64,000 nt of DNA from assembly GCA_003712055.1 (NCBI GenBank), contig RHLJ01000004.1, positions 186,001 through 250,000 of the forward strand, read 5' to 3'. Made by a program: the position numbers and the translations under genes. The stretch's first letter is position 1; every line of letters begins with the position of its first letter. The notes under the pieces were generated by a model. The model was not told where the DNA came from and did not search any database. It saw only the letters and a list, made by a program, of their open reading frames with translations. Shown here piece after piece: positions 1 to 64,000 of the stretch. This stretch comes from Balneola sp. GTDB taxonomy: Bacteria > Bacteroidota > Rhodothermia > Balneolales > Balneolaceae.

Positions 1-23
1 AAAAAAGAAATGAACTTCAATCT

Positions 24-419
24 ATGTTCTCATTCGAATCCATCAATGTATTTTCTATGGAGGAAGAAGTAGAACGCCCTCTTTATGAAGCAGCACTTCA
101 TAGCCTGAATATTGTGCTGGATTCCAGTACTCCTGATTCGGTAATTGCTTTCAACATTGATAAGTATTTGCATGAAAACAGTTCATTTGAAGGAAGTGCT
201 CGCGTAGCATATAATGAACTTGGCAAACCGATTATTGAAGTAGTTGAAGTAGCGTCAAACCTTGACGTTAGCAGGTTACAAATTCTTCGAGATAAAGCAG
301 CTAAATACAATGAGCAACCAGCCCATTTAAAGTTCAGCATTTTGGATAGTATAGTTATGGAGATCAGAGAAGAAGACTTGCCAGAAGTTGAAAGAATTGA
401 AGTTCAAAAGAGAAACTAA
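24..419 (+). CDS. Hypothetical protein, possibly the 3' part of a longer gene
   Basis: I do not recognise this protein. From the ATG at 24 it is 131 residues, acidic, with no signal peptide or membrane segment. The reading frame has no stop between the window edge and position 24, so the true start may lie outside the window and this may be a C-terminal fragment; ATG at 57 is another possible start. The strong codon bias and clean stop before a convergent intergenic repeat support a real gene. The C-terminal part is rich in Glu and ends in a short charged tail. No function is proposed. Confidence 0.6.
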   Translation: MFSFESINVFSMEEEVERPLYEAALHSLNIVLDSSTPDSVIAFNIDKYLHENSSFEGSARVAYNELGKPIIEVVEVASNLDVSRLQILRDKAAKYNEQPAHLKFSILDSIVMEIREEDLPEVERIEVQKRN

Positions 420-439
420 GTAACTAAATCTCCCATTTA

Positions 440-544
440 GTCATCCTGAACTTGTTTCAGGATCTGTAGGGGTAAAATCATAAAAAAAGCGTCGCTTTAT
501 CAACGAATCAATCCCCACAGATCCCGGATCAAGTCCGGGATGAC
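440..544. repeat. Dispersed inverted repeat, GTCATCCTGAAC type
   Basis: The two ends are imperfect inverted copies of about 32 bases: GTCATCCTGAACTTGTTTCA on the left and, read on the other strand, GTCATCCCGGACTTGATCCG on the right, each continuing into GGATCTGTGGGG-like sequence. It lies between two convergent genes. Related elements occur at 10067, 14546, 31654 and 54522. Similar intergenic hairpins are common in many bacterial genomes; any terminator or mobile (MITE-like) role is inference. Confidence 0.8.
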
Positions 545-599
545 CATTTATAGGATACATGATTGACCTCGATAAATCCTATATCGAACTATCATCCCT

Positions 600-1454
600 T
601 CAAAACCGGATCAGGTTTCCTAAGCTAAGCTCTTTTCCGTTACTGCTTTTCAACCCCAGGAATACACTCTCGAATTGAGACGGAAATCCTGGGATGCTTT
701 TTAAAAGTTGGTCAAGTTTATTTTTGGGAAGCTGGGGAGAATAGGTATTTAGAACGAAGAACCGATGCTTATGGTCCAGGATCTTGAGACTGTTTTCTAT
801 TAATTGAGCAAGGTCGCGGTTTAACTTCCAATTTTTACCTTTCGAACCCATTCCAAAAATCGGCGGATCCATAATAATACCATGGTAGACGTCTCCTCTA
901 CGAATGGATTTTTCCACAAGACTCCTTGCATCCTCAACAATCCATCGAATGGTATCCAATCCATTTAATTCCGCATTTTTTCTGGCCCAATTAACCACAC
1001 TTTTCGAGGAATCGACATGGGTGACTTTTGCACCGGAAAGAGCCGCCGCCATGCTTGCACCACCTGTATAAGCAAAAAGGTTAAGAACTTTTGGGGTAAT
1101 CCCGGAACGGGTCATAGCCTCAATTCTCGTAGCAAGAAACTCCCAATTCACAGCTTGTTCAGGAAACACACCAAGATGTTTAAAAGTGCCCTGGCTCAGC
1201 CAAAATTTTAAAGAATGCTCCTTGAAAGGATATTCAATAGTAAAATCCTCTACTTGTTTATTCCAATTACCTTTTTGCCCTTTTTCTTCATTGAAATACA
1301 AACTGGTTGAACTCCATTTTTTAGTCTCTTGTGAAGAGCCTACCAAAGCCGATGGTTCAGGTCGGTCTACAAATAGCGAACCAAACCGCTCTAGCTTTCT
1401 GCAATCGCCAAAATCAAGGAGTTCGTAATCATTCCAATGTTTAGGAGTTTTCAT
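600..1454 (-). CDS. SAM-dependent methyltransferase, RlmI/RlmK-like (COG1092)
   Basis: Predicted class I S-adenosylmethionine methyltransferase of the family that methylates 23S rRNA cytosines. The SAM-binding motif I is visible as NLFAYTGGASMAAA near residue 125, followed by HVDSS (motif II acidic residue) and the catalytic-site motif DPPIFG near residue 197. At 284 residues it is shorter than E. coli RlmI (about 396) and lacks the N-terminal PUA domain, as in the short SAM-methyltransferase members found in Bacteroidota. Its ATG overlaps the stop of the upstream gene by four bases (ATGA), so the three genes from 2946 to 600 are probably translated as one operon. The family is clear; the exact RNA target is not. 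Confidence 0.82.
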   Translation of the reverse strand: MKTPKHWNDYELLDFGDCRKLERFGSLFVDRPEPSALVGSSQETKKWSSTSLYFNEEKGQKGNWNKQVEDFTIEYPFKEHSLKFWLSQGTFKHLGVFPEQAVNWEFLATRIEAMTRSGITPKVLNLFAYTGGASMAAALSGAKVTHVDSSKSVVNWARKNAELNGLDTIRWIVEDARSLVEKSIRRGDVYHGIIMDPPIFGMGSKGKNWKLNRDLAQLIENSLKILDHKHRFFVLNTYSPQLPKNKLDQLLKSIPGFPSQFESVFLGLKSSNGKELSLGNLIRF

Positions 1455-1885
1455 AAATGAGCTGCTCTAAGTGCTTTTGCTAAACCTGTATTAAGCTCAA
1501 TATCAAAATGGGGAATGGCCCTAACTTCTTTGCCTACAATGGCTCGTATTTGAGGAGCGACTTCTTTTAATCCATTATACAATGCAACGATTTTTTCATC
1601 ATAGGTAAGTTGTATCATATTTCCTGTCCATTCATAAAGATCTTTCGAGTCTTCTATATACTCTATTTCTTCCAAAATAAGATGAAGAAAAACCACCGGA
1701 TTATTTAGCTCAACAAAACTGTATTCATTATCAACTGGTATAATGAATTCCTGATCCCCGAAACGCATTTTAACTTCTTCATCATAATGGAAATTTACGT
1801 CCAGCCTTTTAGGGGAGATTGCTTCAAAAGTAAGGTCATTTTCAATAATGCACTTTTTCAGAGCATTGATTTCAGAATAAGTCAT
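1451..1885 (-). CDS. Hypothetical protein in methyltransferase operon
   Basis: Unrecognised soluble protein of about 144 residues. I take the ATG at 1885, which overlaps the TGA of the upstream serine hydrolase gene by one base; a GTG three bases earlier is the alternative. The sequence is acidic and alternates short beta-like stretches (DVNFHYDEEVKMRFGDQEF) with helices, with no signal peptide. Its stop overlaps the start of the methyltransferase gene, so it is embedded in a tightly coupled three-gene operon. Operon position suggests no obvious function. Confidence 0.7.
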   Translation of the reverse strand: MTYSEINALKKCIIENDLTFEAISPKRLDVNFHYDEEVKMRFGDQEFIIPVDNEYSFVELNNPVVFLHLILEEIEYIEDSKDLYEWTGNMIQLTYDEKIVALYNGLKEVAPQIRAIVGKEVRAIPHFDIELNTGLAKALRAAHL

Positions 1886-2946
1886 CACTCAAGAAATGCT
1901 TCTGCTACTTTAAAGTGAAGGTTATCAAATCCCACGCTTGAGCGGTTTATGGCATAAGCAATGATAAAACGATCCTGTTTATTGATCAGGAACATGGTTG
2001 AGCCACCAACGGATCCTCCGGAATGACCGACCCAGAAACGCCCGTTGTTTTCAATGAACCGCCACCCCATTCCATAATTAGTACTCCGTCCGTCACTTGT
2101 CTCCTGCGGAAACATTAGCTCTTCCTGGACGGATTCATTAATGAACTCATAATCCATCATACCTATCCCAAATCGAATAAGATCTTCAGTGGTTCCAACA
2201 AAACCACCGCCGGCCCATTTATAACTGTTGTCAACCGCATCGGCTTCCATATTTCCATAAGTACCCAACACATAAAACTTTGTCAGATTCGGAATGTCTC
2301 GGTTACTCCATTCGGGAACGGTATTATTCATTCCGTTTGGATCAAAAACCATTTCTTTCATAAAAGGAAGAAACTCCTCCCCTGAAGCACCTGCAATAAC
2401 AGCACTAATTAAATTCCATCCATAACTTGAATATTGGTACCGGGTACCAGGCTCAAAAAGAAGAGGGTCATCTTTAAAAATCTCGAGACCTTTATCAACC
2501 GTTTCATAGAGTGTATTACTCATGAACTCATTTCCTCGGTAGTGCCGGATTCCTGCTAAATGCCCTGCTACTTGTTTCACCGTTATTGGGTATTCTTTTT
2601 CAGGGAAGTGTGGTACATAGGTTTGAATAAGTTCATCGGGATCCAGTTTACCACCCTGCATAAGTACCCCCATTCCTGCGGCAGTAAGAGATTTGGAAAC
2701 ACTTCCAATGCGGAACTTAGTTAATGATGGATCAACTGGGATTTGATTTTGAACATCAGCATAACCATAACCTTTCGACCAAACCATCTCATCTTCGTGG
2801 AATACAGAAATACTCATGCCTGGCAATGAAGTGCTTTCTACAAATGCTTGAACAATAGAATCCGCTTGTTGGATTGATTGGCTATAATCCTGGGCAATTA
2901 CATCAACAGTAATAAATAGAGAAAGAAGGAATAAGGAAGACTTCAT
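1885..2946 (-). CDS. Secreted serine hydrolase, class C beta-lactamase/D-aminopeptidase fold
   Basis: Member of the beta-lactamase/penicillin-binding-like serine hydrolase family (COG1680). The N-terminus is a signal peptide ending near VIAQ, so the enzyme acts in the periplasm or beyond. The catalytic SxxK motif is SVSK in FRIGSVSKSLTAAG (about residue 84), a YxN-type motif appears as YSSYGWN, and the third motif (KTG equivalent) is GHSGGSVGG near the C-terminus. Length (353 residues) is typical for the single-domain form. The family includes esterases, D-peptidases and beta-lactamases, so the substrate cannot be named; true antibiotic resistance is unlikely on context. It is the first gene of the overlapping operon ending at 600. 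Confidence 0.85.
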   Translation of the reverse strand: MKSSLFLLSLFITVDVIAQDYSQSIQQADSIVQAFVESTSLPGMSISVFHEDEMVWSKGYGYADVQNQIPVDPSLTKFRIGSVSKSLTAAGMGVLMQGGKLDPDELIQTYVPHFPEKEYPITVKQVAGHLAGIRHYRGNEFMSNTLYETVDKGLEIFKDDPLLFEPGTRYQYSSYGWNLISAVIAGASGEEFLPFMKEMVFDPNGMNNTVPEWSNRDIPNLTKFYVLGTYGNMEADAVDNSYKWAGGGFVGTTEDLIRFGIGMMDYEFINESVQEELMFPQETSDGRSTNYGMGWRFIENNGRFWVGHSGGSVGGSTMFLINKQDRFIIAYAINRSSVGFDNLHFKVAEAFLE

Positions 2947-2994
2947 AAGGGAGTATTACTTTTTGATTGCCAAGAAAGTAAGTGATAAATCTAC

Positions 2995-3672
2995 TTATTG
3001 AAATCTATAGTTTAAGCCAGCCTGAAGACCAAGACGAAAGGGTTTTATATCCCGAACGGAGAAGAAATCTTCTTCGATCATATAATCATGCAATGGGATC
3101 GTAGCATAGGGTTCAATGCTAAAGCTAAATGTTTCTGAAAACTGGTAACCCAGTCCAAGATTAGCGAAAGCACTTGCGTTAATAGTTCTCCAATCCAACC
3201 CGTCAATACTCTCAAATTCAGGTTCATCAGAAGTCTCACCAAAGTAGATGTCCATAAGCATAGAGGCACCAACATAACTAAAGAATTTCCGGTTTATGAA
3301 TCGGAAATCAGCACCAATTGGAATGCTTAAGAAGTGGGCCTTGTAACGATGTGAGGACTGTATAGCTGGGGGTGTAAGGTTGATTTGAAAACGATCCGAT
3401 TTATGTCCGAAATCATAGTATCGAAGTCCGGATTTCAGGCTAAGCCTATCGGTTATAAAATATCTCAGTCCCAAAGATGGATGAGTTCGGGGTGTGGCGT
3501 CCTGATTGTACTGAACTTCAAAAGTTTGTGCTAATATGAAATAGGAAAACTGATCTCTAGCTACGAAATAGGTATCAGCCGAGAGGTTCAGCTCCAATTT
3601 AGATAACTGACGGGAAAAGACATCTGTACTTGCAAAGAGCGTTAGTGCGAGACAGAGGAAAGAATTTTTCAT
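2995..3672 (-). CDS. Outer-membrane beta-barrel protein
   Basis: A 225-residue protein with a signal peptide (cleavage around VFSRQ) and a run of alternating hydrophobic/polar strands ending in an aromatic residue (GLNYRFQ), as expected for a small outer-membrane beta-barrel. Strand-like segments include RYFITDRLSLKSGLRYYDFG and SIPIGADFRFI. The sequence shows no specific binding motif. It is followed downstream by the serine hydrolase gene in the same direction with 48 bases between. Comparable small barrels (OMP_b-brl/PorT-like) are abundant in Bacteroidota; a specific role is not assigned. Confidence 0.72.
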   Translation of the reverse strand: MKNSFLCLALTLFASTDVFSRQLSKLELNLSADTYFVARDQFSYFILAQTFEVQYNQDATPRTHPSLGLRYFITDRLSLKSGLRYYDFGHKSDRFQINLTPPAIQSSHRYKAHFLSIPIGADFRFINRKFFSYVGASMLMDIYFGETSDEPEFESIDGLDWRTINASAFANLGLGYQFSETFSFSIEPYATIPLHDYMIEEDFFSVRDIKPFRLGLQAGLNYRFQ

Positions 3673-3760
3673 AGCTAGGAAACGGAGATTAAGCCAAATA
3701 GTTTTCGGAAATTGCTCTAAAACTCTTGTACCCTAAAAAGAAAGGAAGGTAAAAAGGGAG

Positions 3761-4423
3761 CTATTTTAACAGCTCAAAAATTTCGTCAGCTTCATACATG
3801 TCTTTTGTATTTTGCTGGTTCAAAGCATTGATCATAGCCTCAGCTACTTGATGGGCATGAATAGGTCGGTATTTTCTGATTCCAGGTATTAACGAAACCA
3901 GATTAAAGGCAGCTAGCCCCATTTTTTCCTTAGTCCGTTTTTCCTTTCTATTACCATCAAGAAAAGAAGGGCGTAGGATGCATATTTTCTTAAAGGCTAA
4001 TTGTTTTACAGCGTTATCGAGCTGGCCCTTCATATTGAGATAGAAGTTTTTTGACTGTCGGGTAGCTCCAACTGAAGAGATGAGGCAATAGGAAGAAACG
4101 CCATTAGCTGCTGCCGCTTCTGCTACATTAAATTGATGATCATAATCTACTCTGAATTGGGCTCTTTTAGTCCCTGCTTTCTTTAAAGTAGTACCAAGCG
4201 CAGAATAAAGTTCATCTCCCTGAATCAAGTGCTTCCAAACATTGATCTCTTCAAATCGACTGGTGTGTTCGGTTAGCTTTGGATGAGTAACGCCTATTGA
4301 GCGCCGATGAAAAACCAAAACTTTCTCATACCTGTCATCAGAAAGCAAAAGCTGAAGAAGGTGTGATCCGACTAAACCCGTGGCTCCAAATACTATGGCC
4401 GTTTTACCCGTTGTACTGCTCAT
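3761..4423 (-). CDS. NAD(P)-binding atypical SDR, HTATIP2/TIP30-like
   Basis: Predicted NAD(P)H-binding oxidoreductase of the atypical short-chain dehydrogenase group. The glycine-rich dinucleotide motif GATGLVGSHLL sits at about residue 12, and ISSVGATR and YLNMKG (candidate Y-x3-K) follow near residues 113-130. ILRPSFLDG matches the LRP motif of these proteins. I choose the ATG at 4423 rather than the TTG one codon earlier. At about 220 residues the length fits the TIP30/HTATIP2-like family. Substrate unknown; it may be a quinone or sugar-nucleotide type reductase. Confidence 0.78.
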   Translation of the reverse strand: MSSTTGKTAIVFGATGLVGSHLLQLLLSDDRYEKVLVFHRRSIGVTHPKLTEHTSRFEEINVWKHLIQGDELYSALGTTLKKAGTKRAQFRVDYDHQFNVAEAAAANGVSSYCLISSVGATRQSKNFYLNMKGQLDNAVKQLAFKKICILRPSFLDGNRKEKRTKEKMGLAAFNLVSLIPGIRKYRPIHAHQVAEAMINALNQQNTKDMYEADEIFELLK

Positions 4424-4492
4424 CAAAATTAAAATACTCCGAATGAAGTACTTATCTAATTATAAATGGGATATATTAGGAATACCTAACGC

Positions 4493-5701
4493 CTATTTAT
4501 GGGCATTAAGTACCCGCCGAACAATTCCGTCCATTGCTGAGCCCCTAATCCAGCGCGCGACAATTACAAGGTCATTCTCATAATCCACATACACCATATT
4601 GGTACCTGCACCAAGATGTCGGACAGAAGTTTCAGGTGCACTTGGTAGGCCTTCCTGGTTTCCATTTAGAAAGAAATTCATAAAGCCATAGCCAGGGTTT
4701 GCTTCTGTTGGAGTTCGAGCCATTTCCAACCACTCCTCAGAAATGATTTGTTCTCCATTCCATTCTCCATTTCTAAGTAGTAAGTAACCCAGGCGGGCCT
4801 GATCTCTCGCACTAATATATACTCCACCTCCCCAATGGCCTCCACCGCTTACACTTTGGATAGGTCGTCCATCTATTACCACCCAAGAAGTTTCATACCC
4901 ATACCAGCGCCAGGTAGGCGATCCGCCAATCTTGTTCATCACGTTCTCTCTGAATATCTGAGGTAAGGGCTCTCTGAATACATTAAGAGTGGCCAGCGCA
5001 AGAAGGTTTACTCTTACATCATTGTATTCATAAACAGTTCCAGGTTCATTTCTTTCACGTGTCATCCAGGTTGAGCGGTCTCCAGTTGGTCGGTCTGCCC
5101 AGTCCGGTTTACCGAACAGTGTTCCTTCCCAGTCTGAAGTTTGACGAAGCAAGTGATTCCAGGTGATTTTTGAATTATGTTCTCCTGTAAACGGCTCAAT
5201 AAACTTAGACTCTCCAAACTCTTCAGTTTTTGGTTCATTTGCATCAAACTCCATCAAGTGAATGGGGGCCATATAGGGGCCAACTTTATCATGTACATCT
5301 CTGATTAATCCTTTGTCATAAGCAAGGCCAACCGTTGTTGAGAGAACAGTTTTTGCAACGCTATGGGTCATATCTACCCGATAGGGCTCTCCCCATTCTG
5401 CTATGATGTACCCGTTTTTTATGATGATTCCGGTTTGATCACCTCTTTCTTTAAATGGTCCTATCCCATCTCCAAAAGGCTCACGGCCAAAGGTTTGATA
5501 GTGATTCACTTCCATGTTTCTTGGGTTGGACGTCTCCATTGCCTGTGCATATTCAACAGCGCTTTGGATGGAATCAGGATCTAGGCCAAGCTCTTCAGGC
5601 GTTTTCTTTTCCCAGTTCCCCCATGTTCCGGGGTAATAGGTTTGTGCCTGTAGAGTAATCGAAAGAAAACAGGTTGAAAGGATGAGAGCAATTTTTTTCA
5701 T
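4493..5701 (-). CDS. Secreted serine hydrolase, class C beta-lactamase fold (second copy)
   Basis: Second COG1680-type serine hydrolase of the window, 402 residues with a signal peptide (TLQAQ). The catalytic SxxK motif is SVAK in DMTHSVAKTVLSTTVG near residue 120; the Tyr motif is YEYNDVRVN, and HWGGGVYISARDQARLG is the glycine-rich third-motif region. The C-terminal half (RNGEWNGEQIISEEWL) matches members annotated as 6-aminohexanoate-dimer hydrolase-like. It is not a close duplicate of the protein at 1885-2946: the motif surroundings differ. Substrate unknown. It is separated from the response regulator upstream by about 60 bases. Confidence 0.84.
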   Translation of the reverse strand: MKKIALILSTCFLSITLQAQTYYPGTWGNWEKKTPEELGLDPDSIQSAVEYAQAMETSNPRNMEVNHYQTFGREPFGDGIGPFKERGDQTGIIIKNGYIIAEWGEPYRVDMTHSVAKTVLSTTVGLAYDKGLIRDVHDKVGPYMAPIHLMEFDANEPKTEEFGESKFIEPFTGEHNSKITWNHLLRQTSDWEGTLFGKPDWADRPTGDRSTWMTRERNEPGTVYEYNDVRVNLLALATLNVFREPLPQIFRENVMNKIGGSPTWRWYGYETSWVVIDGRPIQSVSGGGHWGGGVYISARDQARLGYLLLRNGEWNGEQIISEEWLEMARTPTEANPGYGFMNFFLNGNQEGLPSAPETSVRHLGAGTNMVYVDYENDLVIVARWIRGSAMDGIVRRVLNAHK

Positions 5702-5760
5702 GGCGGGCTATTTTATTTTGAGCCATAATATTACTGGTAACTTTCGAAAACAAATCAGCT

Positions 5761-6504
5761 TTAGGCGCCAAGCTGTGTTTTTACTTCTTTAACCCGTCTT
5801 CTAGAAACGGGAACCGGGGCATTATTGGAAAGCTTGAGCTCATACGTTCCTGAGAACCAGGGAATCAACTCGGTCACATGTTTTACGTTGACCAAAAATG
5901 AACGGTGAGAACGGACAAATCGTCCATCTTGGAGCCTTTTCTCTAAATGATCTAGAGTTCCATCTACACGGTATTTGTTATCAGGAGTATGAGCGTACAG
6001 CAGTTTTTCCGTGGCTTCTATATACAGAATGTCATCCAGATTTAGCACATGTATGCCTCGACCCTTTTTTGCGGTAATTACGTGCAGAGGTTTTTCCTGT
6101 TGATCTTTCAGGGCTTTTTCTAGAGCACCTGCCTGTTCCTGTTTTAGGTCTGAGATATCTTTTAGTCGGTTCAAACATTGCTGAAGACGTTCCAAGCGGA
6201 CTGGTTTTGTCAGGTAGTCGAGGGCATGAACATCAAAAGCCTTAATGGCATATTGATCATAGGCGGTAACAAATACAATATAAGGCCGGGGTTTTTCGAG
6301 TAAGGATACGACATCAAATCCATCAAGGCCTGGCATTTGGATATCCAGAAAAACCACTTCGGGCTTATGAGTATTAATGAGTTCAATGGCTTCGGAAGCA
6401 GTACCCGATTCACCCATTATCCTGATAAATTCACTTGAGTGTTCTAACAGAGAACGTAGACGGTCTCTGGCCAGGGGTTCGTCGTCAACTAAAAATGCGT
6501 TCAT
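5761..6504 (-). CDS. LytTR-family response regulator
   Basis: DNA-binding response regulator: N-terminal receiver domain (about residues 1-115) with the acidic pair DD near residue 8, the phospho-acceptor Asp in VVFLDIQMPG near residue 53 and the conserved Lys in DYLTKPVRLE. A Gln-rich linker leads to a C-terminal LytTR domain (about residues 145-245), recognised by ILYIEATEKLLYAH and RFVRSHRSFLVNVKHV. Its start overlaps the end of the kinase gene by 20 bases, so the two are translationally coupled. Likely phosphorylated by that kinase and activating or repressing nearby promoters; targets unknown. Confidence 0.93.
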   Translation of the reverse strand: MNAFLVDDEPLARDRLRSLLEHSSEFIRIMGESGTASEAIELINTHKPEVVFLDIQMPGLDGFDVVSLLEKPRPYIVFVTAYDQYAIKAFDVHALDYLTKPVRLERLQQCLNRLKDISDLKQEQAGALEKALKDQQEKPLHVITAKKGRGIHVLNLDDILYIEATEKLLYAHTPDNKYRVDGTLDHLEKRLQDGRFVRSHRSFLVNVKHVTELIPWFSGTYELKLSNNAPVPVSRRRVKEVKTQLGA

Positions 6505-7624
6505 CTTTTAATGAAGAAGGTTCTTTGAAGCGAGTGCTTGGTTTGGTGTGTTGAATCGGAAAGCGCAAGATCAACGAATTATTAGATAACGCAGCATCAA
6601 CATCATCACTAAAATGTAGCTTCAACCGGTGAAATACATTGGATAGTCCTGTGCCATTTTCAAGCAATCGTTGAAAATCGTGATGTGGGAAACCCGGACC
6701 AGTGTCGCTAACCGTCAATTGTATGTATTCTCCGACCGTCTTTATTTCAAGGCGAATGGTATGTGCACCCTCTTTCTTACTTACTCCATGCTTGATGGAG
6801 TTCTCTAGCAATGGTTGAAGGGTTAGTACTGGGACTTGGACAGAAAACAGACTTTCTGGTACATCAATATCTATTTCAATCCGATCTTTAAATCTCGCTT
6901 TTTCAATATTTAAATACAGATTTATAATCTCCAGCTCATCTTTAAGAGGTACAAGAGGATGTTCACTGGCTCTAAGGGTATATCTGAATACATCAGCAAG
7001 GTCTTCGGTAACTGATTCAGCTTCAGAAGGAGAAATGCGAATTAAAGCGGCGATAGAATTCAGCGAATTAAATAAAAAATGAGGGTTAATCTGAGCGCGA
7101 AGTGCACTTAATTCCGATTCTGTTCTTCGCCGTTCTGCCTCAACAGATCGTCGCATATAAGCGGAGGCATAAAACAGGCCATTGGTCAGTAATATTCCAA
7201 TCAGGCAGAATAAGGCAATTACTGTTAGGCCTATACCTGATTTCTCATCAGGTACGTGAGCTCCTGAATAGGCAAGGTTGTGAATAGCTTCGGTAATAAA
7301 GAAACCTGATCCAAAACCAATGATTGAATTAATGGACTGAGCAATTCCATGAAAGAACAAGGCTCTGGGTTTTTGAAGTGGGAATTTCACGAGAAGCCAG
7401 CGCCAGGTCATGCCAAAAAGAGTAAGAAATAATGCGGAGTAAATGCTGGAATAGAGAAATCCGTCCCACCATTTTTCTACATCCGCCGCTGAGGTGTAGA
7501 GGCTTGTGAATACCCAGGTACTTGTTGCCCCTAAAGAGAGGGTAAAAAATACCCATAGCCCAAACAGCATCTTTAGAAAGTTGTCAGGAATTTCGACAGG
7601 AATATGCTTTTTGTTTTGAGCCAT
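6485..7624 (-). CDS. LytS/YehU-type membrane sensor histidine kinase
   Basis: Sensor kinase of the LytS family. Four predicted membrane helices occupy roughly residues 20-150, followed by a short coiled-coil-like stretch and the His_kinase domain with INPHFLFNSLNSIAAL, whose His is the phosphorylation site. The ATP-binding part shows PLLENSIKHGVS (N box) and DTGPGFP (G1 box). The 379-residue length is normal for this family. It overlaps the LytTR regulator gene and starts 23 bases after the stop of the TonB receptor gene, so all three probably form one transcript; the signal is unknown. Confidence 0.92.
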   Translation of the reverse strand: MAQNKKHIPVEIPDNFLKMLFGLWVFFTLSLGATSTWVFTSLYTSAADVEKWWDGFLYSSIYSALFLTLFGMTWRWLLVKFPLQKPRALFFHGIAQSINSIIGFGSGFFITEAIHNLAYSGAHVPDEKSGIGLTVIALFCLIGILLTNGLFYASAYMRRSVEAERRRTESELSALRAQINPHFLFNSLNSIAALIRISPSEAESVTEDLADVFRYTLRASEHPLVPLKDELEIINLYLNIEKARFKDRIEIDIDVPESLFSVQVPVLTLQPLLENSIKHGVSKKEGAHTIRLEIKTVGEYIQLTVSDTGPGFPHHDFQRLLENGTGLSNVFHRLKLHFSDDVDAALSNNSLILRFPIQHTKPSTRFKEPSSLKDERIFS

Positions 7625-7647
7625 GGGAAAATGATCCGAAAAAAGGA

Positions 7648-9933
7648 CTAGAATTCAAACTTCACACCACTAACCGGTAACAAGTTAAACTGTGTAGACC
7701 GATCTATTTGCTGAGTTCTAACGTTCCAAAAGTCTGTTTCTACATTGGACTGGTTATAAGCATTCCAAACTTCGAGGAATACTACAAGGTTGGTTTTCTT
7801 CATGAAGAAGCGTCTGTCCACGCGGGTATAAAGAGAATGATAGGCTGGATAACGCTCCTCATTAAACCTGGCAACATCTAATACTTCTGAGTTTCCATTA
7901 GCAGATTCAGTGGCATCTATAGGAGTATATGCACGCCCTCCCAGTAAACTCCAACGTACACTTACTTCCCAAAGATCATTGGGACGGTATCCTCCGATTA
8001 CACTAAACAGGTACTGGTTATCATATTCCCGATCCTGCCAGGTTCCGGTATAATCCTCATATCTGGTTCGGAAAAAGGAGGCAGAAACCATTCCATAGAA
8101 ATCTACGGCTAGTTTTTTCTGGATCAATACTTCTACACCACGGGAATATGCTCGTCCATCATCTTCTAACGTATTATAGAATTGAGAAAACGCATCCAGA
8201 ACATAGCTTCTATCTCCAATGGAGTTTACTTCAGGGAGAACAGGAGCATTTCTGTATTCTTTGTTATAAACATCGATAGTTAGCTTTGTGTCATTGCTTA
8301 ATAAGTAGTCGATTCCTGCAATAATATGATCAGCTCTTGTACTTTTTAAATCGGCCAGATTCGCATTTTGAGAAATCAAGTATCTGGGTACAGCCTGGTA
8401 ATAGATTCCGGCGGCAACGTTTAATCCTAAGCGATCACTAAGCTGGTAACGAGAATTGAATCTTGGGGCTAGGTTTACATCTTCATTATAAGAGTTATAA
8501 GTAGCTCTCGCACCAAAAGTAGTAGAAAGCTGGTCGGTTACTTGAAGAGAGTAGGATGCAAAAGCAGAACTTAATGTCCCATTTACCTCGTCGTTTCTGG
8601 AAAAGTCAGGTTGGTTTTCACCAGATTGATTTCTTTCTGCTGCAATAAAGTAATCGAAATCGTTTTGCTCCGCCTGAACCTCTACTCCAAACTCCACGGA
8701 TTGACTGGGAGTAAGTCGGAAATAGCTTATTGATCTAAGTGCAACCATAGCTTCACGGGCATCTAAATCGGTGGAGGTTTCAGAAGTAAGTACATCCGTG
8801 AGTAGCTGATTTTGATCTCTAAATGAATAGGAGAGGGAGGTATTAGTATAACCCGAGTTCCAAAGGTGTCTCCAGTTTACGCCGGTGGTATTTTGTGTAT
8901 TCTCGTTACTGATGGCATCCGGAAAACCCTCATCAAAGGCTTCTTCAAGGTCATTTTCAAATAAGCTAGTGCCATAAATATTCAAGAAGGTAAGCTTATT
9001 CTTTTTATCGAGGTTATGAGTGAGCTTAAACTGACCATCAGCAAAAGAAGGTGCTCCCCCAGCATCAATAGCATCTGCTATTAGGTCAAGATAGCTTCTT
9101 CTCGCGGAGACCAGATAACTGGTTTTTTCAGAAAGTGGGCCATCCAGGTTAACGACAAATCCAGCCATATTAACCCCTAGCTCTCCTCGAAAACGTTCTG
9201 AGTTTCCATCACGGTAGCTGATATCCGATACGGAAGAAAGATGGTTTCCATATTTTGAAGAAAACCCACCTGCAGAGAACTCGATATCAGAAACTAATTC
9301 TGTATTTACAATTCCTAATGGACCAGCAGACTGGCCACCTTGCGTACGGAAGTGTCGGATATTAGGCAATGGGATGTTATCGATATAGTTTCCGTTTTCT
9401 GAAGGGCTTCCGCCTCGAACTAATAAATCCTGGCTGGTTTCGCCCAGAGAAACCACACTTGGAAGTGCATTCAATACTCTCCCCAAATCCTGGGCGGCTC
9501 CTGGCGATCTACGTAGTTCTTCGGGAGAAAAGGAAACGCGCCCTATTCCATCTGACCTGGTCTCAGAGAAGTAACCAGATGAAACAGTGATTTCTTCCCC
9601 TTGAATAGTAGATGGAACAAGTTTTATCTCCAGGTATTGGTCTCTGTTGGAGCCCACAATTACATCCGGAATGGTTTTGGTTTCGAAACCTAAATATCGA
9701 ACAACCAGATTATATATACCTGCATCTACATCAGGGATGGAGAATTTACCATCAAGATCGGAGGCGGCTCCGGTTTGTGTTTTTTCAATAAGTACATTTA
9801 CCCCGATAAGAGGTTCAAGGGTTTGGGCATCCACTATTAATCCGGAGATGGAGCCCTTGCGCTCTTCTGATTGTGCAAACACAACCTGAGAGCCAACTAC
9901 AAAAAGAATCAATAATACTAAATAAGGTTTCAT
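7648..9933 (-). CDS. TonB-dependent receptor with carboxypeptidase-like N-terminal domain
   Basis: Outer-membrane receptor that imports a substrate using TonB energy. I choose the ATG at 9933 because it gives a clean signal peptide (MKPYLVLLILFVVGSQVVFA); an upstream ATG at 9966 adds 11 residues with no signal-peptide logic. After the signal come a carboxypeptidase regulatory-like beta-sandwich (about residues 24-105, SGLIVDAQTLEPLIGVNV), a plug domain (LGRVLNALPSVVSLG, DLLVRGGSPSENG) and a large barrel ending in GVKFEF. At about 760 residues it is of ordinary size. Substrate unknown. It is the promoter-proximal gene of a receptor-kinase-regulator operon. Confidence 0.9.
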   Translation of the reverse strand: MKPYLVLLILFVVGSQVVFAQSEERKGSISGLIVDAQTLEPLIGVNVLIEKTQTGAASDLDGKFSIPDVDAGIYNLVVRYLGFETKTIPDVIVGSNRDQYLEIKLVPSTIQGEEITVSSGYFSETRSDGIGRVSFSPEELRRSPGAAQDLGRVLNALPSVVSLGETSQDLLVRGGSPSENGNYIDNIPLPNIRHFRTQGGQSAGPLGIVNTELVSDIEFSAGGFSSKYGNHLSSVSDISYRDGNSERFRGELGVNMAGFVVNLDGPLSEKTSYLVSARRSYLDLIADAIDAGGAPSFADGQFKLTHNLDKKNKLTFLNIYGTSLFENDLEEAFDEGFPDAISNENTQNTTGVNWRHLWNSGYTNTSLSYSFRDQNQLLTDVLTSETSTDLDAREAMVALRSISYFRLTPSQSVEFGVEVQAEQNDFDYFIAAERNQSGENQPDFSRNDEVNGTLSSAFASYSLQVTDQLSTTFGARATYNSYNEDVNLAPRFNSRYQLSDRLGLNVAAGIYYQAVPRYLISQNANLADLKSTRADHIIAGIDYLLSNDTKLTIDVYNKEYRNAPVLPEVNSIGDRSYVLDAFSQFYNTLEDDGRAYSRGVEVLIQKKLAVDFYGMVSASFFRTRYEDYTGTWQDREYDNQYLFSVIGGYRPNDLWEVSVRWSLLGGRAYTPIDATESANGNSEVLDVARFNEERYPAYHSLYTRVDRRFFMKKTNLVVFLEVWNAYNQSNVETDFWNVRTQQIDRSTQFNLLPVSGVKFEF

Positions 9934-10066
9934 TTGATGAATGGTTTGGTTTATTAATCGAACCAAACTTATAAGGATGAAACCAGGATGTGATGGGGTT
10001 GAAGATCAAGGGTGGATTAAATGGACGAGTGGTTTGATAGGAGAGATGAGTGGTTTTATCTATTTA

Positions 10067-10144
10067 GTCATTCTGAGGCTACAGCCGAAGAATCTTGTCG
10101 GCTAATGATCCGCTAAGATCCTTCGTAAGTATGCTCAGGATGAC
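10067..10144. repeat. Dispersed inverted repeat, GTCATTCTGAG type
   Basis: Left arm GTCATTCTGAGGCTACAGCC and right arm, read on the other strand, GTCATCCTGAGCATACTTAC; both continue into GAAGGATCTT-like sequence. It lies between two minus-strand genes. It is the same family as the elements at 440, 14546, 31654 and 54522 but with diverged arms, which suggests a dispersed repeat rather than chance. Confidence 0.8.
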
Positions 10145-10152
10145 ATTGAGTA

Positions 10153-10524
10153 CTAATGTAAATCCTGTACAAAAATAATGGCATTATGTGCCGGGGAGTA
10201 AAAACCAAACTCATTGGTACCCCATGGGGTGTTATCCCGGCGCTTGATTTCCAGTCCCTTTTCTTCAAACTCTGTCTGAAGGGCGTCCAGATCCGCTACC
10301 CAAATCTTTATTTGTTGAGCAGCATTTTTGGAGGGCATGTCTTCCTCAAACTGAAATTGAATATGGATAGCTTGTTGATCTCTAGCTAATACTGCATAGT
10401 CAAGTTTGTTCGAATACCTCAAGGAATCATACACATTCACGAAGCCCAGTTGCTCGAAGAATTTGATTTCGGCTTTAACATCATTCGCTGGAAGTACTGG
10501 GGTTATGTTTTGAAAATTTAGCAT
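10153..10524 (-). CDS. VOC-family (glyoxalase/bleomycin-resistance-like) protein
   Basis: Single-domain vicinal-oxygen-chelate protein. The pattern TPVLPANDVKAEIKFFEQLGF near the N-terminus and the paired beta-alpha-beta halves ending in EFGFYSPAHNAIIFVQDL are typical. The first ATG that starts the domain is at 10524, two bases after the stop of the small membrane protein gene upstream; a longer frame to 10590 would add residues that duplicate that gene in another frame and is rejected. At 123 residues the length fits the family. Members range from glyoxalases to antibiotic-binding proteins, so the ligand is not assigned. Confidence 0.8.
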   Translation of the reverse strand: MLNFQNITPVLPANDVKAEIKFFEQLGFVNVYDSLRYSNKLDYAVLARDQQAIHIQFQFEEDMPSKNAAQQIKIWVADLDALQTEFEEKGLEIKRRDNTPWGTNEFGFYSPAHNAIIFVQDLH

Positions 10525-10526
10525 GG

Positions 10527-10835
10527 TTATAAATAGATCTCGTATAGTAATGCAGACCAGTAAAAGCCACAAAAAGCATATAAAAACCAACTAACTATTG
10601 AATAAAGCAAAAGAGCACTGATAAATACTGAAATACTTTTTGTAATCCGCTTAATAAAAACAAAAGCGATGGCTAAATAGAGTACAGGAAACAAGTAATT
10701 AGCAATTGTATGATCAAAGTTTAGTTCATTTATACTAGTAACCAACAAAAAGGAACTTATAATTGGCAATATGAAAAGTATAATCGATAGATAAACTATT
10801 CTTTTTGTTGAGATCTCTTCCTTTGAATCATTCAT
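10527..10835 (-). CDS. Small membrane protein, unknown
   Basis: A 102-residue protein with three predicted membrane helices (about residues 12-32, 44-60, 68-95) after a short charged N-terminus (MNDSKEEISTKR). I recognise no family. It lies directly before the VOC protein gene (two bases between) and about 50 bases after the KAP NTPase gene, all on the minus strand, so the three may be co-transcribed. If the KAP NTPase acts as a defence or membrane-assembly ATPase, this protein could be a partner, but that is only positional inference. Confidence 0.6.
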   Translation of the reverse strand: MNDSKEEISTKRIVYLSIILFILPIISSFLLVTSINELNFDHTIANYLFPVLYLAIAFVFIKRITKSISVFISALLLYSIVSWFLYAFCGFYWSALLYEIYL

Positions 10836-10889
10836 TCTTCCGGCTCATTTTAACCTCTAGAAATAGAAGTATCTCTTATATGATGATAC

Positions 10890-13169
10890 CTAATCATTAC
10901 TAATAGGGTCTAATGCTAAATTACTTATACCGGAATATGTATTTACATCATCTTTAGTAAGCCGTTCCTTTCCTGTTCCAATCACAAATTTGATGGCCTC
11001 AAGGTGATTATCGAGATTGATATTTTGAAGGTAGGCCTTAGTGACCTTGCCGATATCATCTGGCTTTAATTCGATTTGATCTACCAAAATCGGCCACCTG
11101 TTTTGAAGTACAATCCAACGAAATAGTTTTTTGGGTTCCACATGACCTTGTTCGAGGAGTACAATATTACGGTAAATAGTGTATTGGTTTGCCAGGCGTT
11201 TAACCGCTCTTGGATTACTGCCTATTAGCTTGTGGTACTCTTTCAATAAATGCTCAATATCCTTTGTGGTCTCATTTACTTTTTCAAGAACGATAGATTG
11301 AGCTGCTTCCAGGCTGATCTGATATTTCTCTAACATCCCGCTGATATCTGCATTTCCGGAAAGAATTTCTTCCTGAGTAGTTTGGCTGAATTCGGATTTA
11401 AAAGCCTCGATATTTTCTTTGGAGTCTTTTTTGTCTCCGGGATCATTTGGTCCCAGTATATAATCCCAATAATCGCTTATCTGATCGGGGGAAGGGTTAG
11501 GAAGTCGAACAGATAGCTGGAAGTTCTTCTCAATAAATGAGTACCCAAGCTTAGTACCCTTTTTTACGGTATCAGAATATTTAGCGTATTCATGTTCAAA
11601 GCTTTTGGCAATCCAGTGTTTATCAGCTGCGACCAGATAAAATACCTTTTGCTTATTGAACATAGTTTGGATGCCTTCCAGAAGTTTAACGATATACCCC
11701 GAATCACATCGATCCAAATCATCTATAAAGAAAGCGATTCTAAACGGTTGTTCCTTTGAACCAGATCGTTTTTGTATAGAGTTGACAAGATTATCGAAAT
11801 GGCTTCTAACAGCCTCTGCTGGATTCTCTGTTTTTGCAACAAACAGGCGGGCATTTTCCGCATTATGCATGAATAAAAACTTGCTCCATGATTGGATGAC
11901 AGTGACAAGTGTACCGCCTCCAAGTAATGCAAGAATCGTAATTTTTGTTTCCCCTAAAAGCGGGGCTAAAAAGGCAAATGTATTGGCAATTCTCTCTTCA
12001 AAAGGTACCAGAACCATGAGGAATATTATCAAGACCAGCACGAATATGATTAGACGAAGAGATGCTTTGTTAAACCTATTTATGAACTCACTTAACTGGA
12101 ATGTCCACCTCGAAAAAAGCGATCTTTTTTCTCCAATCTGCTTTTTTGATTGAGCATAAAGTGCGTCCAGAAAAGTCCACCACGGGGGATCGACGTGTTG
12201 ATTTTCCCAGGCATTATAATGAATGACAATCCACTTATCGTCTCCATGGAGTTGTAACCCATCTTCGAGAAAACTCATAAAGGAGGATTTCCCTTCTCCC
12301 CATCTTCCTTGAAGGTGCGCCATAAAGGAATAGCATTTCTCATTTCCAAAAATATCATTGTTGATAATGCGGGCGAGGTCTTCCGCAATGGGTCTTCTGC
12401 TTAGCTTGTCGTCCAGTGCAGGGTTGTCCAGATGGAAGTCTATTTTGTCGTGCTGGGAGGTATCTCGGGCAGGCGGATTTGGTGTAGGTTCCGGGTCAGC
12501 GGTTGCTCCAAGCTCTTCCCAGCCTCCACTTAAATCTTTAACCAATCGCTGCGTTGCTGATTCTGGATAAGACATACTAACAGCAATAGGATTTGATTCA
12601 AAAAACCCGATGTCCCCCAAAAAGAGAAGTGGAGGTATTTTTACTTGCTCAGATGTTTCTGATAGCCAATAATAAAGAGAGGTATCAAAAATAGAATCGA
12701 GGCCAATGTTAAAATTCTTTCTGAAAATGGACACTAATTCTGTAATGAATCGTGCGGATGTATTATAACTTTCTTCTACGGGATGAATATTGCGAATCGC
12801 AACTACTTGCGATTTAGGAAGGCGGTAAAATTTATATCCTGAAAAACTATAATCTACTTTAGCCCGATCAAAATAATCAGGCTCTAAACCTAAGCTTGAG
12901 ATCAATCTCTGATAGTAAGGCATATAAAGGGTTGGGCCTTTATTGCTTCTTAAAATGACAATCAGTGTCTCATTGGTAGGTAAAAGTTCTGGATAAAATG
13001 TTAGAGTTAACCCTCCCTTTCTATATATCCCTGGAATTCCATAAGGAAGAGGTTCTTCCTCTATTACGGACTCCGTGGTTTGTTCAGGAGCTTCAGAAAA
13101 CTCTTGTGCTTGTTCTTCAAAGAATTCTTCTTTGCTGGCTCCTTTCCTTACTGGTTCACGAGTGCTCAT
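10890..13169 (-). CDS. KAP-family P-loop NTPase with membrane segments
   Basis: Large (759 residues) KAP NTPase. The C-terminal KAP domain carries Walker A GRWGEGKSS at about 288-296 and Walker B RIAFFIDDLDRCD at about 477-489, with two hydrophobic helices (about 371-389 and 409-427) inserted between them; this insertion is the hallmark of the KAP family. The N-terminal 260 residues form a separate region with no recognised domain, including an acidic start and a proline-rich linker (PEPTPNPPARD). KAP NTPases include PifA-type phage-exclusion proteins and are frequent on mobile elements. The gene sits in the accessory part of the window, but no nuclease or toxin gene accompanies it, so a defence role remains a hypothesis. 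Confidence 0.88.
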   Translation of the reverse strand: MSTREPVRKGASKEEFFEEQAQEFSEAPEQTTESVIEEEPLPYGIPGIYRKGGLTLTFYPELLPTNETLIVILRSNKGPTLYMPYYQRLISSLGLEPDYFDRAKVDYSFSGYKFYRLPKSQVVAIRNIHPVEESYNTSARFITELVSIFRKNFNIGLDSIFDTSLYYWLSETSEQVKIPPLLFLGDIGFFESNPIAVSMSYPESATQRLVKDLSGGWEELGATADPEPTPNPPARDTSQHDKIDFHLDNPALDDKLSRRPIAEDLARIINNDIFGNEKCYSFMAHLQGRWGEGKSSFMSFLEDGLQLHGDDKWIVIHYNAWENQHVDPPWWTFLDALYAQSKKQIGEKRSLFSRWTFQLSEFINRFNKASLRLIIFVLVLIIFLMVLVPFEERIANTFAFLAPLLGETKITILALLGGGTLVTVIQSWSKFLFMHNAENARLFVAKTENPAEAVRSHFDNLVNSIQKRSGSKEQPFRIAFFIDDLDRCDSGYIVKLLEGIQTMFNKQKVFYLVAADKHWIAKSFEHEYAKYSDTVKKGTKLGYSFIEKNFQLSVRLPNPSPDQISDYWDYILGPNDPGDKKDSKENIEAFKSEFSQTTQEEILSGNADISGMLEKYQISLEAAQSIVLEKVNETTKDIEHLLKEYHKLIGSNPRAVKRLANQYTIYRNIVLLEQGHVEPKKLFRWIVLQNRWPILVDQIELKPDDIGKVTKAYLQNINLDNHLEAIKFVIGTGKERLTKDDVNTYSGISNLALDPISND

Positions 13170-13244
13170 TTCTTATCCCCTTTATTCTAAATATCCCAAC
13201 TAAAAGTATTAATAAGTAATTATTACTACATCACTGTGCGGAAT

Positions 13245-14174
13245 CTATAATTCAATTCGCATTCCTTCAAATGCTACTTTATATCCCAGATTTTCTACTT
13301 GCCTACGCTCCATTCCATTCAGGATTAACGGGTTGGTGTGGTTGAAGTGAATGAAGATGATTTTGGCTTTTTCTGAATCATCCAAATCTTTAAAAAGCTC
13401 CAGGCTTTCTTCAACAAAGGGATGCGGAATTTCACTCATATCTCTTCCAGGGAGTTCGTTGGAATCAAAAAAGGTAGCATCCAGAAAAGCATAATCAACG
13501 TTAGAAATTTCTTCTACAATGCTCCGATCCCAGATATCCCATTTATTGATGTCGGGAATAAACAGCACCTTTTTGTTCTCTGACTCAATTCGATATCCAA
13601 CCGTTTCAGAAAACTCATCCCGATGAGGAACTAAAAAAGGAGTAACAGAAAGAGATTCGGAAATTTGAATGGTGGAATCGGCTGCCTGACCAATAGGGCT
13701 TATGTTTTCAAGGGCGATCAACTGACTCCATGGCCCGTTTTCATGAAGATATAGGCTCATTCGAGGCATAAGATAAACGGGCATGAGGTTTGCTCCCATT
13801 ACTTCTCTTCCCAGATGCATTAAGCCCGCATAATGCCCAATATGAGCATGAGTAACAAATATTCCGGAAAGTTCTTTTTGACCGGAAGCTTTTTGAAGTT
13901 CATGTAGCTGAAATTTGAAATCAGGGGTTGCCTCAAACATCCATTGTTGGTTGGTTTCGGAATCGACTAATCCTAAACTAGTAGCATATCGTTGCTCTGT
14001 CTTTCCCTCCCAAAACTGCATACAATTTATATTTTCACAACCAGCCTGTGGAAAGCCAGCATCTTGTGCGATGCCAAGTACAGTGATGAATTGAGGGGAG
14101 GGAGATTCGCTCTCGTTTGGAGGTTGAGAACAACTTAGTAGAAAAGCTGTAATAAAAAAAAGGCTTAGTTTCAT
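13245..14174 (-). CDS. PqqB-like metallo-beta-lactamase-fold lipoprotein
   Basis: MBL-fold hydrolase resembling PqqB-type proteins. The N-terminus is a lipoprotein signal with lipobox LLSC (cleavage before Cys15), so it is likely membrane-anchored outside the cytoplasm. The early motif AQDAGFPQAGCENINC and the metal site THAHIGHYAGL are visible; the second is HxHxGH where classical MBL enzymes have HxHxDH. Later ligands appear as PHRDEF, IPDIN and IHFNHTNP. No pqqA, C, D or E genes are nearby, so a role in PQQ synthesis is unlikely; an independent hydrolase is more plausible. Confidence 0.78.
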   Translation of the reverse strand: MKLSLFFITAFLLSCSQPPNESESPSPQFITVLGIAQDAGFPQAGCENINCMQFWEGKTEQRYATSLGLVDSETNQQWMFEATPDFKFQLHELQKASGQKELSGIFVTHAHIGHYAGLMHLGREVMGANLMPVYLMPRMSLYLHENGPWSQLIALENISPIGQAADSTIQISESLSVTPFLVPHRDEFSETVGYRIESENKKVLFIPDINKWDIWDRSIVEEISNVDYAFLDATFFDSNELPGRDMSEIPHPFVEESLELFKDLDDSEKAKIIFIHFNHTNPLILNGMERRQVENLGYKVAFEGMRIEL

Positions 14175-14233
14175 TCTATAATGAAGTGAAAAAGAAAATC
14201 TAAATAAAGAAATTTATTATTGATCTTAAATCA

Positions 14234-14542
14234 ATGTCTGAAAGTAAAAAAGGCTCAGTTCTAACCCCATTTCTTATAGTAGCAATAGTGGGAATTCCAA
14301 GTTGTGCTATAGGGGCATTCTATTACTTGTTTATAGAATCAGGAGGAGGCAGGGCTATGGCCGGACTATTATATCTAGTTGGTTTAGCAGCAATCCTTGT
14401 AGGTATTTTTCTCGAACGAATATTACTGGCCTTGATAAAAAAAGACGACTTATTAGATAAAGGATTATTGAAGATTATTTGGGTAATCGAATCATTGATT
14501 CTAATACTTATAATCTTCTTTTTCAGAAATGGAATAGGGTAA
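14234..14542 (+). CDS. Small membrane protein, unknown
   Basis: A 102-residue protein with three predicted membrane helices (about 9-31, 40-62, 80-98) and a short basic segment (IKKDDLLDK) between the second and third. It is transcribed divergently from the MBL lipoprotein gene and ends four bases before a dispersed inverted repeat. I do not recognise a family. The overlapping minus-strand frame in the same place has no coding character and is disregarded. Confidence 0.55.
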   Translation: MSESKKGSVLTPFLIVAIVGIPSCAIGAFYYLFIESGGGRAMAGLLYLVGLAAILVGIFLERILLALIKKDDLLDKGLLKIIWVIESLILILIIFFFRNGIG

Positions 14543-14545
14543 AAA

Positions 14546-14622
14546 GTCATTCTGAGGATACTTCCGAAGAATCCTATCGACTTATCAATCGTTAAGATTC
14601 CTCGCTACCGCTCAGAATGACA
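14546..14622. repeat. Dispersed inverted repeat, GTCATTCTGAG type
   Basis: Left arm GTCATTCTGAGGATACTTCC and right arm, read on the other strand, GTCATTCTGAGCGGTAGCGA; both are followed by GAAGAATC- or GGAATC-like sequence. It sits between the convergent genes ending at 14542 and 14630, a position where it could also act as a bidirectional terminator. Confidence 0.82.
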
Positions 14623-14629
14623 ATAAAAA

Positions 14630-15001
14630 TTACCCACCCATTTTGGAGGAATCGTAATAAAAGCGGATATGAGTAATTAGCCCGTCTTCCCAGGTTTGTA
14701 CTTCTACTTCCTCGATTTTCATTCTTCCCCCGCCTTTGAAGCTAACATCAGCCCAGGATTCCATTATTACTGTTCCATTTTCCGGGTCTTCAGCCAAAGC
14801 AGTTACTCCTCCGCCGTGAAATTCTTCTATACTCTCTAACCACTGAACCTGAAATTCTCGGTTTGCTGCTTTTCCTTCTACAACTTCTCCGTTTCCCTCT
14901 ACCTTCACAGAGTTTTCGTGGTAATAGGTATCAAAAGCTTCCAGCAACTTACCTTCATCCATTAACTGGTTCATATGTTTCGCACGATCTAAATTTGTCA
15001 T
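14630..15001 (-). CDS. SnoaL-like / NTF2-fold protein
   Basis: A 123-residue protein matching the small NTF2-like (SnoaL-like) fold: an N-terminal helical pair (MTNLDRAKHMNQLMDEGKLLEAFDTYYHENS), a central beta-sheet and a terminal strand (ITHIRFYYD). The family covers isomerases, dehydratases and ligand-binding proteins; no catalytic residues can be assigned with confidence. It has no signal peptide and stands alone between convergent and divergent neighbours. Confidence 0.75.
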   Translation of the reverse strand: MTNLDRAKHMNQLMDEGKLLEAFDTYYHENSVKVEGNGEVVEGKAANREFQVQWLESIEEFHGGGVTALAEDPENGTVIMESWADVSFKGGGRMKIEEVEVQTWEDGLITHIRFYYDSSKMGG

Positions 15002-15169
15002 AATAAGTGTGTTTAAGATTTATAAATGATGACCAACTATTTATATGACAGGTAGCCAACCTGTTAAGGGACATAAAAGGAATAAAAAATCTAAAACTCT
15101 GTTAAGATCGCGTTAAAAATATTCCTAGCTTTGGTGCTATAATTCAAAGAGAAAAACTGGGTAGGCAAA

Positions 15170-15691
15170 ATGAAAAATGGACTATTTATTCTGCTTCTGG
15201 CATTAATTGCACTAGGAGCATGCTCCTCAAATAATGATGATGACAATTCACCAACCATAAGCTTCAGGGTGGATGGCAATGAAGTAAGCATCCTGACAAG
15301 GATGGAGCTTCAAGATGCCTTAGACAGTTTCGCCATTACCTATTACGATACTGTGTATGAAAAGGAAAAAAATCTGCGTGCATTCTTGTTGAGCGATGTT
15401 TTGGAACTGGGTTTTTCTGCACAATTACAAGACCATCCGAATGCGACCTTTACCTTTATGGCGCTCGACGGTTTTGAGGATTCAGCAACGGCTGACCAGG
15501 CCAATGAGGTTGGTGGGTATATAGCCTTTGAAGATTTTGACGTAGACGGGATCGAAAACTGGGAGCCAGTTGCTACAGAAAACAATAACGATCCGGCGCC
15601 ATTCTATGTGGTCTGGACTGGAAGCCACCAGGTACCCGATAATTCTTACCCATGGCCGTATCAGCTTTTTGCTGTTAATAGAACGGAGTGA
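15170..15691 (+). CDS. Hypothetical lipoprotein
   Basis: A 173-residue protein with a lipoprotein signal (lipobox ALGAC, Cys18) followed by a Ser/Asn/Asp-rich linker (SSNNDDDNS) typical of surface-exposed Bacteroidota lipoproteins. The globular part (LRAFLLSDVLELGFSAQL, FTFMALDGFEDSATADQ, PFYVVWTG) recalls the substrate-binding fold of molybdopterin oxidoreductases (LSDVL, DGF, PF.VW), but without a cofactor cysteine. That resemblance is only by eye. It is transcribed alone, convergent with the cassette-like genes to its right. Confidence 0.65.
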   Translation: MKNGLFILLLALIALGACSSNNDDDNSPTISFRVDGNEVSILTRMELQDALDSFAITYYDTVYEKEKNLRAFLLSDVLELGFSAQLQDHPNATFTFMALDGFEDSATADQANEVGGYIAFEDFDVDGIENWEPVATENNNDPAPFYVVWTGSHQVPDNSYPWPYQLFAVNRTE

Positions 15692-15721
15692 TGGGTAGTT
15701 AATTTGTTATTTCTCGCTTTA
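15692..15721 (-). other. Weak attC-like half site
   Basis: On the minus strand directly after the TAG stop of the TonB-domain gene the sequence reads GAAATAACAAATTAACTACC, which resembles only the first (R'') part of the attC-like spacers further right. No matching right half is visible. It may mark the end of the cassette run or be chance. Confidence 0.3.
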
Positions 15722-16183
15722 CTATTTGAATTCTATAGGGAAAGTTAAAACCATGGCAACAGCCTTACCATTATATTTTGCCGGATAAACATAAGCTTTC
15801 TCGACTGCTTGAATTGCTTTTTTATCACATTCCTCATGAATACCTCTTCGAAGTTGTGGAGCTTTTACAGTCCCGTCAGAATCCAAAATTACTGCGACGG
15901 CTACTTTTCCACGAACGGGACAAATGAATCCATTTAACACTTTTTTGACAACGGTTTGCTGCAGTAAAGGTTGAATGAGTTTCGGACCTTCAAAATCAGA
16001 GTCACTTGGATTGACTAGAATAAGATTTGGATCAGGCGCTTGTGCATCTAAATCCGTAGTTATATAAGAACCAACTACACCATTAAAATCTGGTTTTGAA
16101 TAAGTAGTTGGTTCAACCATTGGTCGAGAAGTAGAAGCACAACTTCCTAAAACAAAAAAAGATATAATAAAAAGGTTTTTCAT
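15722..16183 (-). CDS. TonB C-terminal-domain lipoprotein, cassette-like
   Basis: A 153-residue protein with a lipoprotein signal (lipobox LGSC, Cys15) and a C-terminal TonB-like domain (about residues 75-152): GKVAVAVILDSDGTVKAPQL, CDKKAIQAVEKA and PAKYNGKAVAMVLTFPIEF match the usual order of this fold. There is no N-terminal membrane helix of classical TonB, so it is not an ordinary energy transducer; TonB-domain lipoproteins of unknown function are common in this phylum. It is the last of five minus-strand genes separated by attC-like spacers. Confidence 0.72.
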   Translation of the reverse strand: MKNLFIISFFVLGSCASTSRPMVEPTTYSKPDFNGVVGSYITTDLDAQAPDPNLILVNPSDSDFEGPKLIQPLLQQTVVKKVLNGFICPVRGKVAVAVILDSDGTVKAPQLRRGIHEECDKKAIQAVEKAYVYPAKYNGKAVAMVLTFPIEFK

Positions 16184-16189
16184 AAGTGT

Positions 16190-16277
16190 TTATAATGCCC
16201 AGTATTTAGATGGCGAGTCTGAGGTTTAAATTAAGGCTCCGAACCACGTTCGATTCCACTTGAAACACTTGTTATGT
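16190..16277 (-). other. attC-like recombination site 1
   Basis: On the minus strand the spacer begins ACATAACAAGTGTTTCAAG and ends CTGGGCATTATAAACACTT. This follows the attC layout: an R''-like core (ACATAAC), a TTTCAAG segment, a variable middle and an R'-like core (CATTATA). AAGTGTTT near one end is complementary to AAACACTT at the other. The TAA stop of the 109-residue gene lies inside the first core, as is common for integron cassettes. Confidence 0.55.
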
Positions 16278-16601
16278 TCTGTTAGCTACCTCTGTAATCA
16301 TTCGAACAAGTTTTTGTGCTTCTTCTTTAGTTAACTTAATCGGTGTCATACTGGCAGCTAATTTTGCGTTTTCTGATAACTCAATACCAATATGCTTTGA
16401 GCCATTTTTGGCCTCAACTACATGGGTGCGTATTACAGATTTAGCAATTCCTTTGGTTTGAATTATTTCTTCACTTGAAGTATGAATAATGGAGCCCCCT
16501 AGCATTCTACCTTTTCCTTTCTTAGAAAACATAGACCAAAAAACGAATGCCATGAAACAAGCAACGAAGATTATTGGAAGAAAATTTAATAGATCATTCA
16601 T
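16272..16601 (-). CDS. Small membrane-anchored protein, cassette-like
   Basis: A 109-residue protein with one N-terminal membrane helix (about residues 5-25, FLPIIFVACFMAFVFWSMF), a basic stretch (SKKGKGR) and a soluble cytoplasmic domain ending in a helix (KEEAQKLVRMITEVANRT). No family is recognised. It is flanked on both sides by attC-like sequences, and its stop codon is embedded in one of them. A mobile-cassette origin is inferred from this arrangement. Confidence 0.55.
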   Translation of the reverse strand: MNDLLNFLPIIFVACFMAFVFWSMFSKKGKGRMLGGSIIHTSSEEIIQTKGIAKSVIRTHVVEAKNGSKHIGIELSENAKLAASMTPIKLTKEEAQKLVRMITEVANRT

Positions 16602-16619
16602 GACTTTTGAATTGTTTAG

Positions 16620-16699
16620 AGAACATAAAGACCCGGTATTTTAAGCGGGACGGATATATTTATGATTTTAGTTTAAGCCTTAAGATGCTTGTTATGTGT
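16620..16699 (-). other. attC-like recombination site 2
   Basis: On the minus strand it starts ACACATAACAAGCATCTTAA and ends ACCGGGTCTTTATGTTC, with an A/T-rich middle. The first half is close to site 1 and to the site at 56340; the second half matches CCGGGTCGTTATGTG of site 4 with one changed base. Confidence 0.58.
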
Positions 16700-16713
16700 T
16701 AATTATGTTACGA

Positions 16714-17526
16714 TTAATTCTCTGAATTCCATTTTTGTAATGATGCATTAACTTTTAAATCACCTTCAAGAAAACCACCAAGTTTAATTTTTTTATTGTT
16801 GATTAATAATATATAGATCAAGATAGTTCTTGCGCCGTATCGACCAACCTCTTGTTCTAAAGTTATTTCTGATATATCCTTTTTCGAAATATGTTTTAAC
16901 CGAAATGGATATTTAAGTGTGAAGTGATCGTTTTTTATTATCAATTCTTGGACCTCAAATAAAAGAGCAAAAGGACAAAGAAGAGCGAACCCGAGAATTA
17001 TAAATCTTGCCCAAAGATCATCACCGTTACTTGGTAAAAAAAGCCCAAAGCCCAACATCATTAAACCAAACACAATCATCAAATACGTTATGAATTTTGA
17101 TCTATGAAAATGATTAAGCCCATCTGCCGAAAATAAGTCTGGACGTTTTTTACGTATGGTTTCAATTAAAAAATGAAAGTTTTCAAGCTGATTCGGTAAG
17201 TACAATTTTTCATTTTGGTTGGTTCGAATTTCAAGCCGAGACATTAACCTATTGTGATAAATACTAACGATGCTTTGAAAATTAATTTTCCTGTCTGTGA
17301 ATAAATGCTTTTCGCGTTTTATGTTTTTTGGTGTAATAATGATTTTCGTAGATGTTTCAATAGCCATCCAAATACTAAATGAGGCGAAGGCAAATAGTAT
17401 TAAACCAATTAGAAACTCTTGAAATACGGCTATTGATCCACCAAATAAAAATAACAATGAACCTAAGTACATCCAGAAACGAGTGATACCAGCAAAACGA
17501 TAAATGATATAGGGTTGGTTTTTCAA
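16714..17526 (-). CDS. Membrane protein with PH-like cytoplasmic parts, cassette-like
   Basis: A 270-residue protein with two pairs of membrane helices (about residues 15-52 and 145-185) and beta-rich regions after each pair (IIITPKNIKREKHLFTDRK, IIKNDHFTLKYPFRLKHISK) that resemble bacterial PH-like domains. Function unknown. The start is a TTG at 17526 (TTGAAAAACCAACC), since no ATG occurs before residue 19, which would cut into the first helix. It is the largest of the five cassette-like genes and lies between attC-like sites. Confidence 0.6.
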   Translation of the reverse strand: MKNQPYIIYRFAGITRFWMYLGSLLFLFGGSIAVFQEFLIGLILFAFASFSIWMAIETSTKIIITPKNIKREKHLFTDRKINFQSIVSIYHNRLMSRLEIRTNQNEKLYLPNQLENFHFLIETIRKKRPDLFSADGLNHFHRSKFITYLMIVFGLMMLGFGLFLPSNGDDLWARFIILGFALLCPFALLFEVQELIIKNDHFTLKYPFRLKHISKKDISEITLEQEVGRYGARTILIYILLINNKKIKLGGFLEGDLKVNASLQKWNSEN

Positions 17527-17540
17527 TTGGAAGATAAATT

Positions 17541-17580
17541 ACTTACAAATACCGACTCAGCTTGAAAGACTTGTTATTTG
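17541..17580 (-). other. attC-like recombination site 3 (short)
   Basis: On the minus strand: AAATAACAAGTCTTTCAAGC followed by TGAGTCGGTATTTGTAAG. The left half agrees with the other sites (ATAACAAG-x-x-TTTCAAGC); the right half is degenerate (GGTATTTGT instead of GGTCGTTATGT). The TAA stop of the upstream gene falls inside the first core. Confidence 0.5.
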
Positions 17581-18113
17581 TTTGATTTAAAGTTGTAAAT
17601 CAGTTTAGTAAGTGTCTCAGTTTCTTTATTCAAAATTGTAGAATCGAATTCCTCCCCAAAACAAAAGATATCATCGTGACTAAAAAGTAAGATCCAATTC
17701 AGTGATTGATCCCAAACTAATACATCATGAGCGAAGAATAGGTTTTCAGAGAATTTTATAATCATTTTCCAAGTCATTATAAATCCTGAATCGGGCTGTG
17801 AAACCCAAAATACTTGACGGTCGAAAGGAATTCCTCTTTGATACAACCATTTCTTGGTTTTCTCTTTATTGGCAAATTTCAGTTCTGAGTGCTTCTTGAA
17901 ATACTTCTTAATGTTTGCGATTGAATGGAATTGTTTTTGGGTTCTTTCAACATTCCATAAGTATTGAGAAGCATTATTGTTAAGAGGAATAATTTGATCT
18001 AAAAACTCTGTTGAAATTAGTCCGTTGGCATCTTCAAACATCCATTTCAAAGAATGAGATTCTAATGAGGTTGAAAACTCAAATAAATTATTAAGCGTTA
18101 TTTTTTTATCCAT
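17574..18113 (-). CDS. Hypothetical soluble protein, cassette-like
   Basis: A 179-residue protein with no signal peptide or membrane helix, rich in aromatic residues (WMFEDANGL, WLYQRGIPFDRQVFWVSQPD, SLNWILLFSHDD). I recognise no family with confidence; the final part, with its acidic and aromatic surface, is reminiscent of small cytoplasmic immunity-type proteins, but this is only an impression. The ATG at 18113 is chosen over a TTG one codon earlier. It is flanked by attC-like sites. Confidence 0.58.
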   Translation of the reverse strand: MDKKITLNNLFEFSTSLESHSLKWMFEDANGLISTEFLDQIIPLNNNASQYLWNVERTQKQFHSIANIKKYFKKHSELKFANKEKTKKWLYQRGIPFDRQVFWVSQPDSGFIMTWKMIIKFSENLFFAHDVLVWDQSLNWILLFSHDDIFCFGEEFDSTILNKETETLTKLIYNFKSNK

Positions 18114-18129
18114 CAATTGATTTAGAAAA

Positions 18130-18164
18130 GCACATAACGACCCGGCTTAAAATGTTTGTTATAT
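18130..18164 (-). other. attC-like recombination site 4 (best match)
   Basis: On the minus strand: ATATAACAAACATTTTAAGC then CGGGTCGTTATGTGC. This is the most canonical of the set: R''-like ATATAAC, a spacer with TTTTAAGC, and R'-like GTTATGT preceded by CCGGGTC, as at the right ends of attC and Vibrio VCR sites. It is short, lacking the long variable middle. Confidence 0.6.
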
Positions 18165-18173
18165 CATCGCTTG

Positions 18174-18707
18174 CTAGTTTAGGTTTAAACTGGTTTTGCC
18201 AAGCTTATTTAATTCAGAATCTAGTTTATCCAATCTATAAAAATTAGTGACTAGCTCCCATAAAAATGGATTATCGTATCTGAAATATAATTCATCATCA
18301 ATAAGCTTTGCATTGGTCAGGTCTTTGAAAAATAATTTTCTTAAGACAACCTTCTCAGTATTACGGTCAACAATTAAAACTCTTGTATATGTAGGTGTTG
18401 CAAAAAACCAAATTCCGTCGTCAAGTGTATTGTAGCCGGTTAGTACAACAAAATATTTTTCATTGAAAGAGGTGTATTGATAACGTTCTGAAAGACTGGG
18501 ATAGATATCTTTCATTCTTTTTGCAATGCCAGTAGATTGTATTGCTTCGGATAAATCATCTTGATCTGGATTCTGATAAGACCATTCTGAAAGTGTAATA
18601 GCATCCTTATCCAATTTTTCAAAGCCTGACTCCAAAACCAATTTTAAAACCAAGTAGCCAACCCCAATTAAAGCTAAGGTAGCAAGTATGATTTTATAGT
18701 ATTCCAT
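18174..18707 (-). CDS. Hypothetical protein with N-terminal membrane anchor, cassette-like
   Basis: A 177-residue protein with one N-terminal hydrophobic helix (about residues 5-24, IILATLALIGVGYLVLKLVL), then a soluble domain of mixed strands (KYFVVLTGYNTLDDGIWFFA, RVLIVDRNTEKVVLRKLFF). No family recognised. It is the first gene of the minus-strand cassette-like run. In its 5' flank (18717-18730, minus strand GTTGGCGTTTTACC) there is an R'-like end reminiscent of VCR sites. Confidence 0.58.
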   Translation of the reverse strand: MEYYKIILATLALIGVGYLVLKLVLESGFEKLDKDAITLSEWSYQNPDQDDLSEAIQSTGIAKRMKDIYPSLSERYQYTSFNEKYFVVLTGYNTLDDGIWFFATPTYTRVLIVDRNTEKVVLRKLFFKDLTNAKLIDDELYFRYDNPFLWELVTNFYRLDKLDSELNKLGKTSLNLN

Positions 18708-18816
18708 GGATTAGTTGGTAAAACGCCAACGTGTTTAAGTTCTGGATCTATATAAGATTTTATTCAGTCTCGAAACTAGTATGCACTGAACTCAATTTAG
18801 TGTCCGATCGGTGATG

Positions 18817-19926
18817 CTAACTAAGCTGAAGCATCCTCTCTAAAGAAAGAACCGCATTTTTAGTTACTTCTTCAGAGACCGTAATGTGGTTTACTACTTC
18901 ACCTTGTTCCAGTTTTTCGAGGCTCCATAATAGATGTGGAAGATCAATCCGGTTCATGGTCAGGCACGGGCACATGAAAGGATTCAGAGAAACAATCTCT
19001 TTGTCAGGATGCTCATCAATAATCCGGTTTACCAGGTTCATCTCTGTACCAATGGCCCACTTTGTTCCAGCGGGAGCATTCTTGATGGTATCGATAATGT
19101 AATTTGTTGAACCGGCATAGTCGGATGCCTGAACTACATCGAAGGTGCATTCAGGATGGACAATAATGTTTATCTCAGGATCTTTTTTTCTCAAATTCTC
19201 GACATGCTGCACATTAAACTTCTCGTGTACCGAGCAGTGGCCTTTCCAAAGAATCACCTTAACATCTTCCCATTCACCCTCATACTCAAAACTTTGAGTG
19301 AGAGGAGCATAAACGGCCATGTGTTCCAACGGTATTCCTAAATCATAAGCAGTATTTCTCCCAAGGTGCTGGTCGGGTAAGAAAAGGATGCGTTCTTTTT
19401 GAGTGAAAGCCCACTCCAACATTTTTTTCACATTTCCGGAGGTCACGCATGCGCCTCCATGTTTTCCCACAAATCCTTTAATGGCTGCTGTGGAATTCAC
19501 ATAGGTAAGAGGAAGGATAGTATCTCCCCAGATAGCTTGCATTTTCTCCCAGCCCTTTTCGGTTTGGTCAATATCAGCCATATCGGCCATAGAACAGCCG
19601 GCGCGTAGGTCAGGTAAAATTACCTTCTGATTTTGCTTGGTAAGCATATCTGCCGTTTCGGCCATGAAGTGTACTCCACAGAAAACGATATACTCGGCAT
19701 CTGGCATATCTGCACAGATTTGAGCGAGTTTTAGGGAGTCGCCGCGGGCGTCAGCAAATTGAATGACCTCATCCTTTTGATAATGATGGCCCGGGATAAA
19801 TAGTCGAGATCCGAAATTGTTTTTTATCTCTCTAACACGTTGTTCCATTTCCTGCACAGAAAGCGTGGAATATCTCTCAGGAAGGGAAACATCGGATTCA
19901 ATTTCTAAAATATCTAATACGTCCAT
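18817..19926 (-). CDS. nadA: Quinolinate synthase NadA
   Basis: Condenses iminoaspartate with dihydroxyacetone phosphate to quinolinate, using a [4Fe-4S] cluster, in de novo NAD synthesis. At 369 residues it is the long form, like the B. subtilis enzyme. The N-terminal [39 protein letters not shown] and FMCPCLTMN motifs are all present; by comparison with the B. subtilis positions the cluster ligands should be Cys111, Cys231 and one of Cys319/Cys321. It follows nadC by nine bases in the same direction, so the two are one operon. nadB is not in the window. Confidence 0.97.
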
Positions 19927-19935
19927 AACTCAAAG

Positions 19936-20769
19936 TTACGAGTGTAAATTAAAACTTATATCAAGCGCTTTTACAGAATGGGTTAATGCCCCAACTGATA
20001 TTACATGTGCCCCACAACCTTTGTAGGTGCTAATATTTTCAGAGGTAATGCCCCCGGAAATCTCGACGATAATTGAATCCGGGATAATGCCTACCATTTC
20101 TTTCACTTCTTCAGGACTTCTGTTATCCAACATAATAACGTCTGCTCCATGTTCAACAGCCTCTAACACTTGTGCCTTAGATTCCGTTTCTACTTCGATC
20201 TTAATCATGTGCCCTACATTAGACTGGGCCTTTGCAATAGCTTCCTTTATGCCACCAGCTGCTTTAATATGATTATCCTTGATCATAATACCATCATCCA
20301 GCCGGAAACGATGGTTTTTACCGCCCCCACAAGATACGGCATATTTCTGAAGAACTCTCAATCCGGGTAGAGTTTTGCGAGTATCAACAACTGATATGGA
20401 AGGGTCGTCAAGTTTGGCAACTAGCTCCGCTGTTTGTGTAGCAATTCCGCTCATATGTTGAACCAGGTTCAGAATAACCCGCTCTCCTGAGAGCAAGGTT
20501 TTTACGCTACCCTGAACCGTTGCAATTTCCTCTCCCTTTGAAACAGCATCACCATCTTTTTTCTTAAAGTCGATAGAAACTAGTTCACCCAACTGGTTAT
20601 AGGTTTCTTGAACTACATCCAGGCCAGCTAATACACCATCCGCTTTAGCGGTAAAAATCCCGGTAGCTTTTTCTTTTGATTCAAAAATAGCATTTGTAGT
20701 CAGATCTCCCATTCCAAGATCTTCTGACAATGCATTAGCTATTATTTTTGTGAGTGCAACGGGATTCAT
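19936..20769 (-). CDS. nadC: Nicotinate-nucleotide pyrophosphorylase NadC
   Basis: Quinolinate phosphoribosyltransferase, the step after NadA: quinolinate plus PRPP gives nicotinate mononucleotide. Recognisable motifs are EDLGMGDLTTNAI at the N-terminus, ERVILNLVQHMSGIAT, VDTRKTLPGLRVLQKYAV, GGGKNHRFRLDDGIMIKDNH and the C-terminal phosphate-binding VEISGGITSENI. The 277-residue length is standard. It is the first gene of a nadC-nadA pair and is divergent from the cysteine desulfurase gene, whose product family matures NadA-type Fe-S clusters. Confidence 0.97.
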   Translation of the reverse strand: MNPVALTKIIANALSEDLGMGDLTTNAIFESKEKATGIFTAKADGVLAGLDVVQETYNQLGELVSIDFKKKDGDAVSKGEEIATVQGSVKTLLSGERVILNLVQHMSGIATQTAELVAKLDDPSISVVDTRKTLPGLRVLQKYAVSCGGGKNHRFRLDDGIMIKDNHIKAAGGIKEAIAKAQSNVGHMIKIEVETESKAQVLEAVEHGADVIMLDNRSPEEVKEMVGIIPDSIIVEISGGITSENISTYKGCGAHVISVGALTHSVKALDISFNLHS

Positions 20770-20845
20770 TATCTGTTTAAGCGGAACTTTTTGGTATTTT
20801 TAAGGGCTCAGAAGATAGAATTTTTAAATAAGAAGAGCGATAACG

Positions 20846-22009
20846 ATGATCTACCTGGATTATGCTGCTACTACCCCAATAAGTGAAAAGGCTATGGAGG
20901 TCTATTCTTCAGTAGCTCAAAGGTACTTTGGTAATGCAAGCAGCCTGCATGAAGCGGGTTCGTCGGCTCTTCAGATTAAGGAAGCATCAGCTCGTGCAAT
21001 TGCACAATCATTAGGCGCAGATGCAAAGGCGATCCATTTTACTTCCGGTGCTACGGAGTCCAGTTTCCTTGCAATAAGAGCCTTACTTGATGGCTTATCA
21101 CCATCAAAAAATCACATCATTACAAGCACTATTGAACACGCTTCTATTATTGATGTGTTCCGGAAACTGGAGGAAGAGGGGTACTCAGTCAGCTGGCTTA
21201 AAGTGAATGAGCAAGGTGAGGTTAGCCTGGAAGATTTAAAAAGTATCATAACAAAAGAAACAGCATTGGTCTCCATCCAACATGTTAATTCAGAGATAGG
21301 AACCATTCAGCCTATTAAAGAGATTGGAGCTTTTCTGAAGGAAAAGGAGATTCTGTTTCACTCTGATATGGTTCAAAGCTATGGCAAACTACCTCTTGAT
21401 GTGAAAGCTCTTCCTATTGATGCTCTTTCAATTTCAGCACATAAGATATATGGCCCTAAGGGTATTGGTGCAGTTTGGATAAATCCTGAAGTAGAATGGA
21501 AACCTTATTTTTATGATCCCGACGATAGGCCGAAGCTTAAGAAAGGAACCGATAATGTACCTGCAATGGCGGCATTTGCAGCAGCAGCAAAAGAGACTAT
21601 TTCAGAAGCAGAAAAAGAATTTGAGCGTGTTTCCAAGTTTAAGAAGCAATTTACTCAAGCCTTAAAAGGCCTCGACTATGAGTTTGTTGAAGAAGGGGAC
21701 CCGGGTAAATCTTCTCCCTATATATTAGGGGCTCGTTTTCCTGGTATTGAAGGACAGTTTCTGATGTTGGAGTGTGATCAGGCAGGAATTGCGATCTCTA
21801 CTGGTAGTGCTTGTCAGGTGGGAAGTGAAAAGCCAAACAGGACTATGAAGGGAATTGGTAGAACCGATGAAGAAGCACGGCAATTTGTACGATTTTCGTT
21901 TGGCAAGAATGTAAAAGAAGAACAACTGGGTGAGATAATTGGCAAAATTGATACTATCTTATCCCGTCATTTTAGTAAAGTGAGAAAGAAAACAGCTAGT
22001 GAAGCTTAA
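20846..22009 (+). CDS. Cysteine desulfurase, NifS/IscS family
   Basis: PLP enzyme that takes sulfur from cysteine for Fe-S clusters or tRNA thiolation. The start MIYLDYAATTPIS is characteristic. The PLP lysine is Lys200 in SISAHKIYGPKG, the substrate-binding HVNSEIGTIQP is present, and the catalytic Cys is Cys323 in STGSACQVGSEKPNR. The 387-residue length fits class I desulfurases. It is divergent from nadC, which is often seen because NadA (and formerly NadB) needs Fe-S assembly. No iscU is visible nearby. Confidence 0.93.
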   Translation: MIYLDYAATTPISEKAMEVYSSVAQRYFGNASSLHEAGSSALQIKEASARAIAQSLGADAKAIHFTSGATESSFLAIRALLDGLSPSKNHIITSTIEHASIIDVFRKLEEEGYSVSWLKVNEQGEVSLEDLKSIITKETALVSIQHVNSEIGTIQPIKEIGAFLKEKEILFHSDMVQSYGKLPLDVKALPIDALSISAHKIYGPKGIGAVWINPEVEWKPYFYDPDDRPKLKKGTDNVPAMAAFAAAAKETISEAEKEFERVSKFKKQFTQALKGLDYEFVEEGDPGKSSPYILGARFPGIEGQFLMLECDQAGIAISTGSACQVGSEKPNRTMKGIGRTDEEARQFVRFSFGKNVKEEQLGEIIGKIDTILSRHFSKVRKKTASEA

Positions 22010-22022
22010 CAAGAATTAAGAC

Positions 22023-22661
22023 ATGAAGAAAAATCTAATAACCCTGTTACTCTTAAGTGCGTGTCTGGTAGGTACAGCATGCCAGAATCAAAGCCAAACT
22101 CAATCAAATTCACAAACAGCTCAAAGTACAAATACTTCAGCACAGGCATTAAGTCAGGTACAACAAGATCGAAATATTGATGCCAAGGTAACTTTGGTAA
22201 AGTATAGTGATTACCAATGTCCGGCCTGTAAATACTTTCACAATTATGAGCACCAATTAAAGGAAGATTTTGGTGATGATATCAATATTGTTGTAAAGCA
22301 TTTTCCTTTAAGTATTCACCCATACGCTCATGTTGCAGCAAGATCGGTTGAGGCGGCCCGAAAGCAAGGTAAATACCAGGAAATGCACGACATGATATTT
22401 GAAGGGCAGGAGCAGTGGTCGCAAGGTAATGCAGAATCAATTTTTATTGGCTATGCACAGGCAATTGGACTGAACGTGGAGCAATTCCAGCAGGATATGA
22501 ACTCGGCAGATATGAACCGGATTGTAATGGCTGACAGAAGAGAAGGTAGAGATTTACAGGTTTCTTCTACTCCTACATTCTTTATTAATGGAGATGAGAT
22601 TGAGAACAATCCTCCTACCTATGAAGGCTTTAAGGCTATCGTAGATAGGTATATGAACTAA
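22023..22661 (+). CDS. DsbA/thioredoxin-4-family disulfide oxidoreductase, lipoprotein
   Basis: Extracytoplasmic thiol oxidoreductase of the DsbA/Thioredoxin_4 family. A lipoprotein signal peptide (lipobox LLSAC, Cys14) precedes a Gln/Ser/Asn-rich linker (about residues 21-48) and the thioredoxin-fold domain with the active site YQCPACKYF (Cys66, Cys69) and the cis-proline segment SSTPTFFINGDE. These proteins commonly exchange disulfides on secreted proteins. It follows the cysteine desulfurase by 13 bases and is probably in the same operon; a functional link to sulfur metabolism is not evident. Confidence 0.88.
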   Translation: MKKNLITLLLLSACLVGTACQNQSQTQSNSQTAQSTNTSAQALSQVQQDRNIDAKVTLVKYSDYQCPACKYFHNYEHQLKEDFGDDINIVVKHFPLSIHPYAHVAARSVEAARKQGKYQEMHDMIFEGQEQWSQGNAESIFIGYAQAIGLNVEQFQQDMNSADMNRIVMADRREGRDLQVSSTPTFFINGDEIENNPPTYEGFKAIVDRYMN

Positions 22662-22738
22662 AGAATATTCATTAAAGAATAAGAAGTAAGAATGGGTTGA
22701 ATGGATGCCTTCTGAGTTCTTTACTCTTACATCCCTTT

Positions 22739-22776
22739 AAAAAGGTTTCGGTGGTTTGCATCGAAACCTTTTTTAT
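22739..22776 (+). terminator. Rho-independent terminator
   Basis: AAAGGTTTCG and CGAAACCTTT form a 10-base stem with an 11-base loop, followed by a T-run. It lies after the DsbA-like gene (about 78 bases downstream) and just before the DUF3667 gene. Confidence 0.8.
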
Positions 22777-22784
22777 TTTTAGGG

Positions 22785-23555
22785 ATGAAAGAAAAACCGG
22801 AGGCAGCTAAATCGGGGTCTTGTCTAAACTGTGGTACACATGTAGATGGCAATTACTGCTCCAATTGTGGTCAGAAGTTCCAACCCACAAAATTACCCCT
22901 TCGACTTTTTATTAGAGATGCTGTTGAGACACTCTTCAATGTAGATAACCGTTGGCTGAGGACACTTAAGGATCTTTTTCTTAAACCAGGGAAGGTTACC
23001 AAGGAATATATTGATGGAAAGAGAGCTCAATATCTTCCACCTCTTCGGATATATCTTTCTATAAGCATCGTCTATTTTCTCCTTATTCAAATTACCGATA
23101 GTAAGGAGGTATTTTTTATTGACTTTTCAGGAGATGATCAGGATGGAATGTCAGCGATGGGTACGGTAATTCAATACGCCCTATTTCTTTTGGTTCCGGT
23201 ATTTGCCTGGATTACCCAGTTATTTCACTTAAAGAGAAAAGCCTTTTACGTGGAATACCTCATCTTCTCTTTACACATACATACAGTATGGTTTGTATTC
23301 TTAATGATTGAGTTATTTACCGTTTGGTTGGGAGGAAACTTTGACGAAAACTGGGTTCCCACCTTAGCATTAATTTTAAGTATTCCAGCTCAGGCCTTAA
23401 CCTATATTTTTCTCGTTATCTACACAAAAAAGACCTTTGAGCAGAAATGGGTAACAGCTGTTTTTAAATCTCTTGGGATAATGATTTTTTATATGTTTGC
23501 CTTAGTCCTGGTTACAGCGGCCTATATATTTTTGATTATACCTTTATTCGAATGA
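22785..23555 (+). CDS. DUF3667 family zinc-ribbon membrane protein
   Basis: A 256-residue protein with an N-terminal zinc ribbon, two CxxC pairs in CLNCGTHVDGNYCSNCGQKF (about residues 18-37), a conserved region LPLRLFIRDAVETLFNVDNRW and LFLKPGKVTKEYIDGKRAQY, and four or five membrane helices from about residue 85 onward. This is the DUF3667 arrangement, typical for Bacteroidota. Its function is unknown. Its end overlaps the start of the gamma-carbonic anhydrase gene by four bases (ATGA), so they are co-translated. Confidence 0.85.
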   Translation: MKEKPEAAKSGSCLNCGTHVDGNYCSNCGQKFQPTKLPLRLFIRDAVETLFNVDNRWLRTLKDLFLKPGKVTKEYIDGKRAQYLPPLRIYLSISIVYFLLIQITDSKEVFFIDFSGDDQDGMSAMGTVIQYALFLLVPVFAWITQLFHLKRKAFYVEYLIFSLHIHTVWFVFLMIELFTVWLGGNFDENWVPTLALILSIPAQALTYIFLVIYTKKTFEQKWVTAVFKSLGIMIFYMFALVLVTAAYIFLIIPLFE

Positions 23556-24094
23556 TAAAAGACTTTTTAGGAAAATCACCTCAGATACATAAAACTGCAT
23601 TCGTAGTTGAAAGCGCGGACATTATTGGAGATGTGCAGATTGGAGAGCAGAGCAGCGTTTGGTTCAATGTCACTATCAGAGGAGACGTAAACTGGATCAA
23701 AATCGGAGATCGCACCAATGTACAGGACAATGTATGCATCCATGTGATGAACCAGACAGGCCCTACCCTAATAGGCGACGAAGTAACCATTGGACATGGG
23801 GCTGTTGTACATGGTTGCACGGTCAATGATCGTGTGTTGATAGGGATAAACGCTACCATATTAGATAAAGCCGTAATTGAATCGGATGTGATCGTCGCAG
23901 CGGGTACCTTAGTTCCGCCAAATAAAACACTGCAAAGCGGCTTTTTATATATGGGATCACCAGCAAAACCCGTACGAAAACTTTCAGAAGAAGAAATAGC
24001 ATCAATAAAAAAGTATTCTCAGAACTATATAAAATATAGCCGGGCTTTTCAGGGGAAGGATGAATATGAAAGCAATCCGTTTTACAAGCAGTAA
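23552..24094 (+). CDS. Gamma-carbonic anhydrase family protein (YrdA/PaaY type)
   Basis: Left-handed beta-helix protein with hexapeptide repeats. The conserved GDVNWIKIGDRTNVQDNVCIHV, TIGHGAVVHGCTVNDRVLIGINATILD and GSPAKPVRKL segments identify the YrdA/PaaY gamma-class carbonic anhydrase-like group. The zinc ligands would be His in NVCIHV and in GHGAVVHG. The 180-residue length is normal. Whether it has carbonic anhydrase activity is uncertain, since many members are thioesterase-like or inactive. It is co-translated with the DUF3667 membrane protein. Confidence 0.9.
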   Translation: MIKDFLGKSPQIHKTAFVVESADIIGDVQIGEQSSVWFNVTIRGDVNWIKIGDRTNVQDNVCIHVMNQTGPTLIGDEVTIGHGAVVHGCTVNDRVLIGINATILDKAVIESDVIVAAGTLVPPNKTLQSGFLYMGSPAKPVRKLSEEEIASIKKYSQNYIKYSRAFQGKDEYESNPFYKQ

Positions 24095-24095
24095 T

Positions 24096-24175
24096 CAATT
24101 TTTCAATTATCAATTTACAATGTGAACGCCTTGCATTGATAATTGTAAATTGAACCATTGAGAATTGAAAAATTG
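24096..24175. repeat. AT-rich imperfect inverted repeat
   Basis: CAATTTTTCAATTATCAATT on the left is mirrored at the right end, where the other strand reads CAATTTTTCAATTCTCAATG. The loop contains GTGAACGCCTTGC. It separates the carbonic anhydrase gene from hemW, ending at hemW's ATG. A short unrelated hairpin of the same character lies at 30143. Confidence 0.7.
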
Positions 24176-25324
24176 ATGAGCGGTCTTTATATCCATATCC
24201 CTTTTTGTAAACAAGCGTGCTCGTACTGTGATTTTTATTTCGTAACCCGCCAGGAGAATAAAGAGGCTTTTGTCGAGAAACTCATACGTGAGATTGAATC
24301 AAGGCAGGGTACTCAGTATGCAGATGAGGTAGTGCAAACCGTGTATCTTGGCGGGGGTACTCCCTCGTTACTTTCAGCCCAACAAATTGAGCGCATACTG
24401 ATAGCTATTCATGAAACTTTTCGGACAGAGCTTAAAGAGCTTACTCTTGAACTGAATCCGGATGACGCAACTCATGATTACCTGCGTGAATTGAAATCCA
24501 TAGGCATCAACAGATTGAGTATGGGTGTCCAAACTTTCGATGCGTCTTTGCTGAAGTTTATGAATCGAGCTCATACAAGGGATGAGGCCTTACAAAGCCT
24601 GGAAATGCTCAGCAAGACCGGATTCGATGTTTTTTCCGTGGATTTGATTTACGGAAATCCTGGTCAGACTTTAAAAGCTCTTGAGCAGGATATCCAAACT
24701 CTCTTAGATTTTAAGCCCCCACATATTTCTGCTTACTCATTAACTATTGAGCCTAAAACAAGGCTGGGGAAACAGTATGAATTAGGAAGGTTGATACCCG
24801 CCGAAGAGGAAGAAGTAGCACAACATTTCGATCTTGTAGGGGATTTATTACTTAAAGAGGGTATTCATCAATATGAGGTTAGCAACTTCTCCAAGCCTGG
24901 ACTTGAGGCATTACATAATTCCTCATACTGGAGTCATCAGAACTATTTAGGCTTTGGACCGGGAGCACATTCATTTTGGAGAAATAACAAAACCGGAAAG
25001 GCTGAAAGATGGAGTAACGAAAAGAATTTAATTTCTTACTTGAATAACTCTTGGAAAAAACAAAATGAATTAGAAGAGCTTGGGCAACAGGAATTGTTTG
25101 AAGAGAGAATAATGCTTGGGCTTAGAACAATTAAAGGTATCTCCAGAAGCGAACTGGAAATTAACTATGGAATAGCGCTGAATAGAAAACAAGAGGAGTA
25201 TATTATTCAAAAAGAAAAAGAGGGGCTTTTTGAGATAGAAAAGGACGAAATCAAACCAACAAAAAGAGGGTTGAGGATATCAGACGCATTGATTCTGGAT
25301 CTAATTACATTGACAGAGAAATAA
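24176..25324 (+). CDS. hemW: Radical SAM heme chaperone HemW
   Basis: HemW-type protein, formerly annotated as oxygen-independent coproporphyrinogen III oxidase-like; it inserts heme into respiratory enzymes. Starting from ATG 24176 the protein begins MSGLYIHIPFCKQACSYCDFYF, with the CxxxCxxC cluster motif. It continues with YLGGGTPSLL, GVQTFD and VSNFSKPG. A TTG frame from 24158 lies within the repeat and is rejected. The 382-residue length fits HemW; the coproporphyrinogen oxidase HemN would be longer with an extra N-terminal region. Confidence 0.9.
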   Translation: MSGLYIHIPFCKQACSYCDFYFVTRQENKEAFVEKLIREIESRQGTQYADEVVQTVYLGGGTPSLLSAQQIERILIAIHETFRTELKELTLELNPDDATHDYLRELKSIGINRLSMGVQTFDASLLKFMNRAHTRDEALQSLEMLSKTGFDVFSVDLIYGNPGQTLKALEQDIQTLLDFKPPHISAYSLTIEPKTRLGKQYELGRLIPAEEEEVAQHFDLVGDLLLKEGIHQYEVSNFSKPGLEALHNSSYWSHQNYLGFGPGAHSFWRNNKTGKAERWSNEKNLISYLNNSWKKQNELEELGQQELFEERIMLGLRTIKGISRSELEINYGIALNRKQEEYIIQKEKEGLFEIEKDEIKPTKRGLRISDALILDLITLTEK

Positions 25325-25381
25325 CATCAAAATCGTGCGATTACATTTTTTGAAAAGTAGTGGATTTGTATTTTCTGACCT

Positions 25382-26362
25382 ATGGTTTCCTCACTCCAAC
25401 AACTACTCGCATCATCCATAAATTATTCAGCTCTGGAACCACCTGCAGAGCTCAGCCTACAACAGGCGTTGCGAGGATTTGTAGATTTTTCCTATTCGAA
25501 GTATTCCTGGATGCTATCAAGTTTTGTGATGCCAATAGAGGAGCTTTCATTAATGGCTACATTCGCAGATAAGAAAGACCAGCTCAAAGGCCCCCTTGAG
25601 CTATGTATTTCAGGCCTCGAAGCACATACATTATTTGAGTTCAAGCATGGTATAAACAGGATTGAAAAGGAAACCATGAATGTACACTCCGGATACCCTG
25701 GAGAGGTTCGTACTAATATTCTTGAGCTAAAGCTCCCAGCAGAGAGTGTAGCGAACATGAACCCAGAAGAGTTAGTAAAAGCACTTGAAGCAGCTGTGAG
25801 TAGTTTTGCTGAATCCAGACTACTTCCTCATAGGGTGTTTTTTGAGGTGCCTGGCGATGAATTTGATGCAGACATCACCAAAAAAATTACTAAGGTTATT
25901 GCAGTACACAATAAGTCGATTATGAAAAGGAAAGTGAATAACTACCTTTTTTCCGGGTTAAAAATAAAGTGTTCCGGCACGAATGTTCCCTCTGAAAAGT
26001 ATTTAGCAGATGTGATTTTATTTGCCCGGGATGCAAATGTGGCGATAAAATTTTCGGGAATAGATAACGCTCTTTTCCCGACCTATAATTATTCTTTACA
26101 ATCGAAGGTTCATGGTATGTTGAATATTTTGCTGGCTTCAATCCTTTCCTATACCCAGGATCTAAATCTTGAAGAAACCACGGCTATTCTTGAGGATAAG
26201 AACCCCGAGCACTTTGCAATTAAAGAAGGCTATTTGGCCTGGAAATCCTTTGCTGCTCCTTTGGCCGAAATCAAGATGTTACGGATGCTTTCTATCACCT
26301 CATTCAATATTTCTTCTTTTACCCCAATAGTCGAAGGATTAAAAGAGCTTTCTATTGATTAG
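25382..26362 (+). CDS. Hypothetical protein, unknown
   Basis: A 326-residue soluble protein from the ATG at 25382. There is no signal peptide or membrane helix. The sequence is mixed alpha/beta with a recurring pattern of hydrophobic strands (RTNILELKLPAES, NNYLFSGLKIKCSG, NVAIKFSG), and the segment FSGIDNALFPTYNYSLQSKVHG recalls TIM-barrel-like hydrophobic cores. I recognise no family. Codon use is like its neighbours, so it is a resident gene rather than a recent import. Confidence 0.65.
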   Translation: MVSSLQQLLASSINYSALEPPAELSLQQALRGFVDFSYSKYSWMLSSFVMPIEELSLMATFADKKDQLKGPLELCISGLEAHTLFEFKHGINRIEKETMNVHSGYPGEVRTNILELKLPAESVANMNPEELVKALEAAVSSFAESRLLPHRVFFEVPGDEFDADITKKITKVIAVHNKSIMKRKVNNYLFSGLKIKCSGTNVPSEKYLADVILFARDANVAIKFSGIDNALFPTYNYSLQSKVHGMLNILLASILSYTQDLNLEETTAILEDKNPEHFAIKEGYLAWKSFAAPLAEIKMLRMLSITSFNISSFTPIVEGLKELSID

Positions 26363-26483
26363 TCTTTTTAGATATTCTGGACTGTAGAGAGCCACAAAAC
26401 CACTGAATAACTAAGCGCTAGTGTTTTGAGCTTTTGTGGCAAAAAAGTTACCTCATTCAAGCTTATTCATCGTTAGACTCTCA

Positions 26484-28220
26484 TTATTTCAGGAGGGTCA
26501 TTGTTTTGGAAATGCTTCCGGCGTCACTTACCAATCGATAAAAATATACTCCAGACGAAAGTTGAGAAGCATCAAATAAGAAATTATGAGTACCCTGGTT
26601 TAGGTTTCCATCAAACAAGGTTTGTATTTCCCTGCCCATATAATCATAAACTTTTAGCGTAACCCTTTCGGCTTGAGGAGTAGTCACCCGGATGTTAGTA
26701 TTTGGATTGAAAGGGTTCGGGTAGTTTTGACTAAGTTCAATAGCGCCAGGGATTTCACTTGTGTCGATACCCGAAGAGATATAATCAGAGATTGAAAAGG
26801 TAAAAGTTTGGGGGGAAACCTGATCCGTATTTACAACGACAATGCCCACCTTCTCAATGGTATTCCAGTCGAAGTCTGTATTTACTTCAACAGTATTATT
26901 AGCAGTAGGGGCGGTTACATAATATGGTTCAACAGTATTATCCGAATTACTGTAAATCAAAAGCCCAATCTGGATGTCAGAGGACGATACATTCAAATTT
27001 AATCGAAGTTTTCCTTCAGAGTCAGTATTTGGGTTTAGTAAAAAGTACTTGGCTGAGAATCGTGCATTTTGAAACTCGTTACTTAGCTCAGTAAACAATC
27101 CGTTAAAGGTTTGAGTAAGGGTTGGCCCCGGGTAATTACTGGCTTCATCAAAACCAAAGCCGCTGGCTGTATGACTTGGGCCGGAAGCAAAATGCCACAT
27201 ATAAGATTCTAACACTGATTCCAGGTAACTCTCTCCCATGCTTACAAGTTCTTGATCTACAGCAGTTAGTAAGGGCAAAGAAACATTGTTTTCAATTCGG
27301 CTCCAAACATCGGTCCAAAATAGCTCGCCATACTTTTCATGAAAGTAAAGTGACCACGTAATATCCTCATAAGAACCTGGAATAAGAGTAGTAGAAGCAC
27401 TACTAAAGAGATCACTTCCAAAACCTGAAATATAATTGTAGTAGTCGTTTACCTGGTCATAAACGACCTCTTCCAATAATGTAGCGTCCATTTCAACCCA
27501 TCGATCCGAATCGCCACTCCAGCCCGTCTGAGTAAATTGTATGGAATGCTTAAACTCGTGAGCCATTGTTACTTTTATCGCTCCTTTCTGATCTCCTTCA
27601 GGGTCATCGTTTGGAGGAAATCCAACGAAATCATTTTCAATTTCAATTACCGTACCCCCGGGATCTGAAGCACTGGTACGGGTTAGTCCATAAGCGCCTA
27701 AATCTCTGATAAATACCTTATAGCTGCTTCCATTAGGGATAGGATCAGTAAATCCGAGCGTCTCAATTTCATGTTCATAGGAAAAGTCAGCTGCTTCAGC
27801 TACCCACTCTACATAATCGGGTATCGAGTTATCATTATTATCAGCAGGAGGAACAGCGTCGCTTCCAACCACTTCATAGTTAATTTCAAATTTTCCGGAT
27901 TCAGAAATATATGTTGCTGCCGATTGCAAAGAAGTACTTCCGATAGTTTGTTCAAAATCATTAAGCGTTTCAGCAGAAAGAGAGCCTTTATTCTTATGCA
28001 CAAACACGTTTAGCGGAGTAATGCATTTCAACAGCGTTCTTTGTGCTTGAGCTTCTCTATAAACCTCAAGCTGTTTAGAAACCGCCTCATCAGCAGTAAT
28101 CTTACCGGAGTAATATTCTTCCAGCATTTCGAGATGGTGATTATGAGTTTCTTGAGCAGTAGCTGAAAAAGCGAAAAATACTGCAACTAAAAGTGTGCTG
28201 GCTTTTAACATGGTGCGCAT
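26484..28220 (-). CDS. Secreted putative metallopeptidase with T9SS sorting domain (MXAN_6640-like)
   Basis: A 578-residue secreted protein from the ATG at 28220, with a signal peptide ending SATAQ. The central part carries the metal-binding motif AHEFKHSIQF (HExxH) and the surrounding layout of MXAN_6640-family putative metalloproteases. The C-terminal 80 residues (from IELSQNYPNPFNPNTNIRV to SKTMTLLK) are a type A T9SS sorting domain, so the protein is exported across the outer membrane by the Por system. It is transcribed away from trhO. Substrate unknown; catalytic activity is inferred from the motif only. Confidence 0.83.
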   Translation of the reverse strand: MRTMLKASTLLVAVFFAFSATAQETHNHHLEMLEEYYSGKITADEAVSKQLEVYREAQAQRTLLKCITPLNVFVHKNKGSLSAETLNDFEQTIGSTSLQSAATYISESGKFEINYEVVGSDAVPPADNNDNSIPDYVEWVAEAADFSYEHEIETLGFTDPIPNGSSYKVFIRDLGAYGLTRTSASDPGGTVIEIENDFVGFPPNDDPEGDQKGAIKVTMAHEFKHSIQFTQTGWSGDSDRWVEMDATLLEEVVYDQVNDYYNYISGFGSDLFSSASTTLIPGSYEDITWSLYFHEKYGELFWTDVWSRIENNVSLPLLTAVDQELVSMGESYLESVLESYMWHFASGPSHTASGFGFDEASNYPGPTLTQTFNGLFTELSNEFQNARFSAKYFLLNPNTDSEGKLRLNLNVSSSDIQIGLLIYSNSDNTVEPYYVTAPTANNTVEVNTDFDWNTIEKVGIVVVNTDQVSPQTFTFSISDYISSGIDTSEIPGAIELSQNYPNPFNPNTNIRVTTPQAERVTLKVYDYMGREIQTLFDGNLNQGTHNFLFDASQLSSGVYFYRLVSDAGSISKTMTLLK

Positions 28221-28313
28221 CAATTATGAACCCCTCTTTTTCAATGATTTTCCTTAAATTTGATGTTTCTTTTAACGGAAAAAAAAGCAACATCGTGTAA
28301 TCTATTTCTAAAG

Positions 28314-29276
28314 ATGTACCAGGTTATTCTTTATTACAATTTTAGTCAAATCGATAGTCCCGATACATTTAGTGCTCAGCATAAGAAATTCTGCAAAGAA
28401 TTGGGACTCAAAGGCCGAATTTATATTTCTTCGGAAGGGATAAACGGAACGGCTGCTGGCACAAAAGACCAAATCGAAGCCTACAAAAATTACCTGTGGT
28501 CTTTACCAGGTTTTGAGAATACTGAATTCAAGGAAGATGAAAGCGAATATATTCCTTTTGCAAAGCTGATTTGCAAAGTAAGAGAGGAGATAGTTTCTCT
28601 TCATATGGATGGGGTTGATCCTGTAAGAGGGGGGGCTCATTTACAGCCTGCAGAGTGGAGACAGGTTATGGAATCAGGAGATGACTATGTGATGATTGAT
28701 GTTCGGAACAATTATGAATCTAAAGTGGGGCATTTTAAAGGAGCAATTACCCCTGATCTGGACAATTTCTATGATTTCCCGGACTGGCTGGCTGGCGCTG
28801 AGATCCCAAAGGATAAAAAGGTGCTTATGTATTGCACAGGGGGTATCCGTTGCGAGAAATTCTCAGTCCTGATGAAGGAGCAAGGTTGGGAAGATGTGAA
28901 TCAGCTTCATGGAGGTATTCTCAACTACGCTAAAGAAGAGGATGGGGCTCATTTTGAGGGAAAATGCTTTGTTTTTGATGACCGCCTGATTATTCCGGTA
29001 AACCCTAATGACCTGGCACCAATAGCACATTGCGAAATCACAGGTAAACCTGCCGATACCTATGTGAACTGTGCGAATATGGAGTGTAACAAGCTCTTTG
29101 TTTGCTCTGAGGAAGGAGCCCACATCATGGAGGGTTGCTGCAGTGAAGAGTGCAAGAAAAGTGAATATAAAAGGCCTTTCGATCCTGAAAATGCCTTTAA
29201 ACCTTTCCGAAAATGGTACAACTACTTTGGAGACGATTTTAAGCAAAGAACTCTTCAGGACGAAGAACCAGCTTAG
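28314..29276 (+). CDS. trhO: tRNA uridine(34) hydroxylase TrhO (YceA, rhodanese family)
   Basis: Rhodanese-domain enzyme that hydroxylates uridine 34 of certain tRNAs using molecular oxygen. I take the ATG at 28314 (MYQVILYYNFSQID); a TTG frame from 28260 adds unlikely residues. An N-terminal acylphosphatase-like domain with SSEGINGTAAG is followed by the rhodanese domain with DVRNNYESKVGHF and the active-site MYCTGGIRCEKFS. The C-terminal zinc-ribbon-like tail has Cys pairs (NMECNKLFVC, GCCSEECKKSEY). The 320-residue length matches YceA/TrhO. Confidence 0.93.
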   Translation: MYQVILYYNFSQIDSPDTFSAQHKKFCKELGLKGRIYISSEGINGTAAGTKDQIEAYKNYLWSLPGFENTEFKEDESEYIPFAKLICKVREEIVSLHMDGVDPVRGGAHLQPAEWRQVMESGDDYVMIDVRNNYESKVGHFKGAITPDLDNFYDFPDWLAGAEIPKDKKVLMYCTGGIRCEKFSVLMKEQGWEDVNQLHGGILNYAKEEDGAHFEGKCFVFDDRLIIPVNPNDLAPIAHCEITGKPADTYVNCANMECNKLFVCSEEGAHIMEGCCSEECKKSEYKRPFDPENAFKPFRKWYNYFGDDFKQRTLQDEEPA

Positions 29277-30150
29277 TAGGAAAGTTCGCTTAGTTGAGCC
29301 CTATCCAATTACGCATGAGTTTGGGGTAGATACCGAGTTTGTAGGCACCTCGTTACTTCACCTCATGACCACCAAATTTCCATTTTACCCAGCTAAGGAA
29401 TGGAAACAGCGAATAAGTTCAGGGAGGGTTTGGGTTCAAGAACAGAAAAACGATCCGGATCATATTCTTTTAGAAACAGATATGATCTACCATCATAATC
29501 CTAAAGTAATAGAGCCTTCAATTCCCGATGAAATCGAAATTCTAGAGGAGACAGAAGATTATCTGATTGTGTTTAAACCGGCGCCCATGCCTATGCATCC
29601 GGGGGGCAGATATTTCAAGAACAGTCTTTCCGAAATTTTAAAGAAAATGGGATATGAGGATTTAAGAATCACTCATCGCCTGGATGCGGTTACCTCAGGT
29701 ATCGTGCTTTTTGCAAAATCAAAAGGCTTTGCAAAAAAAGTAATGCAATGCTTCTCGGAGGGAAAAGTTGCAAAGGGATATTTGGCACAAGTGAGCGGTA
29801 CTCCAAAAGAAAAGACCATCACTATTGATACGCCTATTAGAAGGAAACAGGGCTTTGTTTTTGAAACAGGCTATGATCTTGAAGGCTCTAAAGAAGCCGT
29901 AACTCATTTCGAAGTGATTTCTAAGGATGAGGATTCAGCCGTTATTAAATGCATACCAGAAACTGGTCGAACCCATCAAATACGATTACATTTAGCTGAA
30001 TGGGGTTATCCCATCATTGATGATCCTATTTATGGAAAGGATGGCGATGAGAGCAGTACTACTACTCAGAATTTGGGGATTAGCCTGGTGAGTACAGGGC
30101 TGAGAATTGAAGAATTAGATGTTATCTACGAATTAAAAATTCAAAATTAA
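29227..30150 (+). CDS. RluA-family pseudouridine synthase
   Basis: Predicted rRNA/tRNA pseudouridine synthase of the RluA group. The catalytic motif HRLDAVTSGIVLFAKS (the Asp in RLD) is intact, and HPGGRYFKNSLSEIL, GRTHQIRLHLAEWGYPIIDD and YGKDGDE are the other conserved stretches. No ATG occurs near the family start (PYPITHEFG at about 29296); a TTG at 29227 inside the end of trhO is a plausible start, giving about 307 residues. The open frame extends to 29071, antisense to nothing but well inside trhO, so that extension is unlikely. It is therefore probably coupled to trhO translation. Confidence 0.8.
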   Translation: METILSKELFRTKNQLSRKVRLVEPYPITHEFGVDTEFVGTSLLHLMTTKFPFYPAKEWKQRISSGRVWVQEQKNDPDHILLETDMIYHHNPKVIEPSIPDEIEILEETEDYLIVFKPAPMPMHPGGRYFKNSLSEILKKMGYEDLRITHRLDAVTSGIVLFAKSKGFAKKVMQCFSEGKVAKGYLAQVSGTPKEKTITIDTPIRRKQGFVFETGYDLEGSKEAVTHFEVISKDEDSAVIKCIPETGRTHQIRLHLAEWGYPIIDDPIYGKDGDESSTTTQNLGISLVSTGLRIEELDVIYELKIQN

Positions 30151-30183
30151 AGATGATGACTCTCATTTTTCATCTTTAATTTT
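30143..30183. terminator. Bidirectional hairpin between convergent genes
   Basis: AAAATTAAAGATGA and TCATCTTTAATTTT form a perfect 14-base inverted repeat with a 13-base loop, followed by T-rich sequence on both strands. It lies between the pseudouridine synthase gene and the convergent alpha/beta hydrolase gene and probably terminates both. Confidence 0.6.
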
Positions 30184-30192
30184 TCATTTCTT

Positions 30193-30984
30193 TTACGCTT
30201 CAAAAAAAGCAGTAGCAATTGAAGCAAACTGCTTGGGCTTATCCAGGAACGCATAATGCCCGGCATCTTCAATAACTACCAGAGCTGCATTTTCAACACC
30301 TTTTTCAATCCTTTCTGCCTGATAGATGGGAGTGGCGTCATCATTTCTTCCCCAAAGTAGAAGGGTTTCATGAGAGATCTCAGGCAGGTAATCTTCCAGG
30401 TATTCATTAACTGATTTTACGAAGGTTTCTCTCATTACCCCAGAAAGCTTGGAATAATCACTTGACCCAAGGCTTTTCCATACACCCGTACCTCTAAGCC
30501 AACCCAAAGCTTTTTCTCGAAGCGGATTTGGTAGAATCATAAAAGGAGCTTTCAGGGTTTTGGCGGTGTACTTCCTGAAGTAATACTGCCAGGAGCGTTG
30601 GGGCTTCATACCAGCTCCACCAGTTATCAATACTTTTTGGATGATTTGCTTTCCTTTTGGACGGGTAAGGAGCTTGAGCATAATTCTTCCCCCAAAAGAG
30701 TGCACTAATACATCTATATGATCATCAGGGAGTTTTTCGATGAAAGCCTGAACAGCATCGGCATAATCATCTATTGCCCAGGCTTCTGATGGGTCATTAG
30801 ATTCTCCGAACCCTGGCAGATCCAACACATAACAAGACCGAATTGAAGCAAGGCTTTTGGCAATGGGCATCATTGCCCGCCGACTGCTTCCCCATCCATG
30901 GAGAATAAGTAAAGCTTTGCCCTGGCCCTCTACCTCAAAGGCGATACGCTGATCATTATATGTGAAATAATGCGTTTTGCTCAT
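30193..30984 (-). CDS. Alpha/beta hydrolase
   Basis: Single-domain alpha/beta hydrolase of 264 residues. The nucleophile is in LVHSFGGRIM (Ser of the GxSxG-like elbow), the oxyanion region is LHGWGSSRRA, an Asp follows in LWGRNDDATPI, and the His is in AGHYAFLDKP. The ATG at 30984 gives the family-typical start; an upstream frame to 31068 is rejected because it only adds unrelated residues. Possible esterase or lyase; the substrate is unknown. Confidence 0.85.
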   Translation of the reverse strand: MSKTHYFTYNDQRIAFEVEGQGKALLILHGWGSSRRAMMPIAKSLASIRSCYVLDLPGFGESNDPSEAWAIDDYADAVQAFIEKLPDDHIDVLVHSFGGRIMLKLLTRPKGKQIIQKVLITGGAGMKPQRSWQYYFRKYTAKTLKAPFMILPNPLREKALGWLRGTGVWKSLGSSDYSKLSGVMRETFVKSVNEYLEDYLPEISHETLLLWGRNDDATPIYQAERIEKGVENAALVVIEDAGHYAFLDKPKQFASIATAFFEA

Positions 30985-31080
30985 AGGAGTATCCGCCCAA
31001 ACATCCCATTTCCTTCCAAGGAAAACAAGTTGACAAAGAATGAAATTATATTCTAATTGAGCAAGCAATATCTTGCTCTT

Positions 31081-31581
31081 ATGGATAAAGATAAATTTAG
31101 ACGATCCTGGTTTTTTTGGGTTGATAAGCTAAATATCACTCATACTGAGAGAGTTACTGTTTCTTCCCTCATCCTTGTGATAGTACTTCTGTCAGTTATT
31201 CAAATACTTATTAAGGAAAAAGTTGTTCCTCCCCCTGAGAATCATGCTCAAATTCTGGAGGAGTTCGAACGGAAAACCGCATTAATAGGTCAGAAAGAAG
31301 CTGGTCAGTTGGAAAAATACTCCCCTTCCGACTCTTTAATTATTGCACAACAATTATCAGGAATAGAGATAAAGTTAGCATCTATAAACTTAAATACTGC
31401 AACTCTACAAGAATTAGAAAGCCTTCCGGGAATAGGAAAAAGCTACGCACAAAGAATAATTGAATACCGGGAAACTAATGGACCATTTACTTCCGTTGAG
31501 GAGTTGGTAAACGTAAAAGGGATTGGAGATAAAACCCTTGAAAAGATTAAACCTTTTCTGATAATAGAAAATGATAATTAA
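31081..31581 (+). CDS. ComEA-like helix-hairpin-helix DNA-binding protein
   Basis: A 166-residue membrane-anchored DNA-binding protein. One membrane helix (about residues 25-44, [18 protein letters not shown]) is followed by a linker and a double helix-hairpin-helix domain: [20 protein letters not shown] and [19 protein letters not shown]. This is the ComEA-type arrangement; ComEA binds incoming DNA in natural transformation. The ATG at 31081 is preferred over 31057. No com genes flank it, so a general DNA-binding role is possible. Confidence 0.85.
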
Positions 31582-31653
31582 TGATACAGCTGGGCAAATA
31601 GTTACTATTTTCATGTGATTTTGAGATAAGATATCCACAGAAAGCCCCGTTTA

Positions 31654-31706
31654 GTCATTCCGTGGCGTATGCCCGGAATCTAGATTCCTGCCTTCGTAGG
31701 AATGAC
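31654..31706. repeat. Dispersed inverted repeat, GTCATTCC type (short)
   Basis: Left arm GTCATTCCGTGGCGTATGCC and right arm, read on the other strand, GTCATTCCTACGAAGGCAGG, both continuing toward AATCTAGATT in the middle. It lies between comEA-like and porX. The arms match the same family as the other four elements; the loop is almost absent. Confidence 0.78.
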
Positions 31707-31791
31707 TTTAAAACCACGGTAACTGTATTAAACAGATTTTATCCCGAACTCACTTTATCTTTATTACCGTTAATTAAAACTTTTACTAAGA

Positions 31792-33342
31792 ATGCCATCA
31801 ATTCTTTGGGCTGACGACGAAATTGATCAGCTGCAATCGCATATACTCTTTTTAGAAAAGAAAGACTTTGAAATTACTCCTGTGACCAACGGAGAGGATG
31901 CAGTATCTATGATCCAGGAAAAAGCTTTTGATATTGTCTTCCTTGATGAACAAATGCCAGGTATGGATGGACTTCAAACACTCGAGGTAATCAAAGCCGC
32001 ACAGCCATTGCTTCCGGTTGTAATGATTACAAAGAGTGAAGAAGAGTCTATTATGGAAGACGCTATCGGAGCAAAAATCTCTGACTACCTCATAAAGCCG
32101 GTTAATCCAAACCAAATCCTGCTCACGGTAAAGCGCATTCTGGAACGCTCCAGGCTTCAATCCGAAAAATCAGCTCAATCTTACCTAAAGGATTTTGGTC
32201 GTATTTCTTCTCTGATTCATCCAAATACAAACTGGAAAGAATGGATCGAGATTTATAAAGAACTAACAAAGTGGCATATAGATCTGGATGAGGGGGATGA
32301 AGCATTAAAAGAAGTATTGGATACACAGTTTGTAGATGCCAACCGTGAATTTGGGAAGTTCATAGAACGGGAATATGTGAACTGGCTGGATCGCAACGAG
32401 GATAACCCAATTGTTTCGCCACAGATTTTCAAAAACTATGTGTTTCCGCACCTGAAAGAAGGAAAGAAAACCATGTTCTTTCTTATCGATTGCATGCGCT
32501 ATGATCAGTGGCTTGTTTTTGAGCCTTACTTAGCTAAGATGTTCGATATAAGCACGGATTTCTACTATTCGATTTTACCCACAGCCACTCCATTTTCCAG
32601 GAACGCAATTTTTGCAGGGGTTTCACCGCTGGAGATTTCGGAGATGTATCCCAAGCTTTGGGATCAGGGTCAGGACGAAAGCTCATTAAACCGTCATGAA
32701 GAAGAGCTTCTGAAAAAGCAGTTAGAACGAGCGGGAATAGACATCAATTTTAAATACGAAAAAATTCTCAACGCAGAAGATGGCCGGCAGATAGCAGGGA
32801 AGATGAAGAGTTTTTCTCAATCGAAACTTGCTGCCTTTGTATTCAATTTTGTAGATACGCTAGTGCATTCTCGATCCGATTCGGATGTAATAAAAGAACT
32901 TGCTCCTGATGTTTCTGCCTTTAGGGCGATTACCGAAGCCTGGTTTCAGCATTCATCGCTACTACAAATGTTTAAGGAATTAGCAGACGAAAATGTTACA
33001 GTAGTAGTAACAACCGACCATGGGTCGGTAAGGTCGCTAAGAGATACAAAAGTTTATGGCGATCGAGATACGGCAACTAGTCTCAGGTATAAGTATGGTA
33101 GAAATCTAAATGCTGTAGAAGATCAGGCGGTAATACAAATCAGTAATGCAAAAGAATATAAGCTTCCCTATCTGGGCAAAGTGAACGATTACCTGATTGC
33201 CAAAGAAGATTACTACTTCGTGTATCCAACCAATTATCATAAGTACCAAAACCGTTATAAAGATTCATTTCAACATGGGGGTGCTTCGATGGAAGAAATG
33301 ATTCTTCCGGTTGCTACCCTCACTCCTAAAGGGAATGCTTAG
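31792..33342 (+). CDS. porX: PorX: response regulator with PglZ/alkaline-phosphatase domain
   Basis: PorX is the response regulator that, with the kinase PorY, controls type IX secretion; its PglZ domain is a Zn-dependent phosphodiesterase. The receiver domain (about 1-125) has acidic ADDE at residues 7-10, phospho-acceptor Asp52 in VFLDEQMPG and Lys in [10 protein letters not shown]. The PglZ part (about 150-516) includes [26 protein letters not shown] (catalytic Thr region), [11 protein letters not shown] and TTDHGSVR, the likely metal ligands. The 516-residue length is typical. It overlaps tsaE by eight bases. Two sorting-domain proteins in the window are candidate clients. Confidence 0.95.
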
Positions 33343-33754
33343 TACATCAGTTCAAGATACTATTCAACACGGGGTACAATTAGCCAAAGAGTTAAAAAGA
33401 GGGGATGTGGTATGCCTCACCGGTGATTTAGGTGCCGGAAAAACACACTTCACCAAGGGTATTGCCTCTTATTTTGGTGTTGATGAAAGTAAGGTTCAGT
33501 CGCCTACGTTTACCTTGATAAATGAATATGACGGGGAACTTCCGATTTTTCATTTTGATTGTTATCGTTTAAAAAATATTCAGGAAGCACTTGAAATTGG
33601 TGCTGAAGACTATTTTTATGGGGACGGCATTTCCATTGTGGAATGGCCGGAAAAAATTAAAAATTTACTCCCCGAACATTCCGTTTGGATAACAATAAAA
33701 CATAAAAGCGATTCAACAAGAGAAATACTGAGAGGAATAAGTAATGCCCCTTAA
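33335..33754 (+). CDS. tsaE: tRNA threonylcarbamoyladenosine biosynthesis ATPase TsaE
   Basis: Small P-loop ATPase that with TsaB and TsaD makes the t6A modification of tRNA. The P-loop is [17 protein letters not shown], followed by [12 protein letters not shown] and HFDCYRLKN; these are TsaE signatures. I choose ATG 33335, which overlaps the porX stop by eight bases; the longer frame from 33311 is less likely. About 139 residues, normal size. It overlaps the following small gene by eleven bases, so the three are one transcript. Confidence 0.93.
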
Positions 33755-34031
33755 TGGGAAACGAAGACTTCCATATCGACTAGATCTGCTTCCGGTTATT
33801 TTACCCTATCACCGCAGGGCAAATAATGAGCTCAATAAAGGGGATTTAGTGTACTACGGACCTAGCCCGGAATTTTACGGCATTGGTGAAATTGTGCAGG
33901 CCGAAGAAAAAGTATGCCTGGTAGATTTTCGGGGAACAGGGTTATTGGGGATCCATAAAGACGAGTTATTATCCAGCTACTTAATTCCTATCCATAAACT
34001 GAATTTGACGGGGCTTTTGAAGGGAAGGTAG
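33744..34031 (+). CDS. Hypothetical small protein
   Basis: A 95-residue basic protein overlapping the end of tsaE by eleven bases. It begins [20 protein letters not shown], then has a compact beta-rich segment (GDLVYYGPSPEFYGIGEIVQ, CLVDFRGTGLLGIHKDEL) like a small SH3-type barrel. No family is recognised. The operon position suggests translation coupled to tsaE. Confidence 0.6.
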   Translation: MPLNGKRRLPYRLDLLPVILPYHRRANNELNKGDLVYYGPSPEFYGIGEIVQAEEKVCLVDFRGTGLLGIHKDELLSSYLIPIHKLNLTGLLKGR

Positions 34032-34123
34032 TTTTATTAGGATTTAAAGCGCCCTGTCAAAAAAATATCTTTTTTACCTTCGAGTTTTAGATATTGGGCA
34101 ATTCATTTAATCAAGAAGTTCAT

Positions 34124-36778
34124 ATGAAAAAGCTACTATCAGTATTCATAATCGGTATTATCAGTTTAGGGCACATCCAATTAGCTAACGCGCAAAGCCA
34201 ACCTGTTTTTTCTTTAAATCAATTTGATGTTCAAGAGTTGGAAAAAGCAAAATCTGGTAGCGAAACCAGCTATTTCCAGCTTAATAGCTCAATTTTTGAA
34301 AACCCGGAATTCGATCGGGGAGCACTTTTAGATGTTACTTTGGCCACTGGTGAAACCGATCGCCTGGTAGTGCTTGCCAGGGAAGTGTATATGCCCGGAA
34401 CTGTTTCGATAAGGGCACATAAAGTTGGTGAACCAGGGCAGATTTTTGCGTTCACCTATTCAGAGGAAAAATTAAACGGGATTTACTACACCGAAGGCGG
34501 GAAACCGGCCTATTTTAATTATGATTTGGCTAAATCAAAGAATTTTGTTTCTCCCCGAAATGAGCGGGTAGAACACAAACTAGCTTGTGGTGTTGATCAT
34601 TCTGATGAATTGATCCCTACCCCCCACATTCACCATAAAACAACTAATAATCCTGTTAGTTCAGCTGCACCATTAGTTTCTACAGAAGATGATAGCGTAG
34701 CTATTGATTTAATGATTGTATATACCCAAGCATCAGAAGACTGGGCAGGAACAACAGGGTTTGGAACTATTGAAGCAGTGATTGCTCAAGCTGTAAATCT
34801 CTCACAAACAGCCTTAGATAATAGCGGAACAAACATTGATCTACGATTGGTGAATACCACTAAAACCACCTACAATGAAGAAACAGATGGAGTAGGTTCG
34901 GAAGAAAGATTATCAAGGCTTACACAAAATGACAGTGACCCGGTTTTTGATCCGGGTGATGGGCATAATGGCTTTTTGGAAGAAGTTCACTCTATCAGGG
35001 ATAACTCCGGAGCAGATGTGGTGGCGCTTCTTGCGCTTATTAGTGACACCGGAGGTTTAGGCTGGAGACTAGGAAGTACAGGCGGAGATCCTTATTTCGC
35101 CTTTAATTTAAACCGGGTTCAGCAAGTGGCGGATACTTATACCCTGATGCACGAAATTGGTCATAATATGGGGAATTCACACTCCAGAACTCAATCTTCG
35201 TCAGCAGCCGATGAAGGCGGGGGGTTATTCCAGTACTCAGTGGGGTATCAAAATACTACGGCTAGTTACCATACGGTAATGTCGTATTCGGATAATGGTC
35301 AGCAAGAAGCTCCGTATTTCTCCAGTCCGAATATTATCTATTTGGGGTCAGCAACGGGTTCAAGTAGTAGCCAGTTTCCTGCCGATAATGTGAGAAGCAT
35401 GAGGCTTATTAAGCGCACTATCTCTAAATACAGAACCAGCAATACTGAGTCCCCTTCGGCTGATGTATCAGCGAATACTATTTCTATTCAAATGAATAGA
35501 GAAGAAAATCAGAACATACCGTATGAGGTTTCAAACAGTGGGCAAAGCTTATTGGTTTGGGATATAGATTTCCGATTTGATTCACAGTTCAAAAGAGCTA
35601 AAAATACAGGACAAACTATTGCTCCGGCCGACTTTACCAGAGTTATTTCTGCTCCGGCTAATTATTCCGGATTATTAAACGCGAAGTCAAAAAGCGTAGC
35701 AGAGGAAACCATTTACTCTACATCTTTCGAAGGTGGAGATGGTTTCTTTAGCGGAACTTTTGGTGGCATTCAGGAATGGAGATCTACATCAGGGGACGAG
35801 TTTGATATCTCAACCAATAATCCGAATACGGGAAGTAATCATCTAAGAATAAACGGAGATGGAACGGAGAATACTCGTTTTATTAGTGCTCCATTCTTTG
35901 GTTACCAACTATTTGGTGAATACGAAATTACAGTAAACTTCTCGGTATCAACTACCAGTGATGTTTACGACATATACATTACAGATGCGAATAATGGAGA
36001 GTTTACAGCCGGAGCTATCATAGCTCAAGGGACTTTATTTGCAGCGGATGAAAACGAGAGCGGCGGAGTAAGCTTCTTTGGTACGGGTTCTGTAATAAAT
36101 GCGAATCAGTACTACGAGCTAACAATGGTAGTAAATCCTGATGACCAGGAAATCAATTATCTGCTTAATGGGGTAACCATTGCAAACAATGGTTATGTAG
36201 GAGGTTTCAGTCCCGGCGAAATGGTTGTATTAAACAGAAGCCAGGTTGTTGGTTCTAATTTTGATCTTGATGATATCGAGATAAGAAAGATAAGCGCCCC
36301 CTACCCATGGCTAAATTTAACTGAACAAACAGGGTTTGCGGTTGAAGGAGGCTCTTCCTCAACAACATTACAGTTTACGACCGTGGGCGTTTCTGCTGGA
36401 ACTTATACATCATCGATGAGGGTACGAACTAATGATCCTCAGAATCAGGAATATTCCGTTCCAATTACCCTTACTGTTGCCAATGTAGTTTCTAATGAGC
36501 CAGGTGACGCTCCTACCGAAATCTCACTTAGTCAGAATTTCCCGAATCCGTTTAATCCTCAGACGACGATCTCATACAGTCTGACAAACCCGGGAGAGAT
36601 CAGCTTGGCGGTTTACAATATTCAGGGACAAAAAGTGGCTACTTTATTTGAGGGTGTTCAACAAGCAGGTGAATTCGATGTGCTTTTTGATGCAACTAAC
36701 TTATCAAGTGGTATTTATATCTACCGTTTACAAACCGCAAGGGAAGTAATCACCAGGCAAATGGCTCTTATCAAATAA
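34124..36778 (+). CDS. Secreted metzincin metalloprotease with T9SS sorting domain
   Basis: An 884-residue secreted zinc protease from ATG 34124, which gives a clean signal peptide (cleaved near ANAQS). A propeptide-like region covers about residues 30-160, with MPGTVSIRA and EEKLNG. The catalytic domain carries HEIGHNMGNSHSR (HExxHxxGxxH, first His near residue 343) and the Met-turn VMSYSD; this is a reprolysin-like metzincin. Later beta-sandwich regions precede a type A T9SS sorting domain (ISLSQNFPNPFNPQTTI to TRQMALIK). The next gene, two bases downstream, resembles its propeptide. It lies two genes after porX, whose product regulates this export route. Confidence 0.9.
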   Translation: MKKLLSVFIIGIISLGHIQLANAQSQPVFSLNQFDVQELEKAKSGSETSYFQLNSSIFENPEFDRGALLDVTLATGETDRLVVLAREVYMPGTVSIRAHKVGEPGQIFAFTYSEEKLNGIYYTEGGKPAYFNYDLAKSKNFVSPRNERVEHKLACGVDHSDELIPTPHIHHKTTNNPVSSAAPLVSTEDDSVAIDLMIVYTQASEDWAGTTGFGTIEAVIAQAVNLSQTALDNSGTNIDLRLVNTTKTTYNEETDGVGSEERLSRLTQNDSDPVFDPGDGHNGFLEEVHSIRDNSGADVVALLALISDTGGLGWRLGSTGGDPYFAFNLNRVQQVADTYTLMHEIGHNMGNSHSRTQSSSAADEGGGLFQYSVGYQNTTASYHTVMSYSDNGQQEAPYFSSPNIIYLGSATGSSSSQFPADNVRSMRLIKRTISKYRTSNTESPSADVSANTISIQMNREENQNIPYEVSNSGQSLLVWDIDFRFDSQFKRAKNTGQTIAPADFTRVISAPANYSGLLNAKSKSVAEETIYSTSFEGGDGFFSGTFGGIQEWRSTSGDEFDISTNNPNTGSNHLRINGDGTENTRFISAPFFGYQLFGEYEITVNFSVSTTSDVYDIYITDANNGEFTAGAIIAQGTLFAADENESGGVSFFGTGSVINANQYYELTMVVNPDDQEINYLLNGVTIANNGYVGGFSPGEMVVLNRSQVVGSNFDLDDIEIRKISAPYPWLNLTEQTGFAVEGGSSSTTLQFTTVGVSAGTYTSSMRVRTNDPQNQEYSVPITLTVANVVSNEPGDAPTEISLSQNFPNPFNPQTTISYSLTNPGEISLAVYNIQGQKVATLFEGVQQAGEFDVLFDATNLSSGIYIYRLQTAREVITRQMALIK

Positions 36779-36780
36779 TT

Positions 36781-37272
36781 ATGTACAAAAAGCTGCTAAC
36801 TACTTGTTTGAGTCTTCTTCTAATGATGGGAATGGGTTGTTCTCAAAAGGAACAACCAGAAACCCAGGAAGAACCAATAAAAGAATTTATTGAAAGTGAT
36901 GAAGTAAATAAGGCCAGTTTATTTGTTGAAGTAGATATCCAGGCGCTTTCCAAGTCAAATCAAGGGGATAGTTTTTTAATTACTCTTAGCGATGGTACGG
37001 AATACACTCTTCAAATAAATAGAATTGAAGAAACCATGCCTGGGGTTATAAGTATCGCAGCGAATGTAAATGATGGAGAAACAGGGCAATCTAACCTGAT
37101 TCTGCAGAATGAGAAGCTAAACGGAAGGATTCAAATGTTTAAGGAGGGAATGACGTACCAACTTGGCTTTGAGGACCATACCAACAAGCATTTTATTGCT
37201 CCGTTAGATCCCGAAGAAAAAGATGTGTTACAAGGAAGCGAACCACTGGAAGTTCCAAAAACAGATGGGTAA
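36781..37272 (+). CDS. Lipoprotein resembling the propeptide of the adjacent metzincin
   Basis: A 163-residue lipoprotein (signal peptide, lipobox MGMGC, Cys20, then a charged linker). Residues about 66-125 align with the propeptide-like region of the protease encoded just upstream: ITLSDGT against VTLATGE, MPGVISIAA against MPGTVSIRA, GETGQ against GEPGQ, and EKLNG against EKLNG. The spacing of TLxxG, MPG and KLNG is the same in both except for two one-residue shifts around GQ, with about 20 identities over 55 positions. It begins two bases after the protease stop, so the two are co-translated. This suggests a lipid-anchored inhibitor or folding partner for that protease; no such family is known to me. 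Confidence 0.75.
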   Translation: MYKKLLTTCLSLLLMMGMGCSQKEQPETQEEPIKEFIESDEVNKASLFVEVDIQALSKSNQGDSFLITLSDGTEYTLQINRIEETMPGVISIAANVNDGETGQSNLILQNEKLNGRIQMFKEGMTYQLGFEDHTNKHFIAPLDPEEKDVLQGSEPLEVPKTDG

Positions 37273-37300
37273 GAACCGTATTAAAAAGTCCGTATAGCTG

Positions 37301-38368
37301 CTAATCCTTCATTCGGCTAAGGCTTAATGCGCTTAGCATCCACTTAGGTAAATCTTTCTTTGGGTCTCTTTTGGTCATATCAACAAAGAGGCCTAATTTT
37401 TTAGCGATAGGTACTTTATGAGTTTCCACAAACTCTATGAGTGTTCCGTCAGGGTCTTCGATGTAAGTAAAGCGTCCTGCCGCTTCTCCCATATCAAAAC
37501 TATCGGCGCTGTCTACGGTAAAGGGAAAACCAGCTTGTTCACACTCTTCTTTTAGTGCGTCCATGCCTTGTACATCAAAGCAAAGGTGAATAAACCCAAG
37601 ATCTCCCCAATAACGGTCTTCAAAAATCAGGCTGGGAGTTCTTTTCTCATCCAAAGACTGGATAAGTTCAATTTCGGTGGGGCCAAATAGTTTGCTAAAA
37701 CCCCCTTGTCTTGGAGAGCTATGTCGTAAAAGAATCCGGCGGTATGTTTGATCTCCGCCCGGAAGGCCTTGAAGATCTTCGAATTTCTCGGACTCATCAT
37801 AAACTACTTCATCATAACCAAGAATATCTGAGTATAGGGTTCGAGACTTCTCGATATCAGTCGAACCGATCAATGCTCCTGAAACTCCACCCGTAGTTTT
37901 TTGTTCTCTTTTTTTAAACCAGCCAAGCCCTTTTACCACTTCGAAAATATTCCCATGAAGGTCTTCTACATAAAAATGTAAATCACCTGCAGGGTTTTCT
38001 TTTAAAGATGTGATCACTTTAAGACCAGCCATATTAAATTGCTCGTAAGTCTCTTCTACATTAATAGATTTGATCTTGGCTGCGTTGATGCCCAGGTCGC
38101 CGATCATAATATCGAAGCTGCAAGGTTGGGGAGTTCTACTGGTATATTGCCAGATTTCAAAACCGCCACCACCACGCATACTTAACGTGAGTATAGCTCG
38201 GCGATCATGAGGTTTTCCACCCGTATATGGGAGCATGAGATTAGCCGTGGCAGCGTCATCAAATACTTTGATATCCATACCAAAATATTTTCGGTACCAC
38301 TCGGTGGTTTTTTCTACATCTGTATTACCTATACCAATCTGTTGAATACCAGCAATTACTTTTTCCAT
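37301..38368 (-). CDS. Two-domain VOC-family protein
   Basis: A 355-residue protein made of two tandem vicinal-oxygen-chelate domains (about 5-150 and 160-330). The first begins IQQIGIGNTDVEKTTEWYRKYFGM and includes HFYVEDLHGNIFEV; the second has GSTDIEKSRTLYSDILGY, LGFIHLCFDVQGMDAL and TYIEDPDGTLIEFVETH. Such proteins include extradiol dioxygenases and glyoxalases; no specific ligands can be assigned. It overlaps nothing and lies ten bases from the TlpA-like gene upstream in the same direction. Confidence 0.8.
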   Translation of the reverse strand: MEKVIAGIQQIGIGNTDVEKTTEWYRKYFGMDIKVFDDAATANLMLPYTGGKPHDRRAILTLSMRGGGGFEIWQYTSRTPQPCSFDIMIGDLGINAAKIKSINVEETYEQFNMAGLKVITSLKENPAGDLHFYVEDLHGNIFEVVKGLGWFKKREQKTTGGVSGALIGSTDIEKSRTLYSDILGYDEVVYDESEKFEDLQGLPGGDQTYRRILLRHSSPRQGGFSKLFGPTEIELIQSLDEKRTPSLIFEDRYWGDLGFIHLCFDVQGMDALKEECEQAGFPFTVDSADSFDMGEAAGRFTYIEDPDGTLIEFVETHKVPIAKKLGLFVDMTKRDPKKDLPKWMLSALSLSRMKD

Positions 38369-38377
38369 AAGCCTTTC

Positions 38378-38974
38378 TTAAAATGAGGTGAGGAAGCTAC
38401 GGAAAGCTTCAGTGTTATACTTGGCCATTCCCTTTTTTTCCATCACAATATTACCTTCGGGAGAAATGACATAGGTTGTAGGTACTACAGAGCTATCGTA
38501 GGTGCCCGGTTTTCGCCCGATAAGGAAGTAAACGGGCATTGTAAATTCCTTTCTTTCCATATACGCTCGCGCTTTTTCGGGATCTTCATCGAGAGAAAGC
38601 ATTACGAATACGATATCAGAGTTATCCTGCAGCTGTTCATAAAGCTTTTGGATATTGGGCATTTCAGCAATACAAGGAGGGCACCAGGTAGCCCAGAAGT
38701 TTAAGAAGATGGTTTTGCCTTGATAATCCCTGAGAGAGGTTTGATTTCCATCAAGATCAATAAGGGGCATATTAAATTGAGCAGCTCGAATCTCCGTTTC
38801 ATCAATAGATGTTTTAGGCTGGAGAATTCCGGTAGAAAGAAGAACTCTTTGCAAACCTCCAATTACCTCGGTGTGATATCCGGTGAAATACAGAACACCA
38901 AAAACACCAAGAATAATGCTCCATTCTATAACGGCTCGTTTAAATGCGTTGGGCTTTTTAGGGGCTTCGCTCAT
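38378..38974 (-). CDS. TlpA-like membrane-anchored thioredoxin
   Basis: A 198-residue thiol:disulfide protein with one N-terminal membrane helix (about residues 15-33) and a periplasmic thioredoxin fold. The active site is NFWATWCPPCIAEMPNI (Cys98, Cys101), and the later VPTTYVISPEG is the cis-proline region. Members act in cytochrome c maturation or general thiol reduction. It is followed by the two-domain VOC gene with ten bases between. Confidence 0.87.
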   Translation of the reverse strand: MSEAPKKPNAFKRAVIEWSIILGVFGVLYFTGYHTEVIGGLQRVLLSTGILQPKTSIDETEIRAAQFNMPLIDLDGNQTSLRDYQGKTIFLNFWATWCPPCIAEMPNIQKLYEQLQDNSDIVFVMLSLDEDPEKARAYMERKEFTMPVYFLIGRKPGTYDSSVVPTTYVISPEGNIVMEKKGMAKYNTEAFRSFLTSF

Positions 38975-38993
38975 GTTCCAAAACTACAGAAAT

Positions 38994-39029
38994 AAAAAAA
39001 GCCCTGCCGATCAAAGCAGGGCCTTTTTC
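38994..39029. terminator. Rho-independent terminator
   Basis: GCCCTGC and GCAGGGC form a stem with an eight-base loop, flanked by A-run and T-run. It is downstream of the nitroreductase gene on the minus strand and upstream of the TlpA-like gene. Confidence 0.85.
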
Positions 39030-39119
39030 TCTATTCAGTTATAAACTTTTATGAGGTCAGGGCATTGCTTTGATCTACTCAGAATGATGAGATGCTAAAC
39101 TAATACCCGCAAAAAATTT

Positions 39120-39153
39120 CCTAAAACTTATATCTACCCTAACAGGTTTTAGG
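39120..39153. other. Isolated hairpin downstream of the nitroreductase gene
   Basis: CCTAAAAC and GTTTTAGG are a perfect 8-base inverted repeat with an 18-base loop inside a 220-base AT-rich gap (39030-39255). No T-run follows, so a structural or binding-site role is possible; nothing else is evident in the gap. Confidence 0.4.
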
Positions 39154-39255
39154 ATTATCTATGTCAGTAAAACTTATAAAACAAAATTATAAACTATCAT
39201 TATGATCTGCTAATGAAAAAATTTTTTAATGGATGAAATTTAAGTGAAGTAATAA

Positions 39256-39924
39256 CTATAAGAAAGAAGAAATTTCACTTAACGACTTTTTAGTAATATC
39301 TGGTACTTGAACACCATCTTTTGGATAACCAACAACTAAAAGAAGAAATGGTTTTTCATGGGACGGTCGTTTCATAATCTCATTTAAAAAGCCCATAGGG
39401 CTAGGTGTGTGAGTGAGAGTAGCTAAGCCGGCATGATGAAGTGCCGTTATAAGCATCCCCGTTGCAATACCTACGGACTCCTTCACATAATAATGTTTAC
39501 TTCGTTCACCATCTTCATTCAAGTGATAGCTTTGTGCGAAAATACCAATCAAATAGGGAGCAGTTTCAAGAAAGGGTTTGTGTTCATCAGTACCAAAAGG
39601 ATAAAGATCGTCCAGCCAGTCTTGCGGTGCTCTTCGATGGTAAAATTCTCGTTCTTCTTCTTCTGCAGCTTCTTTGATTTGCTTTTTTATCTCCGGGTCG
39701 GAGATTACGGCGAAATGCCATGGTTGCTTATTAGCTCCATTAGGAGCGGTTCCGGCCGCTAGCAGACACTTTTCAATAACCTCTCTTTCTACAGGTTGGT
39801 CAGAAAATTCTCGTATAGTACGACGCTTTCTGAGTAGTTCATAAAACTCAGTAGCTCTTTGCTTCATTTCCTCGGCAGGATATTCTGTGTAAGAATCTAA
39901 GGGGATAAATGCTGGTTTAGACAT
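39256..39924 (-). CDS. Nitroreductase-family FMN oxidoreductase
   Basis: A 223-residue NfsB/IYD-type nitroreductase-like protein. [21 protein letters not shown] and [20 protein letters not shown] are the FMN-binding signature, followed by [26 protein letters not shown] choose the ATG at 39924 over the TTG one codon earlier. Substrates in the family range from nitroaromatics to iodotyrosine; the [12 protein letters not shown] insertion suggests the iodotyrosine-dehalogenase-like subgroup. Not a metabolic assignment. Confidence 0.85.
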
Positions 39925-39984
39925 CAAAATACATTGGATATGATGGGTGGCAAACCTATCTACTTATTTAATTATAACCAAGAA

Positions 39985-40407
39985 TTACTTTACTCCTGAT
40001 CCTTGGGCTAACCACCAGGGGTGAGCTTCTACAACAAGCCGCCCGGCTTTTACCATAGGATCGGCTTTAGCATACTCCAGAGCCTTCTCTATAGTGGCAA
40101 CGTTATATACCGAAAAGCCTCTTATATCGCCTTCGCCACCGGTTGGGCCATTCAAGTTGATGATACCTTGCTCGTATAGTCCTCCTAAGTAAGCAAGGTG
40201 AGCATTTTGTAATTCAGAAGCTTCTTCTTCACTTTGGCTGCGGTTAGGTCCGCTCTTCAGAAAAACAATGAAGTACTTTTGCATTGTGTACTTCTCACCA
40301 GCCCATTCATAATCAAAAGTTTCAGGTTTTTGGGTGGAAGTGGAATCCTGAGCAAATGAGGGTAGCGCTATAAATAAAAGAGCTATTAACAATAAAAGTG
40401 CTTTCAT
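39985..40407 (-). CDS. YCII-related protein with signal peptide
   Basis: A 140-residue protein with a cleaved signal peptide (LPSFAQ) and a YCII-related domain (about residues 38-125): MQKYFIVFLKSGPNRSQSEEE, LNGPTGGEGDIRGFSVYNV and DPMVKAGRLVVEAHPWW. Most YCII-domain proteins are cytoplasmic, so export is unusual. The domain is usually a small dimer of unknown role. It lies 44 bases before the membrane metallopeptidase gene end, same strand. Confidence 0.78.
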   Translation of the reverse strand: MKALLLLIALLFIALPSFAQDSTSTQKPETFDYEWAGEKYTMQKYFIVFLKSGPNRSQSEEEASELQNAHLAYLGGLYEQGIINLNGPTGGEGDIRGFSVYNVATIEKALEYAKADPMVKAGRLVVEAHPWWLAQGSGVK

Positions 40408-40451
40408 GGTAGTATCGTTGAAATTATTCTAAGTAATGGATATGGTGTAAA

Positions 40452-42617
40452 CTATTGGCGGACAATCATAAAATCAAACCAGTATTGTTGTTCATCTAGT
40501 CGCTCCTTATATCGCGGGCGAAGCTCAAGCTCGTTTACTTTTTCAATCCATTGAGATGCGAGCTCAAATTCACTCATGTAAATAAGTTGATCAATCAATT
40601 GGATATATATATCAAACCAATCTTCACGTATTTCTTGGTTGATTAATACCGCGGCATAACTTGAAATTATTTCATCAAAACGTTCTTCGATTAAGAGCTC
40701 GTTCAGGATAAGGGTATTGGTTGAATTATAAGTTTCTGCTTCATCCGGAGACGGATAAATATTCTTATACCGCGCATTAGTAAATGATTTCCACAGCAGA
40801 GTATCGCTGCGCGTTTCAAAAGAGTATGTGAAGGTTCTTGGGATGGATTCGGGCAATACTCCTCTTGTTATTTCTAATTGGGCAAAAGCTTGATCCCATT
40901 TTTGTAGAAGAGCAAAAGCATCTGCTTTAAATATCTGTAAGACAGGATCAGGATCATCCACAGCGATAGATAATTCAACTTGCTCGGCATCTAACGATTC
41001 TAACTTATTTCTAGCCCATTCTCGTTTGATTATCAGGTTCTCGGGATTGAGCTCAAAAAGAACACGCAGGGTAATTTCTTCCAGTTCTTTCTGATTGGTA
41101 ATTCTATAGTATTGTAAATCATCCCATAGCTTCTGAGTTTCGGTGAGCGAGTGCGGGCAGGGCCTCTGAAAAATGGATTGCTGACTAAATATCCGATTTG
41201 AAGCACGCTGGTCCACAGAATCGATTTCCAGGTCCGGTAAGGAAGCATGCCATCCTTCTACCAAATTATCAAATGATGTATTATAAGCCGATTCAATATC
41301 TGTGGTTTTATAGGCCTGCTTAAAATTAGAAACCGGGTAATTCTCAAGTAAATATTTAACAAAAGAACCACTGGTTGTATAACTAATAGCTCCGGCATCG
41401 GCATAAAACCCAAGCAATGACAGTGCAGATTCCATTTCCTCAGCGGTGGGGTAACGATCTTTTGCTGCCATAATCTGATCAAGGGTAGATTCTGATGAAG
41501 CATCCTTCGCAATTGCTTCAGCTAGCCCTTCAATGAGTCCAATACTCCAGCTTCCATTGAAAAAGTCGTTTCCAAATTGTTTTGAAATTACATGTACTAG
41601 TTCATGTAATAAAACATATTCAAGATGCTCTTCAGCAATGTGAAGTTGATCTTGTTCAAGCCAGATGGGTACATAGCTTGTAAATTTTGCTCCTACCAGT
41701 TCTTTCTTTTGCCAGGCATTAGCATATAAATAACTTTCAATCATTCGACCTTCAGGCCAGTCAACGTCTAATTGATCAACAATCTGATCGAAGTAGAATT
41801 CGTGCTTCAAAGCCCAAAATTCTAGGTCTTCGTCAGAAAAGTGCTCCTCATCTGCAAATAAGTGGAAATGCTCAGTTTGATAATGATAGGAGAGTTTTTG
41901 CTGCAGATCGCTTCTTGGAGAGACGATTCCAAATTCTGAAAGAAAAATATATCCAACGCAAAGTCCGACTATAGAAATTCCCGAGAGCACTTTGGGAAGA
42001 GCAGATTTTTTCCAATCGGTCAAGGCCCAGAGTAGTAACACCCAAAGCAGAGTAATTCCCCGGAAATAAAAAAGGCTGGAAGAAACCTGAACAGTTTCAT
42101 CATAAATAGGGCCAGGCCAATGTCCCCAAATATGATTGAAATAGTATACCTGGGGTAATGTCAGAAATTCGATTAAAAGTACCCCAAGTGATATAAATAG
42201 TAATGTGAGTACGGTAAGAACAGCAGGAAAGGGAGCTACCAGTTTTCTAAAAAACCTCCCTATGGCAGCGCCAAAAAGAATGGCTGGAAAAGGAATGAGT
42301 ATCCAGAATAAGGCACCGTTAGCAGAAAGACATGAGGTAATCAGAGAGAAGACTAATAATGGAAGCCCAAATAAAGCGACTCTCATAGTTATCTTTATAA
42401 TAACCTCAGAATCCTTTTTTAAGCTAGTACGTGAGGTGGTAATTCCAGCCCAGAAAGCTCCGGTAATTGCTGCTATCATTGCAGACTCGAAGTGAAAATC
42501 GCCCACCAAAGGTATGGGGATGAATATACATCCAATAATTACAGGTAGTAGATAGCTGGCTGCTTTTTTCAACAATACTAAAGGGTTATTGAAGCATAGA
42601 CCCAATACATTAACCAA
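40452..42617 (-). CDS. Membrane protein with HExxH metallopeptidase domain
   Basis: A 720-residue protein. About six membrane helices occupy residues 20-220, and a soluble domain follows. YVLLHELVHVISKQFG (about residue 338) contains HELVH, a zinc-binding HExxH motif, with a likely third ligand Glu in GLIEGLAEAIAKD; the fold is probably of the gluzincin/MA-clan type. The C-terminal part is helical with TPR-like spacing. No ATG occurs before residue 47: TTG codons at 42617 or 42575 (just after the DoxX stop) are possible starts. No close family is recognised; peptidase activity is inferred. Confidence 0.7.
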   Translation of the reverse strand: MVNVLGLCFNNPLVLLKKAASYLLPVIIGCIFIPIPLVGDFHFESAMIAAITGAFWAGITTSRTSLKKDSEVIIKITMRVALFGLPLLVFSLITSCLSANGALFWILIPFPAILFGAAIGRFFRKLVAPFPAVLTVLTLLFISLGVLLIEFLTLPQVYYFNHIWGHWPGPIYDETVQVSSSLFYFRGITLLWVLLLWALTDWKKSALPKVLSGISIVGLCVGYIFLSEFGIVSPRSDLQQKLSYHYQTEHFHLFADEEHFSDEDLEFWALKHEFYFDQIVDQLDVDWPEGRMIESYLYANAWQKKELVGAKFTSYVPIWLEQDQLHIAEEHLEYVLLHELVHVISKQFGNDFFNGSWSIGLIEGLAEAIAKDASSESTLDQIMAAKDRYPTAEEMESALSLLGFYADAGAISYTTSGSFVKYLLENYPVSNFKQAYKTTDIESAYNTSFDNLVEGWHASLPDLEIDSVDQRASNRIFSQQSIFQRPCPHSLTETQKLWDDLQYYRITNQKELEEITLRVLFELNPENLIIKREWARNKLESLDAEQVELSIAVDDPDPVLQIFKADAFALLQKWDQAFAQLEITRGVLPESIPRTFTYSFETRSDTLLWKSFTNARYKNIYPSPDEAETYNSTNTLILNELLIEERFDEIISSYAAVLINQEIREDWFDIYIQLIDQLIYMSEFELASQWIEKVNELELRPRYKERLDEQQYWFDFMIVRQ

Positions 42618-42976
42618 AACTGAATGGGAATGCGAACGAGGGTGAACAGAGAAAATAAAGAAACAGGCTTTTTTGCCATAGCCTTTCTAAACATATCAAT
42701 ATGTACCGGAAAAACGGCTACTAAAAGTATGATGAGCCCATAACCGGAGATTGTCTTCAATAATGGAATCATTATTCCAATGCCTCCTGCAATCTCAAAT
42801 ATCCCACTCCAAAATACCATCGCTTTATGATTGGGAATGTAGTCAGGCATAATCTGTTCATATTTATAGGGGAATATAAAGTGCATAACTCTCGCTATAA
42901 TGAACATTACTCCGATCAGATAGACATGATTTGATATGTCCGCAAAAAAATCCAGGCTATTTCTTGAACATTGCAC
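42578..42976 (-). CDS. DoxX-like small membrane protein
   Basis: A 132-residue protein with four predicted helices. MHFIFPYKYEQIMPDYIPNH and FWSGIFEIAGGIGIMIPLL match the DoxX-like family of integral membrane proteins seen in Bacteroidota. The start appears to be a GTG at 42976, overlapping the end of the proline dehydrogenase gene by 20 bases; the first ATG at residue 24 would delete part of the first helix. It overlaps the next gene at its 3' end, so the three genes (proline dehydrogenase, DoxX, membrane peptidase) are one operon. Confidence 0.8.
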   Translation of the reverse strand: MQCSRNSLDFFADISNHVYLIGVMFIIARVMHFIFPYKYEQIMPDYIPNHKAMVFWSGIFEIAGGIGIMIPLLKTISGYGLIILLVAVFPVHIDMFRKAMAKKPVSLFSLFTLVRIPIQFWLMYWVYASITL

Positions 42977-43808
42977 TCACTACAAAGAACACATTTTCTT
43001 TGCGTTCCATGAGCCTTCTACTGAAATATGGGAACCAGTCAGTGCCATAAGGAACATACACTCTTGAGCGATAGCCCAGCTTAGTGAAATCAACCATTGT
43101 TTGTTCTCTAAGACCGTAAAGCATTTGAAACTCGAATCGATCTTTAGGAATGTTTTCTTCAGCTGTATAGTCTCTTACCCAGTTTATGAGCTCATCATCA
43201 TGAGTTCCAAAACGAGGAAAAGGGGTCTTTTCTAATAGAATTTTGGCGCATTCTTTATAAGCCTTTCTAATTGCTGGCATATCTTGATATGCAATAGAAT
43301 CCGGTTCTTTATATGCTCCTTTTACCAATCGAATATCAGCTCCCATTTCAGCAAGGTCTTTGATATCGTCGATACTTCTGAAAAGCATGGATTGAATTAC
43401 AGTACCAACATGTTTTCCATACTTTTCGTGGGCATCCTTAAAAATATCGATAGTGATCTGAGTGTAGTCACTTCCTTCCATGTCAATGCGAACAAACTGA
43501 TCTTGTTCTTTCGCAACATCCAGCAATTTAAACAGATTGTCCCGACAGTAATTGTGATCAATATCCAAGCCCATCATGGTCAGCTTGATAGAAATACTGC
43601 TTACAAGGTCATGTTCTTTTATACCTTGAAGAAGCTGAATGTAGGCTTCTACAGTATCGTCTGCTTCTTTTCTGTCGGTTACATTTTCGCCTAATAAATC
43701 CAATGTGAGTTTGAGGTCCCGGGCATTCAGGTACTTGGCCTTGGGTATGGATTCAGTAAAATCTTCTCCTGCAACAAATCGCTTTGCAAGGATAAAAGGT
43801 AGTTTCAT
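42957..43808 (-). CDS. Proline dehydrogenase
   Basis: Monofunctional FAD-dependent proline dehydrogenase, oxidising proline to pyrroline-5-carboxylate. I choose ATG 43808 (MKLPFILAKRFVAGED). Core motifs are SSISIKLTMMGLDID, VRIDMEGSDYTQITI, ADIRLVKGAYKEPDS, FEFQMLYGLRE and the C-terminal YVPYGTDWFPYFSRRLMER, which forms the FAD/substrate pocket. The 283-residue length fits the single-domain enzyme. No pyrroline-5-carboxylate dehydrogenase lies nearby. It heads the DoxX/peptidase operon. Confidence 0.92.
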   Translation of the reverse strand: MKLPFILAKRFVAGEDFTESIPKAKYLNARDLKLTLDLLGENVTDRKEADDTVEAYIQLLQGIKEHDLVSSISIKLTMMGLDIDHNYCRDNLFKLLDVAKEQDQFVRIDMEGSDYTQITIDIFKDAHEKYGKHVGTVIQSMLFRSIDDIKDLAEMGADIRLVKGAYKEPDSIAYQDMPAIRKAYKECAKILLEKTPFPRFGTHDDELINWVRDYTAEENIPKDRFEFQMLYGLREQTMVDFTKLGYRSRVYVPYGTDWFPYFSRRLMERKENVFFVVSAMFKK

Positions 43809-43969
43809 GTGCAATTAGTTTTCATTCTTAAAAAAATAAGGAATACTGAATTGTGTACCTAAAAGGAAAATACCCGGTAACGTTCGAAAAAAATTCGCGT
43901 CTTAGAAATATCTGAAACTAAGCGAGAAAGTCGGCGTAAGGGCTTTCCGTTAATCAAACTAACATTGCC

Positions 43970-44908
43970 ATGAAGGTTACATCAAATTTATTAAAACCAT
44001 TGTTAACGACAGGTATCCTCACCTTGTCGATTTTTTTTGCAGTTGAAGAAAGTGCTGCACAACGAGCCTATATGACTCAAGAATTTTCAGTTCGAGACAA
44101 TTCGAATATTGAGGTAAAAACATCAGGTGGAAGTATAGAGGTGATCGGAACAGATTCTGATCAGGTACAAGTTGAAATGTATGTAAAGCGAAGAGGGGAC
44201 TATCTTTCCCCATCAGAAGCAGACCTGGATGATTGGGAGATTACTATCGAGAAGGAAGGGAATACAGTATATGCCATCGCGGAAAGAGAAAATAAAAATT
44301 GGGGGAACTGGAGAGGAGACAATCTGAGTATTTCCTTCAAGGTATACGCTCCGGAACGATCTAAAACGGATTTAAGAACTTCAGGTGGAAGTATTACTAT
44401 GAGTGACTTGCAAGGTGATCAATTAGCAAGAACCAGTGGTGGAAGTATGACAGCTGAAAGAATTAACGGAGATATCAATCTCAAGACTTCTGGCGGAAGT
44501 ATAACTATTGAAGAAGTAGAAGGAAGTGTTGATGCCAATACTAGTGGTGGCAGAATCCGTGCCTCTGATGTAACTGGTGGAATTAATGCCAGAACCAGTG
44601 GCGGTAGCATCACCCTTTATAATATTGCTGGAAATGTAGAAGCAAAAACCAGCGGTGGTTCGATTGATGCTGAAATAGTTGATCCTGACGATTTCATCGA
44701 GCTTCGAACTTCGGGTGGAAGTATTAGTATCAAGGTCCCAAAGGATAATGGTTTTGATGTAGACCTTGGTGGAAATAGGGTTCGTGCCGACTTAGCAAAC
44801 TTTAAAGGCGAGCTAGATAAAAATGACATGGAAGGAACCTTGAATGGTGGAGGAACCAAGCTTTCTGCAAAAACCTCAGGCGGATCAGTTAGATTAAGCT
44901 ATTTCTAA
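43970..44908 (+). CDS. DUF4097 beta-strand-repeat protein
   Basis: A 312-residue secreted protein with a signal peptide (SAAQRA) and a right-handed or parallel beta-like array of short repeats, each near TSGGSI-x-(6 to 9 residues). The repeated RTSGGSITMSDLQG, KTSGGSITIEEVEG, NTSGGRIRASDVTG and RTSGGSITLYNIAG make it a DUF4097-type putative adhesin/beta-repeat protein. Exact function unknown. It ends upstream of a strong terminator. Confidence 0.85.
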   Translation: MKVTSNLLKPLLTTGILTLSIFFAVEESAAQRAYMTQEFSVRDNSNIEVKTSGGSIEVIGTDSDQVQVEMYVKRRGDYLSPSEADLDDWEITIEKEGNTVYAIAERENKNWGNWRGDNLSISFKVYAPERSKTDLRTSGGSITMSDLQGDQLARTSGGSMTAERINGDINLKTSGGSITIEEVEGSVDANTSGGRIRASDVTGGINARTSGGSITLYNIAGNVEAKTSGGSIDAEIVDPDDFIELRTSGGSISIKVPKDNGFDVDLGGNRVRADLANFKGELDKNDMEGTLNGGGTKLSAKTSGGSVRLSYF

Positions 44909-44948
44909 AAGACTTTTAAACTCCAAGATTAGTTAGTTACAAAGCCAA

Positions 44949-44980
44949 AAGGCGGTGGATGACATCCACCGCCTTTTTTT
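44949..44980 (+). terminator. Rho-independent terminator
   Basis: AAGGCGGTGGATG and CATCCACCGCCTT form a long perfect stem, followed by a run of seven T. It ends the DUF4097 gene. A spurious in-frame ATG inside it (44959) would extend xseB upstream and is rejected. Confidence 0.92.
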
Positions 44981-45060
44981 GTGAAATGGAGTTCTCATTA
45001 AAAAACGATATTTTCAGGAACAAATTTGTAATCGGGGCGCTTATACCATCAACGATTCTA

Positions 45061-45258
45061 ATGGAAGAAAAGGAACGACCAAGCTTTGAAGAAGCTTTAG
45101 AAAAATTGGAAACAATAGTTCAGCAATTGGAAAAAGACGAAGTTACACTTGAAGAATCAGTTAAACTCTATGAAGAAGGGATTCAGCTTTCAAAATTTTG
45201 TACCGAAATCCTTCAACAGGCTGAACTTCGTATAGAAGAAGTGAACGATACTAAATAA
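45061..45258 (+). CDS. xseB: Exodeoxyribonuclease VII small subunit XseB
   Basis: 65-residue helical protein from ATG 45061: PSFEEALEKLETIVQQLEKDE and TLEESVKLYEEGIQLSKFC are the XseB signature. It binds the large subunit XseA to form the ssDNA exonuclease. Longer frames reaching 44959 start inside a terminator hairpin and are not used. XseA is not in the window. It lies 19 bases before dxs, as xseB-dxs pairs do in many bacteria. Confidence 0.92.
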   Translation: MEEKERPSFEEALEKLETIVQQLEKDEVTLEESVKLYEEGIQLSKFCTEILQQAELRIEEVNDTK

Positions 45259-45276
45259 AGATTTTCGGTAAGTACC

Positions 45277-47196
45277 ATGTCCATACAAAATAAGCTTCCG
45301 GTTCCAGGTCCTCTTTTAGCAGAAATTGATTCGCCTGCTGATCTAAAGAAGTTGGCTCCAGAGCAGCTTCGGGATGTTTGCGACGAACTCAGAGAGTTTA
45401 TTATTGACATAGTTTCTGTATACGGAGGGCACTTTGGTGCTAGTTTAGGAGTAGTAGAACTGACTACTGCGCTTCATTATGTGTACAATGCCCCGGAAGA
45501 CAAAATTGTATGGGATGTTGGCCATCAGGCTTATGGCCATAAAATTCTTACCGGGAGACGCGATAATTTTCATACAAATCGGAAATACAAAGGAGTTTCC
45601 GGTTTCCCAAAGCGTTCAGAAAGCGAATATGACGCATTTGGAGTAGGGCATTCATCAACATCAATATCTGCTGCACTGGGTATGGCAGTGGCACATAGTC
45701 TCGATGGGAAAGATCATAAAGCAGTGGCAATTATTGGTGATGGGGCTATGACCGGTGGCCAGGCTTTTGAAGCATTGAATAATGCGGGAGGTCTGGAAAG
45801 CGATGTGTTGGTCGTGTTGAATGATAATCGCATGTCTATTGACCCAAATGTAGGCGCTCTAAAAGAATATTTAGCAGAAGTAACCACCAGCCGTACTTTC
45901 AATAAACTTCGTGATGAAGTGTATGATCTCTTGGGACATTTCAAGTCAGCTGGGACAAAAATGAGAAAAGTGGCTTCTCGTTTGGAATCCGCTATGATGG
46001 CAGCATTGACTCCGGGTTCCTTATTTCGCTCACTAGGCTTCAAATACTATGGACCGATAGATGGGCATGATGTGAACCTGCTTAGAAAGACGCTGGAAGA
46101 TCTAAAAGAAATTAAAGGACCAAAGCTTCTTCACATTGTTACGGTAAAAGGAAAAGGTTTTGCTCCTGCTGAACGTGAGCAAACAAAATGGCATGCTCAA
46201 AGTAGCCCGTTTGATAAGATCACTGGAGACTCCCTCAAACCGAAGTCCACCAAAAAATCAGCTCCTAAATACCAAGATGTGTTTGGTGATGCGTTGGTTG
46301 AATTAGCAGAAAAGGACGAACGCATTGTAAGCATGACCCCAGCCATGCCAAGTGGATCAAGCTTGTGGCCAATGATGAATCGTTTTCCTGATAGAGCATT
46401 TGATGTAGGTATTGCGGAACAACATGCGGTTACCTTTGCTGCAGGATTAGCTACGGAAGGGAAAAAAGCATTTTGCGCCATTTATTCAACCTTCCTGCAA
46501 CGTGGTTTCGATCAGCTGGTGCATGACGTGGCCATCCAAAAACTACCCGTTGTTTTTTGTATTGATCGTGCCGGGGTTGTAGGTGCTGATGGGCCAACCC
46601 ATCATGGTGCGTATGATGTGGCCTATATGCGTTCCATTCCTAACCTGATTATTTCTTCTCCTCTTAATGAGCAGGATTTGCGGGATATGATGTTCACAGC
46701 CTCAGAATATGATGAAGCTGCATGGGCGATCAGGTATCCAAGAGGCGCAGCCACTGGTATGGAAGTTCGGGAAGGCTTTAGTTCTATTGAGATCGGAAAA
46801 GGAGTTTGTTTGAGAGAAGGTGAGGGATTAGCCTTGCTAAGTTTTGGTCCGATTGGAAAGTATGTTACACAAGCCGTTGACCAACTTCTGGAAGAAGGAA
46901 TAGAAATCGGACACTATGATATGCGCTTTGCCAAGCCTATTGATGAAGAGCTGCTGGATGAAATCTGTATGAAATACGATCACATCATTACGCTTGAAGA
47001 TGGAGCCCGACTAGGGGGATTCGGAAGTGCTGTTGCAGAGTACATTGCTCAAAAAGAAGAGAGGCCTACGCTAAACATCATGGGATTACCAGACCGAATT
47101 ATCGAGCATGGTACCCAGGAAGAACTCCACACTGAGGTTGGAATTGATGTTGATGGCGTAATCACCCAAGTAAAAAAGATACTTATCAAAGCTTAG
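45277..47196 (+). CDS. dxs: 1-deoxy-D-xylulose-5-phosphate synthase Dxs
   Basis: TPP-dependent enzyme joining pyruvate and glyceraldehyde-3-phosphate to DXP, the entry to the MEP isoprenoid pathway. At 639 residues it is full length. The TPP motif GDGAMTGGQAFEALNNAG (about residues 153-170), HVVTVKGKGFAPAE and DRAGVVGADGPTHHGAYD are diagnostic, with the DRAG/TIPS-like C-terminal transketolase-C domain. It follows xseB and is 11 bases before queA in the same direction. Confidence 0.97.
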   Translation: MSIQNKLPVPGPLLAEIDSPADLKKLAPEQLRDVCDELREFIIDIVSVYGGHFGASLGVVELTTALHYVYNAPEDKIVWDVGHQAYGHKILTGRRDNFHTNRKYKGVSGFPKRSESEYDAFGVGHSSTSISAALGMAVAHSLDGKDHKAVAIIGDGAMTGGQAFEALNNAGGLESDVLVVLNDNRMSIDPNVGALKEYLAEVTTSRTFNKLRDEVYDLLGHFKSAGTKMRKVASRLESAMMAALTPGSLFRSLGFKYYGPIDGHDVNLLRKTLEDLKEIKGPKLLHIVTVKGKGFAPAEREQTKWHAQSSPFDKITGDSLKPKSTKKSAPKYQDVFGDALVELAEKDERIVSMTPAMPSGSSLWPMMNRFPDRAFDVGIAEQHAVTFAAGLATEGKKAFCAIYSTFLQRGFDQLVHDVAIQKLPVVFCIDRAGVVGADGPTHHGAYDVAYMRSIPNLIISSPLNEQDLRDMMFTASEYDEAAWAIRYPRGAATGMEVREGFSSIEIGKGVCLREGEGLALLSFGPIGKYVTQAVDQLLEEGIEIGHYDMRFAKPIDEELLDEICMKYDHIITLEDGARLGGFGSAVAEYIAQKEERPTLNIMGLPDRIIEHGTQEELHTEVGIDVDGVITQVKKILIKA

Positions 47197-47207
47197 TATC
47201 TTCGAGG

Positions 47208-48209
47208 ATGACCTACACCCTCTCCGATTTCGATTATCATCTCCCGGAAGAACTCATAGCTCAATCTCCGGCTTCTCCAAGAGATCATGCACGATTGTTG
47301 GTCTATAATCGTGCAACCGGGGAAATTTCTGATGACTATTTCTACAGTCTGGGCAACTACCTCCATCCCCAAACCCGATTGGTTGTAAACAACAGTAAGG
47401 TTGAAAAATGCCGACTGATGTTTGATGAGGGTAAGAAAGAGCTATTTGTTACCTCTGTTCGAAACAACAATACCATAGAAGCCCTGGTTAGGCCTGGCAA
47501 GAAGTTTAGGGTGGGGAAAGAGATCGAATTGGCAGAAGGAATTACTAGCAAAGTCACCCATGTTGCTGAAGATGGATTACGAACGCTCATCCTGTCCCAT
47601 GATTTGGATGCCCCTGAACTGGAGCCGTTCAAATACACTCCTTTCCCTCCTTATATCAAGCAAGATGAGTCATTGGCTGGGGAATATCAGACGGTTTATG
47701 CCAAAGATTTGGGGAGCAAAGCAGCGCCTACCGCAGGTTTGCACTTTACGGATGAGCTTCTTCAAAAGCTAAAGGATCAGGGAATAGGCAAGTCAGAAGT
47801 AACTCTTCATGTAGGACTTGGAACATTTGCTCCGGTTAAATCCGAAAAACTGGATGAGTACATCATGCATAGCGAATGGTATCAACTTGACAAAGCTACG
47901 GCAGATGAGCTACAACAAGCTACCCACAGAACCGCAGTTGGAACGACTTCGGTAAGAGTATTAGAGTCGGTTGCAAAAGAAGGGAGAGTGTTTGAGCCAA
48001 GCAGCGGGGATACCGATATATTCATAACTCCTGGGTATTCCTTCAAAGCCGTGGATTCTTTAATTACAAATTTCCACTTACCAAAGAGTACCCTGCTCAT
48101 GTTGGTATCGGCTTTTATGGGTTTTGAAGAGATGCACAGGCTCTATGAACATGCTATTTCAGAAAAATATCGTTTCTATTCTTTCGGGGATGGAATGCTG
48201 ATTCTCTAG
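47208..48209 (+). CDS. queA: tRNA preQ1(34) S-adenosylmethionine ribosyltransferase QueA
   Basis: Catalyses ribosyl transfer from SAM onto preQ1 in tRNA to make epoxyqueuosine. The start MTYTLSDFDYHLPEELIAQSPASPRDHARLLVY, then KAAPTAGLHFT and HVGLGTFAPVKSE and LITNFHLPKSTLLMLVSAF are classic QueA motifs. About 333 residues, full length. It lies 11 bases after dxs and may be co-transcribed with it. Confidence 0.96.
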   Translation: MTYTLSDFDYHLPEELIAQSPASPRDHARLLVYNRATGEISDDYFYSLGNYLHPQTRLVVNNSKVEKCRLMFDEGKKELFVTSVRNNNTIEALVRPGKKFRVGKEIELAEGITSKVTHVAEDGLRTLILSHDLDAPELEPFKYTPFPPYIKQDESLAGEYQTVYAKDLGSKAAPTAGLHFTDELLQKLKDQGIGKSEVTLHVGLGTFAPVKSEKLDEYIMHSEWYQLDKATADELQQATHRTAVGTTSVRVLESVAKEGRVFEPSSGDTDIFITPGYSFKAVDSLITNFHLPKSTLLMLVSAFMGFEEMHRLYEHAISEKYRFYSFGDGMLIL

Positions 48210-48437
48210 CTAGTCAACTCCTAAATTTCTCGCGGATAGCAGGTTATAAATTCTTCCTTTTTTGAGGAAAAGCGCTTCTTCAATTTCTTCAACGCTTTTG
48301 AAAAGGTTTTAACGCAAATAGCTACCAAATCACCTTAAAAAATTAGTATCTTCTTCGCCTTCGAATTATTTGTTTTCAAGGATTGTTGGGGCACTAGTTC
48401 GAAATAAACATATAAATAATCGTTATCTGAATATCTG

Positions 48438-49814
48438 ATGTCAGACGTAATTAAGATTAAGCGCGGGGTTGATATTAACCTTGTGGGTGAAGCTGAAGAA
48501 GTATTTGCACCTGCTCTTCCAATCGAGACCGCTGCTGTAAAGCCTACCGATTTCCATGGAGTTCGATTTAAATTAGCCGTTAAAGAAGGCGATGAAGTAA
48601 AAGCGGGTACTCCTTTACTTTTTGATAAGGATAAAGAACAAGTAAAATTCTGCTCTCCGGTGAGTGGTGAAGTAGCTCAGGTTGTTCGTGGGGCAAAAAG
48701 AAGAATTTTAGAAGTTCGGGTCCTGGCCGATAAAGAAACTAGCTACGAAGATTTTGGAAGTGCCGACCCTATCGAGCTGGAAAGAGAAGCCATTATCGAA
48801 AAAATGGCCGCTTCAGGATGTTGGCCTTTCTTCAAAGAAAGACCATACAATATCATTGCGGATCCAGCTAAAACTCCAAAAGCCATTTTTATTTCAGGCT
48901 TTGATTCAGCGCCACTTGCTCCAAACCTTGGTTTGATTCTCGAAGGAAATGAAAAAGCATTCCAAGCGGGGATAGATGCTATCTCAAAACTTACTTCCGG
49001 TCAGGTTCACCTTGGATTAAATGCTACCAAGCAAGTAGGAAGAACTCTGGCACAAGTGAAAGGGGTAAAGATCACCAAGTATGATGGACCGCACCCAGCA
49101 GGACTTGTTGGAGTTCATATCGCGCAGTTAGACCCAATTAACAAAGGAGAAACTGTTTGGACGATTAACCCTGAGCATGTTGTCATTATAGGCCGTCTTT
49201 TCCTTGAAGGTAAATTTGATGCCAGAATCAACATTGCTCTTACTGGTTCTGAAGTACAAGACCGTAAGTACCACTCAACTATTTTGGGTGCAGCACTAAA
49301 GCCATTTCTAAATGGCAATGTTTCCGGAGGGCTTAACCGAATTATTTCCGGAAATGTGTTAACGGGTACAAAAGTTACAGAAGAAGGATATCTCGGTTGT
49401 TATGATCGGCAGGTTACGGTTCTTAGAGAGGGAACAGACCCGGAACTGTTTGGATGGTTGATTCCAAAGCCGGATAAATTCAGTATTTCAAGGGCGCTCC
49501 CATCATTTTTTATGCGCCAGGCAGAAAAAGTTACCGGACAAAAGGTTTCTTATAATCTTGATACAAATACCCATGGTGAGAAGAGAGCATTTGTTGTATC
49601 GGGTCAATACGAAGAGGTGTTTCCATTCGATATTTTCCCGGTTCAATTACTGAAAGCCATGATGACTGGTGACGTAGAATTGATGGAGAATTTAGGGATT
49701 TATGAAGTGGTAGAAGAAGACTTTGCGCTTTGTGAAGTAGTATGTACCTCCAAAATTCCCGTGCAAGAGACCGTAAGAAAAGGTCTCGATCTCATGAAAG
49801 AAGAAATGGGCTAA
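48438..49814 (+). CDS. nqrA: Na+-translocating NADH:quinone reductase subunit A
   Basis: Peripheral subunit of the sodium-pumping NQR respiratory complex. The protein starts MSDVIKIKRGVDINLVGEAE with the ubiquinone-region pattern, followed by the biotin/lipoyl-like fold ISGEVAQVVRGAKRR and GFDSAPLAPNLGL; the C-terminal KALPSFFMR-like part is present. At 458 residues it is standard. It opens the six-gene operon nqrABCDEF. The 230-base leader before it is AT-rich with a possible TATCTT box at 48347, but no certain promoter. Confidence 0.96.
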   Translation: MSDVIKIKRGVDINLVGEAEEVFAPALPIETAAVKPTDFHGVRFKLAVKEGDEVKAGTPLLFDKDKEQVKFCSPVSGEVAQVVRGAKRRILEVRVLADKETSYEDFGSADPIELEREAIIEKMAASGCWPFFKERPYNIIADPAKTPKAIFISGFDSAPLAPNLGLILEGNEKAFQAGIDAISKLTSGQVHLGLNATKQVGRTLAQVKGVKITKYDGPHPAGLVGVHIAQLDPINKGETVWTINPEHVVIIGRLFLEGKFDARINIALTGSEVQDRKYHSTILGAALKPFLNGNVSGGLNRIISGNVLTGTKVTEEGYLGCYDRQVTVLREGTDPELFGWLIPKPDKFSISRALPSFFMRQAEKVTGQKVSYNLDTNTHGEKRAFVVSGQYEEVFPFDIFPVQLLKAMMTGDVELMENLGIYEVVEEDFALCEVVCTSKIPVQETVRKGLDLMKEEMG

Positions 49815-49825
49815 TAAACATATAG

Positions 49826-51019
49826 ATGAAAGCACTACACAATTTATTAGAGCAAAAAGTTAAGCCGCATTTCGAGGAAGGCGGTAAATACCACAAGCTT
49901 TGGCCAGTATTCGATGGGTTCGAAACGTTCCTGTTTGTGCCTGGTCACACTGCCGAGAGTGGCGCTCATATTCGAGATGGTATCGATCTAAAACGAACCA
50001 TGAATACAGTAATCATGGCATTAGTTCCATGTTTGCTATTCGGAATGTGGAATGTGGGATACCACCACTATATCGCTCTGGGAGTTGATGCTACTTTTAT
50101 GGAGCAATTCATTTTTGGAGCTATCAAAGTACTACCAATGGTGGTTGTTTCTTACGGTGTTGGTCTTGGATTGGAATTCCTGTTCTGTGTGATAAAGGGT
50201 CATCAGATTGAAGAAGGATATCTGGTTAGTGGAATGTTAATCCCTTTAATCATGCCGGTAGATATTCCACTTTGGATGGTTGCACTATCCGTAGCCTTTG
50301 CCGTTGTTATTGGAAAGGAAGTATTCGGCGGAACGGGAATGAACATCTTTAACCCGGCGCTTCTTGCACGGGCATTTGCCTTCTTCGCCTACCCAACCTA
50401 TATGTCCGGAGACAAAGTTTGGATTAATACTTCAGTGCAAGAAGGACAAGCTGTGGTTGATGGTTTTTCAGGAGCTACTGCTCTTGGTGATTTAGCCACA
50501 ACCGGAACTACTCAGTATTCAGCGCTGGATGCGTTTTTAGGAATTATTCCTGGCTCAATTGGTGAGACATCTACCTTACTTGTACTAATGGGTGCAGGTC
50601 TGCTGATTTTCACAGGAATTGGAAGCTGGAGAATCATGCTCAGCGCTATAATAGGTGGTGCCGTAATGGGACTGATTTTTAATATCTTCGCTCAGTTTGC
50701 CATCTCTCCGGAGCAACAAGCATTCATGGCTGTACCATTCTGGCAGCAAATGCTATATGGTGGTTTTGCATTTGGTGTGGTGTTTATGGCCACTGATCCT
50801 GTTTCAGGTTCTCAAACAGAGAAAGGCAAATATTACTATGGATTCTTTATCGGACTCTTTGCAATCATGATCCGTGTATTCAACCCGGCCTACCCGGAAG
50901 GAATTATGTTAGCGATCCTTTTCATGAATACTATGGCTCCACTAATTGATCACTATGTGATTCAGGCGAATATCAAAAAACGTCAAAAAAGATTAGCTCT
51001 TAAAACTGCAGGTGCATAA
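49826..51019 (+). CDS. nqrB: Na+-NQR subunit B
   Basis: Integral membrane subunit, with ten or so helices and one covalently bound FMN. The flavinylation motif SGAT is at about residues 215-218 (VDGFSGATALGDLA), so Thr218 is the probable FMN attachment site for ApbE, whose gene lies at the end of the locus. The 397-residue length is normal, and it also binds the quinone. It follows nqrA by 11 bases. Confidence 0.96.
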   Translation: MKALHNLLEQKVKPHFEEGGKYHKLWPVFDGFETFLFVPGHTAESGAHIRDGIDLKRTMNTVIMALVPCLLFGMWNVGYHHYIALGVDATFMEQFIFGAIKVLPMVVVSYGVGLGLEFLFCVIKGHQIEEGYLVSGMLIPLIMPVDIPLWMVALSVAFAVVIGKEVFGGTGMNIFNPALLARAFAFFAYPTYMSGDKVWINTSVQEGQAVVDGFSGATALGDLATTGTTQYSALDAFLGIIPGSIGETSTLLVLMGAGLLIFTGIGSWRIMLSAIIGGAVMGLIFNIFAQFAISPEQQAFMAVPFWQQMLYGGFAFGVVFMATDPVSGSQTEKGKYYYGFFIGLFAIMIRVFNPAYPEGIMLAILFMNTMAPLIDHYVIQANIKKRQKRLALKTAGA

Positions 51020-51021
51020 AT

Positions 51022-51747
51022 ATGGCTATTGATCAAAATAGTAATGGATATACCTACTTCTTTGCTGTTGCAATGGTATTGGTAGTAGCTGCTTCTCTAT
51101 CGTTCATAGCTACTACATTAAAGCCAATGCAGGACACAAATGTTGAGCAAGAGAAAATGCAGAATATCCTCAGCTCAATCAAAATTGATGTGAAGCGCGA
51201 AGATGCTGCCGAAATTTATGGCGATTACATCACGGAGTCTTTTGTAGTAAGTGCCTCTGAGCGAGTTGATGGGGTAGATGCCTTTTCCGTTGATATGCTT
51301 AAGGAAGTTCGGAAGCCGAATACGGAGCGTAATTCTCCTTTATATATTGCACAGAAAGAAGGGAAAACCTATTACATAATACCTCTACAAGGAACAGGGC
51401 TATGGGGCCCGATTTGGGGGTATATTTCTTTGGAAGAAGATATGAATACCGTGTATGGCGCTGTGTTTGACCACAAAGCAGAAACGCCTGGTTTAGGTGC
51501 TGAAATCAATACAGCTGTATTTACAGATCAATTCCCGGGGAAAAAGATCTTAGATGATAATGGCGAGCTTCTTGGTATCGATGTTCGCAAGGGTGGTTCT
51601 ACTACTGCATATGAGGTAGATGGAATTAGCGGTGGAACGATTACTTCAGACGGTGTGGAATTAATGATCGCAGACTGTTTGGAAGCATATATTCCGTTCT
51701 TAAAAGAATATTTGAACACTGGCACTACTTCAAGTGCAGACCTTTAA
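51022..51747 (+). CDS. nqrC: Na+-NQR subunit C
   Basis: Membrane-anchored subunit carrying the second covalently bound FMN. One N-terminal helix (about residues 10-32) is followed by a periplasmic domain with EDMNTVYGAVFDHKAETPGLG. The flavinylation motif is SGGTITS at about 203-209, with Thr206 the probable FMN site. The more usual SGAT appears here as SGGT. About 241 residues. It is separated from nqrB by two bases. Confidence 0.95.
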   Translation: MAIDQNSNGYTYFFAVAMVLVVAASLSFIATTLKPMQDTNVEQEKMQNILSSIKIDVKREDAAEIYGDYITESFVVSASERVDGVDAFSVDMLKEVRKPNTERNSPLYIAQKEGKTYYIIPLQGTGLWGPIWGYISLEEDMNTVYGAVFDHKAETPGLGAEINTAVFTDQFPGKKILDDNGELLGIDVRKGGSTTAYEVDGISGGTITSDGVELMIADCLEAYIPFLKEYLNTGTTSSADL

Positions 51748-51777
51748 TCCTTCAAAAGCCAAAACTAATACAACATC

Positions 51778-52476
51778 ATGGCAGAAGTTTTAGAAAAAGA
51801 TGTACAAAAAGAGGAGCTGATTGATAAAGTTCCTAAAGAACCACTATTCAGTAAAAAGAATAGAAAACTATTAAGTGATCCCTTTAATGATGACAACCCA
51901 ATCACCGTTCAGGTACTTGGGATTTGTTCGGCGTTGGCTATTACCGTGAAGCTGCAACCAGCTATTGTTATGACCTTATCGGTAATATTTGTGATGGCTG
52001 CCGGTAACGTTATTATCTCTTTGCTAAGAAATTTTGTACCGAATCGTATTCGAATCATCGTACAGTTGGTAGTAGTGGCGTCACTGGTAGTATTAGTTGA
52101 CCAGGTTTTGAAAGCCTTTGTGTATGATGTAAGTAAAGAACTTGCCGTATTTGTGGGGCTGATCATCACCAACTGTATCATCATGGGTAGGCTCGAAGCA
52201 TTCGCCTTAGGTAACACGCCATGGAGATCATTCCTGGATGGAATTGGAAATGCCTGGGGTTATGGTATCATTCTGATCGTTGTGGCATTCTTCCGTGAGC
52301 TATTCGGCTCTGGCCAGCTAATGGGTTTTCAAATTATTCCTGAAAGCTGGTACCTCGCTAACGGCGGTTTCTACAGTGACAATGGTTTTATGCTACTCCC
52401 TCCAATGGCATTGATTACCGTAGGTATCATAATTTGGGTACAGAGATCCCGCAATACTAAACTTATTGAGGACTAA
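51778..52476 (+). CDS. nqrD: Na+-NQR subunit D
   Basis: Integral membrane subunit of the NQR complex, with about six helices after a cytoplasmic N-terminal stretch (KEPLFSKKNRKLLSDPFNDDNP). The helices include LGICSALAITVKLQPAIVMT, with a cysteine (GICSALA) that in the family helps bind an intersubunit 2Fe-2S cluster shared with NqrE. VGLIITNCIIMGRLEAFALG is the symmetric second Cys-bearing repeat. About 232 residues. Confidence 0.95.
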   Translation: MAEVLEKDVQKEELIDKVPKEPLFSKKNRKLLSDPFNDDNPITVQVLGICSALAITVKLQPAIVMTLSVIFVMAAGNVIISLLRNFVPNRIRIIVQLVVVASLVVLVDQVLKAFVYDVSKELAVFVGLIITNCIIMGRLEAFALGNTPWRSFLDGIGNAWGYGIILIVVAFFRELFGSGQLMGFQIIPESWYLANGGFYSDNGFMLLPPMALITVGIIIWVQRSRNTKLIED

Positions 52477-52479
52477 GCC

Positions 52480-53097
52480 ATGCAAGAATTAGTAAACATT
52501 TTCGCTAAGTCGATCTTTGTAGATAATATGGTATTTGCCTACTTCTTAGGCATGTGTTCGTATTTGGCGGTATCAAAGAAAGTATCTACAGCAGTGGGTC
52601 TTGGAATAGCGGTTATTTTCGTACTAACTGTAACCGTTCCTACTAACTACCTCCTCCAAAACTTTGTACTTCAGGAAGGTGCTTTAGCATGGATTGGGCC
52701 ACGATTCGCGGACGTAGATTTAAGTTTTCTCTCCTTCATTTTGTTTATCGCAGTAATAGCATCCATGGTGCAATTAGTAGAAATGTTAGTTGAGAAGTTT
52801 TCACCAGCTCTATATGGTGCACTTGGAATCTTTCTCCCTCTAATTGCTGTTAACTGTGCAATCTTGGGTGGATCCCTTTTCATGCAGGAAAGAAACTATG
52901 CGAATATTACTGAAGCTACTGTATTCGGCTTTGGTAGTGGAATTGGTTGGTTCCTGGCTATTGTAGCTATTGCCGCCATCCGTGAGAAAATTCAATACTC
53001 AAATGTTCCAGCTCCACTAAAGGGTCTCGGTATTACATTTATCGTGACTGGCTTAATGGGCATCGGCTTTATGTCGTTTATGGGAATAAAACTATAA
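52480..53097 (+). CDS. nqrE: Na+-NQR subunit E
   Basis: Integral membrane subunit paired with NqrD; related to it by inverted topology. Its [14 protein letters not shown] and [13 protein letters not shown] segments each carry a conserved Cys that in the family contributes to the NqrD/E iron-sulfur centre matured with NqrM. Six helices over 205 residues. It starts four bases after nqrD. Confidence 0.95.
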
Positions 53098-53116
53098 TCA
53101 TCAGGAAGAGACTGAC

Positions 53117-54430
53117 ATGGTATTTGGATCAACATTATTAATAGTAGGAGCAAGTGTCATCGTATTTTTTGCGGTGGTAATCCTTTTGGTTTCCCTACTT
53201 CTAGGAGCAAAAACAGTGCTCACCCCATCAGGGCCTGTGAAGATCACTATCAATGGTGAAAGAGAAATCGAAGTGTCTTCAGGTGGAACCCTCTTAAGTA
53301 CCCTGGGAGATAATAAAATTTTCCTTCCTTCCGCATGTGGTGGAGGTGGAACCTGTGTTCAGTGTTTATGCCAGGTGCATGAAGGTGGTGGAGAAATCCT
53401 TCCTACTGAAACCCCACACTTTACAAGAAAGGAGCAAGCCGATGATTGGAGGCTTGGATGCCAGGTAAAGGTAAAGCAGGACATGAATATCTCTATTCCT
53501 GAAGAAGTATTTGGGATCAAGAAATGGGAAGCCAAAGTAGTTTCAAACTATAACGTGGCCTCATTTATCAAAGAGTTTATTGTTGAGATTCCTGAGGATA
53601 TGGATTATGAAGCTGGTGGATATATCCAGATCGAAATCCCTCCTTGCGAAGTGGAGTACAAAGACATTGACATTACTGCGCACCCGGAAGAGCATCCTGG
53701 AGATCCTGATAAATTTAAGCTTGAATGGGATAAATTTGGGTTGTGGCCATTAAAGATGAAAAATGACGACCTGGTAGAACGTGCATATTCTATGGCTAGC
53801 TATCCAGCAGAAGGTCGGAGAATTATGCTTAACGTGCGTATCGCAACTCCACCGTGGGATAGAGCTAAAAACGCATGGATGGACGTGAACCCAGGGATTG
53901 CTTCTTCGTACATCTTTGACCGAAAACCAGGGGATACGGTTACTATTTCAGGTCCTTATGGTGAGTTCTTCATCAAGGACCATACAGAAAGTGAGATGCT
54001 TTATATCGGTGGTGGTGCAGGAATGGCTCCTATGCGCTCTCACTTATATCACCTTTTCAAAACTCTTGAGACCGGAAGAAAAGTGAGCTACTGGTATGGT
54101 GGTCGTTCTAAGCGAGAGTTGTTCTACCTAGATCACTTCCATCAGTTAGAAGAGAAGTTTGATAACTTTAAATTCTATGTAGTTCTTTCTGAGCCTCTTG
54201 AAGAAGATAATTGGGTAGAGAAGAAAGACATTAACGATGAAGAAGGAGATGGCTTCCTTGGTTTTGTTCACCAGGCGGTGATTGATGAATATCTTGTGAA
54301 CCATCCTGAACCAGAAGATATTGAGTTCTACTTCTGCGGACCTCCATTAATGAACCAGGCCGTACTTAAAATGTGCGACGACTGGGGAGTTCCGGATGAG
54401 AACGTTGCTTTCGATGATTTCGGAGGATAG
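53117..54430 (+). CDS. nqrF: Na+-NQR subunit F (NADH:quinone reductase flavoprotein)
   Basis: Electron-entry subunit taking electrons from NADH. An N-terminal membrane helix (about residues 6-28) leads to a plant-type 2Fe-2S domain with Cys74, Cys80, Cys83 and Cys115 ([10 protein letters not shown] and WRLGCQVK), then an FAD/NADH-reductase domain with [13 protein letters not shown] and [13 protein letters not shown]. At 437 residues it is slightly longer than E. coli-type relatives but typical for Bacteroidota. It is the last gene of the operon and ends before a strong terminator. Confidence 0.97.
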
Positions 54431-54444
54431 GCACCAGTTTTGTA

Positions 54445-54476
54445 AAGCCCCCACGTGTAAACGTGGGGGCTTTTTA
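54445..54476 (+). terminator. Rho-independent terminator of the nqr operon
   Basis: AAGCCCCCACGT and ACGTGGGGGCTT form a 12-base stem with a GTAA-like loop, followed by T-rich sequence. It closes the nqrABCDEF transcript. Confidence 0.92.
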
Positions 54477-54521
54477 TTTAGGGTCATGAAGTAAGAAATT
54501 TCCTCGGTCATTCCGCGGCCC

Positions 54522-54605
54522 GTCATCCTGAGCATACCTGCGAAGGATTTTCAAGACTCAAGTCATGCTTGGTAAAAATTGTGCAGACTCTTCGCTCTGA
54601 GTGAC
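54522..54605. repeat. Dispersed inverted repeat, GTCATCCTGAGC type
   Basis: The left arm GTCATCCTGAGCATACCTGC is mirrored by a right arm that reads GTCACTCAGAGCGAAGAGTC on the other strand. A further GTCATTCCGCGG-type arm immediately to its left (54507) may be a fused second copy. It lies between the nqr terminator and apbE. Confidence 0.75.
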
Positions 54606-54674
54606 AGTTTTTCACATATTCCCGTCCTAAAGAAAGTATCTTAGCTCAAATTTGTGTTATTTAAACCGATGAAT

Positions 54675-55682
54675 ATGAAAATCAAAATAGCATCAGTAGT
54701 TCTTTTACTCCTCGCACTTTCCTGTACCAAACAACAGGAATCCAAACTGGTAGTTAATACAGGAAATGCACAGGGGTCAACCTTCCAGGTAAGATATCTA
54801 ACTACTTCAAACCAGAATTTTGAAGAGGACATCAATAACATATTTAGAAGTATTGATCAGTCTATGAGCACCTATCTGCCGGGCTCATTGATCTCACAAT
54901 TGAATAGTGGAGATGTAGAACTAAGCGTTGACGATCATTTTAGAAAAGTGCTGGACAGAGCATTGGAAATATCCGAAGAAACCGATGGTGATTTTGACCC
55001 CACAGTAGGGGTGCTTGTAAGCTTGTGGGGTTTTGGCTTTGAAGAGGTTCGTGCCGATGTAGATACCGAAATGATAGAAGCTGCCCTTGAAAAAACCGGA
55101 TTTGAAAAAATTCGCTATGCAGGAGGTCGAGTCTCTTTACCGGATGGAGTGTCCCTGGATTTTAATGCCATTGCGCAAGGCTATACGGTAGATGCAATTG
55201 CAGGACATCTCGAATCAAAGGGCATTGAACATTATATGGTAGAAGTTGGTGGAGAAGTGAAAACCTTAGGGGTAAATGAAAAAGGAAATCTGTGGCGAAT
55301 TGGGATAGACAAGCCTAAACCTCAAATTGATGATGAATCCCGCTTCCAGGTGATTGTAGAAATGGAAAATAATGCACTGGCTACCTCAGGAAATTACCGG
55401 CGATACTGGGTAGATGAAGCAAGCGGACTTAAGTATTCGCATACTATAAACCCACATACTGGTACCCCTGCCCGAAATCGATTATTAAGTGTTTCTGTGC
55501 TTGCTCCGACTTCCATGGATGCAGATGCCTATGCTACCGTATGTATGGTAAAAGGAGTCGAAGGATGTATGGACTTCCTGGAAGCTAAGCCCGAACTAGA
55601 AGGCTATTTAGTATTCACCGACGATCAAGGAGAATGGAAAGTGCTAATCACCGAAGGCTTTGAGAAGTATATCTTGGAATAG
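54675..55682 (+). CDS. apbE: FAD:protein FMN transferase ApbE (lipoprotein)
   Basis: Covalently attaches FMN to Thr of NqrB and NqrC, using FAD. A lipoprotein signal (LLALSC) places it in the periplasm, facing these sites. The family motifs DPTVGVLVSLWGFG, LDFNAIAQGYTVDAIAGHL, MVEVGGEVKTLG and SHTINPHTGTPAR are all present, and DADAYATVCMVKG is the Mg-binding end. The ATG at 54675 is chosen; 54669 and a GTG at 54654 are less likely. It is the expected partner of the nqr operon just upstream. Confidence 0.95.
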   Translation: MKIKIASVVLLLLALSCTKQQESKLVVNTGNAQGSTFQVRYLTTSNQNFEEDINNIFRSIDQSMSTYLPGSLISQLNSGDVELSVDDHFRKVLDRALEISEETDGDFDPTVGVLVSLWGFGFEEVRADVDTEMIEAALEKTGFEKIRYAGGRVSLPDGVSLDFNAIAQGYTVDAIAGHLESKGIEHYMVEVGGEVKTLGVNEKGNLWRIGIDKPKPQIDDESRFQVIVEMENNALATSGNYRRYWVDEASGLKYSHTINPHTGTPARNRLLSVSVLAPTSMDADAYATVCMVKGVEGCMDFLEAKPELEGYLVFTDDQGEWKVLITEGFEKYILE

Positions 55683-55685
55683 TTA

Positions 55686-55740
55686 TTAGTTAATGGTTAT
55701 TGGTGAATCAGTTTCCCAATAACTATTAACCATTAACTAA
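55686..55740. terminator. Perfect hairpin between apbE and nqrM
   Basis: TTAGTTAATGGTTA and TAACCATTAACTAA form a perfect 14-base inverted repeat with a 27-base spacer. It lies between convergent genes, and the nqrM stop codon is inside its right arm. Probably a bidirectional terminator; similar to the AT-rich hairpins at 24096 and 30143. Confidence 0.6.
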
Positions 55741-55979
55741 GCTACAAAAGGACTGAATTCGCCTTCTTCCTTTTTCTTGTTGTCACTCTTACACTTCTCA
55801 TCAGGTAGAGCTCCACAAAAACCACATGCTTCGCCTTCTTTATTTAGAAAAGGGCTGTTACTAGCACAGGTTCCGGCAAATTCTCCATCTTTCTTCACTA
55901 GGATTTTAATAGCAATACCTGCAAAACCGATTCCAATTAGGACAACTGCAAGGACAAGAGTAAGTAACATTGTTGACAT
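55737..55979 (-). CDS. nqrM: Na+-NQR maturation protein NqrM (DUF539)
   Basis: An 80-residue membrane protein with one N-terminal helix (about residues 5-27) and a short soluble tail containing cysteines in the pattern GTCASN, GEACGFCGALP and DEKC. NqrM is needed to deliver iron for the NqrD/E cluster, and this Cys pattern, small size and position beside apbE and the nqr operon support the call. It is on the minus strand, convergent with apbE, and ends inside their shared hairpin. Confidence 0.88.
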   Translation of the reverse strand: MSTMLLTLVLAVVLIGIGFAGIAIKILVKKDGEFAGTCASNSPFLNKEGEACGFCGALPDEKCKSDNKKKEEGEFSPFVA

Positions 55980-56184
55980 AATACCAGGATATTTTCAAAC
56001 ACTTAAAGGTCGTGATTTAGCTATTGAACGGCAATATCAGGGATATAATTTCACAAGCGGTTATATAGAAGGATGCGTATATTTATCGCCCTTTTGCAGC
56101 CTGTTTGATTATATAGATCGATTCAGGTTTCGGCCTTCACCCGAGTCTTTGAATAAGACGCAAAGGAATTTATTGAAAATAAAT

Positions 56185-56258
56185 GCGCCCGTAGCTCAAC
56201 TGGATAGAGTACCAGGTTTCGGCCCTGGGGGTTGGGGGTTCGAACCCTCCCGGGCGTA
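56185..56258 (+). tRNA. tRNA-Arg (anticodon UCG)
   Basis: All four stems fold: acceptor GCGCCCG with CGGGCGT, D stem GCTC/GAGT, anticodon stem CCAGG/CCTGG with loop TTTCGGC (anticodon TCG, decodes CGN), T stem GGGGG/CCTCC with loop TTCGAAC, discriminator A. No CCA is encoded. Confidence 0.95.
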
Positions 56259-56268
56259 CAATACACCT

Positions 56269-56307
56269 ACCCTAACTTAATTTTTAATATTGAGTTAGGG
56301 TTTTTTG
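56269..56307 (+). terminator. Terminator downstream of tRNA-Arg
   Basis: ACCCTAACTTAA and a TGAGTTAGGGT right arm form a stem with an AT-rich loop, followed by six T. It is placed where a tRNA terminator is expected. Confidence 0.8.
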
Positions 56308-56339
56308 TTTCAGTAACTGAATATTTTTATTGCCACAAA

Positions 56340-56387
56340 GCAAAGTGCGGACCCTAGCTATGCCCAATTTGAAATGCTTGTTATATG
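56340..56387 (-). other. attC-like sequence downstream of the TIMP-like gene
   Basis: On the minus strand, right after the gene's stop: CATATAACAAGCATTTCAAA, then TTGGGCATAGCTAGGGTCCG. The first 18 bases match the spacers at 16272-16277, 16699, 17580 and 18164 (consensus ATAACAAGC-x-TTTCAA). The right half is not obvious. It lies about 80 bases from tRNA-Arg. Confidence 0.5.
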
Positions 56388-56388
56388 G

Positions 56389-56847
56389 TTATAATGAGTT
56401 TAAAAAATTCATGGTCTCTTTTCCTAATAGCTCAAGTTCGTAATCGGTATCGTTTTTTGGATTAGTATGGATGGTAGGTGAACAGATGCTTGTATATATT
56501 TTTTTGTCACCTTTATCCGATTTCGAGTAATACCCAAATATTGCATACTCACTGTTTTTTTCGAAGGAGAACCCACAGGCTTCTGGATGACCGTCTGTAA
56601 AAACGAAAGTTTTATTTTCTTGAATACCTTTGAATGTTTGGATGACATCAAATCGGACTTTAGTGAGTCCTTCAGTAAATAACCCTCTGCCTTCAAAAAA
56701 AGATTGTTCGCCAATCGAAACCGCTTTCCCAATAAAAACTACTTCGTAAGTTTGATAAGCTTCTTCTATTTCATAGCCCATACAGCTGCAAGCATAGGCA
56801 GGAAAAGAGAGCATTAATAAAAAAAGAGATATAATAATTGTTTTCAT
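56389..56847 (-). CDS. Secreted TIMP/netrin-like (NTR) domain protein
   Basis: A 152-residue exported protein from ATG 56847. After a signal peptide ending PAYA the mature protein would begin Cys-Ser-Cys (ACSCMGYEIEEAYQ), which is the N-terminal signature of TIMP/NTR inhibitors. The pattern VVFIGKAVSI, VRFDVIQTFKGI and HPEACGFSFEKNSEYAIFGY follows the beta-strands and Cys positions of that fold. Longer frames to 57006 are rejected because the signal peptide starts at 56847. Bacterial TIMP-like proteins are of unknown function; inhibition of metallopeptidases is an inference. An attC-like spacer follows its stop. Confidence 0.68.
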   Translation of the reverse strand: MKTIIISLFLLMLSFPAYACSCMGYEIEEAYQTYEVVFIGKAVSIGEQSFFEGRGLFTEGLTKVRFDVIQTFKGIQENKTFVFTDGHPEACGFSFEKNSEYAIFGYYSKSDKGDKKIYTSICSPTIHTNPKNDTDYELELLGKETMNFLNSL

Positions 56848-56920
56848 GAAGTCATGAGTCTGGAGATTAAAACAACCAGAAAGGTATTCGAGTTTTTTTG
56901 ATATGCTTATATGTATCCGA

Positions 56921-58906
56921 TTAGTTTTCAAATGAAAGTTTCTTTTTATATAAATAGTCAGAGATTTTGAATAAAGCATACTCCGGATCATCTGCATAAT
57001 CCTCATAAAACTTTCCTTTGGTGAGTTTATTAATCAAACGACCAAGAGCGAATGAATTAGTTTTATATTCTAATCCATTATAGTTGATTACCCACGGTGT
57101 ATACAAATAGTTTGGGATATCATCAGAGTTAGAAATAATTAGCTTTGACCCATTCTTGAAATCAAAGATAAGTTGATGCCAGATTTGGGTTGTACTCCAA
57201 TTTCCATATCCTATGGAAAAAACATCATTGATTACACTATCATCGATAGACTCGATTGAATCTGCCACACTTTTGTAGAAACTAAAATCGGTATTCTCTC
57301 CAGGGAATTGATATGGGTTCTCAAAGTCAAACTGATCAATTCCATTTTCTTTTATCTCTTCTTCTTTTTGAGATATAAAATCCTTGTAATCAGAAATTAT
57401 AGATGGTTTGAGCAGTAAATCATCCACTGATAATTCATCTAATCTGGCTTGATTAGCTTCAGAAATGATCTCCTTAACTAATTTATGATTAAGTATTCTG
57501 GGCATACTATTTAGAAAACTTCTGTCACTTTTGGAAAGCTCTAAAAAGGAACCATTTAAGTTGTAGATTCTTGTTTGATCATCATAATGAAAGCAACCAA
57601 GGCTACCATACCCAATTGTTAGGCTTTTCAATTCTAAATCTTGAGGAAAGATTTTATCAGGTAGATCGTATTTAATAAACTCATTAGTTTCGGTATTTAA
57701 CTCAACTCTGTTTTCCAGTGTTTGGTCGGCAATGACTAACTTCCCATTGAATACAGAAGCATTACCTATAGGAAATTGAGTTTCGTTTATTCTAGCCCAC
57801 CTTTTATTCTCCAATTTCAAAATATCAACACCAGAAAAACCATATGTTTCTCCTTTAAAATCAACTTTAGTATAGGGTTCAGGGATTGGGATATTATTAG
57901 TAACTAATGGAGAACTTTTAATCCTTTGGTTGACAATTTGGAATATTTCATCTCCAGCGTAAACATATAATGTAGAATCAATTACATTAAGTGCTTTAGG
58001 GGGATTTAATAGTGTTCTTTCAGATGTCCAGGTGGGAGTTAAGTTTTCATCTAACACTTTAACGTTATAGTCACGAGTTATCAGGAATCCCTGGTTATCA
58101 GATACCTCAAAATCAATTATATCTGGTAAAGGAGTCCAGTTGATGTCATTGTTCTGCGTTATAAAAACTCTTTGTTGCTGACTGACAAGATAATAGTCAC
58201 CAAGTATCCTAATTTTATCAATTCTTGGCTTACTATCATTAGAGACCACACGATATTTTTTTTGGTAAAGAGGGGTTTCTAGTATTTCCCAAGTTTCTGC
58301 ATTATCAAATGTTCTGTGAATTGTATTCCAATTAGAAGCAAATAGGCCAATTTTTTCGTCATTTGAAAAATGGATACTCATGATTCGACGATTAGCCATA
58401 TTTTCAATTTTAGGCTTGGCGCTCCAGGTAAGTCCATAATCTTCAGTATAGTATATTAGTTGAGAACCTCCACTCATCCACCCCTTTCCATTGTGCTTGA
58501 AATAAGTAGCATCAATCCAACTACTCTCCATCCCAAAAATTACTTTATCCCAGGATTTTCCTCCGTCTTCTGAGCGATATATAAAATTTTGTTTTCCATT
58601 CTCTTGAATAAAACCGGAAATGATCAGGACATTTTCGGACAAAAAGTTAATCCGTTCAAAGTTTTTACCAGAATCAAAAGCCAAAGGATCAAGTGAACCA
58701 AAGGGCCCAATATGCCATAAATCCCCAAACTCTTTAGTGTAGTATACATTTCCAGCTTTTGATGCCATCCATATTTCACCTAAGGGTGATAATCCAAGTT
58801 CAGTTACATAACCTTTAACTGGAAGTCTGGCATGATACTTATCCTGAGCCATTCCAAAGTGCTGGAACACAAATACAAGTAATATCGATAGAAGGTATCG
58901 TATCAT
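56921..58906 (-). CDS. Secreted BNR/beta-propeller repeat protein
   Basis: A 661-residue exported protein (signal peptide ending GMAQ) with BNR/Asp-box repeats: SEDGGKSWDK, TEDYGLTWSA, FDNAETWEIL and DLWHIGPFG, each S/T-x-D-x-G-x-x-W. The first 300 residues look like a sialidase-fold beta-propeller such as Ycf48-type proteins; the C-terminal half is not recognised. No C-terminal T9SS sorting domain is present. Function unknown; it may be a surface or photosystem-like assembly factor, but photosynthesis is not implied. Confidence 0.72.
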   Translation of the reverse strand: MIRYLLSILLVFVFQHFGMAQDKYHARLPVKGYVTELGLSPLGEIWMASKAGNVYYTKEFGDLWHIGPFGSLDPLAFDSGKNFERINFLSENVLIISGFIQENGKQNFIYRSEDGGKSWDKVIFGMESSWIDATYFKHNGKGWMSGGSQLIYYTEDYGLTWSAKPKIENMANRRIMSIHFSNDEKIGLFASNWNTIHRTFDNAETWEILETPLYQKKYRVVSNDSKPRIDKIRILGDYYLVSQQQRVFITQNNDINWTPLPDIIDFEVSDNQGFLITRDYNVKVLDENLTPTWTSERTLLNPPKALNVIDSTLYVYAGDEIFQIVNQRIKSSPLVTNNIPIPEPYTKVDFKGETYGFSGVDILKLENKRWARINETQFPIGNASVFNGKLVIADQTLENRVELNTETNEFIKYDLPDKIFPQDLELKSLTIGYGSLGCFHYDDQTRIYNLNGSFLELSKSDRSFLNSMPRILNHKLVKEIISEANQARLDELSVDDLLLKPSIISDYKDFISQKEEEIKENGIDQFDFENPYQFPGENTDFSFYKSVADSIESIDDSVINDVFSIGYGNWSTTQIWHQLIFDFKNGSKLIISNSDDIPNYLYTPWVINYNGLEYKTNSFALGRLINKLTKGKFYEDYADDPEYALFKISDYLYKKKLSFEN

Positions 58907-59016
58907 ATGGGCATCAATTTAATGGTAGGCTTAGATATTTGAATGAAGATTCATATAATATTGAACCTCTTGATTAAATTTATGTTGTTCAATAATTGTA
59001 CAAAAAATGGAGCTAC

Positions 59017-59898
59017 TTATTTCTGTTTAGCTCCTTCTACTTCCAAAACATACTGTATAATATTTTTTTGGACTAGCCAATCCGCTAAGTAAGTAGGCCA
59101 ATTAGATAATTCATTTTCTCCTTCTAACCGCATTCCGTACCCATGTCCACCCTTTTCAAATAGATTAAACTCTAAATCAGCTTCTCTTTCTAGAAGTGTT
59201 TCAGAGTATTGTATGGTACCGCCAACAAAAGCCGAATCGTCCAAGGTTTGCACAATAAATATCGGAGGAATGATATCCATAGGTTCTAATTCGGGAGAGA
59301 TCGATGAAGAATTTTCAACAGCCAAGTAAGCTGGGTAAATGAGTATAGAGAAATCAGGTGGAGTGCATTTAACTAGCGCCAAACGTTTGCTGCAATCCTC
59401 TGCTCTACTCGAGCTATGACTTAGTCTGGCAGTAAGATGAGCACCCGCGGAAAAACCCATGACTCCTATTTTCGTTGTATCAATATTCCATTCTTCTGCT
59501 TTCTCATACACGATTTCTAAGGCTTTTAATCCGTCATTGTAAGCTGCATCTCGATTGTTGGGTACCGTATATTTAACAACAATAGCATGTATCCCTAGAG
59601 AATTTACCCATTCAGCGGGTTCAGTTCCCTCCAAATCGTATGAAAGTAAGTTATAGCCTCCTCCCGGAAAGATTAGCATAGCTGGTCGTCTTCCAGACCT
59701 ATTAGCTTGAAAATAACGAAGTGACGGGGCATTCACGTCGGTGATTCTCAGTATTTCATCATCATATTCAACCAATACTCGCTCAGTTGATTCTTGAGAA
59801 GCTCCCGGCCATAAATACATTTCTTGGTTTTCGTCGATTGAACTGCATCCAAAAGCCGTCAACAAGAAGGCAAAAAAAATCACGAATGGGTTATTCAT
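59017..59898 (-). CDS. Alpha/beta hydrolase lipoprotein, acetyl-esterase-like
   Basis: A 293-residue alpha/beta hydrolase. ATG 59898 starts a lipoprotein signal peptide (LLTAFGCSS). The nucleophile elbow is GFSAGAHLTARLS, oxyanion region LIFPGGGYNLLS, catalytic Asp in TLDDSAFVGG and His in KGGHGYGM; this is the BD-FAE/acetyl-xylan-esterase-like group (COG0657). It is divergent from the SGNH esterase and separated from it by an operator-like palindrome, so it probably belongs to the galactan locus and removes acetyl groups from a polysaccharide. Confidence 0.8.
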   Translation of the reverse strand: MNNPFVIFFAFLLTAFGCSSIDENQEMYLWPGASQESTERVLVEYDDEILRITDVNAPSLRYFQANRSGRRPAMLIFPGGGYNLLSYDLEGTEPAEWVNSLGIHAIVVKYTVPNNRDAAYNDGLKALEIVYEKAEEWNIDTTKIGVMGFSAGAHLTARLSHSSSRAEDCSKRLALVKCTPPDFSILIYPAYLAVENSSSISPELEPMDIIPPIFIVQTLDDSAFVGGTIQYSETLLEREADLEFNLFEKGGHGYGMRLEGENELSNWPTYLADWLVQKNIIQYVLEVEGAKQK

Positions 59899-59959
59899 AC
59901 TAGCGCAAGAAATTATCAATTCGTTTTCGATCTATTGAAATGATATCAATTTATATATA

Positions 59960-59973
59960 TGTTAACGATAACA
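59960..59973 (+). promoter_or_regulatory. Predicted LacI-family operator 1
   Basis: TGTTAACGATAACA, an imperfect palindrome centred on CG, identical to the two copies at 63181 and 63258. It lies between the divergent hydrolase and SGNH esterase genes, about 36 bases before the SGNH start, and could control both. Binding protein inferred to be the LacI regulator encoded at 62080. Confidence 0.75.
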
Positions 59974-60008
59974 ATCACGAATGTAAACTCATATAGCACG
60001 TTGCGATT

Positions 60009-60725
60009 ATGAAAAAAAGAGTGCTTCCAATTTTCTTTCTTTTTGCAGCAATACTTCTCTATTGTACTTCAAGTGTTGAAGAAGAGATTATTGAACAACC
60101 TTGTACATTACAATTATATCCTCCTCTTGATACGGTTATCACTAGTCATACCTCATTTACCAGGGAGTACTACCCGCAACGAATTCAAGAATTCATGATG
60201 GATTCAATCTTTCAAAATAGTATTGTGATGTTAGGGAATAGCTTGACTGAACAGGGTGAAGATTGGTCCGACAAACTAGGGCAAGAAAATGTGAGTAATA
60301 GAGGTATTTCCGGTGATAATACAGATGGACTTTCTGCAAGACTGGGCGAGATTATTTGTAGTGAACCCAGAATCGTATTCGTAATGATTGGCACCAATGA
60401 TCTTTGGACGCCATACACGGAGATAGAGGTTGCCTCTTCTATTGATGAAATCGGTAATTATCTTTCTTCAGAACTTCCGGATGCCAACATTTATGTTCAA
60501 ACCATTATGCCTCTTGAAAGCGGACATAGTATGTCAGAAAGATTAATTGGCATCAATACTGCACTCAAATCGAAAGAAGATGTATCATACATTTTGATAG
60601 ATACATTTGCTGAGATGGCTAACAATGAAGGGTTTCTTGAAAGCCAATATACAACGGATGGGGTACACTTGACTTCACTGGGATACGAGAAATGGGCTGC
60701 TTTTTTAAAACAGTTTGTCGACTAA
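60009..60725 (+). CDS. SGNH/GDSL hydrolase, probably lipoprotein
   Basis: A 238-residue SGNH esterase. Block I is VMLGNSLTEQGEDW (catalytic Ser), block II is RGISGDNTDGLSARL, block III is FVMIGTNDLWTPY, and block V is TTDGVHLTSLGYEKW with catalytic Asp and His. The N-terminus resembles a lipoprotein signal (LLYC near residue 19), though the residue before Cys is unusual. It likely de-esterifies a carbohydrate. It is the first gene after operator 1 and precedes the galactanase by 76 bases. Confidence 0.84.
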   Translation: MKKRVLPIFFLFAAILLYCTSSVEEEIIEQPCTLQLYPPLDTVITSHTSFTREYYPQRIQEFMMDSIFQNSIVMLGNSLTEQGEDWSDKLGQENVSNRGISGDNTDGLSARLGEIICSEPRIVFVMIGTNDLWTPYTEIEVASSIDEIGNYLSSELPDANIYVQTIMPLESGHSMSERLIGINTALKSKEDVSYILIDTFAEMANNEGFLESQYTTDGVHLTSLGYEKWAAFLKQFVD

Positions 60726-60775
60726 GAGCAGAGAAACATATTAATGCTTGTATTAACGATAAGATTCACAAATAT
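60706..60775. repeat. Upstream-region repeat, copy 1
   Basis: Shares the pattern CAGTTTGTCGACTAAGAGCA, GAGAAACATATTAATGCTTG and TTAACGATAAG with 62004-62071 ahead of the LacI gene. It overlaps the end of the SGNH gene and includes operator 2. The two copies are about three-quarters identical by eye. Confidence 0.65.
60751..60764 (+). promoter_or_regulatory. Predicted LacI-family operator 2 (diverged)
   Basis: TATTAACGATAAGA differs from TGTTAACGATAACA at two positions. It lies 38 bases upstream of the GH53 ATG and within the repeated upstream segment. Confidence 0.55.
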
Positions 60776-60801
60776 AAACCCCGCTTAACCTATACCAACA
60801 A

Positions 60802-61941
60802 ATGAAAACAGGAAAAACAATTTATGTTCTCATTATAATCATAGCTATTGGATGCTCTGAGATCAATGAGAAGAGTAGCCCTTCAAAAAGTAGTAAATTA
60901 TATTTGGGAGCAGATCTTTCTTATGTAAATGAAATGGAAGATTGCGGTGGATCATATAGGGCAAATGGCGAATTAGTTGATCCATTCGAGTTTTTTAAAT
61001 CTCAGGGTAGCAATATTGTCCGGGTGAGATTATGGCATACCCCAAACTGGACAGGGTACTCTGACTATGACGACGTGGTTAAAACCATCTCCAGGGTAAA
61101 AAACGCAGGGATGGAAACCCTTCTGGATTTTCATTATTCGGATACATGGGCAGATCCGGGTGATCAAATAATTCCTGCTGCGTGGAAAGGTCTTAATGAT
61201 GAAATATTAGCAGATTCATTATATCAGTATACCTACAAAACATTGATATCTTTGAATGCAAAAGGGTTACTGCCTGAATTTGTCCAGATAGGTAACGAAA
61301 CCAATAGCGAAATACTGCTGGAAGAGCATGTTGATGAATTAACCGAGCCTATTAATTGGTCACGAAATATCCTTCTGTTTAATGCCGGGTTAAAAGCAGT
61401 TGAAGATGTCGAAAAGGAACTTGCACAAAAGATTGAGTCAATGCTTCATATTGCTCAACCAGAGTTTGCTTTCCCGTGGTTTAGTCAGGCTATTCGTTCG
61501 GGTTTGAGTGATTTTGATTGGATTGGTTTGTCCTATTATCCACTATGGTCAAAATATCAAATACCAGAGGCAGCAACGGCAATTGATAGCATTATACAAA
61601 CCTTTAATAAACCATTAATGGTTATCGAAACTGCCTATCCCTATACTATCGAAGAATTTGATGATGCGAATAATATTCTTTGGCACAGCGCTGTGCTTGA
61701 TGGTTATCCAGCCACTCCACAAGGCCAGCTAAAGTATATGCAAGATCTCACCCAGCAGGTAATTTCTGGCGGGGGTTCAGGAGTAATTTATTGGGAACCA
61801 GCCTGGATTTCGACGGAATGTAAAACTCTATGGGGAACGGGCTCACACTGGGAGAATGCTACTTTTTTTGATGCAGCCAACAATAATGAAGCTCTGATCA
61901 CTTTCGAATTTTTTGATCAATCCAAATATGCAAGTCAATAA
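60802..61941 (+). CDS. Arabinogalactan endo-beta-1,4-galactanase, GH53, lipoprotein
   Basis: A 379-residue glycoside hydrolase that cleaves beta-1,4-galactan side chains of pectin. A lipoprotein signal (AIGC, Cys18) anchors it. Motifs are GADLSYVNEMEDCGG, NIVRVRLWHTPNWTGYSDYDD, DFHYSDTWADPGDQ, VQIGNETNSEI (acid/base Glu) and MVIETAYPYT (nucleophile Glu), in the order expected of GH53. It is surface- or periplasm-bound and would supply galacto-oligosaccharides to the SusC receptor whose gene starts at 63294. Confidence 0.93.
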   Translation: MKTGKTIYVLIIIIAIGCSEINEKSSPSKSSKLYLGADLSYVNEMEDCGGSYRANGELVDPFEFFKSQGSNIVRVRLWHTPNWTGYSDYDDVVKTISRVKNAGMETLLDFHYSDTWADPGDQIIPAAWKGLNDEILADSLYQYTYKTLISLNAKGLLPEFVQIGNETNSEILLEEHVDELTEPINWSRNILLFNAGLKAVEDVEKELAQKIESMLHIAQPEFAFPWFSQAIRSGLSDFDWIGLSYYPLWSKYQIPEAATAIDSIIQTFNKPLMVIETAYPYTIEEFDDANNILWHSAVLDGYPATPQGQLKYMQDLTQQVISGGGSGVIYWEPAWISTECKTLWGTGSHWENATFFDAANNNEALITFEFFDQSKYASQ

Positions 61942-62003
61942 ATAGAATACATAAACCCTAGTTATTATTTACAGTAGTACGATATAGTTTATTGTAGCTT
62001 ATG

Positions 62004-62071
62004 CAAAACCGTTTGTTGACTTAGAGTAGAGAAACATATAAATACTTATTAAACGATAGCTTTATAAAAAG
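62004..62071. repeat. Upstream-region repeat, copy 2
   Basis: Corresponds to 60706-60775: CCGTTTGTTGACTTAGAGTA, GAGAAACATATAAATACTTA and AACGATAGC. It ends just before the TTG start of the LacI gene. The copy retains an echo of the SGNH gene's final codons but without their stop. Confidence 0.65.
62048..62061 (+). promoter_or_regulatory. Degenerate LacI-family operator 3
   Basis: ATTAAACGATAGCT keeps the central AACGATA of the operator but has lost the flanks. It is in the second copy of the upstream repeat, 19 bases before the LacI start; possible autoregulation. Confidence 0.35.
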
Positions 62072-62079
62072 GGTCTGAA

Positions 62080-63105
62080 TTGGGAAGTGAGGTAACATTA
62101 AGTCAAATTGCAAGTGCATTAAACGTGTCAGTTATGACCGTTTCAAGGGCACTGAATAACAGCGATAAAATAAATGCAGGTACCAAAGAGCTGGTTCTTA
62201 AGAAAGCCGAAGAGTTAGGATATATACCAAACCAAATTGCTAAAAGCCTACAAACCAAAAAAACCTATACGATAGGGGTAGTAATTCCTGAAATACAGCA
62301 TGTCTTTTTTTCGGCTGTTATTAGCGGGATTGAATCAGTTGTTTATGATAATAACTACCATCTATTTTTAACAAACTCCTCTGAAAGTTTCGAACGTGAG
62401 AAGGATGTAATTGAAACGTTGAAATCAAGGAGAGTAGATGGATTGCTAATCTCACGCTCTGAAGACTCTGATGATGAAGGTTACTATAAGAAATTAATTG
62501 ATACAGGAACACAGATTGTATTTTTTGATCGTTGTGTTGAAAATATAGGAGCAAGCTGTATATGTGTGAATGACTATTCCAGTTCGTTCCAGGCAACAGA
62601 GCATTTAATTAATAATGGGTATAAAAAAATTGCTCATTTAGCTGGTCCACCAAACTTAAATATTAGTTCCGAGCGGCTTAGAGGATATAAAGATGCTTTA
62701 GAAAGGAATGATCTCTTATTTGATGATTCATTAGTAGTTATAAGTGGCTTTAAGGAAAGCGGGGGCTATAAAGCGATGAATGAGTTAATGAGCAATTCAG
62801 CCCACCTTCCGGAAGCAATTGTTGCCGTAAACGATCCGGCAGCTTTTGGTGCAATCAAATTTATTAATGAAAGCGGGTACCGAATACCAGATGACATCGC
62901 AATTGTCGGATTCAGTGACGACATACGTTCCGAGTTGCTTCCTGTACCACTAACAACAGTTAAGCAACCCGCCTACGAAATGGGGGAACGGGCGGCAAGA
63001 AAGCTAATCTCTACTATAGAAAATAAATCAGAGTCTATAGAAAATATATACATGAGTACGGAACTGATCATTCGTGCTTCTAGCGGAACTGCCAGATCTA
63101 TATAG
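62080..63105 (+). CDS. LacI-family transcriptional regulator
   Basis: A 341-residue repressor. An N-terminal helix-turn-helix (VTLSQIASALNVSVMTVSRALNNSDKIN) is followed by a periplasmic-binding-protein-like ligand domain with YTIGVVIPEIQHVFFSAVISG, DGLLISRSED, VFFDRCVENIGASCI and AIVGFSDDIRSELLPVPLTTV. The start is TTG at 62080, because a stop lies 15 bases upstream and no ATG precedes the HTH. It probably binds galacto-oligosaccharide and controls the surrounding operators. Confidence 0.92.
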   Translation: MGSEVTLSQIASALNVSVMTVSRALNNSDKINAGTKELVLKKAEELGYIPNQIAKSLQTKKTYTIGVVIPEIQHVFFSAVISGIESVVYDNNYHLFLTNSSESFEREKDVIETLKSRRVDGLLISRSEDSDDEGYYKKLIDTGTQIVFFDRCVENIGASCICVNDYSSSFQATEHLINNGYKKIAHLAGPPNLNISSERLRGYKDALERNDLLFDDSLVVISGFKESGGYKAMNELMSNSAHLPEAIVAVNDPAAFGAIKFINESGYRIPDDIAIVGFSDDIRSELLPVPLTTVKQPAYEMGERAARKLISTIENKSESIENIYMSTELIIRASSGTARSI

Positions 63106-63180
63106 TCGAGAAGAGATCGGATTAAATTTTTGAATAAAAAATTTGGCAAAAAGATTTAGAAGTATTAAAATATTGCCAAT

Positions 63181-63194
63181 TGTTAACGATAACA
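63181..63194 (+). promoter_or_regulatory. Predicted LacI-family operator 4
   Basis: TGTTAACGATAACA, identical to operator 1, in the 188-base gap between the regulator and the SusC gene. It lies about 60 bases upstream of the -7 box at 63245. Confidence 0.78.
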
Positions 63195-63220
63195 ATTTGT
63201 CAGTATTTATTAAGCGAAGC

Positions 63221-63252
63221 TTTGTTGTGCTTTTATCCCCTATTTAAGTTTA
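63221..63252 (+). promoter_or_regulatory. Predicted Bacteroidota-type promoter for susC
   Basis: TTTG at 63221-63224 and TAAGTTTA at 63245-63252 are separated by 20 bases and fit the Bacteroidota consensus TTTG-N19-TAnnTTTG. The predicted start of transcription falls at or beside operator 5. Confidence 0.5.
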
Positions 63253-63257
63253 ATAAA

Positions 63258-63271
63258 TGTTAACGATAACA
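63258..63271 (+). promoter_or_regulatory. Predicted LacI-family operator 5
   Basis: TGTTAACGATAACA, placed at the predicted transcription start of susC and 23 bases before its ATG, a position where a bound repressor would block RNA polymerase. Confidence 0.78.
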
Positions 63272-63293
63272 AAATTAGTTGGAGACTTACTTG

Positions 63294-64000
63294 ATGGAGT
63301 TTGAATTTTTCAGAAAGCGCTTTCTGCTGGTTGTAATAATTAGCCTTGTGTCACAACTGAGCGTGATAGGGCAAGAGGTTCTTACAGGAAAAGTATATGA
63401 CTCAGAAGATGGTGAGTCACTACCTGGGGTAAATATTGCGGTAAAAGGTACTACTATGGGGGGTGCGACAAATTCAGAAGGAGAATTTTCGATTAGGGTA
63501 CCGAGTTTAGAAGATACATTAGTGGTTTCTTTTATTGGATATTTACCACAAGAAATACCGATAAATGGTAGGGTTTACATATCAATTGCTCTTGAGCAGG
63601 AGATATTAGTTGGAGAAGAAATTGTGGCTTTGGGGTATTCCGATCAAAGACAAAAAGATGTCACAGGTGCGATATCCACGGTAAGTTCCGAAGAAATAAA
63701 AAGTATAGGTAGAACATCAGTGAATCAGATGTTACAGGGTCAAGCTGCCGGACTTAATTTACAAACACGCTCAGCTCAGCCTGGAGGCGGTGTAACGGTT
63801 AACATACGAGGGGCTATATCACCAAATGGAAATAATACCCCGCTATATGTAATTGATGGGGTTCCAATCACTAATAACTCTTCATCAGTTGCAGGACTGG
63901 AAGATGCTACATTAGGATTTTTTGGTGGGATAGACCGTGATCCACTAAGTTATCTAAACCCAAATGATATAGAATCCATAAGTATTTTGAAGGACGCCAG
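63294..64000 (+). CDS. SusC/RagA-family TonB-dependent receptor (5' part, runs off the window)
   Basis: Partial gene, open to the window end. From ATG 63294 (MEFEFFRKRFLLVVIISLV) it has a signal peptide ending IGQ, a carboxypeptidase-like domain (TGKVYDSEDGESLPGVNIAV, GGATNSEGEFSIRV), the TonB-box region and the plug start (MLQGQAAGLNLQTRSAQPG, VNIRGAISPNG, LYVIDGVPI and NPNDIESISILKDA). These are SusC hallmarks. It would import oligosaccharides across the outer membrane; by context, galacto-oligosaccharides released by GH53. A susD partner is expected beyond the window. Confidence 0.9.
   Translation, partial: MEFEFFRKRFLLVVIISLVSQLSVIGQEVLTGKVYDSEDGESLPGVNIAVKGTTMGGATNSEGEFSIRVPSLEDTLVVSFIGYLPQEIPINGRVYISIALEQEILVGEEIVALGYSDQRQKDVTGAISTVSSEEIKSIGRTSVNQMLQGQAAGLNLQTRSAQPGGGVTVNIRGAISPNGNNTPLYVIDGVPITNNSSSVAGLEDATLGFFGGIDRDPLSYLNPNDIESISILKDA

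Follow-up and report, generated by a model that had tools for sequence, protein, structure and literature searches.

Integrase-less clusters of gene cassettes are frequent, and how they arise is a matter of debate. The available text of one study counts loss of the integrase gene (intI) and off-target insertion among the proposed origins (PMC8618304). In Xanthomonas, an integron platform located beside ilvD and CALINs, namely cassette clusters without a nearby integrase, at conserved loci are reported in the portion of a second study that is available (PMC12444791). Finally, the attG secondary sites and delta-attI cassettes presented in the accessible part of a third indicate that IntI acts outside the canonical attI (PMC12901181). 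Described here is a cluster located next to nadA in a 64,000-nucleotide stretch of Balneola DNA, referred to as the window. It is very probably what is left of an array of integron cassettes, that is, a relic CALIN. In what follows G000 denotes this genome (3.63 Mb), other G numbers the genomes of relatives, and L numbers loci.

Organization of the cluster and of a second locus

The features of the window are provided in Table 1. From the ORF list and the sequence of the window, five minus-strand ORFs (orfE to orfA) follow nadA, and each of the four spacers between them opens with ATAACAARNNTYTYAAG. The earlier note on this DNA had described five minus-strand genes with attC-like spacers, and this is borne out by the ORFs and the spacer starts, with one deviation, namely TCTTAAG instead of TTTYAAG in the left half at 16679-16695. 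The three spacer endings quoted in that note were found at 18132 (GGGTCGTTATGTG), 16623 (GGGTCTTTATGTT), and 16190 (GGGCATTATA), and the fourth spacer end, at 17547, reads GAGTCGGTATTTG. The TAA stop codons said to fall within the first attC core in two cases are those of the ORFs at 17574 and 16272.

Two features of the cluster borders had been missed: a truncated attC at 18718-18818, upstream of the first gene, and the lack of a recognisable attC after the last gene, orfA. A candidate site after orfA (s5, at the right border) scored 42.8 versus a shuffle maximum of 49.6 and was rejected as not significant.

Table 1. Features of the nadA cluster, its borders, and the second locus
Feature	Coordinates	Strand	Basis
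Chromosomal gene, right border	15170..15691	+	83% identical to G135 L068 4243-4761
Right border; ATAACAA at 15704-15710, no significant attC	15692..15721	-	
orfA, cassette gene, lipoprotein-like, TonB C-terminal domain	15722..16183	-	PF03544 1.1e-11
attC remnant s4, 88-nt class, mutated but full length	16190..16275	-	
orfB, cassette gene, function not recognised	16272..16601	-	no family
attC remnant s3, 110-nt class, internal deletion	16623..16695	-	
orfC, cassette gene, hydrophobic protein, function not recognised	16714..17526	-	no family over cut-off
attC remnant s2, collapsed	17547..17577	-	exact left-half match
orfD, cassette gene, weakly DUF2947-like	17574..18116	-	PF11163 E 0.0035, under cut-off
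attC remnant s1, collapsed: R''-L'' fused to R'-side spacer + R', hairpin arm gone	18132..18162	-	
orfE, cassette gene, 177 aa, function not recognised	18174..18707	-	no Pfam/NCBIfam family
attC remnant s0, 110-nt class, 5' half mostly absent; abuts/overlaps nadA stop codon	18718..18818	-	
nadA, host chromosomal gene, left (upstream) border	18817..19926	-	Pfam NadA 6e-97; orthologues at 9/9 relatives' loci retrieved
attC remnant s6, 122-nt class, 3' part lost	56299..56383	-	nhmmer c122 positions 2-87, E 1.9e-11; covariance model 23.9 bits, E 7e-4
Cassette gene; Cys-rich secreted protein with sub-threshold similarity to TIMP	56389..56844	-	PF00965 E 7.5e-4, under cut-off

The similar left half that had been pointed out near the gene at 56389 lies at 56368-56384 and is part of the longer remnant s6. 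This gene was not found at the orthologous tRNA-Arg place in G135 or G187. Visual inspection had also suggested a decayed attC on its upstream side, which was discarded for want of an nhmmer match at E < 1.

A search of PHROGs with six proteins gave no match. A relative of orfA, ∼70% identical, occurs in G135 C5 at another locus, behind an attC of class 122 rather than the class 88 of the window; the DNA match begins at the ATG, and dN/dS between the window and G135 copies is 0.15. The comparison shows orfA at different loci in two species and under purifying selection. Relatives of orfE (37-39% identical, in G089) and of orfD (45%, in G038 and G054) have no attC nearby, and neither orfC nor orfB has a relative elsewhere among 394 genomes of the phylum at E 1e-8. 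Two points are counted against the reading of the cluster as an integron remnant: none of the intI-linked arrays retrieved contains a relative of orfB-orfE, and the relatives of orfD and orfE are not attC-linked.

Ancestry and decay of the attC sites

A covariance model (R1) was trained only on 42 attC sites from the intI-linked arrays of four relatives (G139, G026, G065, and G054), in which the arms carry an unpaired extra base and are paired in 99.0% of 672 cells. Such sites appear to resemble the VCRs, the attC sites of sedentary chromosomal integrons of the Vibrio cholerae type, in the ATAACAA start, the extra-base pairing of the arms, and the near identity of sites within a genome. They differ in that the Balneolaceae display several length classes (88, 110, 122, and 126 nt) on the same arms.

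The best match of the model in the window is s4 (46.6 bits, E 8.5e-10; nhmmer 2.3e-14), accompanied by s1 (20.3 bits, E 0.006) and s3 (18.9 bits, E 0.014; nhmmer c110 E 0.024). The latter has CTTAAACTAAAATC-TAAAT in common with L079 8459-8569. For s2, nhmmer c88 gave E 0.11 at 17552-17576, with an alignment score of 47.3 versus a shuffle maximum of 36.2, and a covariance-model match at 17547-17671 (E 0.18) covers the s2 stretch as its 3' part only. The s0 site is not among the covariance-model matches; nhmmer c110 detects it with E 6e-4 in the window and 0.007 in a larger search, and its alignment score is 86.4 versus a maximum of 53.6 among 50 shuffles. A scan of the whole genome with the model yielded five matches at E ≤ 5, four of them in the window, and when E is scaled to the whole genome s4 alone stays below 0.01. 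The reversed window, used as an nhmmer control, gave nothing below E 0.28, and an Rfam search gave chance matches only. The individual weakness of s1, s3, and s2 (the last by nhmmer) and the absence of s0 from the model list are likewise counted against an integron remnant.

The exact left-half pattern has four matches in the entire genome, all within the nadA cluster. Allowing one mismatch raises the genome-wide count to 12 versus 5 for the reversed control, and with two mismatches the window has 6 matches versus a shuffle mean of 2.72, so that the loose pattern by itself is weak. Such slight enrichment in the window is what could be expected were the spacers chance intergenic similarities or an unrelated short repeat. 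That explanation is contradicted by the covariance-model, shuffle, and nhmmer results, given that class-level homology with intI-linked attC sites extends over 80-100 nt and that s0, s4, and s6 lie far above the shuffles, and it is scarcely credible. As judged by homology, the spacers are shown to be descendants of the attC family used by the intI-linked arrays of related Balneolaceae, and the attC layout of integron cassettes proposed earlier stands.

The folding of the bottom strands gave a different result. Whereas all four of the relatives' sites that were folded form attC arms with an extrahelical base, none of the six window sites does so, and the minimum free energy of s4 is -6.5 kcal/mol versus -14 to -18 kcal/mol for the relatives' sites. 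In s1 and s2 the whole hairpin arm is lost. The window sites thus do not fold as functional attC sites do, and of the two checks suggested in the earlier note, the model match is positive (R1, s4) and the attC hairpin negative. On these predictions the window sites are decayed and would not be competent as attC, and the first view of the cluster is amended to that extent. An active CALIN, with attC sites that would remain open to recombination by an integrase arriving from outside, might be envisaged from s4, which is full length with both end boxes nearly intact, but given the folding results and the armless s1 and s2, it is highly improbable.

Integrase, insertion site, and cluster ends

Nothing in G000 reaches the TIGR02249 cut-off, which is passed by 105 of 394 genomes of the phylum; five tyrosine-recombinase matches are present in G000. 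Within the window no IntI similarity was found below E 0.4, and at E 1e-30 intI was found in none of the three genomes that make up the genus sample (this genome and two congeners). The absence is thus wider than the neighbourhood in which it was originally noticed. The nadA cluster has no integrase nearby, as in a CALIN, and lacks the intI and attI of a complete integron (no intI, 0 attI-like matches).

The empty site is seen in the congener G135, in which, at locus L068, nadA ends at 4220 and the next gene spans 4243-4761, leaving a gap of 23 bp. No attC was found at any of 13 relatives' nadA loci, and the nadA site is therefore not a shared hotspot. The cluster is missing from the same place in relatives, and by this comparison it is shown to be an insertion between nadA and the next gene. 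Together with the attC homology and the missing intI, this absence supports the CALIN reading put forward earlier.

How the cluster came to lie here may be explained in two ways. IntI may have inserted the cassettes off target, into an arbitrary attG-like site without an attI, a tentative explanation that agrees with the want of an attI-like site near the cluster and elsewhere in G000 and with the relatives' nadA loci devoid of attC. Off-target insertion is expected to place the first gene right at a GTT junction and to leave the right end closed by a complete attC. The cluster departs from this on both sides, with the 3' portion of an attC on the left and no attC on the right. Alternatively, and with about an even chance of being correct, an array fragment with breakpoints inside attC hairpins came to be joined to the chromosome at this position, or deletions with endpoints in such hairpins shortened a longer array. 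In the intI-less genus several clusters open with an attC minus its 5' half near the upstream stop codon (nadA; G187 L225, L226, and L227; G135 L221), several close with an attC minus its 3' part (window 56299; L224, L226, and L228), and inside the nadA cluster s1 and s2 have collapsed in a similar manner. Against it, truncated right ends occur in intI-bearing genera also (L238, L240, and L248), and the breakpoints vary, the G135 metK case being ∼54 nt from the stop.

For the relic CALIN as a whole, the integrase of an ancestor would have assembled the array, and intI would then have been lost in the genus. The attC sites would have drifted, losing their hairpins by deletion, and the cassette genes would have persisted as ordinary chromosomal genes.

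attI-like sites of the Balneolaceae and known systems

In the four genomes checked, the intI-attI platform adjoins metK. An attI-like pattern gave 70 matches in 92 genomes versus 4 for a control pattern. Of 58 sites examined, 54 lie away from an intact intI, and 44 have an attC on the same strand within 6 kb downstream (opposite strand, 0/58). The orphan sites have a 22-nt core in common with intI-linked attI, and 31 of the 58 sites are similar to an intI-linked attI over at least 60 nt, including two intI-linked sites that match each other. Orphan sites thus display two properties of attI: the sequence of the intI-linked insertion site and cassettes in the same orientation downstream. An ORF follows 56 of the 58 sites, which is weak evidence since one also follows 620 of 1160 random positions. 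At the crtI locus of four genomes the flank is 83-92% identical over 400 nt and the next 300 nt are at the random level (0.59-0.64 versus a mean of 0.61); the flanks are conserved, the cassettes differ, and the similarity breaks at G|TTA.

In many members of the Balneolaceae, attI-like sites that head cassette arrays of their own lie at a distance from intI. The sequence of the sites and the cassette exchange at G|TTA suggest that the integrase may use them in trans. As seen in the relatives, the family system would comprise an intI and attI platform plus orphan sites elsewhere collecting their own cassettes. The balance tips slightly toward a multi-locus integron, in which one integrase serves scattered attI copies, each with a changing array, and clusters of the window type are remnants of satellite arrays after intI loss. 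Such an origin is unsupported for the nadA cluster itself, which has no attI, in a genome with no attI-like match. An attI remnant suspected by eye downstream of metK in G000 was rejected (358/1000 shuffles).

If the integrase works in trans, one enzyme would run several gene-capture sites per chromosome. The genus of the window provides a natural series from intact attC sites to collapsed remnants, useful for understanding how cassettes turn into ordinary chromosomal genes. What is new is the family system with attI-like sites far from intI; the nadA cluster itself is a relic of the known CALIN type. Like the integrase-less clusters in the available text of PMC8618304, it consists of small genes parted by attC with no intI, but its hairpins are decayed. 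The relatives offer a concrete origin for such clusters, namely attI copies away from intI with species-specific cassettes, and the orphan sites heading many Balneolaceae clusters represent an origin beyond those named in that text. Xanthomonas and the Balneolaceae are alike in having one ancestral platform by a housekeeping gene and integrase-less clusters at recurring loci; those of the Balneolaceae have an attI-like site, a conserved flank, and exchanged cassettes, whereas the available portion of PMC12444791 describes no attI at the Xanthomonas loci. As with attG and delta-attI in the accessible part of PMC12901181, IntI would act away from the canonical attI in the Balneolaceae. Unlike the sites described there, the orphan sites match intI-linked attI in the core, and many do so over 60-180 nt.

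The nadA cluster and its attC remnants

The five genes between nadA and the gene at 15170, the four spacers that separate them, and the motifs quoted in the earlier note were all confirmed in the window sequence. The left half, ATAACAARNNTYTYAAG, has four exact matches in the 3.63-Mb genome, every one inside the nadA cluster. With one mismatch allowed there are 12 genome matches versus 5 for the reversed control, and with two mismatches the window holds 6 versus a shuffle mean of 2.72, a count attained in 5 of 100 shuffles. The enrichment in the window is mild, and thus the motif is an insufficient basis for an attC assignment.

Genomes of the family (label f1) carry integron integrase genes (intI) with adjoining cassette arrays. 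In the intI-linked arrays of G139, G026, G065, and G054, TAACAAGCGTTTCAAG...CCGCTTAAACGCCGGGTCGTTA is common to 42 sites of 80-150 nt. Hand-written attC arms of the relatives' sites pair in 99.0% of 672 cells, with 2 pairs changed on both sides, versus 25-44% for slid versions. As can be seen in the table, R1, a covariance model of attC built without any window sequence, matches s4, s1, and s3, as well as s6, which includes the similar left half noted earlier after the gene at 56389. A weaker R1 match takes in s2 at its 3' end only; the best background score below all of these is 10.4. Class-wise sequence profiles added s0, and no match below E 0.28 was observed for the reversed window. When aligned to the relatives' attC sites, s0, s1, s2, s3, s4, and s6 each score above all 50 shuffles, the margin being narrow for s1 (39.5 versus 34.4); the stretch after orfA does not.

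Cassette genes and attC remnants in the genome of Balneola sp.
Feature	Position	Score	State
orfE-orfD-orfC-orfB-orfA	18707-15722, minus strand		
s0	18763-18807	profile, E 6e-4	5' half gone
s1	18132-18162	R1, 20.3 bits	all from L'' to R'-side spacer gone
s2	17547-17577	R1, 14.7 bits (match over 17547-17671)	spacer is only the 3' part of the R1 match; all from L'' to R'-side spacer gone
s3	16623-16695	R1, 18.9 bits	internal deletion
s4	16190-16275	R1, 46.6 bits, E 8.5e-10	
s6	56270-56384	R1, 23.9 bits	3' part gone
Third attC fragment (L259; C3, about 211.4 kb)	1873-1914	nhmmer, E 5.6e-5	

The bottom strands were folded, as also proposed in the earlier note. The R and L arms form in four of the relatives' sites (minimum free energies of -14 to -18 kcal/mol), whereas none of the six window sites takes the attC fold. 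Dispersed attC sequences persist in the genus, with 13 matches at E <= 5 in G135, 7 in G187 (both congeners), and 5 in the genome studied here. A half attC lies within a few nucleotides of the upstream gene's stop codon in L225, L226, L227, L221, and at 18807 of the window, all in this intI-less genus.

Insertion at nadA and relatives of the cassette genes

In G135, 23 bp separate nadA from the orthologue of the 15170 gene, and the five genes are missing at this place in both G135 and G187, the pattern of presence and absence that had been proposed as a check. R1 detected no attC at the nadA loci of 13 relatives; L094 was omitted from this set because it shares a contig with L068, and L057-L066, L097, L100, and L101 are also outside it. 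The cluster may derive from a satellite array that was later trimmed, from a piece of a broken array, or from off-target insertion.

Joined proteins were searched against the 92 family genomes. A relative of orfA (about 70% identity; dN/dS 0.15 over 153 codons) lies on another contig of G135, downstream of an attC of a different class, at a locus opening with an exact attI-like site and then a first gene. Neither orfB nor orfC has a relative at E 1e-8 among 394 phylum genomes, and orfD and orfE have distant ones, located away from attC. Small genes that by eye are GIY-YIG-like occur in or beside G135 cassette clusters (L219 7737-8027, L222 4727-5026, and L223 6161-6451), those of L219 and L223 having almost identical first residues. 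Adjoining a tRNA-Arg (window 56185-56259, 56389-58906) are genes for a TIMP-like secreted protein, with an attC remnant, and a 661-residue BNR-repeat protein; a look at the corresponding tRNA locus in G135 and in G187 found neither gene.

Integrase and attI-like sites in the family

The absence of an integrase was borne out genome-wide: nothing in the genome exceeds the TIGR02249 cut-off, which 105 of 394 phylum genomes pass, although there are five tyrosine-recombinase matches. With a threshold of E 1e-30, no intI was found in either congener, G135 or G187. In G026, G054, G065, and G139 intI adjoins metK, and in G135, G187, and G159 traces of cassettes come after metK.

The attI-like sequence TTGTTYGGATAATATTATGTTA stands at the head of cassette clusters away from intI. 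Allowing <=3 mismatches, it has 70 matches in 28 of the 92 genomes versus 4 for a control pattern. Fifty-eight were examined; the other 12 comprise three from G089, one from G183, and eight single matches (G406, G417, G423, G301, G428, G430, G199, and G432). Same-strand attC follows within 6 kb downstream at 44 of the 58 (opposite-strand, none) and lies within 2 kb upstream at two; the 14 without attC include some close to a contig end, with little sequence. At least 60 nt are common with an intI-linked attI at 31 sites, including two intI-linked sites matching each other; elsewhere similarity is shorter, mostly the core alone. Intact intI is beside four sites. One of the 54 orphan sites, away from intact intI, carries a 33-residue IntI fragment and thus hints at platform (intI plus attI) duplication with loss of intI.

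At the crtI locus of G026, G054, G159, and G096, the 400 nt upstream of the attI core are 83-92% identical, and the 300 nt past it are no more similar than random; G054 and G159 form one pair with the same cassette. G135 and G187 share this pattern at their AKR-SDR locus (0.77 and 0.61). In two genomes of genus g2, the attI at L090 (reverse-strand position 13774) and L244 (8759) is closest to the intI-linked attI of a g5 genome, and the two have their first cassette in common, which suggests transfer of an attI-headed block.

We infer that the platform integrase would place cassettes into both the platform attI and orphan attI sites, the latter possibly platform duplications that lost intI. 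In the window genus, with intI gone, array turnover presumably ended and attC hairpins have been lost, with breakpoints often within the hairpin: several clusters open with a half attC near a chromosomal gene's stop codon.

In the open literature, no report was found on attC in Balneolaeota, integron with attC in Balneola, or integron in Balneolaceae; integron, attI, and "orphan attI" did not occur together, and none of the titles listed concerned scattered attI copies. PMC7923331 does not mention Balneola relatives under the names sought. For clusters without an integrase (CALINs), the origins given in PMC8618304 include off-target insertion, intI loss, and rearrangement. In Xanthomonas, CALINs at recurring loci are described (PMC12444791), and events between attI and attI-like sites have been reported (PMC10127599).

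Follow-up and report, generated by a model that had tools for sequence, protein, structure and literature searches.

A lipoprotein related to the prodomain of the T9SS metzincin encoded beside it in Balneola, and its probable role in trans

Metzincin prodomains commonly act as both inhibitor and chaperone of their enzymes. Free-standing propeptide relatives that inhibit an enzyme in trans are also known (Spi/Bfi of C10, I29, I9); these have cysteine or serine proteases as targets, and their folds are unrelated to the one considered here. In a 64,000-nt stretch of Balneola sp. DNA (contig RHLJ01000004.1, positions 186,001 to 250,000; the window), a T9SS metzincin gene is directly followed by the gene of a small lipoprotein. 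The initial annotation proposed that this lipoprotein is a separate propeptide copy that binds the exported protease as a trans-acting inhibitor or escort. Is the lipoprotein related to the prodomain, where did it come from, and what would a second prodomain do? The reading favoured here, and held to be probable, is that the lipoprotein is a lipid-anchored metzincin prodomain without the switch cysteine, which serves the protease in trans as chaperone/inhibitor up to its export.

The protease (34124..36778, + strand, from ATG 34124 to the stop at 36778; 884 aa) has a signal peptide, its own N-terminal prodomain, a reprolysin-like metzincin catalytic domain (34700..35470; profile A3 and AlphaFold2 model) with the zinc-binding motif HEIGHNMGNSHS (35150..35185), and a type A T9SS C-terminal sorting domain (36539..36757; PF18962 at residues 806-878, TIGR04183 6e-11). 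It matches Pfam Reprolysin_5 (2.3e-15) and Por_Secre_tail (7.4e-9), and its nearest NCBIfam model is Mep72 (2.9e-28, under the equivalog cut-off). The beta-domain of the cis prodomain, delimited by the AlphaFold2 zymogen model and by homology with the lipoprotein, spans 34268..34552 and consists of a helix and seven main strands. Near the prodomain end, Cys155 (codon 34586..34588; HKLACGVDH) lies at a cysteine-switch-like position, and by analogy with the MMP/ADAM-type and mirolysin switches it may be a zinc ligand.

The AlphaFold2 model of the N-terminal and catalytic part has pLDDT 91 and pTM 0.92, with about 97 pLDDT for the prodomain. Both domains of this zymogen model align with those of profragilysin (292 residues, Z 19.5) and of the ADAM17 zymogen (294 residues, Z 19.5); the N-terminal domain is therefore very probably a genuine prodomain, positioned in the model as in solved zymogens. 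For the catalytic domain, CpaA (6o38_A) ranks first among solved structures, with Z 24.5 over 201 residues. The window holds a second T9SS-tailed putative metalloprotease, of the MXAN_6640 family (26484-28223, - strand; 4.9e-51), and a secreted protein with many TSGGSI-like repeats that possibly form a beta-helix domain (43970-44908, + strand).

The lipoprotein gene (36781..37272, + strand, ATG 36781, stop 37272; 163 aa) starts after a stop-to-ATG gap of 2 nt (36779..36780), which suggests one operon with the protease. The lipid anchor assigned by the initial annotation was borne out: the type II signal peptide (36781..36840) ends in the lipobox MGMGC with lipid-attached Cys20, and a lipobox-like Cys is found in aligned relatives. 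The mature protein comprises a prodomain/CpaB-like beta-domain (36919..37206), defined by an AlphaFold2 core of pLDDT about 95 and by PDB matches, and a conserved C-terminal tail, DVLxGxxPL (37207..37269), in which D129, L131, G133 and P136 are invariant in 12/12 close members. Neither the lipoprotein nor the cis prodomain has a credible match in Pfam, NCBIfam or PADLOC. Balneolota lipoproteins are under purifying selection (dN/dS 0.18-0.26).

The alignment noticed originally between the lipoprotein and the propeptide-like region was reproduced by BLASTP, which in a single comparison pairs protease residues 64-144 with lipoprotein residues 60-141 (26/83 identities, 31%, E 7e-6). The similarity extends beyond the stretch first described, via FVSP/FIAP toward the cysteine-bearing segment of the protease. 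When profiles of 24 mature lipoproteins and 35 Balneolota prodomains are compared, hhalign gives E 1.8e-21 (probability 99.4), against 0.019 or worse for five column-shuffled controls and 0.0026 for one reversed control. An HMM built from the lipoproteins alone, searched over 296 genomes of the phylum, gave matches of two classes, one of small exported proteins and one of large ORFs hit at the N-terminus, and those large ORFs that were inspected encode metzincins; an exact-pattern genome scan with the lone lipoprotein sequence gave no match. Chance, or fold-level convergence of two small beta-rich domains, might be argued from a pairwise identity of about 31% over 83 residues, but it has a negligible probability given the distance of the profile score from controls at 3e-3 or worse and the specificity of the HMM across the 296 genomes. 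The lipoprotein and the cis prodomain are homologous, far beyond chance.

Homology does not make the lipoprotein a fresh copy of its neighbour's own propeptide, and this part of the original claim fell. In a tree of this short domain, in which many forks are unresolved, the Balneolota lipoproteins are set apart from the Balneolota cis prodomains; the tree rules out recent duplication of the neighbouring prodomain and indicates an old paralogous family.

The two families also differ at the switch position. A cysteine within the 75 residues that precede the catalytic domain, mostly as C-G, is found in 45/45 nonredundant Balneolota cis prodomains, and a prodomain-type cysteine in the domain of 0/26 Balneolota lipoproteins. 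Two alignment methods out of three give a column with Cys in 27/27 cis prodomains and, in the 24 lipoproteins, Gly (21) or Glu (3) but no Cys; the third method places a gap there; Gly133 (mature lipoprotein numbering) occupies the place of the prodomain cysteine. Nitrospira cis prodomains and most of the gammaproteobacterial set are without the cysteine, so the switch cysteine is not universal. At one locus (L060/L152) the protease (2498-6031) lacks a prodomain, and a secreted, non-lipidated prodomain that keeps the cysteine (LKCGG) comes from the gene upstream (1948-2502); this is a split prodomain. A second such candidate, L103:4467-5072, was not counted as a split-prodomain pair, as its genome yielded no metzincin of this family; its product is a lone secreted prodomain-like protein with a cysteine.

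Related structures had been expected by the initial annotation, and the two separately built AlphaFold2 models do share their order of elements. The lipoprotein model, built from its own family alone (26 rows, core pLDDT near 95), has E28-31, H34-38, E45-50, E55-67, E70-77, E83-90, E93-100, E105-112 and E117-123; the cis prodomain has E25-29, H31-35, E44-48, E54-63, E70-76, E79-89, E92-98, E104-110 and E115-119. For the lipoprotein model, Foldseek puts the CpaB chains of 6o38 at the top (probability 1.00, E 5e-3, TM 0.50-0.59), with ADAM17 ranked lower. VIA-align likewise places CpaB first, at Z 10.4 over 106 residues, a moderate outlier for a model compared by a method whose best Z is typically 7-8 without a clear match; the ADAM17 prodomain is second (Z 8.0-8.3), and profragilysin stands further down, at Z 5.5, amid unrelated barrels. 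The CpaB match gains credibility from the presence of both metzincin partners and prodomains in a single structural match list. PDB sequence searches with the lipoprotein, the lipoprotein family and BamI returned noise only, and the link to CpaB is thus a structural one; this, with a Z moderately over background, counts against the trans-prodomain reading. The matches to CpaB and the ADAM17 prodomain nevertheless make a role as trans-acting inhibitor or escort likely.

Conservation of the gene pair across Balneolota, which the original proposal implied, is pronounced. Tight same-strand adjacency, usually with 1-2 nt between the genes, occurs in 23 pairs (including two further loci, L105 and L124), and the gap is 1-2 nt in 12 close pairs. 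In 92 genomes of the host family the lipoprotein adjoins a metzincin in nearly every case; one presumed member, L070, was dropped as a false match. Many pairs lie in a syntenic locus of chorismate mutase, protease, lipoprotein, HPPD-like and TlpA-like genes, and at three loci (L058, L059, L067) the order is reversed, with the lipoprotein upstream.

Either gene can occur alone. The protease is present without the lipoprotein at the same locus in L107 and L108, and the second metzincin copy of the window's genome (L034:7486-10059), at the end of the ancestral locus marked by chorismate mutase and uvrB, is likewise without it. The opposite pattern, a lipoprotein away from proteases, was seen in part: three draft genomes, G029, G069 and G073 (96, 94 and 71% complete), keep the lipoprotein, and genome-wide searches of them gave no metzincin of this family. 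In G029 a protease gene without its catalytic region (L039:9188-9613) adjoins an intact lipoprotein gene, and this truncation could be a deletion or an assembly error. The orphan lipoproteins (L112, L113, L039) are intact, with dN/dS of about 0.18 (synonymous sites being saturated for L112/L113). Both the unpartnered proteases and the persisting lipoproteins weigh against a trans-acting prodomain, as does the fact that the protease already has a prodomain in cis.

Free-standing relatives are also found beyond Balneolota. Among 80 metzincin loci, 12, from Nitrospira(ceae), have a secreted stand-alone relative a short way downstream of the metzincin (L169, L170, L173, L174, L176, L180, L181, L182, L184, L187, L188, L190), about 65-125 nt from the protease where starts are clear. 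These free copies and the cis prodomain align in register (E 5.5e-17), and the free copies always stop at the Asp where the cis prodomain runs on with DHHP. In the tree, within the limits given above, they group with the Nitrospira cis prodomains (96*), while the Balneolota lipoproteins stand apart; at least two separate releases of the prodomain, one in each group, are thus likely. In a gammaproteobacterium, a lipoprotein gene (L225:2713-3273; 4e-11) lies ahead of a metzincin gene, and a Bacteroidales case (L136:956-1480) is a weaker match.

No Mep72 scored above the cut-off in a random sample of Gammaproteobacteria; a sample of Pseudomonadaceae contained such proteins. In these equivalogs the metzincin domain directly follows the signal peptide, with no cis prodomain, and the gene upstream, in the position of BamI, has an N-terminally anchored product (L246-L257). 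The BamI-position proteins of 12 Mep72 loci, whose identity with PA2782 is inferred from position, match the prodomains (1.3e-5) and the lipoproteins (9.6e-5) weakly, at probabilities of 58-81% and against controls of 5e-3 or worse; L257 is a stronger bridge to the prodomains (1.9e-9). On this weaker evidence, the genes beside Mep72 appear to encode anchored trans prodomains.

These pairings bear on whether the lipoprotein is an ex-prodomain paralogue that now has an unrelated envelope function and no contact with a protease. The three genomes with a lipoprotein and no protease, together with the deep divergence from cis prodomains, would fit such a history. It is nonetheless quite improbable, in view of the 1-2 nt adjacency in most genomes with either gene order, the pairing also in Nitrospira, one gammaproteobacterium and Pseudomonas, and the conservation of the tail at the switch position.

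The statement that no family of this type had been described was wrong in kind, since CpaB, BamI and potempins are described partners of neighbouring proteases. CpaB is a membrane-anchored chaperone needed for the stability and secretion of CpaA (PMC7542363, PMC4713064), and its C-terminal tail is reported to enter and block the CpaA active site in the manner of a zymogen segment (PMC7542363). CpaB of Acinetobacter (PDB 6o38) resembles the lipoprotein in predicted fold, in its envelope anchor and in a gene directly downstream of a metzincin, and its partner CpaA is the structure closest to the catalytic domain of the window protease. It differs in having a transmembrane helix instead of a lipobox and a T2SS partner instead of one with a T9SS sorting domain; no sequence similarity was found between CpaB and the lipoprotein, and the window protease retains a cis prodomain.

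BamI is a binding partner of Mep72 that relieves the toxicity of this protease, by a mode of action that was left open (PMC4334185). It is similar to the lipoprotein in its adjacent gene and in a partner from the same NCBIfam neighbourhood; it differs in its upstream gene, N-terminal hydrophobic anchor and T2SS context, and Mep72 is without the cis prodomain that the window protease has. Potempins of Tannerella forsythia, compared by description, are small lipoproteins encoded beside T9SS (KLIKK) proteases and are described as their specific inhibitors (PMC7296668; PMC4404884). Their genes lie upstream of the protease, whereas the lipoprotein gene lies downstream except at the three reversed loci; no mutual sequence similarity is reported among them, and the papers cited here do not describe them as related to prodomains. 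Tim of Listeria is also encoded right after a secreted metzincin, Mtz, but is described as TIMP-like and cleaved by the metzincin, and belongs to a phage-derived locus of a Gram-positive host (PMC8235301). The prodomains of ADAM17 and profragilysin have a predicted-fold likeness to the lipoprotein and stand in solved zymogens that match both protease domains; they are part of the enzyme chain, neither separate nor lipid-anchored.

Potempins also supply the precedent for a role that is mainly immunity, in which an outward-facing lipoprotein would shield the producer, or non-producing kin, from released active protease (PMC7296668; PMC4404884). The intact orphans under constraint (with the saturation given above) resemble orphan immunity genes and lean toward such a role after release, and the cis prodomain already covers the export stage. 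Against this, CpaB, the closest solved match, works on the periplasmic side and secretion depends on it; the CpaB match leans toward escort before export. Some proteases also occur without the lipoprotein at the same locus. Immunity as the main role is regarded as unlikely, if the strongest of the competing readings.

An export or folding chaperone without inhibition would agree with the requirement for CpaB in the secretion and stability of CpaA and with the absence of the switch cysteine from all lipoproteins. Metzincin prodomains, as a rule, do both jobs. The CpaB tail is reported to sit in the active site (PMC7542363), and BamI suppresses toxicity (PMC4334185), which makes a pure chaperone somewhat less probable still than immunity.

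For the favoured trans-prodomain role, we infer binding, active-site block, chaperoning and the side of the membrane from these comparisons. The lipoprotein would be exported and lipid-anchored in the envelope. There it would dock onto the catalytic domain of the protease encoded beside it, at the site that prodomains use, and the DVLxGxxPL tail would lie within the active-site cleft or close to it, as is reported for the tail of CpaB on CpaA. Because the lipoprotein is without the switch cysteine, the block is proposed to be steric and reversible, with no Cys-zinc bond. The lipoprotein would thus stabilise the protease and keep it inactive during its crossing of the periplasm to the T9SS, besides the cis prodomain, and would likewise hold prematurely activated molecules inactive.

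Anchored metzincin partners with adjacent genes, and lipoproteins that inhibit T9SS proteases, had been described before. Three things look new against the literature and family libraries covered: that such a partner is homologous in sequence to the prodomain which the enzyme itself retains; the combination of T9SS, lipoprotein and retained cis prodomain; and the repeated occurrence in several phyla, which would bring BamI, and on structural grounds CpaB, under the same scheme. A speculative extension, rather doubtful at present, is a general two-key control of exported metzincins by a cis prodomain (often with a Cys switch) and an envelope-anchored Cys-less paralogue; prodomains would have become separate genes on three or more occasions (in Balneolota, Nitrospirota and Gammaproteobacteria), the set would include CpaB and BamI, and orphans would provide immunity against the proteases of relatives.

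The finding gives orphan-looking protease partners a traceable origin, as prodomains turned into separate genes, and links BamI tentatively, and CpaB structurally, to metzincin prodomains. The sequence profile obtained finds such pairs in several phyla, and free prodomains may serve as natural templates for selective metalloprotease inhibitors. For Balneola and its relatives, the lipoprotein is a possible means of keeping T9SS proteases harmless inside the cell.
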